A DNA stretch of 54,500 nt from assembly GCA_030696085.1 (NCBI GenBank), contig JAUYNL010000042.1, positions 1 to 54,500 of the forward strand, in the 5' to 3' direction. The stretch is from Luteolibacter sp. Its GTDB lineage: Bacteria > Verrucomicrobiota > Verrucomicrobiia > Verrucomicrobiales > Akkermansiaceae. Below are positions 1 through 54,500 of the stretch, piece after piece (position 1 is the first letter of the stretch; each line of letters opens with the position of its first letter). Under the pieces are notes generated by a model that was not told the origin of the DNA, made no database searches, and saw only the letters and a list, made by a program, of their open reading frames with translations. Made by a program: the position numbers and the translations under genes.

Positions 1-215
1 CGAGACCGCGTCCGCCACGGGGGAGGTGGGGTAGTTTCATGGGGGGGGGTGGGGGAATGTCATGCCTTGCGGAACGACGAGGAGAACTTACATCAAAATT
101 AATCCGAAGATCAACCGATCTTGGAGAATCCACGTGATCGCGTAGGTTTTTCAAGGATCGCCGGTCCCGCTTGTTAGATATTGCAAGTCATTGAAAAATA
201 TGGATTTGCGCAATG
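1..215. other. Non-coding left edge
   Basis: No credible gene lies between the window start and the terminator of the cyclophilin gene. A run of nine or ten G residues sits near positions 40-50. The short reading frames here are antisense or lack family features. The gene that presumably lies further left is outside the window. Confidence 0.5.
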
Positions 216-256
216 AAAAAAAAATCCCCGCCCACCGGAAAGCGGCGGAACGGGGA
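216..256 (-). terminator. Rho-independent terminator of the cyclophilin gene
   Basis: On the minus strand, just after the cyclophilin stop, a GC-rich stem (CCCCG and CCGCC pairing with GGCGGGG across a roughly 10-nt loop) is followed directly by a run of nine T residues (A-run at 216-224 on the plus strand). This is a classic intrinsic terminator. A second small hairpin (CCGCC/GGCGG) lies at about 286-301, between it and the stop codon. Confidence 0.8.
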
Positions 257-306
257 GTTTTGGAAAATCAGGATTTCTTAACAAAGCCGCCAGAGGGCGG
301 ATTGTT

Positions 307-807
307 TCAGCGGTCGAGAATGGAGTTCCAGTGCTCGACATGGTCTTTCTGGGACTCGAAGAGCGCGGTGGTGTCGTCGTGGATGGTGATGGAGGAGATC
401 TTGTCGCCTTGTTTGATGGCATCCACGACCTGCTGGCCATTGGTGACCTGACCGAAGACCGAATGTTTGCCGTCGAGATGGGGGGTGGCGACGTGGGTGA
501 TGAAGAACTGCGAGCCATTGGTGCCGGGCCCCGCATTGGCCATGGAGAGCACGCCGGGCGAGCGGTGGCGGAGCTCCGGGCAGAACTCATCGGCAAACTT
601 GTAACCGGGACCTCCGCTGCCCGTTCCCGTGGGGTCGCCGCCCTGGATCATGAAATTCGCGATCACGCGGTGGAAGGCGATGTTTGCATAGTATCCGCGG
701 CGCGCGAGATTGAGGAAATTGGCGCAGGTGAGGGGAGCCTTGGACGCGTAGAGGGTGGCGTCGATGTCTCCGGCGGTGGTGTGGATGGTGATTTTGATGT
801 CGGACAT
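307..807 (-). CDS. Cyclophilin-type peptidyl-prolyl cis-trans isomerase
   Basis: This is a 166-residue single-domain cyclophilin that isomerises Xaa-Pro bonds. The active-site block [15 protein letters not shown] (45-59) contains the expected Arg47, Phe52 and Gln55. GSQFFIT follows at 98-104 and LDGKHSVFG at 111-119. The usual Trp before the LDGKH segment is His here (TPHLDGKH), as in many bacterial cyclophilins. There is no signal peptide, so it should be cytoplasmic. The frame is open further upstream, but ATG 807 gives the normal family N-terminus ([10 protein letters not shown]). It is the last gene of a minus-strand run after the DR2241-like gene, 46 bp away, and is followed by a strong terminator. 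Confidence 0.92.
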
Positions 808-853
808 GAGGCGGGAGCAAATACCGGATTTGCCGCGCTGGCAACTCCCGGGA

Positions 854-1522
854 TCACCCGGCTTTTTGCCCGGCCTCGGTCTTGGCGACGCGGCGGCACT
901 CCGCGACGAAGTGATTGCAGGCTTCGCGGCAGAGCAGGGGAATGGCCTCGGCTGGCGGTAGATCGCCGGGCACGCCGGCAAAGCGGCTGGCCTCGCTGTC
1001 ATCGAGCGGCGTGTGCGCATCGATCTGCCAGAGGATGCGTTTCGCGCACTGGTGGGCCGGCCCGCAGACCGTGCGGACGAGTTCCTGGGCACCGGCATCG
1101 CTGATGGTGCGGGCGAAGCGGTACATGCCGGTCTGGCGCTGGAGTTTGTCCCGGAGATTCTCGATTTCCAGGGCACCGTGCCGGTGTGCGAGAAAAAGCC
1201 CGACAGAGGCGGGGTAAAACTGATCGAGCGCCTGGCGGAGCTCCTCCTCGGTCTGGAGCGCCATCACCCAGCCGCGTTTCAAATTCACCTGGCCCTTGAT
1301 GAAGCGGTAGGTCCCATTCTCCGCGAAGGTGGAGATTTCCCGCGCGGTCTCCGGCCCTTCGTGGAGCTCCAGGCCACCTAGGGCGGACTCGGTGGCGAGC
1401 CCGGAATCCAACCAATGGCAAAGCACGTAGGGATAACCATAAACGTCTGTTTGAATCTCAAGTTCGCCAATCCGATGGATTCCGGAGCGGATTAGTTTTC
1501 GCAGTTCGACAGCAATCGGCAT
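854..1522 (-). CDS. DR2241-type stabilising/4Fe-4S domain protein
   Basis: This 222-residue protein resembles the C-terminal part of Deinococcus DR2241, where a CbiX chelatase is followed by a stabilising domain and a 4Fe-4S-binding domain. The C-terminal third carries five cysteines in a cluster-like layout: Cys153 and Cys159 (CGPAHQC), Cys198 and Cys202 (CREAC) and Cys209. The N-terminal part has no recognisable catalytic motif. The gene lies 41 bp downstream of the CbiX gene on the same strand, so the two probably form one functional unit as separate chains. The family call is from memory of the pattern; cluster binding is inferred. A role in tetrapyrrole metal insertion is likely from context. 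Confidence 0.6.
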
Positions 1523-1563
1523 GGTGTTTGATATTAATTTAAAAAGAAGTATAATCTACTTGA

Positions 1564-2382
1564 TTACAGCAATTTATGAATTTGATCAAAGTCCGATACT
1601 TGATCGAGAATGACATCTGCCAACAGTCGTTCGGTACCGATGGCAGAGCAGTAATAAAGAGTCTTTCCGCGGAGGTGGTGGGGATTGTGGCGGAAGACTT
1701 CGCGCTGGCTGGCGGCGGGGCCAATCTCGGGTTCGATGCCGATGAGGACAGGGATATCCTGATAGGAATGGAGGCCGTCGGAGATGAAAAAGGGGACGAC
1801 GATGACGTTGGGAGTTTTCGAGAGTTGGTGCCAATCGGCGATGAATGGTTGCTCCTCCATGTAGGAATCAAGCACTGCGGCGTAGCCGGTGGCGGAGGCG
1901 ATGATGAGGTTCACCTGATCGCGGATGGCCTTGGTGGAATTCTGGTTCAGACCGGTGCCGTGGCCGGTGATGATGAGGGTCGTTTGGGCGGGATCGAGGC
2001 CCGGTGCGACCTCCCGGGCGCGGCGCAGGATGATGTCGGTCATGTGTGGATGGATGCCGACGGGCAGGCAGTAGTGCAGGGTTTTTCCGCGAACGACGGT
2101 GGTGGGGCCGCTGAGTTCGAGTTCGCGGGGAATCACATCCTGGGTGAAGTATCCCTCGCTGATGAAGTCCGGGACGACGTAGATTTCGTCGGAATCGATT
2201 TGATAGAGGACCTCGCGCATCGAGGGTTCTTCTTTCCAGAAGCCGCAATGGACTTCCGCAAAGAGTTGGCGGCGACGAATTTCCGCGGCGTGATCGAAGT
2301 AGGGTGTGGACGAGTCCGGGTTCTCGGTGGAACCGTGACCGACGATGAGAAGGGCGCTGTGCGGCTTCGGCGCGATGGACAT
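1564..2382 (-). CDS. cbiX: CbiX-family sirohydrochlorin chelatase
   Basis: This 272-residue protein is built from two CbiX-like halves. The first has GHGS with His16; the second has GHGT with His141. Each half also has the FISEG or FISDG strand segment seen in these chelatases (VVPDFISEG near 69-77, VVPFFISDG in the second half). The family inserts Co2+ (or Fe2+/Ni2+) into sirohydrochlorin for cobalamin, siroheme or F430 synthesis. ATG 2382 is preferred over the upstream TTG at 2403, because the chelatase fold begins at HSALLIVGHG. It is divergent from the lipoate-ligase-family gene at 2474 and directly upstream of the DR2241-like gene. The metal cannot be told from sequence; the B12-dependent reductase in this window favours cobalt. 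Confidence 0.8.
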   Translation of the reverse strand: MSIAPKPHSALLIVGHGSTENPDSSTPYFDHAAEIRRRQLFAEVHCGFWKEEPSMREVLYQIDSDEIYVVPDFISEGYFTQDVIPRELELSGPTTVVRGKTLHYCLPVGIHPHMTDIILRRAREVAPGLDPAQTTLIITGHGTGLNQNSTKAIRDQVNLIIASATGYAAVLDSYMEEQPFIADWHQLSKTPNVIVVPFFISDGLHSYQDIPVLIGIEPEIGPAASQREVFRHNPHHLRGKTLYYCSAIGTERLLADVILDQVSDFDQIHKLL

Positions 2383-2473
2383 GGCGGGAAGGTGGCGAGC
2401 CAACGGCGGAATGCAAGAACGGGTGAGAATTCGGTTTTCAGGGCGGGGGATCCTGCGTGAGAATCAGCGGCGG

Positions 2474-3148
2474 ATGGCGGTGTTCGAACAATTGCGCTTG
2501 TGGATGGATCCGGTGAGTCGGGCGGGACCTGAGGCGATGGCAGTGGATGAGTGGCTGCTGGAAACTGCGGTGACTCCGGTGCTGCGGGTCTATGGTTGGC
2601 GCGGAAACTGGGGCAGTATCGGGTACTTCGGCAAATTGGCCGAGGCGCAGGCGGCGTTTGCTCAAATCGACTGGGTCCGGCGTTGGACGGGCGGTGGCAC
2701 CGTGGATCATCGGGCGGACTGGACCTACACGGTGATCGCGCCTGCCGGGGGCAAACTCGCCGGAGCACGCGGATCTGAAAGCTACCGCCTGCTGCACTCG
2801 GCGGTGGCGGCGGCTTTGCGGGCGGAACGGATCGACTCCCGGCTGAGCTCTGGTGCCGAGCAAACCGGCGCGGCGCTTTGTTTTGAGAATCCGGTGAGCC
2901 ACGATCTGGTGGATGCCGGCGGCCGCAAGCTCGCGGGCGCCGGCCAGCGGAGGACCCGCCACGGGCTGCTTCATCAAGGCTCCGTGGCGGTTCCGTGCGA
3001 AAGCATCATTTCGCAAGAACGCGGCGAACGACTGGCTTCCGTGCTGGCGGACATGTGGAGGATCGATGATTTCCACCCGCCGCAGGCAATCATCGCGCAA
3101 AAGATCGGCACACGCTATGGCTGCGGGAAATGGACGACGCGATGCTGA
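2474..3148 (+). CDS. Lipoate-protein ligase A family protein
   Basis: This 224-residue protein belongs to the LplA/LipB/BirA superfamily. The key block RRWTGGGTVDH (69-79) matches the RRxSGGG substrate-binding loop. The later segment GRKLAGAGQRR near 150 holds the lysine expected to contact the acyl-adenylate. The protein would attach lipoate or octanoate (or a related acid) to lysines of carrier domains in the cytoplasm. The C-terminus is shorter than in E. coli LplA, so it is the compact type and may be an octanoyltransferase or amidotransferase instead. ATG 2474 was chosen because the family N-terminus begins at MAVFEQLRLW; the open frame upstream overlaps the divergent cbiX promoter and start. 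Confidence 0.75.
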   Translation: MAVFEQLRLWMDPVSRAGPEAMAVDEWLLETAVTPVLRVYGWRGNWGSIGYFGKLAEAQAAFAQIDWVRRWTGGGTVDHRADWTYTVIAPAGGKLAGARGSESYRLLHSAVAAALRAERIDSRLSSGAEQTGAALCFENPVSHDLVDAGGRKLAGAGQRRTRHGLLHQGSVAVPCESIISQERGERLASVLADMWRIDDFHPPQAIIAQKIGTRYGCGKWTTRC

Positions 3149-3179
3149 TTTTCCGTTAGAAAACGGCGGGGCAGGGGAG

Positions 3180-4697
3180 TCACGATTTGGGAGCGGAGAT
3201 GAAATCCACCAGGTCGGCGCGGGTTTTTTCGAGATCGGGAGGATTCAGGTAAAACATGTGCCCGCCATCGTAGTAGCTGCTGCGGATATTTTTGCGCGCG
3301 CTTTCCGGTAGGTCTGGCAGGTGTCGCAAGGAATGGGCGACGCCCTCGGGTGGTGTCGCGAGATCGGTGAGGCCGCCCATCACGAGCACCCGAAGATGCG
3401 GATTGTCGCGCATGGCGGTGGCGAGGCGATCACCGACATTGACGACCGAGTTGCTGGCATTCCAGCGCCACGGCAGGACTTTTCCGGTGAGGATTTCGTA
3501 GGGCTGGTCCTCCTTGTAGCCTAGATCCCGGCCAAGGTAATCCATCATGGCGGAGGAAAACGCGCCGTATGCCAACGCGTATGAGGGGTCGTATGAGGGC
3601 AATTGCGCCGATTTATCGGTGGTGTCCCAGGCCACCCGCGCATCGAAGCGGCCCAGTACCTTGCCCTCGGCACGCAGCAATTCGCCGCGAAAAAAGGTCG
3701 GGCTGAGGCGCAGATGGTGCTCCAGCCACTTGGGGGCAGCGATGCCGCTGAGTTTTTCCAATTCCGCAGCGACCGGTGCGGCCTCGTCCGGGCTGAGATC
3801 GCCGCCTTTCAGTAGGGCGGCAGCATAGCCACCGAAGGCGAATTCCGTGCTGCGGCGCACAAGTTCGGCACGCTCGCCCTGGATTTTTCCATGAAAATGC
3901 GCGACTCCGGTGAAGGCCGGCAGGAATGTCAGGTAGGAGAGATCATTTCCGGGCGAGGCTTGCAGGGTTGCGAAGTCGAGCAGCGAGGACATGAGGATCA
4001 CACCATTGAGTTGCATGCCATAGCGGGATTGCAGGTGCTGAGAGAGTCCGGCCACGCGGATGCCGCCGTAGGATTCGCCGATCAGATATTTTGGGGAAGC
4101 CCAGCGCTCGTGCTCGCTGATCCAGCGGCGGACGAAATCGCCGACCGATTCGATATCCTCGTCGAGGCCATGGAATTCACCGGGTTTGGTATCATTTTCC
4201 GCCCGGCTGTAGCCCGTGGAAACCGGATCCACAAAAACCAGATCGCACACATCCAGAATGCTTTGTGGATTCTCACCCACACGCATCGGTGGCAAGGGAG
4301 CGCTCGTGCCATCGCCAGGGAGCCGGATGATTTTTGGACCGAGGACACCGATATGGAGCCACACGGCCGAAGAACCAGGGCCGCCATTGAAAGCGAACAT
4401 AACCGGTCGGGTCGTGCTGTCCTTGATGTCGCCGCGCACGTAGCTGACGTGAAAAATCGAGGCACGCAGCTTGCCGTCCTCTTGCTTGAGCTGGAGTTTC
4501 CCGGTGGTGACCCGGTATGGGATTTTTTTGCCATCAATCATCACCGAGGCCTCGCGAACCACCGGCTCCGGTGCCTTGGCGGCGGCATTATCTGGTGCGG
4601 TGGCTTCCGCAGGTTTCTCGTTTGCCTTCTCGGGTGCTGGTGCTCCGGACGCAGTCAGAACAAGGCCGAACAACAACAGGGAAATCGTAAAACGCAT
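3180..4697 (-). CDS. Secreted serine carboxypeptidase, peptidase family S10
   Basis: This 505-residue protein has an N-terminal signal peptide (residues 1 to about 18) and an Ala/Pro/Glu-rich linker. The S10 alpha/beta-hydrolase domain follows. It has the oxyanion-hole motif NGGPGSS (104-110), the nucleophile elbow GESYGG with Ser209, an Asp in GGLTDLATPP near the C-terminus and the final His in DGGHMFY. All triad positions are therefore visible. It should cleave C-terminal residues from peptides in the periplasm or outside the cell. It is convergent with the lipoate-ligase-family gene and stands alone, with a small gap to the WYL regulator upstream. Bacterial S10 enzymes of this size are common in environmental Verrucomicrobiota and Acidobacteriota. 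Confidence 0.9.
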   Translation of the reverse strand: MRFTISLLLFGLVLTASGAPAPEKANEKPAEATAPDNAAAKAPEPVVREASVMIDGKKIPYRVTTGKLQLKQEDGKLRASIFHVSYVRGDIKDSTTRPVMFAFNGGPGSSAVWLHIGVLGPKIIRLPGDGTSAPLPPMRVGENPQSILDVCDLVFVDPVSTGYSRAENDTKPGEFHGLDEDIESVGDFVRRWISEHERWASPKYLIGESYGGIRVAGLSQHLQSRYGMQLNGVILMSSLLDFATLQASPGNDLSYLTFLPAFTGVAHFHGKIQGERAELVRRSTEFAFGGYAAALLKGGDLSPDEAAPVAAELEKLSGIAAPKWLEHHLRLSPTFFRGELLRAEGKVLGRFDARVAWDTTDKSAQLPSYDPSYALAYGAFSSAMMDYLGRDLGYKEDQPYEILTGKVLPWRWNASNSVVNVGDRLATAMRDNPHLRVLVMGGLTDLATPPEGVAHSLRHLPDLPESARKNIRSSYYDGGHMFYLNPPDLEKTRADLVDFISAPKS

Positions 4698-4761
4698 GGC
4701 CCGACACTAACTGCGAAAATGATTTTGTCGATGACACAAGCCTGGCGAAATCAGCATGGAA

Positions 4762-5796
4762 TCAGGTGCCACGCATCGCCTCCACCTCGTCGCGGACCAT
4801 GCGCACGAGCTCCGGCGGTCCCAGCGTCTTGGCCTGGCTGCCAAAACCCAGCACCCAGCGCAAGACCTCCTCCAGACGCCCGACTTCAAATCGCAGTTCG
4901 ACTCGTGTGGCCTTGGCATTCAGCGCCACCAGTTCCTGTGTCGGGTGCCAACGGCGTTCCTGAGCCAATCGCGCCGCATAATTCCTCAGCTCCACACGGA
5001 CCAGGTGGCGCGTGTGGTCGCCGGCAACATTCCAGATCCCGAACGATTGTTTTAAATAAGATCTCCCATCGAAGTCAATAGGCCGATCAAATCGTTTGTT
5101 TGAAATTGAAATTCGACTCATGCGCGGCAAAGCAAAGGTCCGCAATGCGGCACGTTCCTGATCGTATGCAATCAGGTACCATCCGCCATCGACCTCGCCC
5201 AAATGGAGCGGATGAACCCGCCGGAACTCGCCGGTGCTCGCTCCTAATTTTCGATAATAAAAACCTGTAATCTGTTGATTTAAAATAGATTGAGCAATAC
5301 GACCAAAGCGTTGAACGTCGCGCGGATTCTGTTCGACGACTTTGCGGGAGAAGGCCTCGTCCAAGTCGCTCCATGCGAACTGGATTTTATCGAGCATGCC
5401 ACGGGTCAATTTCGCAAAGGCCTCGCGCAGGACCTCGGCCAAGGCGGTCCCACGCACGGATTCCAAGGCATTTCGTGAGAGGAATAGGCCGGCTAGTTCC
5501 TCGGCGGTGGTCTGGAAGACCGGGAAATCCGAAACGCCCTGATCATAACGATAGCCATGCAAGGAGTCCTCGTAAACGATTGGCAGACCGAGTTCGTCAC
5601 GCATAAAGGCAATATCACGTTGGATGGTCTTGCGTTCGACGCTGAGTTTCTCTGCCAAGCCGGTGCAATTCGGGTAGTTTCCCTGAAGGATCGCGGCGTG
5701 GATCTCGTAAATGCGGAAAATGGGACGCCGCGTGATTCCAACCCGTTCATTGGCGTTATCCATCAATCGGGCGACATCCTGTGTGATTCGGCTCAT
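4762..5796 (-). CDS. WYL-domain transcriptional regulator
   Basis: This 344-residue protein has an N-terminal winged helix-turn-helix at about 30-85 (LAEKLSVERKTIQRDI as recognition region). A WYL ligand-binding domain follows (HPLHLGEVDGGWYLIAYD near 195-212, LRTFALPRM) and then a WCX-like C-terminal domain. Proteins of this build bind DNA and sense nucleic acids or small nucleotides; several control DNA-damage or phage-defence genes. It has no obvious partner here. The serine carboxypeptidase lies downstream and the TrhO-RluA fusion upstream on the same strand, with a 176-bp gap that probably holds its promoter. An internal Met at residue 12 is an alternative start. Confidence 0.85.
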   Translation of the reverse strand: MSRITQDVARLMDNANERVGITRRPIFRIYEIHAAILQGNYPNCTGLAEKLSVERKTIQRDIAFMRDELGLPIVYEDSLHGYRYDQGVSDFPVFQTTAEELAGLFLSRNALESVRGTALAEVLREAFAKLTRGMLDKIQFAWSDLDEAFSRKVVEQNPRDVQRFGRIAQSILNQQITGFYYRKLGASTGEFRRVHPLHLGEVDGGWYLIAYDQERAALRTFALPRMSRISISNKRFDRPIDFDGRSYLKQSFGIWNVAGDHTRHLVRVELRNYAARLAQERRWHPTQELVALNAKATRVELRFEVGRLEEVLRWVLGFGSQAKTLGPPELVRMVRDEVEAMRGT

Positions 5797-5972
5797 TTCG
5801 CAGGCATCCCAGCAGAATCCCTCGGCGGACGCCAGCCGGATTCGCCTGGGCTTTTACTTGTGACAATATATGTAATACGGAATCAAACACCGGATTTGAC
5901 CGAATTGGGCATTGTGGGTGGCGCTTCCCCCGTCGCGAATGAAAGTGGATTGAATACCGCACTCCGTTGGAG

Positions 5973-7769
5973 TCAGACTGAGCTACGGGCCCAATCCGGG
6001 CGCTCTGTTTCAAAACGCATCGGCCTGCCGCTCTGCGGATGCCGGAATGAAAGTTTCCATGCGTGGAGTTGCATCGGTGCGGACTCGGGATCGAGTGTCT
6101 GCGTGTCGCCGGACAAACCACCCGGCAAGTATGCGGGATCTCCCACCACCGGATGACCCAGGTGCCAGAGATGCAGCCGGATTTGGTGGGTCCGGCCGGT
6201 GCCGAGCCGCGCTTCGAGCAAGCTCGTGCCATCGGCACGGCGATCGATGACCTGGAAATCGGTGTGCGCGGCTTGTCCCTGTTCGGCATCGATGCGGCGG
6301 GTTCCGAGTGTTTCCGGTTCGGAAGAAATCGGTGAATTGCAGGAAAACACGTCCTTTTCCGGATGCCCCCCCACCCTGGCGAGGTAGCGTTTTTCCACGC
6401 TGCCATCGAGGAACTGGCGTTGCAGCAGCCGGCAGAAATGGCGTGTCCGGGCGAATAGCACGATGCCGCTGGTATTGGCATCCAAGCGATGCACCGGGCG
6501 CGGCGGAAATGGCGTGCAGGCGAGATTGAGGAAATGTTGCAGCGTGTTGCGGTGGAAGCGGCCGCTGGCATGCATCGGCAGCGGCGCGGGTTTCCTGACC
6601 ACGATCAAGGTCTCGTCCTCGTAGAGCACCTGGATATCGGTGGACACCGGTGGTTCGACATCCGGCGGGAAGATCTGCACCACGCGCTCGCCGGCGCGGA
6701 CGATGTGGTCCTTGCCGCGGATGTCGCCGCCGTAGCTGACGAAGCGTCCGGCAGCGCAGCGGGTCTCCCATTCGGCGGCGGGAATGTGCGGGAACAAATC
6801 GATCAGGGCATCCAACAGGCGGCGGCCGTCGTGTGCGGCCGGAATGTTCACCGGGCGGCGGTTTTCCTGCGGCACCGAGCCCGGCAAGGGCTGGCAGGCA
6901 CGCTGGATCGCCGCTTCACGCGCGGCAATGCGCTGGTTGAGCAGTTCGGGCTCGCTCTTGAAACAATGGGGGCAGCTTTTCCCGTGTACGTAGCGCGGAT
7001 CCTCCTGATCCGCGGCATCCAGCGGCGCGAGGCAGGCGAAGCACACCGCATGATCGGACTCGCACAACGCGGGATCCACGCCGACGCGCTGGTCAAAGAC
7101 GAAACAATCACCTTCGTAGTGATCGCCGCCGCACTCCTCGAAGTATTTGAGGATGCCGCCATCGAGTTGATAGATCGAGCGGAAGCCCAGCAACTCCATG
7201 AATGGGCCTGCCTTTTCGCAGCGGATGCCGCCGGTGCAGAACATCACCACCGGCTGGTCCTTGAGCTCCGCGGGAAGATTCCGAACCGCATCAGGAAACC
7301 CGCGGAAGGTTTTGATATTCGGGTCGATGGCTCCCTTGAAGGTGCCGAGTTTCACCTCGTAGTCATTGCGCGTGTCGAGCAAGGTCACCGGTTTTCCCTC
7401 GTCCAGCCAGCGTTTGAGTTCCTTCGGGGTGATTTTCGGCGAGGTGTAATCCGCAGGACGCACGGCCTCGATGCCGAAGGAGATGATCTCCTTTTTCAGC
7501 CGCACGAGCATGCGGTTGAAGGGCTGGGTATCGCTGAGGCTCACTTTTGGCGTGAGATCCTCCAAGCCCGGAATGGTGCGCAATCTGGCCAGCAGGCGAT
7601 CAATCGAATCCGCCGCACCGGCGACGAAAAGATTGATGCCCTCGGTGCTCAGCAGGATCGTGCCTTTCAGCTCCCATGCATGGCAGGATCGCTTCAACTC
7701 CTCCCTCAATTCCTTGAGAGCGGTCAGTTCTGCGAATCGATAGGTGGAGATGTTTGTGACGGCGGGCAC
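5973..7769 (-). CDS. TrhO (tRNA U34 hydroxylase) fused to an RluA-family pseudouridine synthase
   Basis: This 598-residue protein has two complete enzyme modules. Residues 1 to about 280 are a TrhO/YceA rhodanese-type hydroxylase: NISTYRF start, LKGTILLSTEGIN, and FCTGGIRCEKAG with catalytic-type Cys178 and Cys184. Its Cys-rich tail (Cys236, 243, 246, 266, 269) looks metal-binding. Residues about 310-598 are an RluA-type pseudouridine synthase with a short S4-like lead-in and the signature HRLDANTSG, whose Asp430 is catalytic. TrhO makes 5-hydroxyuridine at tRNA position 34 with O2; the target of the second module is unknown. No ATG precedes the domain without entering clpB, so GTG 7769 (53 bp after the clpB stop) was chosen. 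The join has no frameshift. Confidence 0.85.
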   Translation of the reverse strand: MPAVTNISTYRFAELTALKELREELKRSCHAWELKGTILLSTEGINLFVAGAADSIDRLLARLRTIPGLEDLTPKVSLSDTQPFNRMLVRLKKEIISFGIEAVRPADYTSPKITPKELKRWLDEGKPVTLLDTRNDYEVKLGTFKGAIDPNIKTFRGFPDAVRNLPAELKDQPVVMFCTGGIRCEKAGPFMELLGFRSIYQLDGGILKYFEECGGDHYEGDCFVFDQRVGVDPALCESDHAVCFACLAPLDAADQEDPRYVHGKSCPHCFKSEPELLNQRIAAREAAIQRACQPLPGSVPQENRRPVNIPAAHDGRRLLDALIDLFPHIPAAEWETRCAAGRFVSYGGDIRGKDHIVRAGERVVQIFPPDVEPPVSTDIQVLYEDETLIVVRKPAPLPMHASGRFHRNTLQHFLNLACTPFPPRPVHRLDANTSGIVLFARTRHFCRLLQRQFLDGSVEKRYLARVGGHPEKDVFSCNSPISSEPETLGTRRIDAEQGQAAHTDFQVIDRRADGTSLLEARLGTGRTHQIRLHLWHLGHPVVGDPAYLPGGLSGDTQTLDPESAPMQLHAWKLSFRHPQSGRPMRFETERPDWARSSV

Positions 7770-7821
7770 GGCTGGAAAACAGCACGGAAGCGCGGATCCG
7801 GGCAAGAGAAAGCCGCTGACC

Positions 7822-10398
7822 TCATTGCTTTTGGAAGACGATTTGCCCGTGTTCCGTCTCGGCCAGAATGAGGTCGCCCTCGGTGAATTTTCCATCAAGG
7901 ACATCGAGGCTGAGGGGATCGAGCAGGAGGTGCTGGATGGCACGTTTCAGAGGGCGGGCTCCATAGACGGGATCATAACCCCGGTTGCCGATGAATTCCT
8001 TGGCGTTTTCGCTGAGGGCGAGGGCGAGGCCCTGCTTGGCGAGCCGCTTGCGGACGCGATCCAACTGGAGATCGACGATGGTGGCGATTTCCTCGCGCTT
8101 GAGGCGGTCAAAGATGATGATTTCATCGATGCGATTGAGGAACTCGGGGCGGAAGTGGCCGCGGAGCGCCTCGGTGACCTTGGCTTCGCGTTGTTCGGCG
8201 TTTTCCTCGTGGAGGATGAACTGCGAGCCGATGTTGGATGTTAGAATGATGACGGTGTTGCGGAAATCCACCGTGCGGCCCTGGCCATCGGTGATGCGTC
8301 CGTCGTCTAACACTTGCAACAGCACGTTGAAGACATCGTGGTGGGCTTTTTCGATCTCATCGAAAAGCACGACGCAATATGGCTTTCGGCGCACGGTTTC
8401 CGATAGCTGCCCGCCCTCTTCATAACCGACATATCCTGGAGGCGCGCCGATCAGCCGGGCGACGCTGTGTTTCTCCATGTATTCGGACATGTCGATGCGG
8501 ATCATCGCGCCTTCGTCATCGAAGAGGAATTCGGCGAGGGCTTTTGATAATTCGGTCTTGCCGACGCCGGTGGGGCCGAGGAAGAGGAAGGAACCGATCG
8601 GGCGGTTCTCATCCTGCAAGCCGGCGCGCGCACGGCGCACGGCGTTTGCAACGGCGGTGATGGCTTTTTTCTGGCCCACGACGCGCGCACCGAGGCGCTC
8701 CTCCATGTGCACGAGTTTTTGTTTTTCGCCTTCCTGGAGGCGATTCACGGGAATACCGGTCCATGCGGAAACCACGCGGGCGATGTCCTCCTCGGTGACT
8801 TCCTCCTTGAGGATGGCCCCGTTCCTCTGAAGCACGGAGAGCTGGTTCTTGGCGGTTTCGAGCGTCTTGTGGGCATCCGGCAGATCTCCGTAGGTAATCT
8901 GCGATGCGCGTGTTAGATCGCCGATGCGCTGGGCGCGTTCGGTCTCACCCTTGAGCGTTTCGATCTTCTCCTGCGCGGAGCGAACCTGATCGATGACGGC
9001 CTTTTCGTTGCGCCACCGGGCCATGAGGCCGGAGGATTTCTCGCGCAGGTTGGCTTGCTCCTCCTTCACTTTTTCGAGCCGCGCGGCGGACGCTTTGTCG
9101 GTTTCCTTTTCGAGGGCTTTTTTCTCCATTTCGAGCTGGAGGATCTGGCGTTCGAGCACGTCAATCTCGGTGGGCATGGAGTCGAGTTCGATTTTGAGGC
9201 GGGAGGCGGCTTCATCGATGAGATCGACGGCCTTGTCCGGCAGGAATCGGTCTGATATGTATCTGTCAGAAAGATAAGCTGCGGCAACCAGCGCTCCATC
9301 CTGGATGCGCACGCCGTGGTGGACTTCGTAGCGTTCCTTCAAGCCGCGCAGGATGGCGACGGTATCCTCGACGGACGGTTCGCCGACCATGACGGGTTGG
9401 AAGCGCCGTTCGAGCGCGGCGTCCTTTTCGATGTGCTTGCGGTATTCATCGAGGGTGGTGGCGCCGATGGTGTGGAGTTCGCCACGGGCGAGCTGGGGTT
9501 TGAGGAGATTGGAGGCATCCACCGCGCCCTCGCTGGCTCCGGCTCCGACGATGGTGTGGAGTTCGTCAATGAAGAGTATGATCTGGCCCTGCGCATCGGT
9601 GACTTCCTTGAGAAAAGCCTTGAGGCGATCTTCAAACTCGCCGCGGTATTTTGCGCCGGCGATCATGCCGCCGAGGTCCATGGTGATGACGCGCTTGTTT
9701 TTCATCGAATCCGGCACGTCGCCGGAAACGATGCGGCGGGCAAGCCCCTCTACAATGGCGGTCTTGCCAACCCCGGGTTCGCCAATGAGTACCGGGTTGT
9801 TCTTGGTGCGGCGGGAAAGGACTTGGAGCACGCGGCGGATCTCGTGGTCGCGGCCTATGACCGGATCGATCTTCCCTTCCCTTGCGCGGGCGGTCAGATC
9901 AGTGCCGTATTTTTCGAGGGTTTGGTATTTTCCCTCGGGATTTTCATCGGTCACTTTCTGCGAGCCGCGAACGCTTTTGATCGCCTCGCGGGCTTTTTTT
10001 TCATCGAGACCGGCCTCGTTGAGGAGTTTTCCGGCGGGAGAGTCTCCCTTGAGTGCGCCGAGGATGAAATGCTCGACGCTGAGGTAGTCATCGCCGAGCG
10101 ATTCGCGCGCCTGATCCGCGGAATCGAGAGTGGACCGGAGGCCGACGCTGATCTGAGGCTGGGTGGAGGCTCCCTGGACACTGGGCTCGCGGGCGAGCGC
10201 GGAGGCGGTGGCTGCCTTCAGCTGGCCAAGGTCCACTCCTGCTTTTTGCAGGATGGGCACGGCGATGCCGCCTTCCTGTTGAAGCAGTGCGAGCAGGACG
10301 TGTGCGCTCTTGAGTTCGGCGTGGGAGGATTTTGAGGCGATCCCCTGTGCGGTATGCAGCGCCTCCTGGAGTTTCCGGGTGATTTTTTCGAGTCCCAT
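7822..10398 (-). CDS. clpB: ATP-dependent chaperone ClpB
   Basis: This 858-residue disaggregase works with DnaK to rescue aggregated proteins in the cytoplasm. Domain order is complete: Clp N-domain repeats (1 to about 145); first AAA+ module with Walker A GEPGVGKT near 205 and Walker B ILFIDELH; the long coiled-coil middle domain (about 405-525, rich in Glu/Lys); second AAA+ module with GPTGVGKT near 605 and [11 protein letters not shown]; and the C-terminal D2-small domain (NRIDEIIIF). The length is normal. No CIRCE element or heat-shock promoter was seen in the 74-bp gap upstream. The TrhO-RluA fusion follows on the same strand. Confidence 0.97.
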
Positions 10399-10472
10399 GG
10401 CGGTATGATTTGATTTGCTAGAGCATAGAACGCCTAGCGGACAATTTCAACGGGTAGCCACTCATATTTTGC

Positions 10473-10949
10473 TCAATCGAAGGCCGCCGGGTTCTGCTGG
10501 AGTTCTCGCAAGGCCATCGCATCCAGCTTGTCCTTCTCGCGTACCGATTTCGCCTTCCAATCGATCAGCGACTTTTTTGAAGCATACTGGATTTCCCTGC
10601 CCTGGATTGGAAAAACGTCAGCGTCACAGGCCACCTCGGGATAGGTCCGGCCCGACATCACGGTGAAGACATCGATCTGGCATTGCTCGGTTTCCTCCAC
10701 GATCCGGATGGCTCCCTCCTCTTCGGTGAAATCCTCCGGCGACAATTCGCGGGCAAAACCTTCTCCATATCCAGCGAGGGCTTCCAAGAGCCTGGCGACA
10801 TTGGCGCTTTTGGAGTCGATCAGAATATCCACATCCTCGGTGAATCTCACATAACCCTGCAAGGTGACCGCAAGGCCACCTACGAGGACAAAATCCACCT
10901 CCGCGTCAGCGAGCAGGACCAACAGTTTTTCGAACGAGGGTTCCATCAT
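10473..10949 (-). CDS. Nucleotidyltransferase-fold protein (AbiEii/MNT-like)
   Basis: This 158-residue protein has the minimal nucleotidyltransferase signature VLVGGLAVTLQGY followed by TEDVDILID, giving the GG and Asp39-x-Asp41 metal-binding pattern. A further acidic strand (QIDVFTV) can supply the third Asp. The C-terminal SKKSLIDWKAKS-REKDKLD block is typical of the DUF6036/AbiEii-like group. These are often toxins or modifiers in toxin-antitoxin pairs, but no convincing antitoxin was recognised beside it. ATG 10949 gives MMEPSFEKLL, the family start; a start at 10979 adds ten residues. It is the gene immediately upstream of clpB, but a shared function is not implied. Confidence 0.7.
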   Translation of the reverse strand: MMEPSFEKLLVLLADAEVDFVLVGGLAVTLQGYVRFTEDVDILIDSKSANVARLLEALAGYGEGFARELSPEDFTEEEGAIRIVEETEQCQIDVFTVMSGRTYPEVACDADVFPIQGREIQYASKKSLIDWKAKSVREKDKLDAMALRELQQNPAAFD

Positions 10950-11092
10950 TGGCGGGTGGTTTCCATTGAGTCTGGCCACGGAGAACAGTGGCGTTCACCT
11001 GCAGCATGGCCACGCGTTTCATGATGGAAACCCTGCCGAGGCTTCCACCAACGCGCTTTCTAACTGGCTCGTTGAATTCTCCGCTCATGTAT

Positions 11093-11653
11093 TCAATCGA
11101 TGATCCGTCGCATCGGGATCATGTTGGAGTATTCGAAGCCTAGCTTCTTGAAAAACTCCTGAGACTCCGCGCTCATGCGGTCGGTGAGCAGCGTGATGCG
11201 CTTGAATTGTTTTTTTCTGGCGAAATCCACCACGTAATCGACGAGCATCGCGCCGTAGCCTTGGCCGCGATGGTCGGGATGGATCACGACGTCCTCCATC
11301 AGAATGACGAAGCCGCCGCGTGCGGTGGAAATGGTGAAGAGCAGGTTCACCATGCCGAAGATCCTGTCCTTGTTGCGAACCACGAAAATCCTACCGCGGT
11401 TTGGTTGTTCTAGAATGAGACGGAGCCCCCGCTCCTGCACGGCACGGTCTGGCGAGAAATCCCCGGAGCGGGCAAACAGATCCATCACGAGCTCCGTAAG
11501 AGCAGGCAAGTCCTCGATGGTTGCCGGCTCGACGCGCGGTGCATCGTCCAATGCGGTGGATTTTCCAGATAGGGATGTGCCTTTCATGGCGGGATTTGTG
11601 ACATGAATATCCGGTGACGGCACGAAATATTCCATAGAGGGGAAATTTTTCAT
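11093..11653 (-). CDS. GNAT-family N-acetyltransferase
   Basis: This 186-residue protein has a single GNAT fold beginning near residue 40 (PRVEPATIEDLPALTEL). The acetyl-CoA loop is clear: VVIHPDHRGQGYGAML (near 130-145). The C-terminal part, TLLTDRMSAESQEFFKKLGF, is the normal beta6-alpha4 segment. It should acetylate a small-molecule or protein amine; the substrate cannot be read. The start at 11653 lies only 10 bp after the trmD stop, suggesting an operon. An internal Met (ATG 11587) would remove an unconserved N-terminal tail and is equally possible. Confidence 0.8.
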   Translation of the reverse strand: MKNFPSMEYFVPSPDIHVTNPAMKGTSLSGKSTALDDAPRVEPATIEDLPALTELVMDLFARSGDFSPDRAVQERGLRLILEQPNRGRIFVVRNKDRIFGMVNLLFTISTARGGFVILMEDVVIHPDHRGQGYGAMLVDYVVDFARKKQFKRITLLTDRMSAESQEFFKKLGFEYSNMIPMRRIID

Positions 11654-11663
11654 GGCCGGAGGA

Positions 11664-12335
11664 TCAATCGAGCAAATCCGGGCGATTCCGGCGTGTGCGT
11701 GCCAGTGCGTTTTCCTCCTTCCATGCCTGGATCTTTCCGTGATGGCCGGAGACCAGAACCTCCGGCACGCGCAGCCCGCGGAACTCGATCGGACGGGTAT
11801 AGGCCGGCGGCTCCAGGCGCTTCGGATCTGAAAACGATTCGTCCACGGGGGATCGTTCGTCTCCCAGCGCGCCGGGCAGCAGGCGGATTACCGCGTCACA
11901 GAGAACGGCGGCAGCTAGCGCGCCGTTGGTGAGGATGTAATCGCCGATGGAGATTTCCTCGTCCACCAGAGCCTCGATCACCCTCTGGTCCACGCCTTCA
12001 TAATGGCCGCAGAGAATCAGAAGGTGTCCGGCCTCCGCAAGGTCGCGCGCCATGGCTTGTTTGAGGGATTTTCCTTGTGGGGTCATCAGGATCACCCGCG
12101 TTTCAGGGCCGCGCAAGGCTTCCACGGCTGCAAACAGCGGCTCGGGTTTCAGCAACATCCCTTGCCCTCCGCCACATGGCGAATCATCCACGCGGCGGTG
12201 CTTGTCCTCGGACCAGTCACGCAATTGATGGCCGATCACCTCGACGATCCCCGCTGCCCGGGCGCGCTGGATGATCGAATCGCTCAGGGGGCCCAGGGCC
12301 ACTTCGGGAAACAGGGTCACGATGTCGATGCGCAT
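11664..12335 (-). CDS. trmD: tRNA (guanine-N1)-methyltransferase TrmD
   Basis: This 223-residue SPOUT-class enzyme methylates G37 of tRNAs at N1 using S-adenosylmethionine, which prevents frameshifting. Family blocks in order: MRIDIVTLFPE at the start, DDSPCGGGQGMLLKPEP (about 50-66), LILCGHYEGVDQRV (the trefoil-knot SAM site), SIGDYILTNGALAA, and the C-terminal GHHGKIQAWKEE. The reading frame is open much further upstream, but the N-terminus is unmistakable at ATG 12335. It is divergent from the M32 carboxypeptidase, with a 78-bp gap. It is not beside rpsP-rimM-rplS as in many bacteria. Confidence 0.96.
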   Translation of the reverse strand: MRIDIVTLFPEVALGPLSDSIIQRARAAGIVEVIGHQLRDWSEDKHRRVDDSPCGGGQGMLLKPEPLFAAVEALRGPETRVILMTPQGKSLKQAMARDLAEAGHLLILCGHYEGVDQRVIEALVDEEISIGDYILTNGALAAAVLCDAVIRLLPGALGDERSPVDESFSDPKRLEPPAYTRPIEFRGLRVPEVLVSGHHGKIQAWKEENALARTRRNRPDLLD

Positions 12336-12413
12336 GGCGGAAACTTGAACCGCCGGAATGAGTTTGCCAACTTCCCGCTTTGCCCGGACGCCGGATTCCT
12401 CCAGAAACCCGGC

Positions 12414-13868
12414 ATGCCGATTTTTGAAAAAGCCCGTGAACTCGCGCTGATCCGATCCTCCGCCGAAGTCATCGGCTGGGACCAGGAAACCTATCTGCCA
12501 CCCGCCGCCCAAGAATACCGGGCGGCACAACTCGCCTGGCTGTCGTCCCGCGCCCACGAACTCGCGACTTCCGACGCCTGGAAAGCCGACCTCGAAGCCG
12601 CCAACCCCGGCAGCGACCCGAAAAACAACGCCAACCTCCGTGAACTGCGCCGCGAGTTCAAGCGCGCCAGCAAACTTCCCGTCGATCTCATCGCCCGCGA
12701 ATCCACCGCCACCTCGCTCGCCAAACACGCCTGGGCCGATGCCCGCCAACGCTCGAACTTCCCCATCTTCGCGCCACATTTCGAAACCCTGCTCGGCATC
12801 GCCCGCGAAAAAGCCGCGCTCTGGGGCTACACCGGCGAGCCCTACGACGCTCTGCTCGAAGGCTACGAACGAGGCACCTCCACCGCCGCCGTCGCCGCCC
12901 TCTTTGATGCCATGAAACCCGCGCTGCGCGAAACCGCCGCGAATGCCGTGGAAAAATCCGCCTCCCGCCCCGCCTCCCTGCCTCCCGGCCCCTACCCGAT
13001 CAAAGCCCAGCAACGCCTCAACGCGCAAATCGCCGAATCCATCGGCTTCGATTTCCAGGCAGGCCGCATCGATACCACCACCCATCCTTTCTGCTCCACG
13101 CTCGGCCCACATGACGTGCGGCTAACGACCCGCTACGACGAAGCGGATTTCACCTCCTCGCTCTTCGGCGTGTTGCACGAGGCTGGTCATGGCATGTATG
13201 AGCAGGGCCTGCCCGCCAGTGATTTCGGACTGCCATCCGGCAGCGCCGTTTCCCTCGGCATTCACGAATCGCAAAGCCGTCTGTGGGAAAATCACGTCGG
13301 CCGCTCACGCGCCTTCTGGCAGCGCTGGTACCCGATTTGCCGGGAAATATTCCCCCAACTCGCTGATTTTCCGATTGATGCCTTCCTCGACTTCCTCTGG
13401 CGTGCTGAATTCTCGCCCGTCCGCGTCGAGGCGGATGAGGCCACCTACGACCTTCACATCATTCTGCGTTTCGGCTTGGAGCGCCGCTTGCTCAACGGCG
13501 ATCTCTCAGTCGCCGATGTTCCCGCCGCATGGAACGAAAGCTTCCGCGATCTCTTCGGCTTCACTCCGAAAAACGATGCGGTCGGCTGCCTGCAGGACAT
13601 CCATTGGTCGATGGGCGGTCTCGGCTATTTTCCCACCTACACGCTCGGAAACATCAACTCCGCCCAGCTATTCGCCGCAGCCCGCAAGGACCTTGCCATC
13701 GCCACCGCTTGCGATGCCGCCGACTACGCCCCGCTGCTCTCCTGGTTGCGGAAAAACGTCCACGCTCACGGAGCGACACTTGATCCCGCGGATCTGATGG
13801 AACACGCCACAGGCAAAGTTCCGGCAACTGGGGACTACCTCGCCCATCTCCAATCCCGCTACCTCTGA
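12414..13868 (+). CDS. Carboxypeptidase M32 (Taq carboxypeptidase family)
   Basis: This 484-residue zinc metallocarboxypeptidase removes C-terminal residues broadly and is usually cytoplasmic. The zinc-binding helix HEAGH (255-259) is present, followed by the third ligand region GIHESQSRLWENH typical of M32. The N-terminal SSAEVIGWDQETYLPP segment and the C-terminal QDIHWSMGGLGYFPTYTLGN block complete the family signature. ATG 12414 gives the expected family start; the frame continues upstream only as antisense to trmD. Thymidylate kinase begins 6 bp after the stop, so the two are probably co-transcribed. Confidence 0.94.
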   Translation: MPIFEKARELALIRSSAEVIGWDQETYLPPAAQEYRAAQLAWLSSRAHELATSDAWKADLEAANPGSDPKNNANLRELRREFKRASKLPVDLIARESTATSLAKHAWADARQRSNFPIFAPHFETLLGIAREKAALWGYTGEPYDALLEGYERGTSTAAVAALFDAMKPALRETAANAVEKSASRPASLPPGPYPIKAQQRLNAQIAESIGFDFQAGRIDTTTHPFCSTLGPHDVRLTTRYDEADFTSSLFGVLHEAGHGMYEQGLPASDFGLPSGSAVSLGIHESQSRLWENHVGRSRAFWQRWYPICREIFPQLADFPIDAFLDFLWRAEFSPVRVEADEATYDLHIILRFGLERRLLNGDLSVADVPAAWNESFRDLFGFTPKNDAVGCLQDIHWSMGGLGYFPTYTLGNINSAQLFAAARKDLAIATACDAADYAPLLSWLRKNVHAHGATLDPADLMEHATGKVPATGDYLAHLQSRYL

Positions 13869-13873
13869 TCCTC

Positions 13874-14488
13874 ATGCAAACCGGCCTCTTCATCGTCATC
13901 GAAGGCATCGATGGCACCGGCAAGTCCACCCAGGTCCGCCGCCTCGGCGAGTGGTTCGTTTCCCATGGCCGCGAGGTTGTGCTGAGCCGCGAGCCGACCG
14001 ATGGCCCTTGGGGGAAAAAACTCCGCGAATCCGCATCCACCGGACGGCTTTCGCCGCAGGACGAACTCCAGTATTTCCTCAACGACCGCCGCCAGCATGT
14101 GGAGGAGAAAATCGCGCCAGCGCTCGTGGCGGGAAAAGTCGTGATTCTGGATCGTTATTATTTCTCCACCATGGCCTATCAGGGTGCCCGCGGATTCGAT
14201 CCTGCGAACATCCGCCGCATGAACGAGGAGTTCGCGCCGTTGCCGGACCTGCTGCTCATTCTCGATCTGGACGTGGACACCGCCCATCAGCGCATTGGCC
14301 ATCGCGGCGACAGCACCAACGAATTCGAAAAACACGAAAGCCTCACGCGCTGCCGCGAGATTTTCCTCTCGCTCAAGGACGAGCCTTTCACCCGCGTGAT
14401 TGATTCCAGTGGCACACTTGATGAGGTGAGCGCGAGAATCTGTAGCGAAGTCGAGGCTTTCGTCAAATTTCCGCCAACACCTCGCTGA
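13874..14488 (+). CDS. tmk: Thymidylate kinase
   Basis: This 204-residue enzyme phosphorylates dTMP to dTDP with ATP. The P-loop is GIDGTGKST (11-19), the dTMP-binding DR motif is VILDRYYFSTMAYQGA, and the SREPTDGPWG segment carries the substrate-binding Arg. The LID region is short. Length is normal. It starts 6 bp after the carboxypeptidase stop. Its 3' end overlaps the end of hemL on the opposite strand by 26 bp, a convergent overlap. Confidence 0.95.
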   Translation: MQTGLFIVIEGIDGTGKSTQVRRLGEWFVSHGREVVLSREPTDGPWGKKLRESASTGRLSPQDELQYFLNDRRQHVEEKIAPALVAGKVVILDRYYFSTMAYQGARGFDPANIRRMNEEFAPLPDLLLILDLDVDTAHQRIGHRGDSTNEFEKHESLTRCREIFLSLKDEPFTRVIDSSGTLDEVSARICSEVEAFVKFPPTPR

Positions 14489-15752
14489 AGACGCCCAGCG
14501 TGTCGTCAAGATCCGCCTCGGTGTGGGCGAGGGAGATGAAGCCGGTTTCGTACGGGCTGGGCGCCAGATAGATGCCTTTTTCGAGGCAGCCCCAGAAGAA
14601 CTTCCGGAAGAATTCAAGATCCTGTTTCATCACGTCGGAAACATTGACGATATCATGGTCGGCGAAGAACAGGCAGAACATCGAGCCCACGCGGTTGAGG
14701 CGGTGGGGCACGCCTTTTTCAGTTAGAATGGCGCGCAGGCCGGCCTCGAAATGCGCGCCGAGCTGGTCGAGGCGCGGAAAACCGGATGGCTTGGCGAGTT
14801 CCCTCAACTGCGCCAGTCCGGCAGCCATGGCGAGCGGGTTTCCGGACAGCGTGCCCGCCTGATAGACGGGGCCCACCGGCGCAAGCATGTCCATCACGTC
14901 GGCCCTGCCGCCGAAGGCTCCCACGGGCAGTCCGCCGCCGATGACCTTGCCGAAACAACTGAGATCGGGACTCAGGTTTTCGATCCCCTGCACTCCCGCC
15001 CTGCCGAGGCGGAAGCCGGTCATGACTTCGTCGAAGATGAGCAGCGCGCCGTGTTGCTTCGTGATGGATGATAGCAGATTCAGATAGCCGGGTTTCGGGA
15101 AAACCAAACCCGCGTTGGCCGGATAGGATTCCACGATGATGGCGGCGATGTCCCCGCCGCGCGCGGCGAAGAGCGTTTCCAGGGCTTCCGGGTCGTTGTA
15201 GGGCAGGACCAGGGTTTTCTCCGCGAAAGCCTTGGGCACCCCTGCGGAATCCGGCTCGCCATGGGTCAGCGCTCCGGAACCGGCGGCGACTAACAGCGAA
15301 TCGCTGTGGCCATGATAACAGCCGTCGAATTTCACGATCAAATCGCGCCTGGTGAAACCACGGGCCAGGCGGATGGCGGACATCGTGGCCTCGGTGCCGG
15401 AGTTGCACATGCGCACCTTTTCGACCGATGGCACCCATTCGCAGATCGTGCGCGCCATCTCCACCTCGAAGGGATTCGGAATGCCGAAGGAAATGCCGCT
15501 TTTGGCGACCTCGTGGATGGTGTTGGTGATGACCACCGGGGCGTGGCCGAGGATGTTGGGGCCCCAGGAACCGATGTAGTCGATGTAGGTCCTGCCGTCG
15601 ATGTCCTCGATACGGCTGCCGTGGGCCTTGCGGACAAAAAACGGCTCGCCGCCTACGTTGCGGAAGGCCCGCACCGGCGAGTTCACTCCTCCCGGGATGA
15701 GCGTTTTTGCGACTGCGAACATTTTCTGCGAGAGCGGACCGGGCGTGTGCAT
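14463..15752 (-). CDS. hemL: Glutamate-1-semialdehyde 2,1-aminomutase
   Basis: This 429-residue PLP enzyme converts glutamate-1-semialdehyde to 5-aminolevulinate, the tetrapyrrole precursor of heme, siroheme and cobalamin. Hallmarks are PGGVNSPVRAF near the start, the CNSGTEATMSAIRLAR cofactor region, LIFDEVMTGFR, and the PLP lysine in CFGKVIGGGLPVGAFGG. ATG 15752 (MHTPGPLSQ) gives the normal family length; ATG 15809 would add 19 residues. The C5 pathway implied by hemL is the usual bacterial route outside Alphaproteobacteria. Its 3' end overlaps tmk on the other strand. Confidence 0.96.
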   Translation of the reverse strand: MHTPGPLSQKMFAVAKTLIPGGVNSPVRAFRNVGGEPFFVRKAHGSRIEDIDGRTYIDYIGSWGPNILGHAPVVITNTIHEVAKSGISFGIPNPFEVEMARTICEWVPSVEKVRMCNSGTEATMSAIRLARGFTRRDLIVKFDGCYHGHSDSLLVAAGSGALTHGEPDSAGVPKAFAEKTLVLPYNDPEALETLFAARGGDIAAIIVESYPANAGLVFPKPGYLNLLSSITKQHGALLIFDEVMTGFRLGRAGVQGIENLSPDLSCFGKVIGGGLPVGAFGGRADVMDMLAPVGPVYQAGTLSGNPLAMAAGLAQLRELAKPSGFPRLDQLGAHFEAGLRAILTEKGVPHRLNRVGSMFCLFFADHDIVNVSDVMKQDLEFFRKFFWGCLEKGIYLAPSPYETGFISLAHTEADLDDTLGVFSEVLAEI

Positions 15753-15887
15753 GGGCGAATTTTGAATCGAAATCCGCTCCCGGCCAATCGCGAAGAATGG
15801 ATTTTCCATAGAATGATCTCGTGGTGCTTCCCCCAAAGAGGCAAAAATGGGATTCCGTTTTGGGAAAACCAACTTATGTTGCGCTGC

Positions 15888-16604
15888 ATGAAACTGGGTA
15901 TCGCCCTCATTTCCCTCGCGCTGATCCTGCCCGCCACCGCCGAAATCAAGCGCAAGGAGCGCAGGTCGCTGCTCGATTCCGATCCCGGCGTGGTCTATAT
16001 GGCCCGCTCCTTCGACAAGCCGATCGAGCTCAAGGTCGTCAAGGAGGCTCCGGTTTTCTCGGACAAGGAGGGGAAACACCGCCTGGGCTCGCTCAAGGCC
16101 GACCAGGTCGTGCACCTCGAGGCCATCACGGACAAGATCTACCGCGTCCGCGGCCAGGGAACACGGGACGGCATCGCGGGATGGGTCGCCCCATGGGCGT
16201 TCTCATCACAAGACCCACAGTTCGTGGCGCATCTCAAGGAATTCTATGAGCGGCAGATCCAGGTGCAGGCGCTCATCGACGCAAAACAGGTCGCCGTGGG
16301 GATGACGCTCGATGAAGTTTCGCAATCCCGTGGAAAACCCAACAAAACAAGTCTTCGCAAGACCGAAAAGGGTCAATCCGGCCGCTGGGAATACATCGAA
16401 TACGAGGAGATCAATCACTACATCACCCGCGTCAATCCGGTGACGGGTGTGGCGTATCGCCAGTTTTCGCACACCACCCAGGTGGAAAAAGGCCGCACCA
16501 CCGTTGAATTCGAGGACAATATCGTCACCGCAGTCGAGGAAAGCGAGGATCGCCAGGGCGGCAGTGTCCGGATCGTGGTGCCGCCGCTGCTCTACCGCTG
16601 GTAG
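15888..16604 (+). CDS. Secreted protein with SH3-like domain, function unknown
   Basis: This 238-residue protein starts with a clear signal peptide (MKLGIALISLALILPATAE). The region from about 40 to 105 (KEAPVFSDKEGKHRLGSLKADQ, ending in GIAGWVAPWAF) looks like a bacterial SH3-type domain, which often binds cell wall or ligand peptides. The second half has VGMTLDEVSQSRGKPNKTS, a segment typical of small outer-membrane-assembly or anchor domains, then a beta-rich tail. ATG 15876 (MLRC) is an alternative start 12 bp earlier. It is divergent from hemL. I do not recognise a specific family. Confidence 0.75.
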   Translation: MKLGIALISLALILPATAEIKRKERRSLLDSDPGVVYMARSFDKPIELKVVKEAPVFSDKEGKHRLGSLKADQVVHLEAITDKIYRVRGQGTRDGIAGWVAPWAFSSQDPQFVAHLKEFYERQIQVQALIDAKQVAVGMTLDEVSQSRGKPNKTSLRKTEKGQSGRWEYIEYEEINHYITRVNPVTGVAYRQFSHTTQVEKGRTTVEFEDNIVTAVEESEDRQGGSVRIVVPPLLYRW

Positions 16605-16617
16605 CCGTCACGCCGCC

Positions 16618-16638
16618 CTTGCCATCACGGCAAGTTTT
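16618..16638 (+). terminator. Putative terminator after the SH3-like secreted protein
   Basis: A 6-bp stem CTTGCC/GGCAAG with a 5-nt loop is followed by TTTT, 14 bp after the stop codon. It is short but correctly placed. A second hairpin (GCTGACG/CGTCAGC, 5-nt loop) at 16692-16710 lies in the aqpZ leader without a T-run. Confidence 0.5.
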
Positions 16639-16764
16639 GATAGAACCGGATCTGTCGGGGTGCCCCCATACCCCCTAAGATTCCCTGCCGCGCTGACGAT
16701 TCGCGTCAGCCGAGCTCCCCGATGAACCGATCTCCTCCCCGAATGAAACCAAAATACCACCACC

Positions 16765-17454
16765 ATGAAAAAATACATCGCTGAATTCATTGGAACCTTC
16801 TGGCTCGTGCTCGGCGGCTGCGGCAGCGCGGTCATCGCGGCGGCATATCCCGATGTCGGAATCGGCCTGCTAGGCGTCTCGCTGGCCTTCGGGCTCACCG
16901 TGCTGACCATGGCCTACGCCATCGGCCATGTCTCCGGCTGCCACCTCAATCCTGCGGTATCCATCGGCCTGTGGGCCGGCGGTCGCTTCAATGCCAGGGA
17001 TCTGGCACCCTACATCATCGCACAGGTCGCCGGCGGCATCGTCGCGGGTGGGGTTCTCTATTTGATTGCCAGCGGGCAGGAGGGATTCAAGCTCGCGGGC
17101 GGCTTCGCCTCCAATGGTTTTGGCGAGCACTCGCCCGGAAAATACTCCATGGGAGCCGCCCTCGTCACCGAAGTGGTGATGACGATGATGTTCCTTTTCG
17201 TGATCCTCGGCGCCACCGCCAAGCGCGCGCCCCAGGGCTTCGCGCCGGTGGCCATCGGCCTCTGCCTCACCCTCATCCATCTGATCTCCATTCCAGTCAC
17301 CAACACCTCCGTGAATCCCGCCCGCAGCACCGGTGTCGCCGTTTTCGCCGGTGACTGGGCGCTCACCCAGCTCTGGCTGTTCTGGGTCGCCCCGATTCTC
17401 GGTGCCGTGATCGGTGCCGTGGCCTATCGCCTCGTCAAGAACGACGAGGATTGA
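16765..17454 (+). CDS. aqpZ: Aquaporin Z
   Basis: This 229-residue integral membrane channel conducts water. It has six hydrophobic helices and two NPA half-helix motifs: HLNPAVS in the first half and SVNPARS in the second. The N-terminus [22 protein letters not shown] and the loop around [12 protein letters not shown] are typical of AqpZ rather than glycerol facilitators. The Arg of the selectivity filter follows the second NPA. Length is normal. It stands alone between two hairpins. Confidence 0.95.
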
Positions 17455-17463
17455 GCCCGTTCC

Positions 17464-17499
17464 CATCAGTGGAAGATGGCAAACCATCTTCCACTGATG
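17464..17499 (+). terminator. Perfect 16-bp hairpin after aqpZ
   Basis: The arms 17464-17479 and 17484-17499 are perfectly complementary over 16 bp with a 4-nt loop (CAAA), starting 10 bp after the aqpZ stop codon. There is no strong T-run after it, only TTCCTG, so it may be a transcript-stabilising or weak terminator hairpin rather than a canonical intrinsic terminator. Confidence 0.6.
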
Positions 17500-17876
17500 T
17501 TCCTGATTCCCTCCCACTTCCCAACTCACTCCAAAAGCACCACCCCCGCTCTCATTCCATGGGGGGCGATCCTGCGGATACCACTCACAACTCCTCCCGC
17601 AGTCTTGCCGGATTGGCCCTGAACCTGCGCCAAATCAAGCTGTGAGGCACCTTTTACACCCTCCATCCCTTGTCGCTTCAAGGGATTTGGGTTGTTAGAA
17701 AAATCTTTGGCTAGAGCCACCGAGTTCCGCGCCCAAATCCGCATTTTATGCTTGGTTCTCACTACCCATGGTAGGAAAATATCCCAGCCTTACACCACAT
17801 CTAGTTTTCTTTCGACTTTCTGAAGCATCAACCCCAAGTCCTTGTCCCTTTTGATCCAAAATTCAGCTCCAAATCC
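17500..17876 (+). other. Non-coding leader of nrdJ
   Basis: The interval of about 375 bases between the aqpZ hairpin and nrdJ contains no credible gene. A small TCCCTT/AAGGGA hairpin lies near 17667-17690. I looked for a cobalamin riboswitch (B12-box consensus) and a clear NrdR operator, because the next gene uses B12 and makes dNTPs, and recognised neither. Confidence 0.5.
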
Positions 17877-20800
17877 ATGAACTCACCCGCACCCACTCTC
17901 GAAAACCCTGCCCGCCGCATGAACACGCCCGCGCCAACCCACACAGGACTCGCTTTCGAGCCCAATTTCGCCACTCCCGGAGTCTCACCCTTCGATGAAA
18001 TCGAGTGGGACCACCGCACCGCGGAAATCACCGACGACAGCGGCAAGGCGCTCTTCCGTCAGGAAAACGTGGAGGTTCCCAAGTCATGGAGCGAGCTCGC
18101 CACCAAGATCGCCGTCTCGAAGTATTTCTATGGCGACGCATCCATAGGCAGGGACCCTAACAAGGGAGGCCGCGAGCAATCGGTCCGCCAGCTCGTCCAC
18201 CGCGTCACCCGCACCATCACCGACTGGGGCCTCGAGGACGGCTACTTCTCTAACGAAACCAGCGCCGAGGTTTTCTATCAGGACCTCACCTGGCTGTGCC
18301 TCCACCAATACGGCGCCTTCAACTCGCCGGTATGGTTCAACGTCGGCCTCTATCACCAATACGGCGTCGGCAAGGGCGGCAGCGAAGGCAGTTGGCACTG
18401 GGACGATACCGCCGGAAAAGCCAAACGCGCGACCAGTCAATACCACTATCCGCAGGCCAGCGCCTGTTTCATCCAGGGAGTGAAGGACAACATGGAGGAC
18501 ATCATGCGCCTCGCCACTTCCGAGGCCATGCTCTTCAAGTACGGCTCCGGCACCGGCTCGGATCTATCCACCCTGCGCTCGTCCCGCGAAAAACTCTCCG
18601 GCGGCGGCCGCCCCTCCGGCCCGATGTCCTTCCTGCGCATCTACGACCAGGTGGCCAACGCGGTGAAGTCCGGCGGAAAAACCCGCCGCGCCGCCAAGAT
18701 GAACACGCTCAAGGACTGGCATCCGGACATCGAGGACTTCATCGAAGCCAAGACCATCGAGGAAAAGAAAGCCTGGGCGCTCATCGAGCAGGGCTACGAC
18801 GGCTCCTACAACGGCGACGCCTACGGCTCCGTGATGTTCCAGAACGAGAACCTCTCCGTGAGAACCAGCGACGAGTTCATGCAAGCCGCCGTGGAAAACG
18901 GCGACTGGTGGACACGCCGCGTGACCGATGGCGAACCGTGCGAAAAGAAAAACGCCCGTGAACTCCTGCGCAAAATCGCGCTCGGCACCTGGACTTGCGG
19001 CGATCCCGGCATGCAGTTCGACTCCACCATCCACACCTGGCACACCTGCAAGGGCAGCGGCCGCCAGAACTCCACCAACCCCTGCTCGGAGTATCTCTTC
19101 CTCAACGACACCGCCTGCAATCTCTCCTCGCTCAACCTCGTCCGCTTCCAGCAGCCCGACGGTTCCTTCGATGTGGAACGCTTCAAGTCCGCCGTTAGAC
19201 TGTTCATCGTCGCCCAGGAAATCCTCGTGGACCGCGCCAGCTACCCGATCAAGTCCATCGCGGAAAACTCCCACGCCTTCCGCACGCTCGGCCTAGGTTA
19301 CGCCAATCTCGGCGCGCTCATCATGAGCCGCGGCCTCGGCTACGATAGCGATGAGGGCCGCACCTACGCCAGCGCCATCACCGCCCTCATGACCGGCCAC
19401 GCCTATCAGGTCAGCGCGGAAATGGCCGCCGCCAAGGGCCCCTTCCCTTCCTATCACGATTCCCGCTATGGCGATGTCACCCACCCGCCGGCCCCGTCCA
19501 ACGAGCCGTCGATGCTCGAAGTCATCGAACTCCACCGCTCCAAGGCCGGAAAACTCGAAGGCCGCGGCGATTGCGCCCCCATCATCAGCGCCGCCCGCAG
19601 CGCGTGGGACAGCGCCTTGGAACATGGGCGCCACTATGGCTACCGCAACGCCCAGGTTTCCGTGCTCGCCCCCACCGGCACCATCGGCTTCCTCATGGAT
19701 TGCGACACCACCGGCATCGAGCCCGACATCGCGCTGGTGAAATACAAGCTGCTCGCCGGCGGCGGCATGTTGAAGATCGTCAACCGCACCGTGCCTCCCG
19801 CACTCAAGCGCCTTGGCTATACCTCCGATGAGATCGCCGCCATCCTCATCCACATCGAGAAATACGACACCATCGAGGACGTCACCGATCCCGAAACCGG
19901 CAAGACCGTGCAAAGCGGCCTGAAACCCGAACACCTGCTGGTTTTCGACTGCGCCTTCAAGGCCCACCTCGGCACCCGCAGCCTCAATTACCGCGGCCAC
20001 CTCAAGATGATGGCCGCCGCCCAGCCGTTTCTATCAGGAGCCATCTCCAAGACCGTCAACATGCCGCAGGAGGCCACCGTCGAGGACATCATGCAGACCT
20101 ACATCGAAGCATGGCAGCTCGGCTTGAAGGCTGTCGCCATCTATCGGGACGGCTCGAAACGCTCCGCTCCCCTCAACACCAGGAAAACCGTCGGCATGGG
20201 CGGTGAACTCGATGCCGCCACGCCCGGAGGCGAGGATCTCGCGGAACGCATCGCCACGCTCATCCGCGAAAACGACGACTTGCGGAAGAAATCCGGAACC
20301 CGCACCCGCCGCCCTATGACGGACACCCGCATGTCCATCACCCACAAGTTCGAGATCGCCGGGCACGAGGGCTACATCACCGCCGGCCTCTATCCGGACG
20401 GCCAGCCCGGCGAGGTCTTCGTCCAGATGTCCAAGGAAGGCTCCACCATCGGCGGCCTCATGGACACCGTCGCCACTCTCACCTCCATGTCGCTGCAATA
20501 CGGCGTGCCGTTGGAGCAACTCGTCAACAAGTTCGCCTATCAGCGCTTCGAGCCCAGCGGCTACACCCGCAACGCCAACATCCGCACCGCCTTCTCCATC
20601 ACCGACTACGTCTTCCGCTGGCTCGGCTGCGAGTTCATCAAGGGCTACAAGGAAGCCACCTCGCCCGAAAGCCACCAGGCCGACCTGCCGATGCCCGAAA
20701 TCGAGCAGATGGAAAAACAAGCCGTCAACCGCCCGGTTTCGGATCTCAGCATCACCGCCGACCTCCCCGCCCCCAAACCCGACCGCGTCAAAGCCGCCCT

Positions 20801-20912
20801 CGGCACCGCCTACATGGGCATCATCTGCTCCCACTGCGGCTCGGATAAAGTGATTAGAGCCGGGGCCTGCGGAGTCTGCACACAGTGCGGGACGAGCCAG
20901 GGGTGTAGTTGA
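17877..20912 (+). CDS. nrdJ: Adenosylcobalamin-dependent (class II) ribonucleotide reductase
   Basis: This 1011-residue enzyme reduces ribonucleotides to deoxyribonucleotides with a B12-generated thiyl radical and needs no oxygen. Signatures: CFIQGVKDNMEDI, GTGSDLSTLRS, and NPCSEY (401-406), in which Cys403 and Glu405 match the thiyl-radical Cys and partner Glu of the family. APTGTIGFLMDCDTTGIEPD is the nucleotide-binding loop. The tail ends in a zinc-ribbon-like CSHCG...CGVCTQCGTSQGCS, which also supplies redox cysteines. The N-terminal 30 residues look low in conservation, and ATG at residue 15 is a possible alternative start. No class I subunit genes are seen. It fits with cbiX and hemL elsewhere in the window. 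Confidence 0.95.
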   Translation: MNSPAPTLENPARRMNTPAPTHTGLAFEPNFATPGVSPFDEIEWDHRTAEITDDSGKALFRQENVEVPKSWSELATKIAVSKYFYGDASIGRDPNKGGREQSVRQLVHRVTRTITDWGLEDGYFSNETSAEVFYQDLTWLCLHQYGAFNSPVWFNVGLYHQYGVGKGGSEGSWHWDDTAGKAKRATSQYHYPQASACFIQGVKDNMEDIMRLATSEAMLFKYGSGTGSDLSTLRSSREKLSGGGRPSGPMSFLRIYDQVANAVKSGGKTRRAAKMNTLKDWHPDIEDFIEAKTIEEKKAWALIEQGYDGSYNGDAYGSVMFQNENLSVRTSDEFMQAAVENGDWWTRRVTDGEPCEKKNARELLRKIALGTWTCGDPGMQFDSTIHTWHTCKGSGRQNSTNPCSEYLFLNDTACNLSSLNLVRFQQPDGSFDVERFKSAVRLFIVAQEILVDRASYPIKSIAENSHAFRTLGLGYANLGALIMSRGLGYDSDEGRTYASAITALMTGHAYQVSAEMAAAKGPFPSYHDSRYGDVTHPPAPSNEPSMLEVIELHRSKAGKLEGRGDCAPIISAARSAWDSALEHGRHYGYRNAQVSVLAPTGTIGFLMDCDTTGIEPDIALVKYKLLAGGGMLKIVNRTVPPALKRLGYTSDEIAAILIHIEKYDTIEDVTDPETGKTVQSGLKPEHLLVFDCAFKAHLGTRSLNYRGHLKMMAAAQPFLSGAISKTVNMPQEATVEDIMQTYIEAWQLGLKAVAIYRDGSKRSAPLNTRKTVGMGGELDAATPGGEDLAERIATLIRENDDLRKKSGTRTRRPMTDTRMSITHKFEIAGHEGYITAGLYPDGQPGEVFVQMSKEGSTIGGLMDTVATLTSMSLQYGVPLEQLVNKFAYQRFEPSGYTRNANIRTAFSITDYVFRWLGCEFIKGYKEATSPESHQADLPMPEIEQMEKQAVNRPVSDLSITADLPAPKPDRVKAALGTAYMGIICSHCGSDKVIRAGACGVCTQCGTSQGCS

Positions 20913-20993
20913 ACGTGGCGGCGGATTGCATCCGCCAGACCCAAACCGATGTGAATCCGATTGCACTGATCCCATTTACCCAATTCCATAATT

Positions 20994-22211
20994 ATGTCTG
21001 AATCTACAAAATCGCGAGTTGCACTCGGTTCACCTGACGATGCAGCCTGCAATTCGCATCTCGATGAGATTGTAAAATCCGCCGAATTGGCGTTATCGAC
21101 TCTTGCTGGAATAGAGGAGTCGGCAAAAACAGTCTCAATTTCACTATCTGATACTCAAGCAGCAATCACAGCAGGCAGCGCCGACATTCAAACAAAACTG
21201 GTGGATATTTCAGCGGTCGCAACGCAAGCCATAACCGCAAAAACTCAGATAGCGGACGCTCAATCAGTAATTGCCACAAAATCAGATCATATTCAAAATG
21301 CTCAAGAGCATGCAGACTCGGTCAGGGCAAATCTTGACCGGGCACTTACTGAAGTCACGCAGCAGGTCACCGAGTCTGAAGGTCTGAAATCTCGTGCCCA
21401 GTCGGCAACTGACTCGGCAACCGCACTGCTCACCGAAATTCGAACAACTAAGGGGTCAGTAGAAACGGATGCAACAACAGTCGCTGAGCTTCGCAAAAAC
21501 GTCGAGGATTCGGCAGCGCAATCAAAGGGACTTGCAGACAAGTCCGCCATAGTGGAGGAGAGAATTGCCGATTACGAAAAACGCCTGCATGAGATTGATG
21601 CCCAATGTGCCGACCAACTGGAAAAGATTGAGGACCTGCTACGTGGCGCGACCAGCGCCGGGCTTGCTCACGCATTCGATGATCGACGAAGAACATTCTT
21701 GAAGCCGCATATTCTGTGGCAAAGCATATTTATCGGCTCGCTGGTAGTATTGGTTATACTGGCCGTTCAAGGCCTCTGGTCCGTCTATCACGTCGACAAA
21801 GCTCCTGAATGGGACGAATTGTTACGCATGTGGTTATCGCGCATTCCTCTCGTTGGCGCGTTAGTATGGTTGGCCATGCACGCGAGTCGGGAGGCTGCCC
21901 TCTCCAAGCGACTGGAAGAGGACTACGGATACAAAGCTGCAATTGCCACCTGTTTTGAAGGATTCCGAAAAGAGATGACGAACATTGGTAAAGATGTAGG
22001 TTTCGAATCGGCCCTTGGAAAGCTATGTGCCGACACACTCACCACGATGGCAACTCCGCCTGGTCGGATATACGATAAGCACGCTCTTGCCGTCACTCCT
22101 ATAGACGAATTGAAGCAAATTACCAAAGCAGCAACTGAAGCCGCTAGAACGATGGTCGACGCAGCGAAACCTGTAGCTGAGGCGGCGGCCAAGATTGCAA
22201 AACCTCTTTAA
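20994..22211 (+). CDS. Coiled-coil two-TM membrane protein, function unknown
   Basis: Residues 1 to about 225 of this 405-residue protein are Ala/Ser/Thr/Gln/Glu-rich with heptad character, predicting a long coiled coil. Two hydrophobic spans follow, about 241-262 and 281-299, separated by a short charged loop. After them comes SREAALSKRLEEDYGYKAAIATCFEGFRKEM, recalling the DUF6161-type membrane proteins, but I cannot confirm this. The tail is again Ala-rich helical. There is no signal peptide. Base composition is visibly more AT-rich than nrdJ upstream, and it sits beside a repeat array, so acquisition by transfer is plausible. Topology suggests a cytoplasmic coiled-coil sensor or scaffold anchored in the membrane. 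Confidence 0.75.
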   Translation: MSESTKSRVALGSPDDAACNSHLDEIVKSAELALSTLAGIEESAKTVSISLSDTQAAITAGSADIQTKLVDISAVATQAITAKTQIADAQSVIATKSDHIQNAQEHADSVRANLDRALTEVTQQVTESEGLKSRAQSATDSATALLTEIRTTKGSVETDATTVAELRKNVEDSAAQSKGLADKSAIVEERIADYEKRLHEIDAQCADQLEKIEDLLRGATSAGLAHAFDDRRRTFLKPHILWQSIFIGSLVVLVILAVQGLWSVYHVDKAPEWDELLRMWLSRIPLVGALVWLAMHASREAALSKRLEEDYGYKAAIATCFEGFRKEMTNIGKDVGFESALGKLCADTLTTMATPPGRIYDKHALAVTPIDELKQITKAATEAARTMVDAAKPVAEAAAKIAKPL

Positions 22212-22235
22212 TATCCTGAATGGGTTCAGGCCTCG

Positions 22236-22271
22236 CACCCTCCCATCCACCCTCCCATCCACCCTCCATTC
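22236..22271 (+). repeat. 12-bp tandem repeat (CACCCTCCCATC), about 3 copies
   Basis: Two exact copies of the 12-mer (22236-22247, 22248-22259) and a third with one base deleted (22260-22271) open the repeat region. It merges into a C/T-rich tract. A related version recurs before the second palindromic unit, near 22686-22706. Confidence 0.8.
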
Positions 22272-22308
22272 CCTCCCCTTCCCGGCGTTTCTTCCGCCGC
22301 GCATCCCC

Positions 22309-22418
22309 AAGGAGGGGCGATGCATGATCGCCCATGCGGATGCTTGGACGATGGAATGCGCGAAGCTCTTTTCATCGTCGCACCATCCGCATCGGCGGAC
22401 GCGTTCCGCCGCTCCTTG
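22309..22418 (+). repeat. REP-like unit A
   Basis: This is the first unit of the dispersed palindromic array, about 109 bp. Hairpin 1 is GGGCGAT-gcatg-ATCGCCC and hairpin 2 is CGGCGGA-cgcgt-TCCGCCG near the 3' end. It is preceded by a pyrimidine tract and an about 25-bp GCGTTTCTTCCGCCGCGCAT leader shared with unit B. About 325 bp of unrelated sequence (22419-22741) separates it from unit B, and I saw no gene in that stretch. Confidence 0.85.
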
Positions 22419-22741
22419 CCCAGCACTTCGCGCCCCCTTCCGCCACGCCGCGTAGGCGCATTCGTGAGAATGCGGCGTATGGATGGATCTTGGGAATGAG
22501 AAGGGTCGGCGCGGCGGTTCGTAGGCAGGGCGGGCACTCGGATTGCGGTGGAGACGGGCGGCTGAAGCCGCCGGCCCGCGTCATGGCGACTTTCGATAGG
22601 GTCAGTCGATAGTCCCGAATAACAAGCATTCGCTCGTCGATAGGACTAACAAGCAGTCGCATGTGAATGGTCACCATCCGCTATTTCCCATCCACCCACC
22701 ATTCCCTCCCCTTCCCGGCGTTTCTTCCGCCGCGCATCCGC

Positions 22742-22850
22742 AAGGAGAGGCGATGCATGATCGCCTAGCGGATGCTTGGTCGATGGAATGCGCGAAGCTC
22801 TTTTCATCGTCGTTCCATCCACATCGGCGGACACGTTCCGCCGCTCCTTG
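22742..22850 (+). repeat. REP-like unit B
   Basis: The unit runs from AAGGAGAGGCGATGC to CCGCCGCTCCTTG. Hairpin 1 is AGGCGAT-gcatg-ATCGCCT and hairpin 2 is CGGCGGA-cacgt-TCCGCCG. A linker of about 25 bp containing the perfect palindrome CTTGCGCAAG (22869-22878) joins it to unit C. The unit start-to-start distance to C is 134 bp. Confidence 0.9.
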
Positions 22851-22875
22851 GGGGGAGGTCCGCAGACGCTTGCGC

Positions 22876-22984
22876 AAGGAGAGGCGATGCATGATCGCCT
22901 TGCGGATGGATGGACAATGGGAAGCGCGAAGCTCTTTTCATCGTCGCTCCATCCACATCGGCGGACACGTTCCGCCGCTCCTTG
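22876..22984 (+). repeat. REP-like unit C
   Basis: This is nearly identical to unit B, with the same two hairpins and linker. The central part differs at a few bases. Start-to-start distance to D is 133 bp. Confidence 0.9.
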
Positions 22985-23008
22985 GGGGAGGTCCGCAGAC
23001 GCTTGCGC

Positions 23009-23117
23009 AAGGAGAGGCGATGCATGATCGCCTTGCGGATGGATGGACCATGGGAAGCGCGAAGCTCTCTTCATTGGCTTTCCATCCTCATCGGCGGACA
23101 CGTTCCGCCGCTCCTTG
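23009..23117 (+). repeat. REP-like unit D
   Basis: Same layout as B and C. The middle segment (CTCTCTTCATTGGCTTTCC) has diverged, while both hairpin stems are intact. Start-to-start distance to E is 137 bp because the linker is slightly longer. Confidence 0.9.
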
Positions 23118-23145
23118 GGTGGGGAGACTCCGCAGACGCTTGCGC

Positions 23146-23254
23146 AAGGAGAGGCGATGCATGATCGCCTTGCGGATGCTTGGCCGATGGCATGCGCGAT
23201 GCTCTTTTCATCGTCGCTCCATCCGCATCGGCGGACGCGTTCCGCCGCTCCTTG
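23146..23254 (+). repeat. REP-like unit E with partial copy
   Basis: This is the last full unit before the transposase gene. Hairpin 2 has the cgcgt loop, as in unit A. A truncated extra copy of the hairpin-2 right half (GGACACGTTCCGCCGCC) follows at about 23258-23275, just upstream of the RAYT gene. Confidence 0.88.
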
Positions 23255-23312
23255 GGAGGACACGTTCCGCCGCCCCCTTGACTCCGAGCGTGTGACCCGT
23301 CAGCGTCGGATC

Positions 23313-23969
23313 ATGAATTCCGATTCCTCCCATCCTCCACTGCGTTTTCTCAGCGAGTGGACGGAGATCCGGAAATCGAGGAATCACCTGCCTCATTGGG
23401 ATGCCGGGCGAATCGCCTGTTTCATCACGTTCCGACTGGCCGATTCCCTCCCTGCGGATCTTCTATCCGAATGGCGGGCTGAACGCGACGCATGGCTGGC
23501 GCACCACCCGCAACCATGGCCCCCTGAAACGGAAGCGGCATACCACAAGCGCTTTTCCACCCGCATCGATCAGGCGCTGGATGCGGGACATGGATCGTGC
23601 CTTCTGGGCATCATGGAAAACGCGGCTTTCGTTTCAGACACGCTCTCCCGCCGGAATGCGCTGGATTACCTGCTCCACTCGTGGGTCATCATGCCAAACC
23701 ATGTGCATGTGCTGGTTTCTCCCTTTCCGGAAAAGCCGCTGTCCGGATTGGTAGCCGGATGGAAACGCTTCAGCGCCACGCGGATCCACAAGGAGTCTGG
23801 CGCGACGGGTTCCCTTTGGCAGAAGGATTACTTCGACCGCCTGATCCGGGATTGGGAACACTTTCTCAATGTGGCGAGATACATCCGGAGAAATCCGGTA
23901 AAGGCCGGGCTGATAGAGGGGTGTTTCCTGCTCTATGCGGCTCCATGGGTTCAACGATTGCTGTCATGA
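23313..23969 (+). CDS. REP-associated tyrosine transposase (RAYT, Y1/HUH family)
   Basis: This 218-residue single-strand-DNA transposase belongs to the TnpA-REP group. The HUH metal motif is MPNHVHVLV (127-135) with His130 and His132. The catalytic-type tyrosine is Tyr173 in WQKDYFDRLIRD, and the helix YIRRNPVKAGL (190-200) is the normal family tail. RAYTs nick and move short palindromic REP elements. This gene is embedded in a palindromic array, with units A-E upstream and F downstream, which strongly supports the pairing. ATG 23313 was chosen because the upstream open frame only translates repeats. The protein looks intact. Confidence 0.9.
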   Translation: MNSDSSHPPLRFLSEWTEIRKSRNHLPHWDAGRIACFITFRLADSLPADLLSEWRAERDAWLAHHPQPWPPETEAAYHKRFSTRIDQALDAGHGSCLLGIMENAAFVSDTLSRRNALDYLLHSWVIMPNHVHVLVSPFPEKPLSGLVAGWKRFSATRIHKESGATGSLWQKDYFDRLIRDWEHFLNVARYIRRNPVKAGLIEGCFLLYAAPWVQRLLS

Positions 23970-23989
23970 CCAAAGCTCTCCTCATCAAC

Positions 23990-24082
23990 ACTCCATCCGC
24001 ATCGGCGGACACGTTCCGCCGCTCCTTGGGGGGGCGGTCCGCAGACGCTTGCGCAAGGAGATGCGATGCATGATCGCACATG
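23990..24082 (+). repeat. REP-like unit F (right flank of the RAYT gene)
   Basis: Here the order is hairpin 2 (CGGCGGA-cacgt-TCCGCCG), linker with CTTGCGCAAG, then hairpin 1 in the variant form TGCGAT-gcatg-ATCGCA (24062-24078). It is in direct orientation with units A-E. This is what is expected if the array continues across the RAYT gene. The outermost stem pair is T-A here, against G-C elsewhere. Confidence 0.88.
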
Positions 24083-24221
24083 CGGATGCTTTTCGATTCA
24101 TCCGACCACGCTCACATCGATGCGCTCTGCGCTGTGTTGGCTCGACACGAAAATGGCGATGTCGTCGGTGTCGGCTACTTGGTGGACATGGAACGGGGGT
24201 GTGGTAGGTCGTGTGCAAACC

Positions 24222-25152
24222 ATGACTCAAGCCCATTTTCCCAAAGCGATTCCGCGCCTGCTGTTGTTTGGCGGTTGGTTGATTTCAGGCAGTTTGGCGG
24301 TTGCGGGGGAGCCGTTGGTGACGAATGTGCGGGCGTTCCAGCAGGAAGGCACCAAGCGGGTTTTGATTGATTATGACTTGAGCGGAAACACCGGGCCGGC
24401 GTGGGTGTCGGTGGTGGGATCGGGCGAACTCCGGAATCGTGCTGGAGAATTACACGCTGCCAGTGGGTGCGCAGGCGATCACCTTCCGCTATCAGTTCAC
24501 CGGCGCGGTCGACGGGGACTACCTCGTGGTGTCCTTCGGTGGTCATCCGCCCGTCGGCTACGGCGTGGATAACGCGGCCAGCGAGAGCGGGGAAATCACC
24601 GCCGTGCTGCCGGTGGAACACCTCGCCGGACAACAGGGTGATCTGGTTTTCCGCGTGATGAGCCGTGGCAATCCGAACGCGGTGGCCGCTCTCAAGGGCA
24701 TCACTCTCGGCACCGTGGAAGATCCGGATCTCGACGGTCTCACCAACTCCCAGGAAGCAATCCACGGCACCAATCCGTTGCTGGCAGATAGCGATGGCGA
24801 CGGTCTCACCGATCCACAGGAAATCAGCTCCAGCCTCACCGGTCCGCTCGTGGGGGATAGCGATGGCGATGGCTCGAATGACGGTGCGGAAGTAGCGGCC
24901 GGCACCAATCCGCTCGATGGCTCGTCGCGGTTCGCCGTGGCATCCCCGGTGAAAGCGGGTGGCGATTTCACCATCACCTGGTTCTCCCGACCGGGGCGGA
25001 TCTACCGCGTCATCCGGGCCGCCGAGCCGACATTTGTTAGTTATGTCGTCGTGGTTTCCGGAATCGCCGCCGCGCCGCCACAACAATCGTTTGTGGATAG
25101 CGGAGCAGGCAGCGCCGTCCGAATGTTCTATCGGGTAGAGCTGGAGCCGTGA
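24222..25152 (+). pseudogene. Secreted thrombospondin type 3 repeat protein, frameshifted
   Basis: The N-terminal part (from ATG 24222) has a signal peptide (PRLLLFGGWLISGSLAVAG) and a VTNVRAFQQEGTKRVLIDYDLSG segment typical of secreted Verrucomicrobia proteins. Near 24420-24430 the frame changes by one base. The rest continues in another frame as VLENYTLPVGAQAITFRYQF and then calcium-binding TSP3-type repeats: DPDLDGLTNSQEA, DSDGDGLTDPQEI, DSDGDGSNDGAEV. The C-terminal domain is beta-rich. The second part alone could start at GTG 24439, but would then lack a signal peptide. Either the gene is broken or there is a sequence error. It lies next to the REP array. Confidence 0.65.
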
Positions 25153-25270
25153 CGGAAATCATGAGGTGCGCCCGGGATCGTCGGGTTCCCGTTTGTGGAT
25201 GATCGCTCCGAGGTGGTTTCTGGCGGCACGGACTCCGACCATGATTCGTACGGGCGGCCAGCCGCCGCAT

Positions 25271-26569
25271 TTATCGTCTGGCGATGAAGGCTCCGGTGGC
25301 GGATGCCGGAAGGTCGATCCAGACGTGGTGTGGATCTCCGGGAGCGATGGAAATCGGCACTCCATCGGCGTTTTCCATCCGGTCCACGGTTTTGCGGAAA
25401 TTTCCGGAGGGCAGGACGACGTCGAGGGTGTCTCCGGTTTCGAAGCGGTTCTTCACCAATACTTCCATCAAGCCGCGCCGCGCATCCCAGCCCAATACTT
25501 TCCCGACATATCTTCCGCCTCCCGGGCTGGAGTGGCTGTCGAGATAGTTCTGATAGGTGGAATCCGGGTGGCGCTGGAAAAAGCCCCCGGTGTAGCCGCG
25601 GTTCGCGAGTCCTTCGAGATCAGCCAGGACTTCAGGATTGAAAGGGCGGCCGGCCATGGTGTCATCAATGACGCGGCGATAGGCCTGGCAGCTTCTGGCG
25701 ACGTAATACGGGCTCTTGGTGCGGCCTTCGATCTTCAGCGAGTCGATGCCGATTTCCATCAGGCGCGGCACATGTTCCACCGCGCGCAGATCCTTTGAAT
25801 TGAGGATGTAGGTGCCATGCTCATCCTCCTCGATGGGCATCAGTTCTCCAGGGCGCTGGCCTTCCTCGATGAGGAATTCGCGTTCGTCGTCGGTGGAAAA
25901 CGACGGCGCGGATTCGTGGAGTTTGTATTTCCAGCGGCAGGAATTCGTGCAGGCCCCCTGGTTCGAATCGCGGTGCGTGAAGTATCCTGATAGAAGGCAT
26001 CGGCCCGAGTAGGCGATGCACAAGGCCCCGTGTACGAAGACCTCAAGCTCGATGTCCGGGCATTGCTGGCGGATCTCGGCGATTTCATCGAGTGTCAGTT
26101 CGCGGGAGAGAATGATGCGGGAAAGCCCGAGTTTTTTCCAGAGCCGCACCGCAGCCCAGTTGAGTGTGTTGGCCTGGACGGATAGATGCACCGGCATCTC
26201 CGGCCACGCCTCGCGGGCCATGTCGATCAGGCCCGGGTCCGCCATAATGAGCGCGTCCGGCCTGAGTGCGACGACGGGGGCCATGTCCTTGAGAAAACTG
26301 CGGACTTTCGCGTTGTGTGGAAGCAGATTGCTGACGACGAAAAATTTCCGCCCTTGCGCGTGGGTCTCGTCGATCCCCTCGCGCAAGGTCTCCACGTTGC
26401 GGAACGAGTTGTTGCGGACCCGGAGGCTGTAGCGTGGCAGCCCGGCGTAAACCGCATCCGCGCCGAACGAGAAGGCGGCCCGCATCATTTCCAGCGATCC
26501 GGCCGGAGCGAGAAGCTCGGGAGCATCCCGGGCGCCCGTCACCACTGCGGCATCTTTATTCCTGTTCAT
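25271..26569 (-). CDS. Peptidase U32 family protein, TrhP-like (tRNA 5-hydroxyuridine synthesis)
   Basis: This 432-residue protein of the YegQ/TrhP branch of U32 is now known as a tRNA-modifying rather than proteolytic family. Landmarks are ELLAPAGSLEMMRAAFSFGADAVYAG at the start, VHLSVQANTLNW, SRELTLDEIAEI, and EVFVHGALCIAYSGRCLLSGY with the conserved cysteines, followed by GACTNSCRWKY, which may hold an Fe-S cluster. In E. coli TrhP makes 5-hydroxyuridine at tRNA U34 with prephenate as hydroxyl-group source. ATG 26569 was preferred; the frame extends to 26854 but that part is unconserved. A TrhO homologue also occurs in this window. Confidence 0.85.
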   Translation of the reverse strand: MNRNKDAAVVTGARDAPELLAPAGSLEMMRAAFSFGADAVYAGLPRYSLRVRNNSFRNVETLREGIDETHAQGRKFFVVSNLLPHNAKVRSFLKDMAPVVALRPDALIMADPGLIDMAREAWPEMPVHLSVQANTLNWAAVRLWKKLGLSRIILSRELTLDEIAEIRQQCPDIELEVFVHGALCIAYSGRCLLSGYFTHRDSNQGACTNSCRWKYKLHESAPSFSTDDEREFLIEEGQRPGELMPIEEDEHGTYILNSKDLRAVEHVPRLMEIGIDSLKIEGRTKSPYYVARSCQAYRRVIDDTMAGRPFNPEVLADLEGLANRGYTGGFFQRHPDSTYQNYLDSHSSPGGGRYVGKVLGWDARRGLMEVLVKNRFETGDTLDVVLPSGNFRKTVDRMENADGVPISIAPGDPHHVWIDLPASATGAFIARR

Positions 26570-26871
26570 TGAATGGTTGTTGTGTCGGCATTCTCGCGCC
26601 ACCAGCTTGGCGACCGCCGGGCCAGGATGGGCCATTGGCAGCCTGGTGGCAATCCCTTCGGTGTCCGCCAAAAGCCGTGCCGGGGCGCCGCGGCCCGCCG
26701 ACGGTTCAAACCAAAACTTAGGAATCGACATATCGGGGCAGGCAGGCGATGAAACTTCCGGGAAAATCGCGGAACATGGCCCGTGATCTTTCCAGTCCAG
26801 CCGAAAGAATTGCACGAAATCGAACGTCTCAAACAGACTACCCCGCTCATCCATTCGCTCATTCCAACCTC
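26570..26871. promoter_or_regulatory. Divergent intergenic region, trhP-like and oxidoreductase genes
   Basis: About 300 bases separate two divergent starts and must contain both promoters. I saw no strong -35/-10 pair, riboswitch or inverted repeat. The trhP-side frame is open through it, so a longer TrhP cannot be fully excluded. Confidence 0.35.
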
Positions 26872-28230
26872 ATGCAAAATTCATCCCGCCGCAGTTTCAT
26901 CAAGACCACCGCCGCTTTCGCCGGCACCGCCTTTGCCCCGAATCTCCTGCTTGGCCAGGAAAAGGCGCTCAAGCAACTCAACGTCGCATCCGTCGGTTGC
27001 GGCGGCAAGGGTCTGAGCGACATCTCTGAAATCTCCTCCGGCAACCGCATCGCCTTCCTTTGTGATGTCGATAAGAACATGGCCAAAGGAGCCATCGAAC
27101 GCTTCCCCAAAGCCCGGTTTTTTTCCGATTACCGTGAAATGTTCGCCACCGTCGCCGATCAGATCGACGTGGTCACCGTTTCCACCCCGGACCACATGCA
27201 CTTCCCGATCGCCGTCGAGGCCATCCGGCACGGCAAGCCGGTGATGGTGCAGAAACCACTGTGCAACACCCTCTGGGAAGCCCGCGCTCTCGCCTCCTTC
27301 GCCAAGGAAAAGGGTGTGCTCACCGTGATGGGCAATCAGGGAGCGACCGTAGCCGGCACCCGCGTGCTGCGCGAATGGATCGAGTCCGGCCTGATCGGCG
27401 AAGTGAAGGAAGTTTACTACTGGACCAACCGGCCGATCTGGCCGCAGGGCCCCGACTTGAAATTCCCCGCCACCGAAGTGCCGGAACACCTCAACTGGGA
27501 TGTCTGGCAGGGCACCTGCGCCACCGATCGTCCCTACAATCCGGACATCCACCCGTTCAAATGGCGCGGATTCTGGGACTACGGCTGCGGTGCGCTGGGC
27601 GACATCGGCTGCCATAGTTTTAACTCCGCCTTCTGGGCGCTCGATCTCAAGGGTGACTTCATCGTCGAGTCCAGCAAGGTTTCCGAGTTTGACGAGAACA
27701 TGGCTCCAAAGCGCTCGACGCTCGTTTACCAGTTCCCGGCGAAGGGAAAACGTGCTGCGGTGAAGGTGATTTGGCAGGATGGCGTCAACAACCCGAACAC
27801 CGACAAGGACTTCGTCCGCCCGCCCGGCATCCCGGCGGACCTCGAGCTCAACGAAGGATTCGGCCAGGTTTTTGTCGGCACCGAGGGAACCATTTTCGTG
27901 AACGACGCCTATTGCTCCACCGCTCCGGTGGTATTCCCGGAAACGCTGCGTGAAAAGACCCGCTCGATCGTGCGGGTGTATGACCGCGTGGTGGGCGGGC
28001 CCACGCAGGAACTCTGCCGCGCTGTGCGGGGCGACGGACCGAAGCCGATCTCCAACTTCGAAGACCACGCCGGGCCGCTCACCGAAATGGTGCTCGCCGG
28101 CAACCTTTCCGTCCGCCTTGCCAAGAAAATCGACTGGGATGCCGAGAAAATGGAAGCTCGCGGCCTGCCGGAAGTGAAAGCCATGCTCAAGCGCACCTAT
28201 CGCGCCGGCTGGGAGCCGAAACTCTCCTGA
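26872..28230 (+). CDS. Tat-exported Gfo/Idh/MocA family oxidoreductase
   Basis: This 452-residue NAD(P)-dependent oxidoreductase is usually active on sugars or inositols. The N-terminus has a twin-arginine signal (RRSFIK at 6-11, then a hydrophobic stretch), so it is exported folded with its cofactor. The Rossmann fold follows, with VASVGCGGKGLSDI as nucleotide-binding loop, VVTVSTPDHMHFPIAVEA, and HGKPVMVQKPL carrying the family Lys. The catalytic-domain helix GALGDIGCHSFN contains the His of the active site. Such secreted members are greatly expanded in Verrucomicrobiota and Planctomycetota. The substrate cannot be predicted. A terminator follows the gene. Confidence 0.92.
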   Translation: MQNSSRRSFIKTTAAFAGTAFAPNLLLGQEKALKQLNVASVGCGGKGLSDISEISSGNRIAFLCDVDKNMAKGAIERFPKARFFSDYREMFATVADQIDVVTVSTPDHMHFPIAVEAIRHGKPVMVQKPLCNTLWEARALASFAKEKGVLTVMGNQGATVAGTRVLREWIESGLIGEVKEVYYWTNRPIWPQGPDLKFPATEVPEHLNWDVWQGTCATDRPYNPDIHPFKWRGFWDYGCGALGDIGCHSFNSAFWALDLKGDFIVESSKVSEFDENMAPKRSTLVYQFPAKGKRAAVKVIWQDGVNNPNTDKDFVRPPGIPADLELNEGFGQVFVGTEGTIFVNDAYCSTAPVVFPETLREKTRSIVRVYDRVVGGPTQELCRAVRGDGPKPISNFEDHAGPLTEMVLAGNLSVRLAKKIDWDAEKMEARGLPEVKAMLKRTYRAGWEPKLS

Positions 28231-28248
28231 CCCATACATTTTCAGACG

Positions 28249-28284
28249 GGGCGGCCTTCTTCGGTGGGTCGCCCTTTCTTTTTT
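28249..28284 (+). terminator. Rho-independent terminator after the oxidoreductase
   Basis: An 8-bp stem GGGCGGCC/GGTCGCCC (one G-U pair) with a 10-nt loop is followed by TTTCTTTTTT. It begins 18 bp after the stop codon. Confidence 0.8.
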
Positions 28285-28378
28285 GCCATGCGGTGGGTGG
28301 AAGTTCGCAACAAAAGTGCCTGCGGACTGGAACATCGCGCGAAACAAGTCGCCACATTTTACGTAAATCAACACACTC

Positions 28379-29371
28379 ATGTCCGAATCCGACCCTCAAG
28401 GGCCATCTCTGAAAGGCCAGGTCCTCCTCGGCGTCGCCGGGCTGATGCTGATCGCCTCCCTCGCCGCCCTGCCATTTCTTGCAGGCCAGCCCCCGGAGAC
28501 CGGACTGCCTGGACTGCTGAAATTCATCGGTCGCTTCCATCCGGTGGTCCTGCATCTGCCGATCGGCATGATGGTGTGGGTGCTTCTTCTGGAAGCGGGA
28601 AATCCGTGTTCTAAGAAGCCGGCGCGCTCGTCCAGCCGCATGGCCATGTTGTTCACCGCAACCACGGCCGTGATCGCCTCGCTGCTAGGCTTCATCCTGT
28701 ATTACAGCACGCCGGACTACGACAAGGAACTGGCGGGGCGTCACCTGAACGGAGGGATCCTGTTCGCATGTGGAACGGTGGCCGCTTTTGTGGTGAAATT
28801 CCGGGTCGATGCCAGCGGCGGGCGGGGAGCCGCGCTCTATCGGCTCCTGCTGCTGGGATGCGCCGGCATCATGGGAATCACCAGCCATGACGGCGCATCG
28901 CTCACCCATGGCAAGGGATATCTCAGCAACCATGCGCCGGAACCCCTGCGCAAGATGCTCGGACTGCCCGCAAAAAAAGTGAGGGAACCGGCGGCTGGCG
29001 CTGATTCCGATGGAAAACAAGTGGTTTACACCGATGTGATCGTGCCGATTCTGGAGCGGAAATGTTATTCCTGCCACAATGCCGAAAAGCAGAAGGGCAA
29101 ATACCGGATGGACGAATACGAACTGCTTCTCGCAGGTGGAAAAGAAGGCGATGGCATCGTTCCCGGCAAGTCCGCCGAGAGCAATGCGCTCGTCCGCATC
29201 GAGCTTCCCGAAGACGATGACGAGCACATGCCGCCTGAGGGCAAGAAGGATCTGGAGGACCACGAGGTAATGCTCATCAAGTGGTGGATCGATGGCGGGG
29301 CCTCCAAGGACGCAAGGCTTTCGGATCAGCCGATGACGGATGCGGTGAGAAGCGCACTCGCGATTCCCTGA
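28379..29371 (+). CDS. DUF2231 membrane domain fused to a planctomycete-type cytochrome c
   Basis: This 330-residue protein has an N-terminal DUF2231-like domain with four hydrophobic spans (about 18-36, 62-72, 86-104, 120-135) and the FHPVVLHLPIG motif. A periplasmic domain follows with one heme-attachment site, CYSCH (229-233), and the HMPPEGKKDLEDHEVMLIKWWIDGGA tail of planctomycete-type cytochrome c. The His pairs in the membrane part may bind heme b. It would pass electrons across or along the membrane; the partner is unknown. The gene stands alone after a terminator. Confidence 0.82.
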   Translation: MSESDPQGPSLKGQVLLGVAGLMLIASLAALPFLAGQPPETGLPGLLKFIGRFHPVVLHLPIGMMVWVLLLEAGNPCSKKPARSSSRMAMLFTATTAVIASLLGFILYYSTPDYDKELAGRHLNGGILFACGTVAAFVVKFRVDASGGRGAALYRLLLLGCAGIMGITSHDGASLTHGKGYLSNHAPEPLRKMLGLPAKKVREPAAGADSDGKQVVYTDVIVPILERKCYSCHNAEKQKGKYRMDEYELLLAGGKEGDGIVPGKSAESNALVRIELPEDDDEHMPPEGKKDLEDHEVMLIKWWIDGGASKDARLSDQPMTDAVRSALAIP

Positions 29372-29456
29372 ACAAAACAGCCTCGCCTCGAATCGCTCAA
29401 CCCCGATGGCTCCAGGGTGGGCAAAGACGGTGTTGTCAAGCACCCGGGCGGAACGA

Positions 29457-32400
29457 TCAACTCAAGGCGGAATCCGCCGCGGCGAGTGCTTTCTTTTCCT
29501 TCCGATCTGAAAACTTCTGCACGAAGACATAGCAGACCGGGATCAGAAACAAGCCGATGGCCGTGGAGATCGTCATGCCGAAGACAACGCCGGTGCCCAT
29601 GGTGCTGCGCGAGGCGGCGCCGGAGCCGGTGGCCAGCATCAGCGGCACGCAGCCGAGGATGAAGGCGAAGGAAGTCATCAGGATCGGGCGCAGGCGGAGC
29701 TTCGCACCCTCGATGGCGGCATCGATGGTCGGCACGCCTTCCTCGCGTTTCATTTTGGCGAACTCGATGATGAGGATGGCGTTTTTCGCCGCGAGGCCGA
29801 TGAGCATGACGAGGCCGACCTGGGCATAGACGTTCATGTCGAACTTGCGCAGGAGCAGACCCACCATCGTGCCGAGGATGACCGTGGGCACGGAAAGCAG
29901 CACGGCGAAGGGCAGCGACCAGCTTTCATACTGGGCGGCGAGCAGCAGGAAGACAAAGAGTATGGCCATGGCGAAGATCACCCCGGCCTGGCCTTCGGAT
30001 TTCTTTTCCTGAAGTGTTAGGCCGGACCATTCATAGCCGGTCTCCGCGGGCATTTCCTTCATCACTTCCTCGATTGCCTTGATTGACTGGCCTGAACTGT
30101 ATCCCGGCGCGGTGGCACCGATGATTTCCGCGGAGTTGTAGAGGTTGAAGCGCGTCACCAGATTGGGGCCGGACATTTTGGTGACGGTGACCAGCGTGCT
30201 GAGCGGGATCATGTTGCCTTCGTTGCTGCGGACATAGAATTTCCCGATGTCGTCCGGCTTGCTGGTGAACTCGGGTTCGGCTTGCAGGAAGACCTTGTAC
30301 ACCTTGCCGAATTTCACGAAGTCGTTGACGTAAAGCCCGCTAAGATAGGTCTGGAGAGTGGCGAACACGCTGTCCACCGGCACGTTGAGCGTGCGGCATT
30401 TCTCACGGTCCATCTCCACCTTCACCTGCGGAGTGGCGGGATTGAAGGTGGTGCTCAGGCGGGCGATTTCCGGGCGCTTGGCGGCGGCCGCCTGCAATTG
30501 TTTCACGTAGCCGGCGAGATCATCGATGGTGCCGCCCGAGCGGTCCTGAAGCTGCATGGTGAAGCCGGAAACGTTGCCATATCCCGGCAGCGGCGGCGGG
30601 CCGAAGGCAAACGCGCGGGCACCGGGAATGGCGGCGAATTTTTTCGTCCACTCGGCGGCGATGGCCTTGGAGTGGAGATTCGGCGCATGGCGTTCCTCCC
30701 ATGGCTTGAGACCGACAAACATGAGCGCGGCGTTGGGAACATTGAGCGAGTTGAGGATGTTCATGCCGGCGAGGCCGACTGCGGATTGCACGCCTTCGGT
30801 ATTGCCAACGATTTCCTCGATCTGTTTCAACACCTCGTCCGTGCGTTGGAGCGACGCTCCTTCCGGCAACTCAACCGCCACAAACAGATAACCCTTGTCC
30901 TCGTCCGGGATGAATCCGCCGGGCACATGCTTGCCGATGCGGTTGATGCCTACGATGACAAGCACCAGCATTACCATGGAAAGCGTCGCCTTGCGCACCA
31001 GGCCTCCGACCACTCTGCCGTAGCGCTCGATGATCCAGTCGAAGGCGGCGTTGAACTTCTTGAAGAACCAGGCGATGGGGCCCTTGCCGGGTGTTGGCGC
31101 GCGCAGCAGCATGGCCGAGAGCGCCGGGCTGAGCGTGAGCGCGTTGATCACGGAGAAGACCACCGCGATGGCAATGGTCAAGGCAAACTGGCTGTAGAGC
31201 TGGCCAGTTACCCCGCCCATGAAGGCGACGGGCACGAACACCGCGCACAACACCAGGCCGATGGCGACCACCGGGCCGGACACCTCCTGCATCGCCTTTC
31301 GCGTGGCGTCCCTGGGTGAGAGCCCGTGTTCGATGTGATGCTGCACGGCCTCGACGACGACGATGGCGTCATCCACCACGATGCCGATAGCCAGCACCAG
31401 GCCGAACATGGTGAGCACGTTCACGCTGAAGCCCAGCACCGGGAACATGATGAAGGCACCTAACAAGGAAACCGGCACCGTGAGCATCGGAATGATCGTG
31501 GCGCGGAAACTCTGCAGGAAGATGTAAACGACGATCAGCACCAGGATCACCGCCTCGAAAAGCGTGTGCACGATGGCTTCGATCGAGGCCTTGATCGGCA
31601 GCGTCGAGTCCAGCGCCACCTCATAAATCATGTCCGCCGGGAACTTGGCCTTGGCCTTCTCGAGGATGGCCTTGACGTTTTCCGCAGTCTCAAGCGCGTT
31701 GGCTCCGGGGGCCAGGTAGATGGCGAAGGCACCGGCCGGGGACTTGTTGAGGCGGGCGCGGAGATCGTAGGTCTGGGCACCAAGGTCAACCCGGGCCACG
31801 TCCTTGATTTTCACCTGCGAGCCATCGCTGCTAGAGCGGATGATGACCTCCTCGAACTCCTTGGGGTCCTTGAGCAGGCCGAGGGCGCGCACGTTGTATT
31901 GGCCTTCCTGGCCCGGCGGCGCGGGCTCCGCGCCGATCCGTCCGGCGGGCGACTGGGCGTTCTGTTCCTGGAGGGCCTTCTTGATGTCGTCCGGCGTGAT
32001 GCCGAGCGAGGCGAGCTTGTCCGGCTGCAGCCACATCCGCATGGTGTAGTCCTGGGCGGTGAAGTTTTTTACATCACCCACGCCCTTCACCCGCTTGATC
32101 GCATCCACCAGATTGAGATCGAGGTAGTTGCTGAGGAAAACGGCATCGTAGGTTTTGTGGGGAGACGCGAGGCCGATGACCATCAGGATGTCCGGGCTGG
32201 ATCGGTTGACGACAACCCCCTCGCGTTTCACCGCCTCAGGAAGCTGGGCCTCGGCCTGGGTCACGCGGTTCTGCGTGTTCACCTGCATGATGTCCACGTC
32301 CGTGCCGACGTCGAAATAGACGTTGAGCGTCATCTTGCCGTCGTTGGCGTTGAACGACTGCATGTAGAGCAGCTTGTCCACGCCGTTGACCTTGGTTTCG

Positions 32401-32594
32401 ATGGGCGTGGCGACGGACTCCATGACCGCCTCGGCGGCGGCACCACGATAGGTCGTGGTGGCCTGGATCATGGTGGGGCTGACGTTCGGGTATTCCGAAA
32501 TCGGCAGCCGTGAAAGCGAGATGGCTCCCACGATGACAGTGAGGATGGCAATAACCATCGCCACAATGGGACGGCGGATGAAGAAGTCGGCCAT
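29457..32594 (-). CDS. RND efflux pump inner-membrane permease (HAE1/AcrB type)
   Basis: This 1045-residue permease has the standard RND layout: TM1, a large periplasmic loop, TM2-6, TM7, a second loop, then TM8-12. ADFFIRRPIVAMVIAI at the N-terminus and SLPFAVLLSVP and AKNAILIIEFAK in the C-terminal half are family hallmarks. The proton-relay pair is in GIVVDDAIVVVEAV (TM4). Together with the adaptor it exports drugs, dyes or metabolites using the proton gradient. ATG 32594 gives MADFFIRRP, the family start; it is 7 bp after the adaptor stop, so the two are co-translated. The outer-membrane factor is divergent, just upstream. Confidence 0.96.
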   Translation of the reverse strand: MADFFIRRPIVAMVIAILTVIVGAISLSRLPISEYPNVSPTMIQATTTYRGAAAEAVMESVATPIETKVNGVDKLLYMQSFNANDGKMTLNVYFDVGTDVDIMQVNTQNRVTQAEAQLPEAVKREGVVVNRSSPDILMVIGLASPHKTYDAVFLSNYLDLNLVDAIKRVKGVGDVKNFTAQDYTMRMWLQPDKLASLGITPDDIKKALQEQNAQSPAGRIGAEPAPPGQEGQYNVRALGLLKDPKEFEEVIIRSSSDGSQVKIKDVARVDLGAQTYDLRARLNKSPAGAFAIYLAPGANALETAENVKAILEKAKAKFPADMIYEVALDSTLPIKASIEAIVHTLFEAVILVLIVVYIFLQSFRATIIPMLTVPVSLLGAFIMFPVLGFSVNVLTMFGLVLAIGIVVDDAIVVVEAVQHHIEHGLSPRDATRKAMQEVSGPVVAIGLVLCAVFVPVAFMGGVTGQLYSQFALTIAIAVVFSVINALTLSPALSAMLLRAPTPGKGPIAWFFKKFNAAFDWIIERYGRVVGGLVRKATLSMVMLVLVIVGINRIGKHVPGGFIPDEDKGYLFVAVELPEGASLQRTDEVLKQIEEIVGNTEGVQSAVGLAGMNILNSLNVPNAALMFVGLKPWEERHAPNLHSKAIAAEWTKKFAAIPGARAFAFGPPPLPGYGNVSGFTMQLQDRSGGTIDDLAGYVKQLQAAAAKRPEIARLSTTFNPATPQVKVEMDREKCRTLNVPVDSVFATLQTYLSGLYVNDFVKFGKVYKVFLQAEPEFTSKPDDIGKFYVRSNEGNMIPLSTLVTVTKMSGPNLVTRFNLYNSAEIIGATAPGYSSGQSIKAIEEVMKEMPAETGYEWSGLTLQEKKSEGQAGVIFAMAILFVFLLLAAQYESWSLPFAVLLSVPTVILGTMVGLLLRKFDMNVYAQVGLVMLIGLAAKNAILIIEFAKMKREEGVPTIDAAIEGAKLRLRPILMTSFAFILGCVPLMLATGSGAASRSTMGTGVVFGMTISTAIGLFLIPVCYVFVQKFSDRKEKKALAAADSALS

Positions 32595-32601
32595 GGTTTT
32601 G

Positions 32602-33777
32602 TTATTCCTTGGCGGGTTTTTCGGCAGCGGCGGCCTTGGCGGCTGGGGCACTGGTATTCACCGGGATGCCCTCGCGGAGTTTGTTGACTCCCTCCACCAC
32701 GATTTTCTCACCCGCCTTGAGGCCCTCGTTGATGATGAATATGTTGCCCACCTGCTCACCGCTTGTGACCGGGCGCTGGGTCACCTTGCCGTCACCTCCC
32801 GCCACCCAGACGAAGGTTTTGCCCTGAAGTTCCACGATTGCCCGTTCGGGCACCGTGATGCAGCCGGGGCGCGCGCCGAGATTCACGCGAACCCGCGCGA
32901 ACATTCCCGGCCGCAGCAGTTTGTCCTTGTTCGGAAATTCCGCCCTCACCCGCAGCGTGCCGGTTTTCACGTCCACCGCACGGTCGATGAAAACGAACTT
33001 GCCTTGATCCGGATGCTCGGTGCCGTTGGAAAGGATGAGCGTGAGCGGCACGTCCTCCACTTCCCTGCCGGTGTGCTTGCTCTTGGCCCGCGCCTGGAGG
33101 TATTCCACCTCGCTCACGTTGCAGTAGAACCAGATCGGATCGAGCGTGGAAATGGTGGCCATCAGCGTCGGTTCGCCCTTGCCGACGAGTTCACCGATGG
33201 AAACCTGTTTCGCGCCGATCAGCCCGGTGGTGGGGGCGGTGATATCGCAGTAGCCGAGATCGATCTGCGCGGATTCCACACGGGCGGTGGCGGTGATCAC
33301 TCCAGCCTCGCCGACTTGAACCGAAGCTTCGGCGTTGTCGAGATCCTGCTTGGGAATCGCGCGTTTTTCATAGAGTGGGGCAAGGCGCGCCACATCGGCA
33401 CGGTATTTGTTCAGTGCCGCATTGGCTTCCGCCAGCCCGCCATTGGCGGCGGAGAGTTTTTCGAGGAAGGGTTTCTTGTCGAGTTGGAACAACAACTCCC
33501 CCTGTTTGACCTCCTTGCCTTCGGTGAAAAGCATCTTGTCCACGAAGCCCTCGACGCGCGCGCGCACCTCGACGTTCTGTGGCGAGTCGAGTTGCCCAAT
33601 GAGCGTGGTAGTCAGCGGCACCGAGCTGGTTTTGAGCTCCAGCACCTCCACGATAGGCGGCGGCGGAACGGCGGTCTCGGGTTTCTTGCAAGCGGCGAGC
33701 GCGAAAACCGCGAGCATCGGCGGCAATGCGCGAAAACCGGCTTGAACCGATCGTCTCTCAAATGGGAAGTGGAACAC
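32602..33777 (-). CDS. RND efflux periplasmic adaptor lipoprotein (AcrA type)
   Basis: This 391-residue membrane-fusion protein has a lipoprotein signal with lipobox LAAC near residue 30 (LAVFALAACKKPE). The order is: barrel and lipoyl halves (VEVRARVEGFVDKMLFTEG, YCDITAPTTGLIG), an alpha-hairpin (LSAANGGLAEANAALNKYRAD), beta-barrel and membrane-proximal domains (PGMFARVRVNLG). The C-terminus is Ala/Lys-rich. It bridges the permease and a TolC-like channel. It is first in a two-gene operon and shares a 104-bp divergent promoter region (33778-33881) with the outer-membrane factor gene. Confidence 0.95.
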   Translation of the reverse strand: MFHFPFERRSVQAGFRALPPMLAVFALAACKKPETAVPPPPIVEVLELKTSSVPLTTTLIGQLDSPQNVEVRARVEGFVDKMLFTEGKEVKQGELLFQLDKKPFLEKLSAANGGLAEANAALNKYRADVARLAPLYEKRAIPKQDLDNAEASVQVGEAGVITATARVESAQIDLGYCDITAPTTGLIGAKQVSIGELVGKGEPTLMATISTLDPIWFYCNVSEVEYLQARAKSKHTGREVEDVPLTLILSNGTEHPDQGKFVFIDRAVDVKTGTLRVRAEFPNKDKLLRPGMFARVRVNLGARPGCITVPERAIVELQGKTFVWVAGGDGKVTQRPVTSGEQVGNIFIINEGLKAGEKIVVEGVNKLREGIPVNTSAPAAKAAAAEKPAKE

Positions 33778-33881
33778 TCATGGGGGCTATCTGATCGCCC
33801 CCTCGCATGTCAACTACAACCTTGGTCCCATGCCCGTCGTTTCGCTTGCAATATCAGACATTTAGGGCAAAACCCAACGCG
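33778..33881. promoter_or_regulatory. Divergent promoter region of the RND efflux set
   Basis: This 104-bp gap lies between the adaptor gene (minus) and the outer-membrane factor gene (plus). Both promoters must be here or overlap the genes. No clear operator palindrome was seen, and no TetR- or MarR-type regulator gene is adjacent. Confidence 0.4.
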
Positions 33882-35267
33882 ATGCGAGCACTTGTCCTCT
33901 TCTCCTGCGTTTTGTTTCTGAGTTCCTGCGTTCTCGGCCCGCAACCGGGATCTCCTGAAACCAAAGTTCCGGGCGCCATCCGCGGAGACTCCGCAGCACA
34001 CGGGGCCTCCTTCGGTGACAAGGCGTGGCGGCAAGTGTTCACGGATTCCTCCCTGCGCTCGCTCATCGAACGCGCGCTGGCCAACAACCCGGACCTCGTC
34101 GCCGCCACCTACCGCATCGAGCAGGCCCGCGCCCGCGCCAACTCCGCACGCTCCGATTGGTTCCCGCAGATCGGTGGCAGCGCTGGAGCCGCAGCGAATT
34201 ACGGCTCGGAAAACGCCGGTCAGACCGCTCCCGGCGGAGATCGAAGCTCGGAATCCTACGATCTCACCGCCCTGCTCAGTTGGGAACTCGATCTCTGGGG
34301 CGGCATCCGCCGCAGCAACGAAGCCGCCCGTTCGCGCCTTCTGGAAGCCGAATACCTGCGCGATGCGGTGAAAACCAGCCTCATCGCCGCAGTCGCCTCC
34401 GCCTACATCGAACTAAAAAACCTCGACGAACGTCTCGCCATTTCCAAACGCACCGCCGAAAGCCGCCAATCCTCGCTCGATCTGGTCATCTCCCGCCGTG
34501 ACGGCGGCGTCAGTTCCGACCTCGATGTCGGCCAGTCCGAAGCACTGCTCGGCCAGGCGCGCACCGCCATCCCCATCACCGAACAGGCCATCGCCGCCAA
34601 GGAAAACGAAATCCGATTCCTGTTAGGTGAATACCCTGCCGGCGTGGCCCGCGGCGGCAGCCTCGACCGGCTGGAGTCCGCGTTGAGCATCGAGGGCGGC
34701 CTGCCGTCCAGCCTGTTGGAGCGTCGGCCTGATGTCGCCGCCGCCAGCCAGGCCTATCAGGCGGCCGTCGCCGAGATCGGCGTTTCCGAGGCGCTGCGCC
34801 TCCCTTCACTCGCCCTCACCGGCAGCGGCGGCGTCATCAGCGGCCAGCTTGACAACCTGCTCGACAGCAATTCCGCCGCCTACACCATCGGCCCGCGCCT
34901 CGCCGGGCCGATCTTCGATGCCGGCCGCGGCAAGGCCCGCGTGGATGCCGCCAAAGCCCTCGCCGGTGAGGCTCTCGCCGCTCATGACCGTGCTGCGAAA
35001 CTGGCCTTCCGAGAAGCGGCGGATTCACTCAACGCCCATCTCAAAACCGGCGAAATCATCACCGAACAATCCCGCCTGGTGGCGGCCAACCGCAAGGTTG
35101 CATCCGTCGCCAACAACCGCTTCCAGGGCGGCGAATCGAGTTATCTGGAAGTGCTCGACGCCGAGCGCAGCCTGTTCAACTCCGAACTCGAACTGACCGA
35201 CGCCCGCCGTGACCGCCTGCTCGCGGTCGTCCAAGCATACCGTGCCCTCGGCGGCGGTTGGAAATGA
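33882..35267 (+). CDS. Outer-membrane efflux lipoprotein (NodT/OprM family)
   Basis: This 461-residue TolC-like channel has a lipobox (FLSSC, Cys near residue 14). Two repeats of the outer-membrane efflux fold follow, with NPDLVAATYRIEQARARANSARSDWFPQI and a long helical barrel. LLERRPDVAAASQAYQAAVAEIGVSEALRLPSLALTGSGG is the diagnostic second-repeat segment. It completes a tripartite pump with the divergent adaptor and permease. ATG 33882 gives the lipoprotein signal. The K+ channel gene follows 19 bp downstream. Confidence 0.95.
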   Translation: MRALVLFSCVLFLSSCVLGPQPGSPETKVPGAIRGDSAAHGASFGDKAWRQVFTDSSLRSLIERALANNPDLVAATYRIEQARARANSARSDWFPQIGGSAGAAANYGSENAGQTAPGGDRSSESYDLTALLSWELDLWGGIRRSNEAARSRLLEAEYLRDAVKTSLIAAVASAYIELKNLDERLAISKRTAESRQSSLDLVISRRDGGVSSDLDVGQSEALLGQARTAIPITEQAIAAKENEIRFLLGEYPAGVARGGSLDRLESALSIEGGLPSSLLERRPDVAAASQAYQAAVAEIGVSEALRLPSLALTGSGGVISGQLDNLLDSNSAAYTIGPRLAGPIFDAGRGKARVDAAKALAGEALAAHDRAAKLAFREAADSLNAHLKTGEIITEQSRLVAANRKVASVANNRFQGGESSYLEVLDAERSLFNSELELTDARRDRLLAVVQAYRALGGGWK

Positions 35268-35286
35268 TTCCCGCCCGCATCCCCGC

Positions 35287-35739
35287 ATGCTCAAGCTGCT
35301 GCTGCTCCTCTTCCTGCTGGTCACCGCCTGCGTCGCCATCCACGGCTTGGGAATGATCATCGGCTTGCGCTGGCTCGGCCGCACCCGGCCTGCGCATCAC
35401 CATCACTTCAGCCTGCCCGCGATGTTCTGGTTGCTTGTCCGTGTGGTGTACGGGCTGCTGCTTCTGCATTTGCTGCAGATTCTCGTGTGGGCCGCTTGTT
35501 ATCATTGGAACGCCTGCTTTCAAGACTTCACCACCGCGTTCTACTACTCCGCCACGAGTTATTCCACAGTGGGCTATGGCGATGTGGTTCCGCCGGAAAA
35601 ATGGCGCGTCCTCGGTGCCATTGAGGCCGTCACCGGCATCCTCATGTTCGGCTGGAGCACCGGCGTCCTGTTCGCGGTGGTGAATCACCTGACCCGCCGT
35701 TTCAAGGAAAGCCACCCCGGCGAGCCCTCTCCCAGGTAA
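35287..35739 (+). CDS. Small two-TM-type potassium channel
   Basis: This 150-residue protein has hydrophobic spans at about 1-27, 40-65 and 115-135, and a pore loop with the exact K+ selectivity filter TVGYGD (near 98-103) after the pore helix YYSATSY. The N-terminal span may be the extra helix seen in some bacterial channels. No RCK or cyclic-nucleotide domain is attached. It would pass K+ passively. It follows the outer-membrane factor gene by 19 bp and could be read through from it, but a functional link is not established. Confidence 0.85.
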   Translation: MLKLLLLLFLLVTACVAIHGLGMIIGLRWLGRTRPAHHHHFSLPAMFWLLVRVVYGLLLLHLLQILVWAACYHWNACFQDFTTAFYYSATSYSTVGYGDVVPPEKWRVLGAIEAVTGILMFGWSTGVLFAVVNHLTRRFKESHPGEPSPR

Positions 35740-35893
35740 GACCAAGGTCCGACCGCATGCGCCTTCCCCGCGCTTGTCACGGGAGGGAACATGCGGCAAT
35801 TTCTATCGGCTCCCCGCAGCGCCCGCGCCCCGCCATCTCCCTTGGCGAGTGAATCCATCTCCATCTGAAATCAAACCAACGCCTACCACTACC

Positions 35894-36598
35894 ATGAAAT
35901 CCTTCCTCAATCTCGCGATTCTAGCCGGTCTCGTAGCCTGCTCCCCCATGGGCGAGCGATCTGCGCGCAACCCCACCGGAGCCCAGTTCCTCGACCAGGT
36001 CTGGGTGGCTCCCGAGTATCGTGGCAAAACCGCCTCGGAAGCGTTTTCCAAAGTCTATTTCGCTCCCGTCGCCGTTGGCAACCTAAGCCGCCAAGGCTGG
36101 TGGGAAGCACAGAGCGCGGTCACGCAGCGCCAACTCGATGCCGATGCCAGAAAACTCGCCGCTCATTTCCGCCGTGCGCTGGCCAACTCCGCCCAGACTC
36201 AATCCGGCCGACGGCTCACCGTGGTCGGTCAGCCCGGACCCGACACCTTGATCATCGAGACCGCCATCACCAATCTGGTCCCGGCCAAGGCCTACTGGAA
36301 TGCGGGTGCCACCGCCGCCGGCTTCGTGGTTCCCGGAGCCGGCCTGCTCAGCGCCGCAGGCAGCGGCAGCATCACCGTCGAGGGTCGCCTGCGCGATGGC
36401 AACAACGGCAAGCTCGTCGCCAACTTCCGCGACACCATGAAAGACAAGATGGCCGTCGTGAACATCGACTCCTACACATGGTTCGGTGGGTCCCAGGCGA
36501 ATCTCGAGGAAATGGCCGCCAACATCGCCCAAGTGCTCAATGCCAGACCCGGAGTCATCGTCAGCCAGCCATCGCGAATCAAACTCGTCACATACTGA
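35894..36598 (+). CDS. DUF3313-like outer-membrane lipoprotein
   Basis: This 234-residue protein has a short signal and a lipobox-like LVAC (Cys16). The body has TLIIETAITNLVPAKAYWNAGATAAGFVVPGAG and a Gly/Ala-rich SITVEGRLRDGNNGKLVANFRDT segment characteristic of DUF3313-type lipoproteins. Function is unknown; related proteins are secreted surface lipoproteins. It stands alone between the K+ channel and the permease. Confidence 0.75.
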   Translation: MKSFLNLAILAGLVACSPMGERSARNPTGAQFLDQVWVAPEYRGKTASEAFSKVYFAPVAVGNLSRQGWWEAQSAVTQRQLDADARKLAAHFRRALANSAQTQSGRRLTVVGQPGPDTLIIETAITNLVPAKAYWNAGATAAGFVVPGAGLLSAAGSGSITVEGRLRDGNNGKLVANFRDTMKDKMAVVNIDSYTWFGGSQANLEEMAANIAQVLNARPGVIVSQPSRIKLVTY

Positions 36599-36720
36599 AG
36601 CGGACCTCCGCCCCGCAATCATCCAAACCCACCCGCCGCATCGCAGCCACCCTGCGCGAAGGCCCCCGGTGAACACCGGGATTGATACCGCCACCGGTTT
36701 CAGCAACCATCGCATCCTCC

Positions 36721-37767
36721 GTGAACGAGCCCAAGGTTTCCAAGCGCCTTCAGGCGTTCCGCCGTCTGATCGGCGCGATCCGGAATTTCCTGAAATCACC
36801 GGTCGGCGGCAAGGCCCGTTTGCTCTTAGCCGCCTTGCTGCTCCTGATGCTCGGCATCAATGGCATGAACGTCGCGAACAGTTATGTCGGACGTTATTTC
36901 ATGTCGGCCATCGAAAGCCGGGACACCGCCGGCTTTGTGCGTTTCGCCTGGCTCTACGTCGCCGTTTTCGCAGGCTCCACCCTCACCGGCGTGCTCTTCC
37001 GTTTCACCGAGGAGCGCCTGGGACTCCTGTGGCGCGACTGGCTCACCCGCCGCATCACCGGTATCTACATCGACCGCCAGCTCTATCTTCATTTCGCCGG
37101 CGAGGATGAGGTGAGCAATCCGGACCAGCGCATGACCGAGGATGTCAAACAACTCACCACCTCCACGCTTTCCTTCGTGCTGATGATGCTCAATGGCACC
37201 CTGACCGTGCTGTCGTTTTCCGGTGTCTTGTGGGCGATCAGCCCAAAGCTGTTCCTGATCGCGGTGCTTTACGCGCTCGGCGGATCGGCGCTCACCATCT
37301 GGCTCGGGCGGCCGCTCATCCGGCTGAACTACCGCCAGTCCGACTTCGAGGCGGACTTCCGCTCCGAACTCATCCGCACCCGTGAGGATGGAAATGAAAT
37401 CGCGGCATCCGGCAGCGAGCAAAGGGTCCGCGAGCGCCTGACCGCCCGCATCGACGGCCTGGTCTCCAACCTGCGGCACATCATCTCGGTGAACCGCAAT
37501 CTCAGCTTCTTCACCACCGGCTACAACTATCTCATCCAGTTGATTCCCGTGCTCATCGTCGCCCCGATGTTCATCCAGCGGCAGGTCGAGTTCGGTGTCA
37601 TCGGCCAGTCCGCAATGGCATTCGTCACCTTGTTGGGAGCGTTTTCACTGGTGATCACCCAGTTTCAGGCGATTTCCTCCTACGCATCGGTGGTCGCCCG
37701 CCTCGGCGAGTTCGTCAGCCATGCGGAAAAGCGTGACCGAATTGCGCCTCCAGACGAATCCCCTTGA
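36721..37767 (+). CDS. SbmA/BacA-like ABC permease lacking an ATPase domain
   Basis: This 348-residue membrane protein has about six hydrophobic spans and EERLGLLWRDWLTRRI and LAHFAGEDEVSNPDQRMTEDV-like blocks typical of the ABC_membrane_2/SbmA-BacA family (here the second block reads NPDQRMTEDVKQL). It ends at VVARLGEFVSHAEKRDRIAPPDESP, exactly where ABCD/YddA-type fusions would continue into the nucleotide-binding domain. No Walker A or signature motif occurs here or before the next gene. SbmA and BacA work without an ATPase, powered by protons, and take up peptides. GTG 36721 (VNEPKVSKRLQ) is the likely start; TTG 36682 is possible. Confidence 0.78.
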   Translation: MNEPKVSKRLQAFRRLIGAIRNFLKSPVGGKARLLLAALLLLMLGINGMNVANSYVGRYFMSAIESRDTAGFVRFAWLYVAVFAGSTLTGVLFRFTEERLGLLWRDWLTRRITGIYIDRQLYLHFAGEDEVSNPDQRMTEDVKQLTTSTLSFVLMMLNGTLTVLSFSGVLWAISPKLFLIAVLYALGGSALTIWLGRPLIRLNYRQSDFEADFRSELIRTREDGNEIAASGSEQRVRERLTARIDGLVSNLRHIISVNRNLSFFTTGYNYLIQLIPVLIVAPMFIQRQVEFGVIGQSAMAFVTLLGAFSLVITQFQAISSYASVVARLGEFVSHAEKRDRIAPPDESP

Positions 37768-37808
37768 TCGCCTCTCCTCTCTCAATCACCTAAGCTCGTT
37801 AAATCCAA

Positions 37809-40800
37809 ATGAACGCCCACCTCCCCTGTCGTGCCGCCAGTCCCTCCGGCCTGAGCGTCGAGCTCAACTCCAACGGCTCCGTCCGGTGGATGGATTGCGG
37901 TGACATCATGCTCAACACTTACCTTGGCAACGAGGCCGAAGGCGGTCCGGTCAATATCCATTTGCGCCGCCTCGGTGAAACCGTGGACTCGATCCCGTTG
38001 ATCGGCCCGGGCAGCCCGGCCACCTATCAGGCGGATGATCGCGGAATGACCGCCTGCGGAACATGGGGCGATCTCAGCTACCGCCTGCGGCTCGTGCTGG
38101 CGGAATCCGCCACCGCATGGTTCTGGCATGTGGAACTGGAAAACACGGGCGCGGATGCCGTGGCTTGCGATCTCATCCTCACCCAGGACATCGCCATCGC
38201 CCACTATGGCGCGGTGCGGCTCAATGAATTCTATGTGAGCCAATACGTGGACCACGCCCCGCTGCATCACCCGCGGGCCGGGGTGGCGGTGGCCTCCCGG
38301 CAGAACCAATCAATGGGCGGACGCTGCCCGTGGACCGTGATCGGTTCGTTAGGAAACGCGGTATCATTCGCGACGGACGCCCTGCAGTTCCACGGTCTCG
38401 CCACCCGCGCGGGTGAAAAAGCGGTTGCACTGGCAAACGGACTGCCGGGAAAACGGCTGCAACACGAACATTCGTTGGTCGCCATCCAGGACGAATCGGT
38501 TCTGCTAGAGCCCGGGATGAAATCGCAGAGTGGATTCTTCGGCTGGTTTGAAGCGGACAAAGCCACCGCCACCTCCGCGGAAGACAGCGCCATGATCGAT
38601 GCCGCCCTAGCACTGCCGGAGGTGGTCTGCCTGCCGTGGCCGGAGAAAATCGCCGGAAACGCCCCGGTTTCCAGCCTGTTCTCATCCGCTCCGTATTTGG
38701 AAACGGATTCGCTGGATGAATCATTCTTCGGCTCGATTCCACGCCATACCGAATACGAAAACGGCCAGTTCATGTCCTTTTTCACCGGTGAACGAACGCA
38801 TGTGGTGCTCAAGGCGAAAGAACTCGAAGTGCTCCGCCCTCACGGCCATCTGCTGCGTTCCGGCGGATCGCTAACACCCGATGAATCCGCCCTGACCTCC
38901 ACCGCATGGATGGGCGGCGTGTTCCACTCGATGGTCACCCAGGGCCATGTGAGCATCAACCGCTTCCTCTCCACCTGCCACAGTTATCTCGGGCTCTTCC
39001 GCAGCCACGGCCAGCGGGTCTTCATTGAAACCGGCGGCACATGGAGATTGTTAGGCACCCCCTCCGCGTTTGCAATGAGCCCGGATTCCTGCCGCTGGAT
39101 CTACAAGCACCCGGGCGGCCTGATCGAAGTGATTTCCTCCGCTCCTGATGACATCCACGAACTGCGTCTGTCCCTAACGGTCCTTGAAGGATGCCCGGTG
39201 AAATTTTTGATTTCCCATCACGTCGCCCTCAATGGCGATGATGGCAGCGCCTCCATTCCCGCGGTCTTCGACATGGATGGAAGCACCGCCTTTGTCCGCG
39301 CCATCCCTGATAGTGATGTGGGCCGCCGTTTCCCGGATGGCGGCTTCCTCATCGCGCCGGCCGATGGCACGCCCATCGTGCGCGTCGGCGGCGATGAACT
39401 GCTCTTCGCCGATGGCATCTCGCGCAAGCAGCCGTTCCTCTGCATCATGACCGGGCCCACGAAATCGGCCGGGCTGATCATGCGTGGAAAACTCGTCGAG
39501 GCCATCGCCGAACAAGCCGGAGGCTTCTGGGACACCATCGGCTCCGGCCTGCGCATCTCCGCGCCGCAGGAAAGTCCCCTGGCTCCGGCGGCGGAACGGG
39601 CGGGCGAGATTTTCCCGTGGTTCATCCATAACGCGCTCGTTCATTACCTTTCTCCGCGCGGGCTCGAACAATACTCCGGCGGCGGCTGGGGCACCCGCGA
39701 TGTCTGCCAGGGACCGGTCGAACTGCTGCTCGCGCTCGGCCGCTTCGAACCGATCCGTGATCTGCTAGTCAGGGTTTTCCGCCAGCAGAATCCCGACGGC
39801 GACTGGCCGCAGTGGTTCATGTTCTTCGAGCGCGAGCGAAATATCCGGCCCGGCGATTCCCACGGCGACATCGTCTATTGGCCGCTGCTTGCGCTCGCCC
39901 AGTATCTAGCAGCCACCGGCGACGCCTCCCTGTTGGATGAAACGCTGCCGTTTTTCCATCTGGACGAGGATGCCGCCGCGGAAACGGCCACCATCTGGCA
40001 GCATGTCGAACGCGCGCTGGACCTGATCCGCCACCGGGTGATCGAAGGCACCAGCCTTGCCGCATACGGCCACGGCGATTGGAACGATTCGCTCCAACCG
40101 GCGAAGCCCGACATGCGCGATCGCCTTTGCAGCTCCTGGACGGTGACGCTCAACCATCAGACCTGCGTCGCCCTGGCCGCGGCTTTCAGGCATCTCGGAA
40201 ACGCGGAGCGCGCCGGAGAGTTCGAGGCCATGGCCGCAAGGATCCTGGAAGAATTCCAGCGCGTGCTCATCGCGGACGGAGTGCTCGCCGGCCTGGCCTA
40301 TTTTCATGAGGGTGGAAAAACCGAGCACCTGCTTCATCCCCGCGACACCACGACCGGATTATCCTACAGCCTGCTGCCGATGATCCACGCCATCATCAAC
40401 GACATGTTCAGCCCGGCGCAGGCCGAGGCCCACCTCGGCATCATCCGCGAGCATCTGCTAGGGCCGGATGGCGCGCGCCTCTTCGACCGCCCGATGGCCT
40501 ATCAAGGCGGCATCCAGACCAATTTCCAACGCGCCGAGAGCGCCAGCTACTTCGGGCGGGAAATCGGCATCATGTACATGCACGCCCATCTCCGTTACTG
40601 CGAGGCGCTCGCCCGCTTCGGCGATGCGGATGGCTTCTTCCACGCGCTCGGCCAACTCAATCCGATCGCCATCCGCGAACTCGTCCCTTCCGCCACGTCG
40701 CGCCAGGCGAATTGTTATTATTCAAGCTCGGACGCCGCCTTCGCCGACCGCTACGAGGCCTTCGCCGAATACGACAAGGTGAAAAGCGGCGAGGTCGCTC

Positions 40801-41153
40801 TGGAAGGCGGCTGGCGCGTCTATTCCAGCGGCGCGGGCATCAGCACGCGCCTGATCATGCAGTGTTTCCTCGGCCTGCGGGTGGAGAAATCCGCGCTGAT
40901 CGTGGACCCGGTCATCGCACCGGAACTCGATGGGCTGACCGCATCCTTGAATCTCGCCGGCCGCGCGATCGAAGTGCTTTACCGCACCGGTAAAACAGGA
41001 CGCGGGCCGCGATCCATCGACCTCAACGGCACGTCCCTCGTCTTTGTCCGTGAAAGCAACCCCTACCGCACGGCGGGCGTCCGCATTCCGATGGAGTCAT
41101 GGGCCAGATGCCTGATAGACGGCAACAACCGCCTCACCATCACGTTGGAATAA
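37809..41153 (+). CDS. GH94-family glycoside phosphorylase, probably 1,2-beta-oligoglucan phosphorylase
   Basis: This 1114-residue cytoplasmic enzyme has an N-terminal beta-sandwich (roughly 1-560) and a C-terminal (alpha/alpha)6 barrel. The barrel carries GWGTRDVCQGP with general-acid Asp631, followed by HGDWNDSLQP (755-764) and the phosphate-site region DTTTGLSYSLLPMIH. GH94 enzymes split beta-glucosides with phosphate to give glucose 1-phosphate. The great length, about 1,100 residues without a cyclic-glucan-synthase domain, and the GWGTRDVCQGP form fit 1,2-beta-oligoglucan phosphorylase (SOGP). Cellobiose phosphorylases are shorter. Substrate assignment is inferred. It starts 41 bp after the permease gene; a shared pathway is not proven. 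Confidence 0.8.
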   Translation: MNAHLPCRAASPSGLSVELNSNGSVRWMDCGDIMLNTYLGNEAEGGPVNIHLRRLGETVDSIPLIGPGSPATYQADDRGMTACGTWGDLSYRLRLVLAESATAWFWHVELENTGADAVACDLILTQDIAIAHYGAVRLNEFYVSQYVDHAPLHHPRAGVAVASRQNQSMGGRCPWTVIGSLGNAVSFATDALQFHGLATRAGEKAVALANGLPGKRLQHEHSLVAIQDESVLLEPGMKSQSGFFGWFEADKATATSAEDSAMIDAALALPEVVCLPWPEKIAGNAPVSSLFSSAPYLETDSLDESFFGSIPRHTEYENGQFMSFFTGERTHVVLKAKELEVLRPHGHLLRSGGSLTPDESALTSTAWMGGVFHSMVTQGHVSINRFLSTCHSYLGLFRSHGQRVFIETGGTWRLLGTPSAFAMSPDSCRWIYKHPGGLIEVISSAPDDIHELRLSLTVLEGCPVKFLISHHVALNGDDGSASIPAVFDMDGSTAFVRAIPDSDVGRRFPDGGFLIAPADGTPIVRVGGDELLFADGISRKQPFLCIMTGPTKSAGLIMRGKLVEAIAEQAGGFWDTIGSGLRISAPQESPLAPAAERAGEIFPWFIHNALVHYLSPRGLEQYSGGGWGTRDVCQGPVELLLALGRFEPIRDLLVRVFRQQNPDGDWPQWFMFFERERNIRPGDSHGDIVYWPLLALAQYLAATGDASLLDETLPFFHLDEDAAAETATIWQHVERALDLIRHRVIEGTSLAAYGHGDWNDSLQPAKPDMRDRLCSSWTVTLNHQTCVALAAAFRHLGNAERAGEFEAMAARILEEFQRVLIADGVLAGLAYFHEGGKTEHLLHPRDTTTGLSYSLLPMIHAIINDMFSPAQAEAHLGIIREHLLGPDGARLFDRPMAYQGGIQTNFQRAESASYFGREIGIMYMHAHLRYCEALARFGDADGFFHALGQLNPIAIRELVPSATSRQANCYYSSSDAAFADRYEAFAEYDKVKSGEVALEGGWRVYSSGAGISTRLIMQCFLGLRVEKSALIVDPVIAPELDGLTASLNLAGRAIEVLYRTGKTGRGPRSIDLNGTSLVFVRESNPYRTAGVRIPMESWARCLIDGNNRLTITLE

Positions 41154-41219
41154 TGCGCGTGAGCTCCTTACCGAGCTTGTCGGCGTAGCGGCTGCGGTAG
41201 TCGATTTACACAATCTCGC

Positions 41220-41465
41220 TCACCGCTTCCCATTCCCATAGGGCCGCGGATCCTCCCGCACGGCCAATAACTCGGCTTCTTCCTGCCGGGCGAGCCAAGC
41301 GCGGAGTTCCGCCGCGTCTTTGACCATCGGACCGGAATGCGGATGGGCGGCGGCCCAGCGACGCGTGTTCTCTCAGATGCGGGCCACGTCGTCACCGGCT
41401 TCGCGGGCCAAGTCATCCTTGGTCTGCCAAAGCTCTTCAAGAATCGGGTTCATCTTCGTTTTCAT
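41220..41465 (-). pseudogene. Small conserved protein interrupted by an in-frame TGA
   Basis: An 82-codon frame reads MKTKMNPILEELWQTKDD, then DDVARI, a TGA at codon 31 (41373-41375), and continues ENTRRWAAAHPHSG to a natural stop. Intact relatives of this small protein have Cys where the TGA lies (ICENTRRWAA pattern), so one base change (TGC to TGA) would explain it. Related small proteins are often encoded next to toxin-like genes. It overlaps the EEP nuclease gene by only 4 bp. It is a likely pseudogene; selenocysteine is improbable. Confidence 0.6.
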
Positions 41466-42211
41466 AGGTCCATTCTCCCATCAATTCGAGTGGCGTGCAA
41501 ACTTTCGGCAAACCCCAACTCCACTGTGTAGCCGACGTGATCCGACAGCGGACGGCCGTCATCGTCGCGTGGTCCAAAGAACTTGAAATCGAGCGCCTTT
41601 AGCGGCGGTCGCAGTGCCAGATGATCGATCACCCATCCGCCCGTGGCGGAAATCTCGCCCTGAGTCACAATCTCCAACACCTCGGGAATCGCCGCAATCA
41701 TAGCGAAGTGCGCCTCTTTCGAGGGTCCGCCGGGTGTCGGGATGCGTTGATTCCAGTCACCCACTACCATGAGCGGCTCGGGCCGGGTAAGAAATTCTTC
41801 AAGAATGGGAGCAAGGTGCTTCAGGTAGCTGATGTGATCCTCCCAAGGCTCCCGATTCCGGTTTCCTGAAGTCACGTGTGCCATGTGCCAGGGAATGCAC
41901 ACTCCCACCACCCGTAGTCCTTGGGTCACACCACTGACCAACCGCCCGCCGGGCATCTCCGAACCGTCGCTAATGAAAACATCGCTCCACGCCTCGCGGC
42001 TCCACAGCAATACTTTCTTCCGGTCATCCGGGTAAACATGCCCCGAACGATCATCGCAGGTGATGGTGTGTCCGCTCCCGGATACAAGAGCCGGAAATGC
42101 CTCCGTCAGGCAAATCAGATCGGCATCCGCCTTTGCGAGTATCCTGCCCACTCTCTTCCCGATCGCGCTTCCCGGCTTGGCCCACGCAGTGTTGAAATTG
42201 AGGAGCTTCAT
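41462..42211 (-). CDS. Endonuclease/exonuclease/phosphatase (EEP) family protein
   Basis: This 249-residue protein has the EEP four-layer fold: FNTAWAKPGSAIGKRV at the start, ADLICLTEAFP with the metal-binding Glu, VVGDWNQRIP with the Asp/Asn pair, and the C-terminal SDH motif (PLSDHVGYTVEL). The catalytic pattern is complete. It would hydrolyse phosphodiesters of nucleic acids, lipids or nucleotides; the substrate is unknown. Its start overlaps the stop of the preceding PD-(D/E)XK gene by 4 bp (ATGA), so they are translationally coupled. It is the last intact gene of the nuclease trio. Confidence 0.8.
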   Translation of the reverse strand: MKLLNFNTAWAKPGSAIGKRVGRILAKADADLICLTEAFPALVSGSGHTITCDDRSGHVYPDDRKKVLLWSREAWSDVFISDGSEMPGGRLVSGVTQGLRVVGVCIPWHMAHVTSGNRNREPWEDHISYLKHLAPILEEFLTRPEPLMVVGDWNQRIPTPGGPSKEAHFAMIAAIPEVLEIVTQGEISATGGWVIDHLALRPPLKALDFKFFGPRDDDGRPLSDHVGYTVELGFAESLHATRIDGRMDL

Positions 42212-42753
42212 TTTTGCGCTGGCCCCGCTGAAATCCCAAACAGCACCTGAACGAGTTCCCTTGTCGATTCAATCGCACGAAACTTGCTCTTGGGTATTAC
42301 GCGGATGGCGGGACGTTCCTTTTTCTCGCCCGCAGCATTCCCTTTGCTGTGCTTCGCCACCTTGAAGCCCGCCAATGATGGCAAAGGCTCTCCCGGCAGA
42401 CCGCCGAAAAATCGATAGCTCAGGCGCATCCGCCGCGTCTCCGGATCTTCATCCCGGATGATCCACACCACGCAACCGCTCGGCTTCACGGCCAGGGCGG
42501 TGTGCACTTTTTGAACCGCAGTTCTGCCAGCAGTTCCTGAGGTCTTCAGCTGGACGTGTCGCATCACTCCGTTGCATTCGAGAACCAGATCGTAGCCGGA
42601 CGCATCGATCTCGGACCGGAGAACCTCCACCGTCATTCCGTTGCCGTAATAACTCTCCTGTAGGATTTCCGAGATGAAAACGTGCTCGGTGAGTTGTTCA
42701 AAGAAGGTGGATTTCCTGAACGTGTCTTCCGGTTCATGGACATGGTGATTCAT
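42208..42753 (-). CDS. PD-(D/E)XK nuclease-fold protein
   Basis: This 181-residue protein has GYDLVLECNGVMRHVQLKTS (53-72), giving Asp55 and then Gln68-x-Lys70. This is the D...(E/Q)xK pattern of restriction-type nucleases, next to the usual strand-turn-strand. SEILQESYYGNG precedes it, as in small restriction-like proteins that act on invading DNA. The C-terminal third is Lys-rich and possibly DNA-binding. It starts 2 bp after the GIY-YIG stop and overlaps the EEP gene by 4 bp. I do not recognise a named subfamily. Confidence 0.7.
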   Translation of the reverse strand: MNHHVHEPEDTFRKSTFFEQLTEHVFISEILQESYYGNGMTVEVLRSEIDASGYDLVLECNGVMRHVQLKTSGTAGRTAVQKVHTALAVKPSGCVVWIIRDEDPETRRMRLSYRFFGGLPGEPLPSLAGFKVAKHSKGNAAGEKKERPAIRVIPKSKFRAIESTRELVQVLFGISAGPAQK

Positions 42754-42755
42754 GT

Positions 42756-43649
42756 TCAGGACGGGTCGTTAGCTACTGCCAGCTTTTCCTTCTCCAACAG
42801 GCTTTTGAGGCTAACTCCGCTCTGGTCAACCCAGCTCTGGGGTCCAGGGCTGTGGTAGCCTGCCACGATCGATGCCGCCGCACTAGGTGAAGAGAAGAGC
42901 GCATCAACAGCGAACAAATAGCGTCCATCAGGCTCCAGTTTCATCACGCCCTGTTCGATCAATTCTTCTCTTTGCTGAGCATAACTCGGAGCTAGAGTAT
43001 CCGTTGGTTTTCCAGAGGCTTGAGAACCGGCTAATATTACGAAACCCTCATCACTTTGCATTGCCTGCGCTTTGAGGTTTTGCTTCACCTTATGGAGGAA
43101 AAACTGTGTCGCGGGTGTGGGTCCGGCGCTACGGACTCTCGCCTTGGTGAAATAGTTGAATCCGGCTGTCTGAGCAACGAGTTCCAAATGCTCGAGAAAC
43201 TCCAGCATCGTCGCATGCTCCGCCTTGGAGAGTGCCTTCGCCAGCGGAGCCGTGGAATTGCTCAACTTCGTGCGTTTCGCGTTAGTAGCCAGATCAATCA
43301 GCGCGCTTTCCAGCCAAAGGACATGGGATTTCGTCAGGTTGTCATCTTTGCTGGAGAACAAAAGCAGCTCCGTGACTTCGAATCCGAGAGATGCCGGATG
43401 CCCCTGCACTCGCTTCGCCACATTGTCGCTCTCTCCGATATAAAGTCGCCCGTGACCCTCCTCCGTCTCGCCACGGACCAGATAGACGCCAGGTTTCTCA
43501 AAATCCTGCCATTTTCCCGTAACCAATTCCTTGATGCGGCTCACCGGCATGACCACTGCCTGCCCGGTCCAGTTGACGAGTTCGTAGTAACGCGGCCCGG
43601 ACGGAGTACCGTCGGGAAGGAAAAGGCGGAGTTGTTTGCCGTGATTCAT
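42756..43649 (-). CDS. GIY-YIG nuclease with C-terminal DUF4357
   Basis: This 297-residue protein has a GIY-YIG domain at about 50-160: PGVYLVRGE with the GVY strand (54-56), LYIGESDNVAKR (69-80) with the YIG element and Arg80. A helical linker follows, and the C-terminus holds a DUF4357-like domain (SPSAAASIVAGYHSPG, SWVDQSGVSLKSLL). Proteins of this build are usually annotated as restriction-linked or mobile-DNA nucleases. The 51-bp gap to the coiled-coil gene upstream and 2-bp gap to the next nuclease suggest one transcript. Confidence 0.82.
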   Translation of the reverse strand: MNHGKQLRLFLPDGTPSGPRYYELVNWTGQAVVMPVSRIKELVTGKWQDFEKPGVYLVRGETEEGHGRLYIGESDNVAKRVQGHPASLGFEVTELLLFSSKDDNLTKSHVLWLESALIDLATNAKRTKLSNSTAPLAKALSKAEHATMLEFLEHLELVAQTAGFNYFTKARVRSAGPTPATQFFLHKVKQNLKAQAMQSDEGFVILAGSQASGKPTDTLAPSYAQQREELIEQGVMKLEPDGRYLFAVDALFSSPSAAASIVAGYHSPGPQSWVDQSGVSLKSLLEKEKLAVANDPS

Positions 43650-43700
43650 GATCTGTCTTGGGCCGAAAGTGAAGTTACAAGCTCTGTTCTACGCATTGAT

Positions 43701-44291
43701 CTAAATTTGGACTGCCGGAAGCGTCGCAGCAAACGCACTCCCCGGGCGAGTGATGGAGTAGATCGGGTTGCCGCTCTTGTTCTGATCTACCAGTCGGATG
43801 AATCCCATCGATTCAAGAGCTGCCACGTCCGTTTCCAGGAAACGGCCTTCTGTAAACTGGATTCCCTGTCCGCTCGGCAGGAATCGGACTTCTGGCCGAT
43901 GATCGAACACTACCATCCGGCTCGCTCCCATCTGATCAAATACTTTCAAAACCGCAGCGGCCTGATCCGACAATGCCTCGATGTCCGTCCCCAGCGCCCG
44001 GCCGACCTGTGACAGGGAATCGATCTTGTCCGCTACGGAAGAGAGGGCTCCGGCAATCGTGTCGAGCTTGGAACTGAGCGCTGAAAGATCCTGCTCGAGC
44101 AGCGCGGTCAACTCCCGCTGCAACTCCTCTGATTCGAAGATTCGGTCGCGAAGCCCCTCGAAGTGGTGATGCGACAACCACACCATGAAGTCCCGGAAAC
44201 GATCCTCCGATTGTCCCGAACGTTCCTGATTCCAGTTGCAAATCAGACCGACGAGTGTTGCCAGAATAGAGCTGGCTTCGATAGGATTCAT
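43701..44291 (-). CDS. Coiled-coil protein with winged-helix-like C-terminus, unknown
   Basis: This 196-residue protein starts NPIEASSILATLVGLICNWNQERSG, an N-terminal hydrophobic helix that might insert in or associate with a membrane. It continues into DRFRDFMVWLSHHHFEGLRDRIFESEELQREL, an alpha-helical module seen in many defence-linked unknowns. A coiled coil follows (LSSKLDTIAGALSSVADKIDSLSQVG). The C-terminal FLETDVAALESMGFIRLVDQNKSGNPIYSITRPG looks like a winged helix. No enzyme motif is visible. It starts 13 bp after the SLATT gene stop and is thus likely its partner. ATG 44342 is an alternative start. Confidence 0.65.
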   Translation of the reverse strand: MNPIEASSILATLVGLICNWNQERSGQSEDRFRDFMVWLSHHHFEGLRDRIFESEELQRELTALLEQDLSALSSKLDTIAGALSSVADKIDSLSQVGRALGTDIEALSDQAAAVLKVFDQMGASRMVVFDHRPEVRFLPSGQGIQFTEGRFLETDVAALESMGFIRLVDQNKSGNPIYSITRPGSAFAATLPAVQI

Positions 44292-44304
44292 TAGGCGCGA
44301 AGAA

Positions 44305-44967
44305 TTAGAAATTTGAACGTGTTGACCAAACGAAGATTCCAAACACGACCGGTGGTACGGTCATGCAGAGGTAGTAGAAAAGATATTGCCCGGTAAACAA
44401 AAACAGATGGGTGCGCAAGACGTCGGATTTGGAGAGGCTGTGATCCTCGTATTTCGGCTTCGAAGCACGGAAGCAGGCGAAATCAATATTCTCATGGTTT
44501 TCGGATCGTTTCAGGATGTCGTCATAACGCTTCGCGATATCTTCCACTTTGCCGATGAACTCCTCGCCCTTGTCTTTCGCAAATCGGGTCTTGAGGGCTC
44601 GTAGCTCGTTGTAGAGCTCGGCGATCTGAAGTCCGCTCTGGTGATAGGTATGCGCCCTCAAGCCATAGCTCTGCGATGCTTCGAGCTGACTGACAACCAG
44701 AATGATGATGGAAAGCGCGGAGCTGATGAACAAGATGATCTGGCTGGTTCCTCCCTGTGAGAACTGGGGGAGCATCGTCGTGATCAACGAGAAGATCATC
44801 ACGTAGGCTGAAAGCAGGGCGACGGCCTTGTTGGAAAGATCGTGCTTACGCCGCAGCCTCGCTGCTGCGTTGAACCGGCTCTTGTAGGTGGACCATAGCT
44901 TGTAGTTCAGCTCGCGGTCATAGGTGCCTTGGGCGTAAAGGGGGATGTTGCTGCTGCTCATATTCAT
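44305..44967 (-). CDS. SLATT-domain two-TM protein
   Basis: This 220-residue protein has the pattern of SLATT domains (SMODS and SLOG-associated two-TM effectors), closest to the SLATT_5 form: YDRELNYKLWSTYKSRFNAAARLRRKHDLSNKAVALLSAYVMI. Two hydrophobic helices lie at 46-66 and 75-95, then a conserved helical cytoplasmic part with LRAHTYHQSGLQIAELYNELRAL. A third hydrophobic segment is at 193-216. SLATT proteins are thought to form pores that kill or arrest infected cells on receiving a second-messenger signal. No nucleotidyltransferase, SLOG or reverse-transcriptase gene was seen adjacent, which is unusual. It starts 12 bp after the second DUF488 gene. Confidence 0.82.
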   Translation of the reverse strand: MNMSSSNIPLYAQGTYDRELNYKLWSTYKSRFNAAARLRRKHDLSNKAVALLSAYVMIFSLITTMLPQFSQGGTSQIILFISSALSIIILVVSQLEASQSYGLRAHTYHQSGLQIAELYNELRALKTRFAKDKGEEFIGKVEDIAKRYDDILKRSENHENIDFACFRASKPKYEDHSLSKSDVLRTHLFLFTGQYLFYYLCMTVPPVVFGIFVWSTRSNF

Positions 44968-44979
44968 TCAATGCTACTA

Positions 44980-45432
44980 TCAAACAAGATGCCGGATCTC
45001 AATCTCTCCCCAGTTTTCCCGGAGATACTCCGCCACCAACCTCCGGTGACAATGGTGGGGCTTGTCTTCACTGCACAGCAAGCAGCCTCCTTTGACCATT
45101 TCCGGGGCGATCCGCTTTTCGATCTCCCGCTTTTTCATCAGGTCGAGAAACGCGGGTTCGTAGATGCTCCAATCGCCTTTGTGTTTCTTGTAGGCATCCA
45201 GAATATCGGCGGTTGGTGCGAGCAGGGGTTCGTGGATGTAGTCGATGTCGCAGATCTCTTTGAGGAAGAACTTGAGGTCGTCTCGCTTTGAGAATCCGGC
45301 GAGCTGGGAAACGTTATTGAGGCGCACGTCGATGATTCGTTTCGTGCCACTCGTCCGGAGTAGTTCGAAAAACTCGGCAGCGGTCTTCTTGGTGAAGCCG
45401 ATGGTGTGGACGGTGGTTTCAGGATTCATCAT
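44980..45432 (-). CDS. DUF488 protein (second of tandem pair)
   Basis: This 150-residue protein has the core DUF488 layout: TIGFTKKTAAEFFELLRTSG, IIDVRLNN, and the C-terminal CLLCSEDKPHHCHRRLVAEYL block with conserved Cys and His. The family is of uncertain biochemical role, and several members sit in defence and mobile-element loci. Its start overlaps the end of the first DUF488 gene by 14 bp. Only about a third of residues agree with that neighbour, so the two are old paralogues. Confidence 0.8.
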   Translation of the reverse strand: MMNPETTVHTIGFTKKTAAEFFELLRTSGTKRIIDVRLNNVSQLAGFSKRDDLKFFLKEICDIDYIHEPLLAPTADILDAYKKHKGDWSIYEPAFLDLMKKREIEKRIAPEMVKGGCLLCSEDKPHHCHRRLVAEYLRENWGEIEIRHLV

Positions 45433-46039
45433 TCCATGGTTCGTCCCTCACGACGGACGAGGTTTGGGGTTGTTCGACGTAGTTGATTTCCTCGCCTCGG
45501 CGCTTGTAGGCGTCATTGAGAAGTTCGATGCGGGAGCGGAACATGTCGCCCTCGGGGCTGACGTATGGGGCCATCATCCGTTCCTCGGCAGCGGCATGGG
45601 ATTCGAGTCTGCCATCAGAAAGAATGTGGAAAATCTCGGCGAATTCCTGCGCGTAGCGGCAGACCAGAACCGTGCGATGGCAATCCAGCGGGTCCTTTTC
45701 CGCGCACATCAGGGCCACACGGAATTTCAGGACGCCGTCGCGGAGACGCTCGATTCCTTGTTGGAACGCTGGAGTCCCGGCAATCAGCCCGTAATCGGCC
45801 CGTGGCCCGATGTAGCATTCCCGCTCCACCCGGCGTGCGCCGAGTTCATCGCCAAGGAACACATATCGCAGGCCGTTCGCTCTCAGTTCCTTCTCCAGCG
45901 CCGGGCGGCAGAACCACTCGAGCCGGCTGAACGGACGTGAGCGCACATCCGCCACTACCTCAATCCTGTGCTGTTTCAACAGTTCGAGAAACTTGGCGAA
46001 GTCGTGGGTCGAATGACCGATGGTGAAGAGCGGGTTCAC
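45419..46039 (-). CDS. DUF488 protein (first of tandem pair)
   Basis: This 206-residue protein has FTIGHSTHDFAKFLELLKQHRIEVVADVRSRPFSR at the start and CAEKDPLDCHRTVLVCRYA in the second half, the canonical DUF488 signature. A longer tail (ESHAAAEERMMAPYVSPEGDMFRSRIELLNDAY) follows. GTG 46039 (VNPLFTIGHS) gives the family start; ATG 46120 would add unconserved residues. It is separated from tcmP by about 260 bp in which no gene was seen. Confidence 0.75.
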   Translation of the reverse strand: MNPLFTIGHSTHDFAKFLELLKQHRIEVVADVRSRPFSRLEWFCRPALEKELRANGLRYVFLGDELGARRVERECYIGPRADYGLIAGTPAFQQGIERLRDGVLKFRVALMCAEKDPLDCHRTVLVCRYAQEFAEIFHILSDGRLESHAAAEERMMAPYVSPEGDMFRSRIELLNDAYKRRGEEINYVEQPQTSSVVRDEPWNDES

Positions 46040-46298
46040 GGTTGGGTAGGCAGCTCTGCTGGGGCTGGGAAACTCGATCAAGGCCGATTTTGGCCTTGCA
46101 ATAGGGCCGATCCGCTGCATTCGTAGCGCCGGACACTGATCGCTCCAGTGCCTTGGACACCGGGTCCTGGGGATAAGGCGTCCACAAAAAACACCGGGCT
46201 CTGATACGGCTGGCAGCGGTTCATTTCGCTTCTTCGTCCTTTGGCGCTTCAGGTGTTTTTTTGTGCCCGTACGCGTTTCAAAAATTTGTCGAGTTCGT

Positions 46299-47387
46299 TC
46301 AATTTTTTGGCCGTATCAAAAACGGCCGAGGAGATTTCAGGCTGCTCCGATTGGGAGAGGTGAAGTCACACGCGATGAAACCTTTAGCTTTCAGTTTTTT
46401 GATCACAGGGCTTGCGTGGCTGGGGAGCATTCCGTTTTCGAGACAGAACAGGTAGAGATCGGATTCGGAACGAAGTTCCCCATCACGGATACCCTTCTCA
46501 AGCGCTGCCTCAAAGACCTGCTTCTTTTTCGGCTGGAACATATCGAATTCCAAATACGGGGCGAGTTCACTGAAGTTTTCCCGGTTGAGGTCGTAGTCGG
46601 CTTCGCCGCTCGTGGGGTCCATTTTCCAGGCAACTTGCAGAAATTGCTCCATTCCCTTCGGATGACCACTGCCAAAAATGACACAATAGAGATTTCGTCC
46701 TTTCTTGAATGAGAATGCAGCGAGGTAGTAGGTTTGGCCTTTTGGCACTTGGGAACGATACCAATCGAGAACGGCTCGATGCGCGTGGTAATAGTCACCG
46801 ATGGCCTCAAGCTCCATGTATTTCCGAATGGAGGGATGAGCCTTGAAGCGATGAAGATATTGAGTCGATATGAAGAAAAGAATATCGGTCCGAGGGCAGG
46901 CGGCAAGCGTCTGAAACACATCGGCTCCCACGTGCTTGAATCCATACTGGTCCAATAGGACGAGACATGCCGTCTCGGGATCATTGAGGATCGGAAGATA
47001 GTGCGTGAAGTTTTCGGGGAAGTCGCCTTCACGGGGATCAAAACCCAGCCACCTAGGAGCTAGACTGTTCTCGTGGACAAGCTTTGTCAGCGCTTCGATC
47101 TTGCTATGCTTGTCGTCACAAACCGTGACGGTGACTTTCAAGGCTTTGGCGCAGATATCACCCGCCTTCGCCTTAACCTCAGTCAGAAGCCGAAGGGGGC
47201 TTCCGGGGGTACCATCGCAGTCCTGTCCTTTACCAGCAAAGAAATCGAAGAGATGAAGCTTCTTCCAAAACGGGTTGGGCTTGGAAGTGAATACCGGGAG
47301 CCACGCCCTTGCGTAGAGTTCGAAAATCTGAAGCTTTGTCAGCGTTCCTTCGACATAGGGCGTGTCTTCTATTTCGTCGGAACGCAT
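46299..47387 (-). CDS. tcmP: Three-Cys-motif partner protein TcmP
   Basis: This 362-residue protein has a methyltransferase-like fold typical of TcmP: KLQIFELYARAWLPVFTSK, then LHLFDFFAGKGQD (FAG motif), LLDQYGFKHVGADVF, and TDILFFISTQYLHRF. The C-terminal part (FCLENGMLPSHASPVIKKLKAKGF) looks like a winged helix. TcmP is found only as a partner of three-Cys-motif (Gp37/Gp68) proteins; that pairing is intact here, 17 bp downstream. The biochemical role is not established. Confidence 0.82.
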   Translation of the reverse strand: MRSDEIEDTPYVEGTLTKLQIFELYARAWLPVFTSKPNPFWKKLHLFDFFAGKGQDCDGTPGSPLRLLTEVKAKAGDICAKALKVTVTVCDDKHSKIEALTKLVHENSLAPRWLGFDPREGDFPENFTHYLPILNDPETACLVLLDQYGFKHVGADVFQTLAACPRTDILFFISTQYLHRFKAHPSIRKYMELEAIGDYYHAHRAVLDWYRSQVPKGQTYYLAAFSFKKGRNLYCVIFGSGHPKGMEQFLQVAWKMDPTSGEADYDLNRENFSELAPYLEFDMFQPKKKQVFEAALEKGIRDGELRSESDLYLFCLENGMLPSHASPVIKKLKAKGFIACDFTSPNRSSLKSPRPFLIRPKN

Positions 47388-47404
47388 GACCGTGCAAATT
47401 GGGA

Positions 47405-48205
47405 TTACAGGCTAGAAATCATGGGCAGCGCTTCGGCGAGCGCCCGGAGTTTCTCTTCGGAAGTTCGGGTAGATCCCTTGGCGGGTTTGGGAAATTCGTT
47501 GTAGGTGCGGCCATTCAGTTCGCGTCCGTGGCGGCTTTTTTGGACACCTCCCCATTGCTTGAAGAAGAATGGGACTTTGGCCGCGCGGCATTGTTTCTGG
47601 ATGGAAACCACCCACTCCTTTTCCAATGGTCGTGCGCCGGGGCCGCTTTCACCGCCGACGATGACCCAGTCGATGCCGGTGAGGTCAAAGGTCCCGAGAT
47701 CCTCCAAGAGCGGTTCGATGGAGAGGAATTTCATCGCTGCACCCGTGCGCCGGAGGGCGTCGACTCGAGGCAAGCCGTGCTTGCGGTTTTCCACGGTGAC
47801 ACCCCACCAAATGTGCGGGGCACTGGCGGCTTCGCGGAGGCGACCGGTGAGGAGCTTCTCCATCCGCTTGGGGCGCTTGGTGAGGATTTGATAGGTATGC
47901 CAGTCCGCCAGGCGCATGACGGAAGCGACATGGGCGATGTAGTCCTCCGGAATGTCTTCATGAAACATGTCGCTCATGGAATTGACGAATATCCGGCGCG
48001 GAGTTTTCCACTTGAGGGGATCCGCGAGTTTTTCAGGAACAAGTCGGAGATCGAAGCCGAACTCGAACGGGTGGCCTTTCACCCCGCGCCAGCGCTCGGC
48101 AAAGGTTTCGGCGTAACAGTGTTTGCATCCCGGGCTGACCTTGGTGCAGCCACGGACCGGATTCCATGTGGCGTCAGTCCACTCGATTTTTGAATTGTCC
48201 GCCAT
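47405..48205 (-). CDS. Three-Cys-motif protein, phage Gp37/Gp68 family (DUF5131)
   Basis: This 266-residue protein starts KIEWTDATWNPVRGCTKVSPGCKHCYAE; Cys20, Cys27 and Cys30 form a C-x6-C-x2-C motif that resembles a radical-SAM or metal-binding site. RRIFVNSMSDMFHEDIP and WGVTVENRKHGLPRVDALRRT and the WVIVGGESGPGARPL segment are the family signature. Members occur in phages and prophages and in bacteria next to TcmP. It starts the TcmP pair and is the first intact gene after the type I restriction genes, on the same strand. Confidence 0.85.
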   Translation of the reverse strand: MADNSKIEWTDATWNPVRGCTKVSPGCKHCYAETFAERWRGVKGHPFEFGFDLRLVPEKLADPLKWKTPRRIFVNSMSDMFHEDIPEDYIAHVASVMRLADWHTYQILTKRPKRMEKLLTGRLREAASAPHIWWGVTVENRKHGLPRVDALRRTGAAMKFLSIEPLLEDLGTFDLTGIDWVIVGGESGPGARPLEKEWVVSIQKQCRAAKVPFFFKQWGGVQKSRHGRELNGRTYNEFPKPAKGSTRTSEEKLRALAEALPMISSL

Positions 48206-48282
48206 GGGTGAAAGACTAGCGCAGGCGATTTATTTTGGAAGGCTTAATCTTCCGGTGATTCTGCGGCGGTTGGTGGTGGTAT

Positions 48283-48345
48283 TCAGTCGGTGACCCGCAC
48301 CTGGCCGTTCATGAGCATGGGGAGCAGCCAGTCGCGGAGGGTGGG
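48283..48345 (-). pseudogene. Relic of a second hsdS gene (C-terminus only)
   Basis: The minus strand reads LPTLRDWLLPMLMNGQVRVTD then stop, which matches the last residues of the intact hsdS next door (LTTLRDWLLPMLMNGQVRVNG) almost exactly. Nothing upstream in this frame continues the match. It is a short remnant of another specificity gene or a tandem duplication. The intervening about 55 bp contains TGATCAGTGATCAG-type repeats. Confidence 0.8.
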
Positions 48346-48400
48346 GAGAAGTGCCGAGTGAGCAGTGATCAGTGATCAGAGAAGAGGCTGATGGTGGTTT

Positions 48401-49711
48401 TCATCCGTTGACGCGCACTTGCCCGTTCATGAGCATCGGGAGCAGCCAGTCGCGGAGGGTGGTGAGTTCTTGGTTTTGTTGTTCGAGGTTGTCTTGTTGG
48501 GAAAAGATGGGCTGCATGAGTTTGGAGAAATCGGATAGCACGGCTGGGGCGGGGAGTTGGGTTTGGATGGATTTGAGGGTGCCGGCTGAGACTTCTTTGA
48601 AGGTCGAGCCGGAGGCGTTTTGCTCGATGGTCTTCATGAGGTGGTTCAAGGTGTAGTAGATGAATTCGGTGGAGTAGCCCTTCGACGGGACGAATGATTT
48701 GAAGCCTTGATTGGTGGTGACGGGATTCCGGGCGATGGCGGTGTAGCCGATGGGGGCGCGGGAACTCATGAGCACGGTTCCGGCGGGGAGCAGCGTCAAC
48801 GATGCGCCTTTGATGCCGGCATCCGTGACTCCGGTTTCTCCGCGGGTGATGAATTTGTTGCCGGTGTTGCGGGATAGGTCCTTGGGGGTGATCCATGGTG
48901 TTCCTTTTGGGGAGAAGAAGTGATCTTCTTTGGTGCTCGGGGTGCTGCCTCCGACGATTTCACCGAGGCAATCGAGACTTCCGGCGCTCCACCCTTTCGG
49001 GATCACGCGTTTGAGGTGGTCGTGATAGACCATGGGGCCGCCGGAGCTGCGGTAGGGTTTGCCGGCGAGGCGGGGCTTGCCGAGGGCGGCGGCTTGGGCG
49101 GCGCTCAGCGGGAAATCATACTGCACGAACCAGTAGTCATACAGCAACTTCGCAATCCCCTCCAACTCGCCGTTGATCCGGTGGTTAAGGGCGATCTTGG
49201 ATTCGATTGTGGTGAGAATTTCCGCAATTGCCGCCTGTTCCTTGACCGGAGGCAACGGAACATGGACGTCGTAGATCCGCTCGGGTGACGTATGCTTGAC
49301 CTTGCTGCCTGATGAGGTCCTGCGGATCTGGTCGCGGACGGGAAAGGTCTTAAAAAGATGATAGATGAATTCAGGAAGCACCTCGCCCGTTTGCGCGGTG
49401 ATGAGACCGAGACGTTGGTTGTGCAGGAATTTGCCACTTTCCGGAATCAAGGCCGTGCTGCCGAGCAAGCCTTCGGCCTGCTCTGTCATCGCGACGATGA
49501 TGTCCCCTTTGTTGAGCAGATATTCTTCAGGAAACGATTCGGAATAGCACTTGTCTTTCTCGGCATTGCGCTTGAATCCGCCTTGCTCGTGGAAGTTTCC
49601 CGGCGTCAGGACGACATAGGTGCCGGAGCATTGAAAGTGTTCGCCTTTGAACGGGAAGCCGTGTTTTACGCGGATCTTTCCCCGCAGTGCGGTTGTCGGC
49701 CATTTACTCAT
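48401..49711 (-). CDS. hsdS: Type I restriction-modification specificity subunit HsdS
   Basis: This 436-residue protein determines the DNA target of the HsdM/HsdR complex. It has two target-recognition domains (about 1-150 and 220-380) separated by a conserved helical spacer (PLPPVKEQAAIAEILTTIESKIALNHRINGELEGIAKLL) and a second conserved region near the end (SQQDNLEQQNQELTTLRDWLLPML). The first TRD is AMTEQAEGLLG-type, the second contains the PRAPIGYTAIA-like SRAPIGYTAIA. It overlaps the hsdM stop by 8 bp. A short second copy of its tail lies 56 bp downstream. Confidence 0.93.
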   Translation of the reverse strand: MSKWPTTALRGKIRVKHGFPFKGEHFQCSGTYVVLTPGNFHEQGGFKRNAEKDKCYSESFPEEYLLNKGDIIVAMTEQAEGLLGSTALIPESGKFLHNQRLGLITAQTGEVLPEFIYHLFKTFPVRDQIRRTSSGSKVKHTSPERIYDVHVPLPPVKEQAAIAEILTTIESKIALNHRINGELEGIAKLLYDYWFVQYDFPLSAAQAAALGKPRLAGKPYRSSGGPMVYHDHLKRVIPKGWSAGSLDCLGEIVGGSTPSTKEDHFFSPKGTPWITPKDLSRNTGNKFITRGETGVTDAGIKGASLTLLPAGTVLMSSRAPIGYTAIARNPVTTNQGFKSFVPSKGYSTEFIYYTLNHLMKTIEQNASGSTFKEVSAGTLKSIQTQLPAPAVLSDFSKLMQPIFSQQDNLEQQNQELTTLRDWLLPMLMNGQVRVNG

Positions 49712-51320
49712 AGCTCAAACTGGAAAGTTGTTTGGAGATGCGTTTTTCGATGCCGTGTGATTCGTCGAACAATCCCTTCAAGCGATCCTTGTGTCCGCTC
49801 AGCCGCTTTGCGAATTGGGCGGGAGTGAGTTTCACATGATCCACCTTCACATCAAAATACTGCCCGGCGCTGAGGGAGTAGTTTTTCTCCGTGATGTCGG
49901 CGTAGGTGACGACGACGGAGAAGTCCTCGACGGTTTCCTTGTGGTTGAAGACGCGGATGATTTGGTCTTCCTCGGCGGTGGACAGTAAGGTTTTCTGGTT
50001 TTTGCCGTCTTTGACTTTGGTGCCGAGGTTGGAGGCGTCGATGAGGACGATGGTTTCCTTGTTGGCGGCATCGAGGAAGAGGATGGAGACGTTGGTGCCG
50101 GTGGTGGCGAAGATGTTGCTGGGCATGGAGACGACGCCGGCGAGCATTTGTTTTTCCACGAGGTGCTGTCGGATGCCTTTTTCAATGCCGGACTGGGCGG
50201 TGATGAAGCCGGTGGGGACGACGATGGCAGCTTTGCCGTTCTTGGCGAGGGAGTGGATGATGTGCTGGATGAAGAGCAGATAGATGGCCATCTTGTCCTT
50301 GTCCTTGTTCGGCACCTTGGGCACGCCGGCGAAAAAGCGGGCGCGGTTTTCCTTTTGGTCGAGCTCTTCGCGGTAGTCGGAGAAGTCGAGCTTGAAGGGT
50401 GGATTGGAGACGATGCAGTCGAACTTGCGCAGGGCGCCGCGGTCGTCGCGGTGGAAGGGATGGAGGATGGTGTTGCCCTGGATGATCTGCGGGATGGAGT
50501 GGACGAGGTTGTTGAGGATGAGGTTGAGGCGGAGCAGGCTGGAGGATTTCTGCGAGATGTCCTGGGAGAAGATGGAGCAGCGGTCCTCGCCGATGGCGTG
50601 GGCGAGATTCATGAGCAGGGTGCCGGAGCCGCTGGAGGGATCGTAACAGGAGACGTTTTTCATCGGCTTGATGATGAGGCAGGAAGCCATGATCTTGGCG
50701 ACGGCGTGGGGCGTGTAATACTCGGCGTATTTGCCGCCGCCGTCCTTGTTGTAGTCCTTGATGAGGTATTCGAAGAGGGTGGCGAAGAAGTCGAACTTTT
50801 CGGAGAAGATGTGCTCGAACGAGAAGTTGACGACCTTGTTGATGATGGCGCGGGCGAATTCGTTGCGCTTGGAGGCGACGTATTCGGTGATGGGATCGAA
50901 GAGCACGATTTTTTCGCCATCCTCGGTTTTCACGGAGAAGATGTCGGCATTGAGGGCGGCGATGGAAAGCAGGGTGGAATCGAGGGTTTTCGCGAAGTCG
51001 TCCTCGTTCTGGCGGGTGTAGAGGGCGGAGAGGAAGTGCTCGGGCCGGAGGTGGGCGGTGCCATCGCCGAGCTGCATGAGGAGCAGTTCGTAATCGGCCT
51101 TTTTCATTTTCCGCAGGGCGGCTTCCCAGGAGTCCGCCTTGGCGAGGGCGGGCTGGATGCGTTTGACCTCGTGGGCGAATTTGTCGTTGAGGAACTTGTA
51201 GAGGAAGATCTGGGTGATGATCTTGTATTCGTTGCCGTCATTGCCGAGGCCGTAGTTGGCACAGACGGACTTGAGGTCGTCGATGAGGGTGGTGGCTTGG
51301 ATTTGGAAGGTGCGGGACAT
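49704..51320 (-). CDS. hsdM: Type I restriction-modification methyltransferase HsdM
   Basis: This 538-residue N6-adenine methyltransferase has an N-terminal helical HsdM_N domain (to about 150), SAM-binding motif I in CYDPSSGSGTLLMNLAH, and the catalytic motif IV NPPF (SNPPFKLDF) near residue 305. The YAEYYTPHAVAKIMA motif before them is diagnostic. The C-terminus is the usual HsdS-contact region. ATG 51320 gives MSRTFQIQATTLIDDLKS, the family start. It overlaps hsdS by 8 bp, and a kinase-like gene lies 52 bp upstream. Confidence 0.95.
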   Translation of the reverse strand: MSRTFQIQATTLIDDLKSVCANYGLGNDGNEYKIITQIFLYKFLNDKFAHEVKRIQPALAKADSWEAALRKMKKADYELLLMQLGDGTAHLRPEHFLSALYTRQNEDDFAKTLDSTLLSIAALNADIFSVKTEDGEKIVLFDPITEYVASKRNEFARAIINKVVNFSFEHIFSEKFDFFATLFEYLIKDYNKDGGGKYAEYYTPHAVAKIMASCLIIKPMKNVSCYDPSSGSGTLLMNLAHAIGEDRCSIFSQDISQKSSSLLRLNLILNNLVHSIPQIIQGNTILHPFHRDDRGALRKFDCIVSNPPFKLDFSDYREELDQKENRARFFAGVPKVPNKDKDKMAIYLLFIQHIIHSLAKNGKAAIVVPTGFITAQSGIEKGIRQHLVEKQMLAGVVSMPSNIFATTGTNVSILFLDAANKETIVLIDASNLGTKVKDGKNQKTLLSTAEEDQIIRVFNHKETVEDFSVVVTYADITEKNYSLSAGQYFDVKVDHVKLTPAQFAKRLSGHKDRLKGLFDESHGIEKRISKQLSSLSYE

Positions 51321-51372
51321 GGAGGGGTAAATACTGAGATGCTGAGATGAGGAAGTGCCGGGTGATCGGTGA

Positions 51373-52062
51373 TCAGTGGGAGCAAAGTTTGGTGACGGTA
51401 TCCAGCAAGGAGCCGATGAGTGGTTGGACGCGGAGGTCGATGGGGGCGAGGAGGCCGTCTTCCATGAGGATGATGTTTCCACGGTGGGTGTCGGAGATGA
51501 CGATTTTCCGTTCGGGATCGAAGAAGGCGATGTTGCCTTCGATCACAAAAGGCCGCCAGCCGGAATCGGTGAAGAAGCGCCGGATCTGCTCATCGGTGGC
51601 GGGTGTTCCGGCGATGGCCGGTTGGCGGATCAACAAGCGGAGGCCGGCATCCGATTCAAGCGCGCCGAGGAACACGACCTGGTCGCCGAAGACTTCGTTG
51701 TGAAGATGCCAGCGCTCCAGATAGGCGATGGGGGAAGCCTTGTGTTCCTCGTGGGGCCGGTGGACGACGAGAAGTCCGAAAAAGTCAGGCCAAGTGGCTT
51801 TGAGGTAGGTTTGTGAATCCTGCTGGAACCAGACCTGATGTTCGTTTCCTTCGTCGTCGGGCGCGCGGTTCAGTTCGTCCGGAGCAGCTTGGAGGACGAG
51901 TCCGTGCTCTTTTGCGTGGGCGCGGAAGATTCCGAGTTCCTCGTGGAAATAGGTAGAACCGCCTTGAAGGCGCGCAACTGTTTCGCAGCGGCTTCGTAGC
52001 TCCGCAACAAGTGTTTCGAGCGGGATTCCCGCAGCAGAGTGGCTTGGTTCATGGGGCGACAT
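51373..52062 (-). CDS. Polyvalent-type protein kinase-like protein between hsdR and hsdM
   Basis: This 229-residue protein matches the kinase-like domain found in polyvalent phage proteins. TYLKATWPD (Lys88) sits at the ATP-contacting strand; YLERWHLHNEVFGDQVVFLGAL and RLLIRQPAIAGTPATDEQI are the conserved middle; VISDTHRGNIILMEDGLLAPIDLRV has Asp191 and Asn196 as catalytic-loop and metal-loop candidates. The second Asp209 follows. Such genes are often found in type I restriction operons and mobile elements. A phosphotransfer role, on host or phage proteins, is inferred. An alternative is a degenerate kinase with binding function only. Confidence 0.6.
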   Translation of the reverse strand: MSPHEPSHSAAGIPLETLVAELRSRCETVARLQGGSTYFHEELGIFRAHAKEHGLVLQAAPDELNRAPDDEGNEHQVWFQQDSQTYLKATWPDFFGLLVVHRPHEEHKASPIAYLERWHLHNEVFGDQVVFLGALESDAGLRLLIRQPAIAGTPATDEQIRRFFTDSGWRPFVIEGNIAFFDPERKIVISDTHRGNIILMEDGLLAPIDLRVQPLIGSLLDTVTKLCSH

Positions 52063-52261
52063 TAGGGGAAAGAGATCGGAAAATCAATGATGGATCCGAG
52101 GAGAAACGCGCGGGCTTTGCGGTGAGGCGGAGGTGTTTTGTAGCGGCGCCCTGTGAGCGTCGAGGCGAATGTGGGGTGGTGGGTGGGAGAGGTGTGATTG
52201 ACCTCGGAGCAAGATGCTCCGGGGACGGACCGGAGCGGGACGCTCCAGCCACGATGGGGAA
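52063..52261. repeat. Spacer with GGAGC...GCTCC mini-hairpins
   Basis: This 199-bp gap between the hsdR stop and the kinase start holds two 15-bp mini-palindromes, GGAGCAAGATGCTCC and GGAGCGGGACGCTCC, near 52206-52246. They have the same 5-bp stem and different loops. No gene was recognised. The promoter of the kinase-hsdM-hsdS group may also be here. Confidence 0.6.
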
Positions 52262-54346
52262 TCATGCGGGCTGCTGGCCATTGAATTCATCCAAATACTC
52301 CTTCATGACAAGGGTATTGATGAAGCGGCTGCTCTCGGCGGTGAGCGGCAACTGGTGTTTGGTTTTGAGCTGCTCCACGATGAGCCGGAGCATCATCGCC
52401 TCGGTGTAGGCCGGATTGGTCAGGAGCTGGGAGTTTTGGGAAATGCGCTCATCCACCTGCTGCTTGAGGGCGGAGAGCGCTTCGCACAGCTTGCGCTCGC
52501 TGGGCGTGACGTCGCCTTTTTCCATGAGCCGCTTGTGGAGGCGGGCGTATTTGGCATCGTTGGCGTATTTCGCGCGGAGCAATTGGTTTCTGCGCTCCAG
52601 GTCCCGGGCACGGGCGTGGATATCGTTGAGTGTGGCGATGTTGCTGACCATTTCCTCCTGGGTGATCTCGCTGAGATTCTTCTTCCGGAACAGGCGCTCC
52701 AATTCCTCGCGCAGGGTGACGAATTCCGGATCCCGCGGATCGAAGTTCGCGGCGAGGCCCTCGCGGGTGCGGCGGAGTGTGTCCTTGAGCTCGTCGGCGA
52801 TCACCATTTCCGCCTCGGAGACCTTGCGGAAGGTGAAGAGCACTTCTTCGAGGGCGATGTTCAGGAGGTTGGAGTTGTCGTGATCGTTTTCGAGGGCTTC
52901 CCGCTGGTTGAGGAGGGCAAGGTGGTTGTCCGCTTCGGTGGAGAGCTGGGTGAGCTTGCGGAAGTCGAGTTTCTCCAGCAGGTCGTATTGGGCCGAGGTG
53001 CGGATGAGGTTGTAGAGGCTGCGGGCGTCATTGAGGGCCTTGATGATGGCGCGCATTTCCTTCCGGTCCTGAATCTCGGTGATCTGGCGGGAGAAGATTT
53101 CCGCGTTGGTGGTATCAAAGTGGAAGAGCGCGTCCTTGATGGCTTCGATTTCGGCGGTGATCTCGTCGGCGGTTTTGAAGAGGTTGGAGTAGTGTTCCAG
53201 TTCGTCGCCGAGTTCCAATTGGAGTTCGTCGAAGTAGGCTTTGTTGGTCTTGTCGAACTCGGTCTGGATGTCGGCGAAGTCCACGACGTAGCCGTAACGG
53301 AAAGCCTTGTAGGTGCGGTTGACGCGGGTAAGCGCCTGCAAAAGGTTGTGCGCCTTGATGACGCGGCCGAGGTAAAGTTTCTTGAGCCGCCGGGCGTCGA
53401 AGCCGGTGAGCAGCATGTTGTAAACGAAGAGGATGTCGATTTTCCCCTCCTTGAAGTCCTCCACCCATGTCTTGCGCTGATCCTTGGTGCCCACATCGTG
53501 GAGAATCAGCGCGTGGGTTCGAATGGCTCGATCCGGTCGCGGGGTGAAACGAAACGGAACAATGTCGTCGGCGACCTTCAAATACTCCGGTGCGGGCTCC
53601 GAGACGGTAGTGATGGGAACGGGTGCGTATTTCCGCTCGAAAATCTCCGCCATCATTTTCGCCTGCTCCGAGGAATCGCAAATGACCATCGCGCCAATGG
53701 TGGCGTCGTTGTGGGTGAGACGGGATTTCCCGAAATCCGCGACGATGTAATCCAGCATGGGCTCGACGAATTTCTCGTGGGCGTAGAGGAGGGCACGGTT
53801 GTTCCTGCCTTTGAGAATCTCGATTTCTTCGAGGGTCTTTGCGAGTTGGAGTTGGTATTGGGTCTCGATGCCCTCGCGGATGAGCCGCAGGGTGTAGCCG
53901 TCTGCGATGGAGGCGTTGTAGTAGTATCTGTGGATGTAATTTCCGAAGAGGGCCTTGGAGCTGGCGGTCTCTCCAATGAGCGGCGTGCCGGTCAGGCCGA
54001 TCTTGATGGCATTGGTGTCGGACTCGTTGAGGTTGGCGAGGAAGCTGCCTTGCGGATTGTAGCTGCGGTGGACTTCGTCGAGGAAGTAAACGCGCTGGAG
54101 CTTGATGTCGTAATCCGAGGCTTTGACGACATTCGGATCGTCCTGGAACTTCTGGATGTTGACGACGGTGATTTCGAGCTGGCCGGAATCGCTGTGGATG
54201 GCGGCGTTGGACTTGATGTCCTTGGCGAAGGCCTCGCGGGAGTTGATCGTGTGGACGACGAGACCGCGGCTGCGGAACTCGCGACTGGCCTGAATCAGGA
54301 GGTCGATCCGATCAACGATGAAATAAAGGGGAAATTTTTCTTTCCG
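52262..54346 (-). pseudogene. hsdR: Type I restriction endonuclease HsdR, 5'-truncated
   Basis: The last 695 codons of HsdR are intact. They include helicase motif II (FLDEVHRSYNPQGSF), motif III (LTGTPL), VYNMLLTGFDARRLKK and ALTRVNRTYKAFRYG, followed by the C-terminal helical region. The frame begins abruptly at KEKFPLYFIVDRIDLLIQ, just after an in-frame TAA at 54347-54349. The nuclease domain and Walker A motif, which should lie upstream, are not in this or another frame of the remaining 150 bp, which instead end in a hairpin repeat. Either an element has inserted in hsdR or the 5' part was lost. It cannot be a complete enzyme as seen here. Confidence 0.85.
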
Positions 54347-54432
54347 TTAAATCGTTAGGATTTCAGCGGTCTGGCTGATGGACATTCGATAGGAGAATCC
54401 GATCTCACTTGCAAGCTCCGAAGGTTCTCCCG

Positions 54433-54500
54433 TGCTGGGACGGGACGGTGGAGCCGACGAGGAGCGGAGCGACGAGGCGGCGGAACCGGCCCGTCCCAGC
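54433..54500. repeat. Hairpin repeat with 11-bp perfect arms at the window edge
   Basis: The arms GCTGGGACGGG (54433-54443) and CCCGTCCCAGC (54490-54500) are perfectly complementary. The 46-bp interior is purine-rich (GACGAGGAGCGGAGCGACGA). It lies about 85 bp upstream of the hsdR break on the minus strand and resembles a REP or MITE-like element. The window ends at the right arm, so its full extent is unknown. Confidence 0.7.

Follow-up and report, generated by a model that had tools for sequence, protein, structure and literature searches.

The systems closest to the locus described here are those of Pseudomonas fluorescens SBW25, Escherichia coli, and Opitutus terrae. In P. fluorescens SBW25, the unit is an inverted doublet of REPs (a REPIN) showing compensatory changes, and near-identical REPINs form tandem clusters together with their flanks next to the RAYT genes (PMC3116915); the heads of these REPs are GTGG or GTAG (PMC2817692). 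The REPtron of E. coli comprises rayT and the Y and Z2 REPs, two REP types occurring in inverted pairs adjoining the RAYT gene (PMC6006769, PMC2817692), with a GTAG head and bulged stems (PMC8266576). The GTAG REP families of O. terrae form dimers and include insertions within genes (PMC3733652). GTAG is the usual tetranucleotide at the foot of the hairpin (PMC3733652, PMC2817692, PMC8266576), and the variants GYAG, GYRG, GTRG, and GTMG have been listed (PMC3733652). The tag of O. terrae is GTAG, or mostly GTGG in the case of family GTAG-20, and a GGAG class is not among the families described in the available text of that study (PMC3733652). O. terrae belongs to the same phylum as the present organism and has already been reported to be rich in REPs (PMC3733652), which corrects the sequence-only reading of the DNA, in which this phylum was taken for one where such elements are not well described.

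The window (the whole stretch of 54,500 nucleotides analyzed) lies on contig C47 of a Luteolibacter genome of 3.77 Mb (G000; 110 contigs, 96% complete). The system it carries is of a known kind, a REPtron whose REPINs form a BIME-type array, and is built like those of Pseudomonas and E. coli. It differs from that of SBW25 in its GGAG head, the presence of two different hairpins per unit, and the far smaller number of copies found, and from that of E. coli in its GGAG head and perfect stems; the solved protein nearest to its RAYT is that of E. coli.

At positions 22308–24088, five complete units of 110–111 bp (A–E), a split sixth unit (F), and an intact RAYT gene were identified (Table 1), which matches the five full units and one rearranged unit initially described around this gene. 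The start-to-start distances from A to E are 433, 134, 133, and 137 bp, so that the spacing of 133–137 bp initially given is correct for B–E, A starting 433 bp before B. The gene is located between E, which is followed by a degenerate half REP, and F, which is a unit split around the usual linker. Since the right half of F follows the RAYT stop codon, the gene occupies the place of the left half of a unit. The linkers are common to B–E, that between C and D resembling the stretches preceding C, E, and the left half of F, while A and B are preceded by a stretch similar in both. The palindrome CTTGCGCAAG, which had been attributed to the linkers in general, is present before C, D, E, and the left half of F, its last four bases being the start of the head, and is absent before A and B. 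Several REP pairs are therefore arranged head to tail with linkers in common (repeat families D1–D3), as in a BIME. A protein with TSP3-type repeats (PF18884) is encoded shortly past the array, at positions 24439–25149.

Table 1. Features of the array and of the RAYT gene (positions in the window).
Feature	Position	Strand	Basis and remarks
REPIN unit A, t1-t2 heterodimer, 111 bp	22308..22418	+	Covariance model, 120 bits
REPIN unit B, 110 bp	22741..22850	+	Covariance model, 123 bits
REPIN unit C, 110 bp	22875..22984	+	Repeat comparison, covariance model
Linker C-D, forming CTTGCGCAAG together with the next head	22985..23007	.	Repeat family D3
REPIN unit D, 110 bp	23008..23117	+	Repeat comparison, covariance model
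REPIN unit E, 110 bp	23145..23254	+	Repeat comparison, covariance model
Additional degenerate half REP, directly 5' of the RAYT gene	23255..23280	-	Repeat family D4, 91%
RAYT (TnpAREP-like HUH/Y1 transposase), 218 aa	23313..23969	+	PF01797, E 1.8e-8; NF047646; 4er8; 218 codons 23313-23966, stop to 23969
HUH motif MPNHVH, residues 127-132	23691..23708	+	M127, P128, N129, H130, and H132 invariant in 40/40 aligned proteins
Catalytic tyrosine Y190	23880..23882	+	Invariant in 40/40 aligned proteins
Unit F, right half of REPIN, after the RAYT stop	23973..24028	+	Repeats, BLAST, covariance model
Unit F, left REP of the next unit, array end	24054..24088	+	Repeats, BLAST, covariance model

Each unit is an inverted pair of REPs of about 26 nt with the head CAAGGAG outermost at both ends, each REP consisting of this 7-nt head and a hairpin whose stem has 7 bp and whose loop has 5 nt. 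What had been taken for a unit longer than a classic REP is a REPIN of about 110 bp, that is, an inverted doublet. The two hairpins of the window units differ, t1 (GGCGATgcatgATCGCC) being on the left and t2 (GGCGGAacgtgTCCGCC) on the right; a third type, t3 (GGCGAAacgcgTTCGCC), occurs elsewhere in the genome, where it is partnered with t2. In all 12 units conforming to the strict pattern, t2 is associated with t1 or t3, and the stems of the three types are compensatory. The presence of two hairpins per unit, which the sequence-only reading had proposed, is borne out both by folding, which gave z values of -2.8 to -5.8 for four whole units, and by the alignment of 20 units. Four helices were recognized in the latter, since two inner stems, in addition to the hairpins, connect the halves of the unit. 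In this alignment, 96.0% of the cells were paired and eight pairs had changed on both sides (37 such cells), double changes being present in each of the four helices. The paired-cell values, the double-change values, and the covariation score were matched by none of 500 shuffles; a fifth covariation measure, that of further pair types, was matched by 83 of the 500 and is not exceptional. When the partners were slid by 1–3 columns, at most eight double-change cells were obtained, as compared with 37 in the unshifted alignment. The covariation thus supports the base pairing. The head, which lies outside the stems, is also conserved among the aligned units, and the 17 units identified with a looser pattern were all 107–112 bp long. 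The unit therefore has the features of a REPIN: an inverted REP doublet of nearly fixed length, self-folding, with covarying helices.

The RAYT sequence matched PF01797 with 34.9 bits (cut-off 23), while with NF047646 (REP-associated tyrosine transposase) it scored 72.4 bits, which is under the curated cut-off of 80, a model threshold rather than a biological feature. The residues of the HUH motif and the catalytic tyrosine expected of a Y1 (IS200-like) HUH nuclease domain were found to be invariant in the alignment, from which one of the 41 proteins initially included (L100) was left out because of stop codons. The only solved relative detected by sequence at E <= 0.01 was 4er8, the TnpAREP of E. 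coli, reportedly described by Messing et al. in 2012. The AlphaFold2 model of the RAYT (mean pLDDT 87.4) also retrieved 4er8 first in a fold search (E 7.2e-7, TM 0.44 by query length, rmsd 6.2). Among the genomes of the genus searched, the closest relative of the RAYT is in G014. Comparison with L095 (71% identical) gave a dN/dS of 0.15 with strongly diverged silent sites (dS 1.48), and values of 0.10–0.15 were obtained in three other pairs of free-standing RAYTs. The window RAYT is intact and, judging from these ratios, under purifying selection.

A BLAST search with one unit (E <= 1e-4) gave 22 matches in the genome, 7 in the window and 15 outside it, and the pattern of the right REP gave 30 matches versus 1 for the reversed control. 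With the covariance model (E <= 2.4e-5, both strands counted once), seven places were found in the window, namely A–E and the two halves of F, and 22 elsewhere in the genome, three more places having E between 0.01 and 0.1. Three of the 22 outside places (C2, C17, and C64:58580) are contig ends carrying one and the same unit, which leaves at least 20 distinct places; these repeats probably break the assembly at these ends. The genome-wide count suggested in the sequence-only reading therefore shows that the unit is not restricted to the window. With its HUH/Y1 protein, E. coli TnpAREP as the nearest solved fold, REPs on the flanks of the gene, and copies dispersed in the genome, the locus has the RAYT-in-REP/BIME layout initially recognized, with a head differing from GTAG.

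In the genus sample (61 genomes, including that under study), the unit was detected at E <= 0.001 in at least 47 genomes; the counts per genome are lower bounds, 63 candidates having been kept in the first look. Of the two sets making up the sample, one had RAYT matches (E <= 0.001) in 30 of its 31 genomes and the other in 29 of its 30. The units had been expected to be absent from genomes lacking a RAYT, and this is the case in G007 and G041 (88% and 90% complete), the only two of the 61 genomes without a RAYT match; however, units are present in G047 (58 unit rows) and G052 (21 unit rows), where the RAYT occurs only as a fragment, with a stop codon and at a contig edge, respectively, and in G023 (two unit rows), where the RAYT match contains a stop codon. 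In addition, 12 genomes with a RAYT match carry none of this unit type (G003, G010, G016, G021, G027, G030, G033, G039, G042, G045, G048, and G049). These cases count against a strict link between units and RAYTs. REPINs likewise occur, in smaller numbers, in E. coli genomes that have no RAYT gene (PMC8049555).

The persistence of units in genomes with RAYT fragments only would be in line with the idea that the units are inert, belonging to an old REPIN family amplified by replication slippage, and that the RAYT has another cellular role and no longer moves them. The linkers common to B–E are likewise what slippage is expected to produce, and 22 places outside the window are few in comparison with the usual >100 REP copies per genome (PMC2817692). 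Against inert remains stand a RAYT under purifying selection whose catalytic residues are intact, the paired changes that keep the stems, and a length held at 107–112 bp in 17 units, and we regard this explanation as rather unlikely.

A scan for reading frames at 19 unit sites, performed without gene annotation, yielded two in-frame insertions in identified genes, besides other long open frames. The first (C95:46478, L008) is in a GT2 glycosyltransferase gene (PF00535), where the unit encodes 37 residues between VAAQMAAS and FTLEHLVIDGGS. The insert is absent in six of the 11 orthologue loci compared (L177, L178, L181, L184, L185, and L186), whereas this site holds short inserts, resembling REP remains by eye, in L176 (81% identical) and L183 and a longer insert of different sequence in L182; the junction in L179 and L180 was unreadable by script. 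The sequence-only reading had suggested looking for empty sites in closely related strains; the precision of those seen here is limited, since the insert-free orthologues are only 73–79% identical in protein and six extra bases are left over beside the unit in the comparison made by eye. A GT2 paralogue (C95:59965, L007) carries a 107-bp unit at the matching place and has a broken frame. The second in-frame insertion (C4:12491, L049) separates the acylphosphatase domain from the zinc-finger domains in hypF.

Some long frames of putative genes end within a unit (C95:42242 and C67:3383, for example), and five of 17 dispersed units (L011, L012, L014, L018, and L048) are located inside a longer inverted repeat, an arrangement which is rarer at control positions (p <= 0.014 in both controls, these being uncorrected per-site values over 17 tests). 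In L014, GGGTGCAGGACAAAAAAGT is present on either side, and A/T runs occur at some of the five sites. A search for this outer inverted repeat as a separate repeat gave 15 matches versus 10 for the control, which does not support a family of its own. These ends and outer repeats, along with the stability of the hairpins, are the features that would be in favor of hairpins acting mainly on RNA, as transcription terminators or mRNA stabilizers at gene ends. A role of this kind is improbable, because an identified gene is read in frame through the unit at two of the 19 sites, the units form a tandem array at a transposase gene, and the conserved head lies outside the stems, where it is needless for termination. 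That the RAYT gene itself moves, as an IS200/IS605 insertion sequence with MITEs, the flanking hairpins being its ends, is very improbable despite the Y1 transposase and the sister RAYTs present at many gene sites in the genus, since this gene, instead of occurring in multiple copies, showed no second copy in its own genome (the next best match is 45% identical) and its score with NF033573 (IS200) was 24.7 against a cut-off of 55.

The array, the covariation, the dispersal, the in-frame inserts (with GT2 orthologues devoid of them), the invariant catalytic residues, the dN/dS values, the 4er8 fold, and the GGAG-flanked relatives described below lead us to conclude with considerable confidence that the window carries a free-standing REPtron, consisting of a RAYT gene and cognate REPINs which local amplification has turned into a BIME-like array. 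The points counted against this conclusion are the limits of the GT2 empty site, the second copy with a broken frame in the GT2 paralogue, the units accompanied by RAYT fragments only, the 12 RAYT-carrying genomes without units, and the NF047646 score. In such a REPtron, once a strand becomes single-stranded, on the lagging-strand template, for example, the RAYT would recognize the GGAG foot and the hairpin on the single strand, cut with Y190 at a site predicted to be of CT type and selected by the guide AG, and join the REPIN at another location; the tandem array might result from repeated events or from template slippage at the RAYT gene. Selection of a CT cutting site by the guide AG has been proposed for GTAG systems (PMC8266576), and GGAG retains this AG.

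Classical REPs carry GTAG, or one of the variants listed above, at the foot, whereas the foot of the window REPs reads GGAG; by its tag, the system is therefore outside the GTAG superfamily. To count the tags, 140 RAYT loci were reduced to 127 unique ones, 108 of which had both flanks. Perfect hairpins of 6 bp or more were located in these flanks, and any tetranucleotide standing at the foot of one was counted if it did so on both sides of the gene. GGAG was found at 46 of the 108 loci, GTAG at 2, GTGG at 3, and CGTC at none; CGTC is also absent from the window units, which do not belong to the CGTC superfamily. The runners-up AGGA (29), AAGG (23), and GAGC (21) are shifted readings of the GGAG head, and five mononucleotide shuffles of the flanks gave no both-flank calls for any of these tags. 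As the loci were chosen by their similarity to the window RAYT, these numbers apply to its relatives rather than to RAYTs at large, and the tags are under-counted in the case of RAYTs nested in long frames, where the downstream flank was taken after the host stop codon. The count rests on perfect stems, a table tolerating one stem mismatch having blurred the heads. By eye, the foot is GGTG in L103 and L105, GATG in L157 and L164, and GTAG in L129.

In a tree built from the 121 RAYT proteins with 150 residues or more, clustering of the GGAG label was observed (23 changes versus 36.4 in shuffles); two subtrees, of 6 and 19 rows, contained the four strict GTAG/GTGG rows and no strict GGAG row. 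Related RAYTs are associated with GGAG-foot hairpins. GGAG was also found at loci labeled Lentisphaerota (L137), Armatimonadota (L156), and Chlorobiota (L153), which may be misbinned. The genome studied here harbors, in addition to the GGAG RAYT of C47, a RAYT at C94 with GTGG on both sides, the REP of which has five matches genome-wide at <= 3 mismatches, including its own two flanks, versus none for the control; the tag thus belongs to the system and not to the genome. A previous survey restricted its search of the hairpin foot to GTAG or GTGG, so that the GGAG class would escape it, although structures without GT[AG]G were found by hand in subclass 2.6 and class 3 (PMC6006769); a foot other than GTAG is therefore not new in itself.

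The residue aligned with E. coli H101 is H or Q in none of the 45 strict GGAG rows and in all four strict GTAG/GTGG rows. With one-sided tags, it is H or Q in 4 of 63 GGAG and 11 of 14 GTAG/GTGG rows; tags of this sort, however, can be due to chance, as they also turned up in shuffled loci (GGAG in 5 and GTAG/GTGG in 7 of 108). Only three independent pairs are available in the tree (median sign-test p 1), and R at this position also occurs in subclasses with GT[AG]G (PMC6006769). A link between the tag and this residue was accordingly not retained as a result and may be considered only as an idea.

Other RAYTs are nested in host genes. In the genome under study, the C94 RAYT (8152–8742; L273, C94:6000-11000) lies in frame inside ispG, its GTGG REPs included, and another (C71, 3579–4115; L274, C71:1000-7000) interrupts carB in frame and has the peptide QAGRLSS on either side. 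Together with 20 more stretches taken for their long frames, this makes 22 nested RAYTs, the hosts of which, assigned by Pfam/NCBIfam for nine stretches and by flank similarity for the others, are LeuS (9; L276–L283 and L286), MetH (5; L288, L289, and L292–L294), CarB (3), IspG (3), HsdR (1), and a DUF5107/TPR protein (1). The HUH motif and the tyrosine are kept in all 22. The insertion site in LeuS is constant, at about positions 360–370 of TIGR00396, inside the editing domain; the LeuS of the genome under study is intact and reads QVVQPTNDADWQNYADPGIAINSGFLDGLPT at this site.

LeuS and IspG were surveyed in 31 genomes which, having been picked largely for such RAYT hits, give no estimate of prevalence. 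A RAYT match was located between two LeuS parts on one contig in 14 of them, and across two contigs in G018; a single leuS was found in 28 of the 31, and no second leuS over the cut-off was present among the matches listed. Both parts of ispG were on one contig in 27 genomes, with a gap of 991–1948 nt in 14 and 403–631 nt in 13; all 14 long gaps contained a RAYT match, and that of G054 contained two. In the genome under study, no GcpE match was found besides the RAYT-interrupted ispG. In the ispG of G006 (L306), a short RAYT-like stub (YLPHWKLDGGTY) rejoins the host sequence in frame and another RAYT is present further on, which looks like an in-frame loss followed by a second insertion. One of the MetH cases (L292) is in a single-contig genome (G004), which speaks against misassembly.

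Purifying selection also seems to act on the nested RAYTs, the dN/dS values being 0.08–0.17 in four of eight pairs and the other four being saturated. The silent divergence of the RAYT was under that of the host in two of the eight pairs, L288/L292 (0.31 versus 0.96) and L280/L282 (0.025 versus 0.23, for the N part of the host only), and higher or saturated in the other six, being above that of the host in L289/L293 and L284/L285. The two pairs with lower divergence would fit RAYT transfer between hosts, which is possible on these values, or homing.

On balance, we are inclined to think that this class of RAYTs, of which the window has the free-standing form, uses GGAG rather than GTAG as the guide that it reads, and that in this genus this and neighboring clades also live as intein-like passengers, the RAYTs (with their REPs where these were looked at) lying in frame at fixed sites in leuS (in the editing domain) and ispG, two genes of which no second copy was seen, and in MetH and CarB; being catalytically intact and under purifying selection, they would be ones that the host cannot easily lose. 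What appears to be new here is the GGAG head class and the presence of relatives nested inside essential genes, no description of either having been found in the open-access literature. The GGAG class provides a natural contrast for studying the reading of the guide by RAYTs, and does so even inside a single genome, where GGAG (C47) and GTGG (C94) systems coexist. The RAYT relatives inside essential genes are the part most worth following up: through them, LeuRS and IspG carrying an inserted HUH domain become accessible to study, and they bear on the question why these transposases persist so long, to which nesting in essential genes would be a simple answer in the case of this genus.
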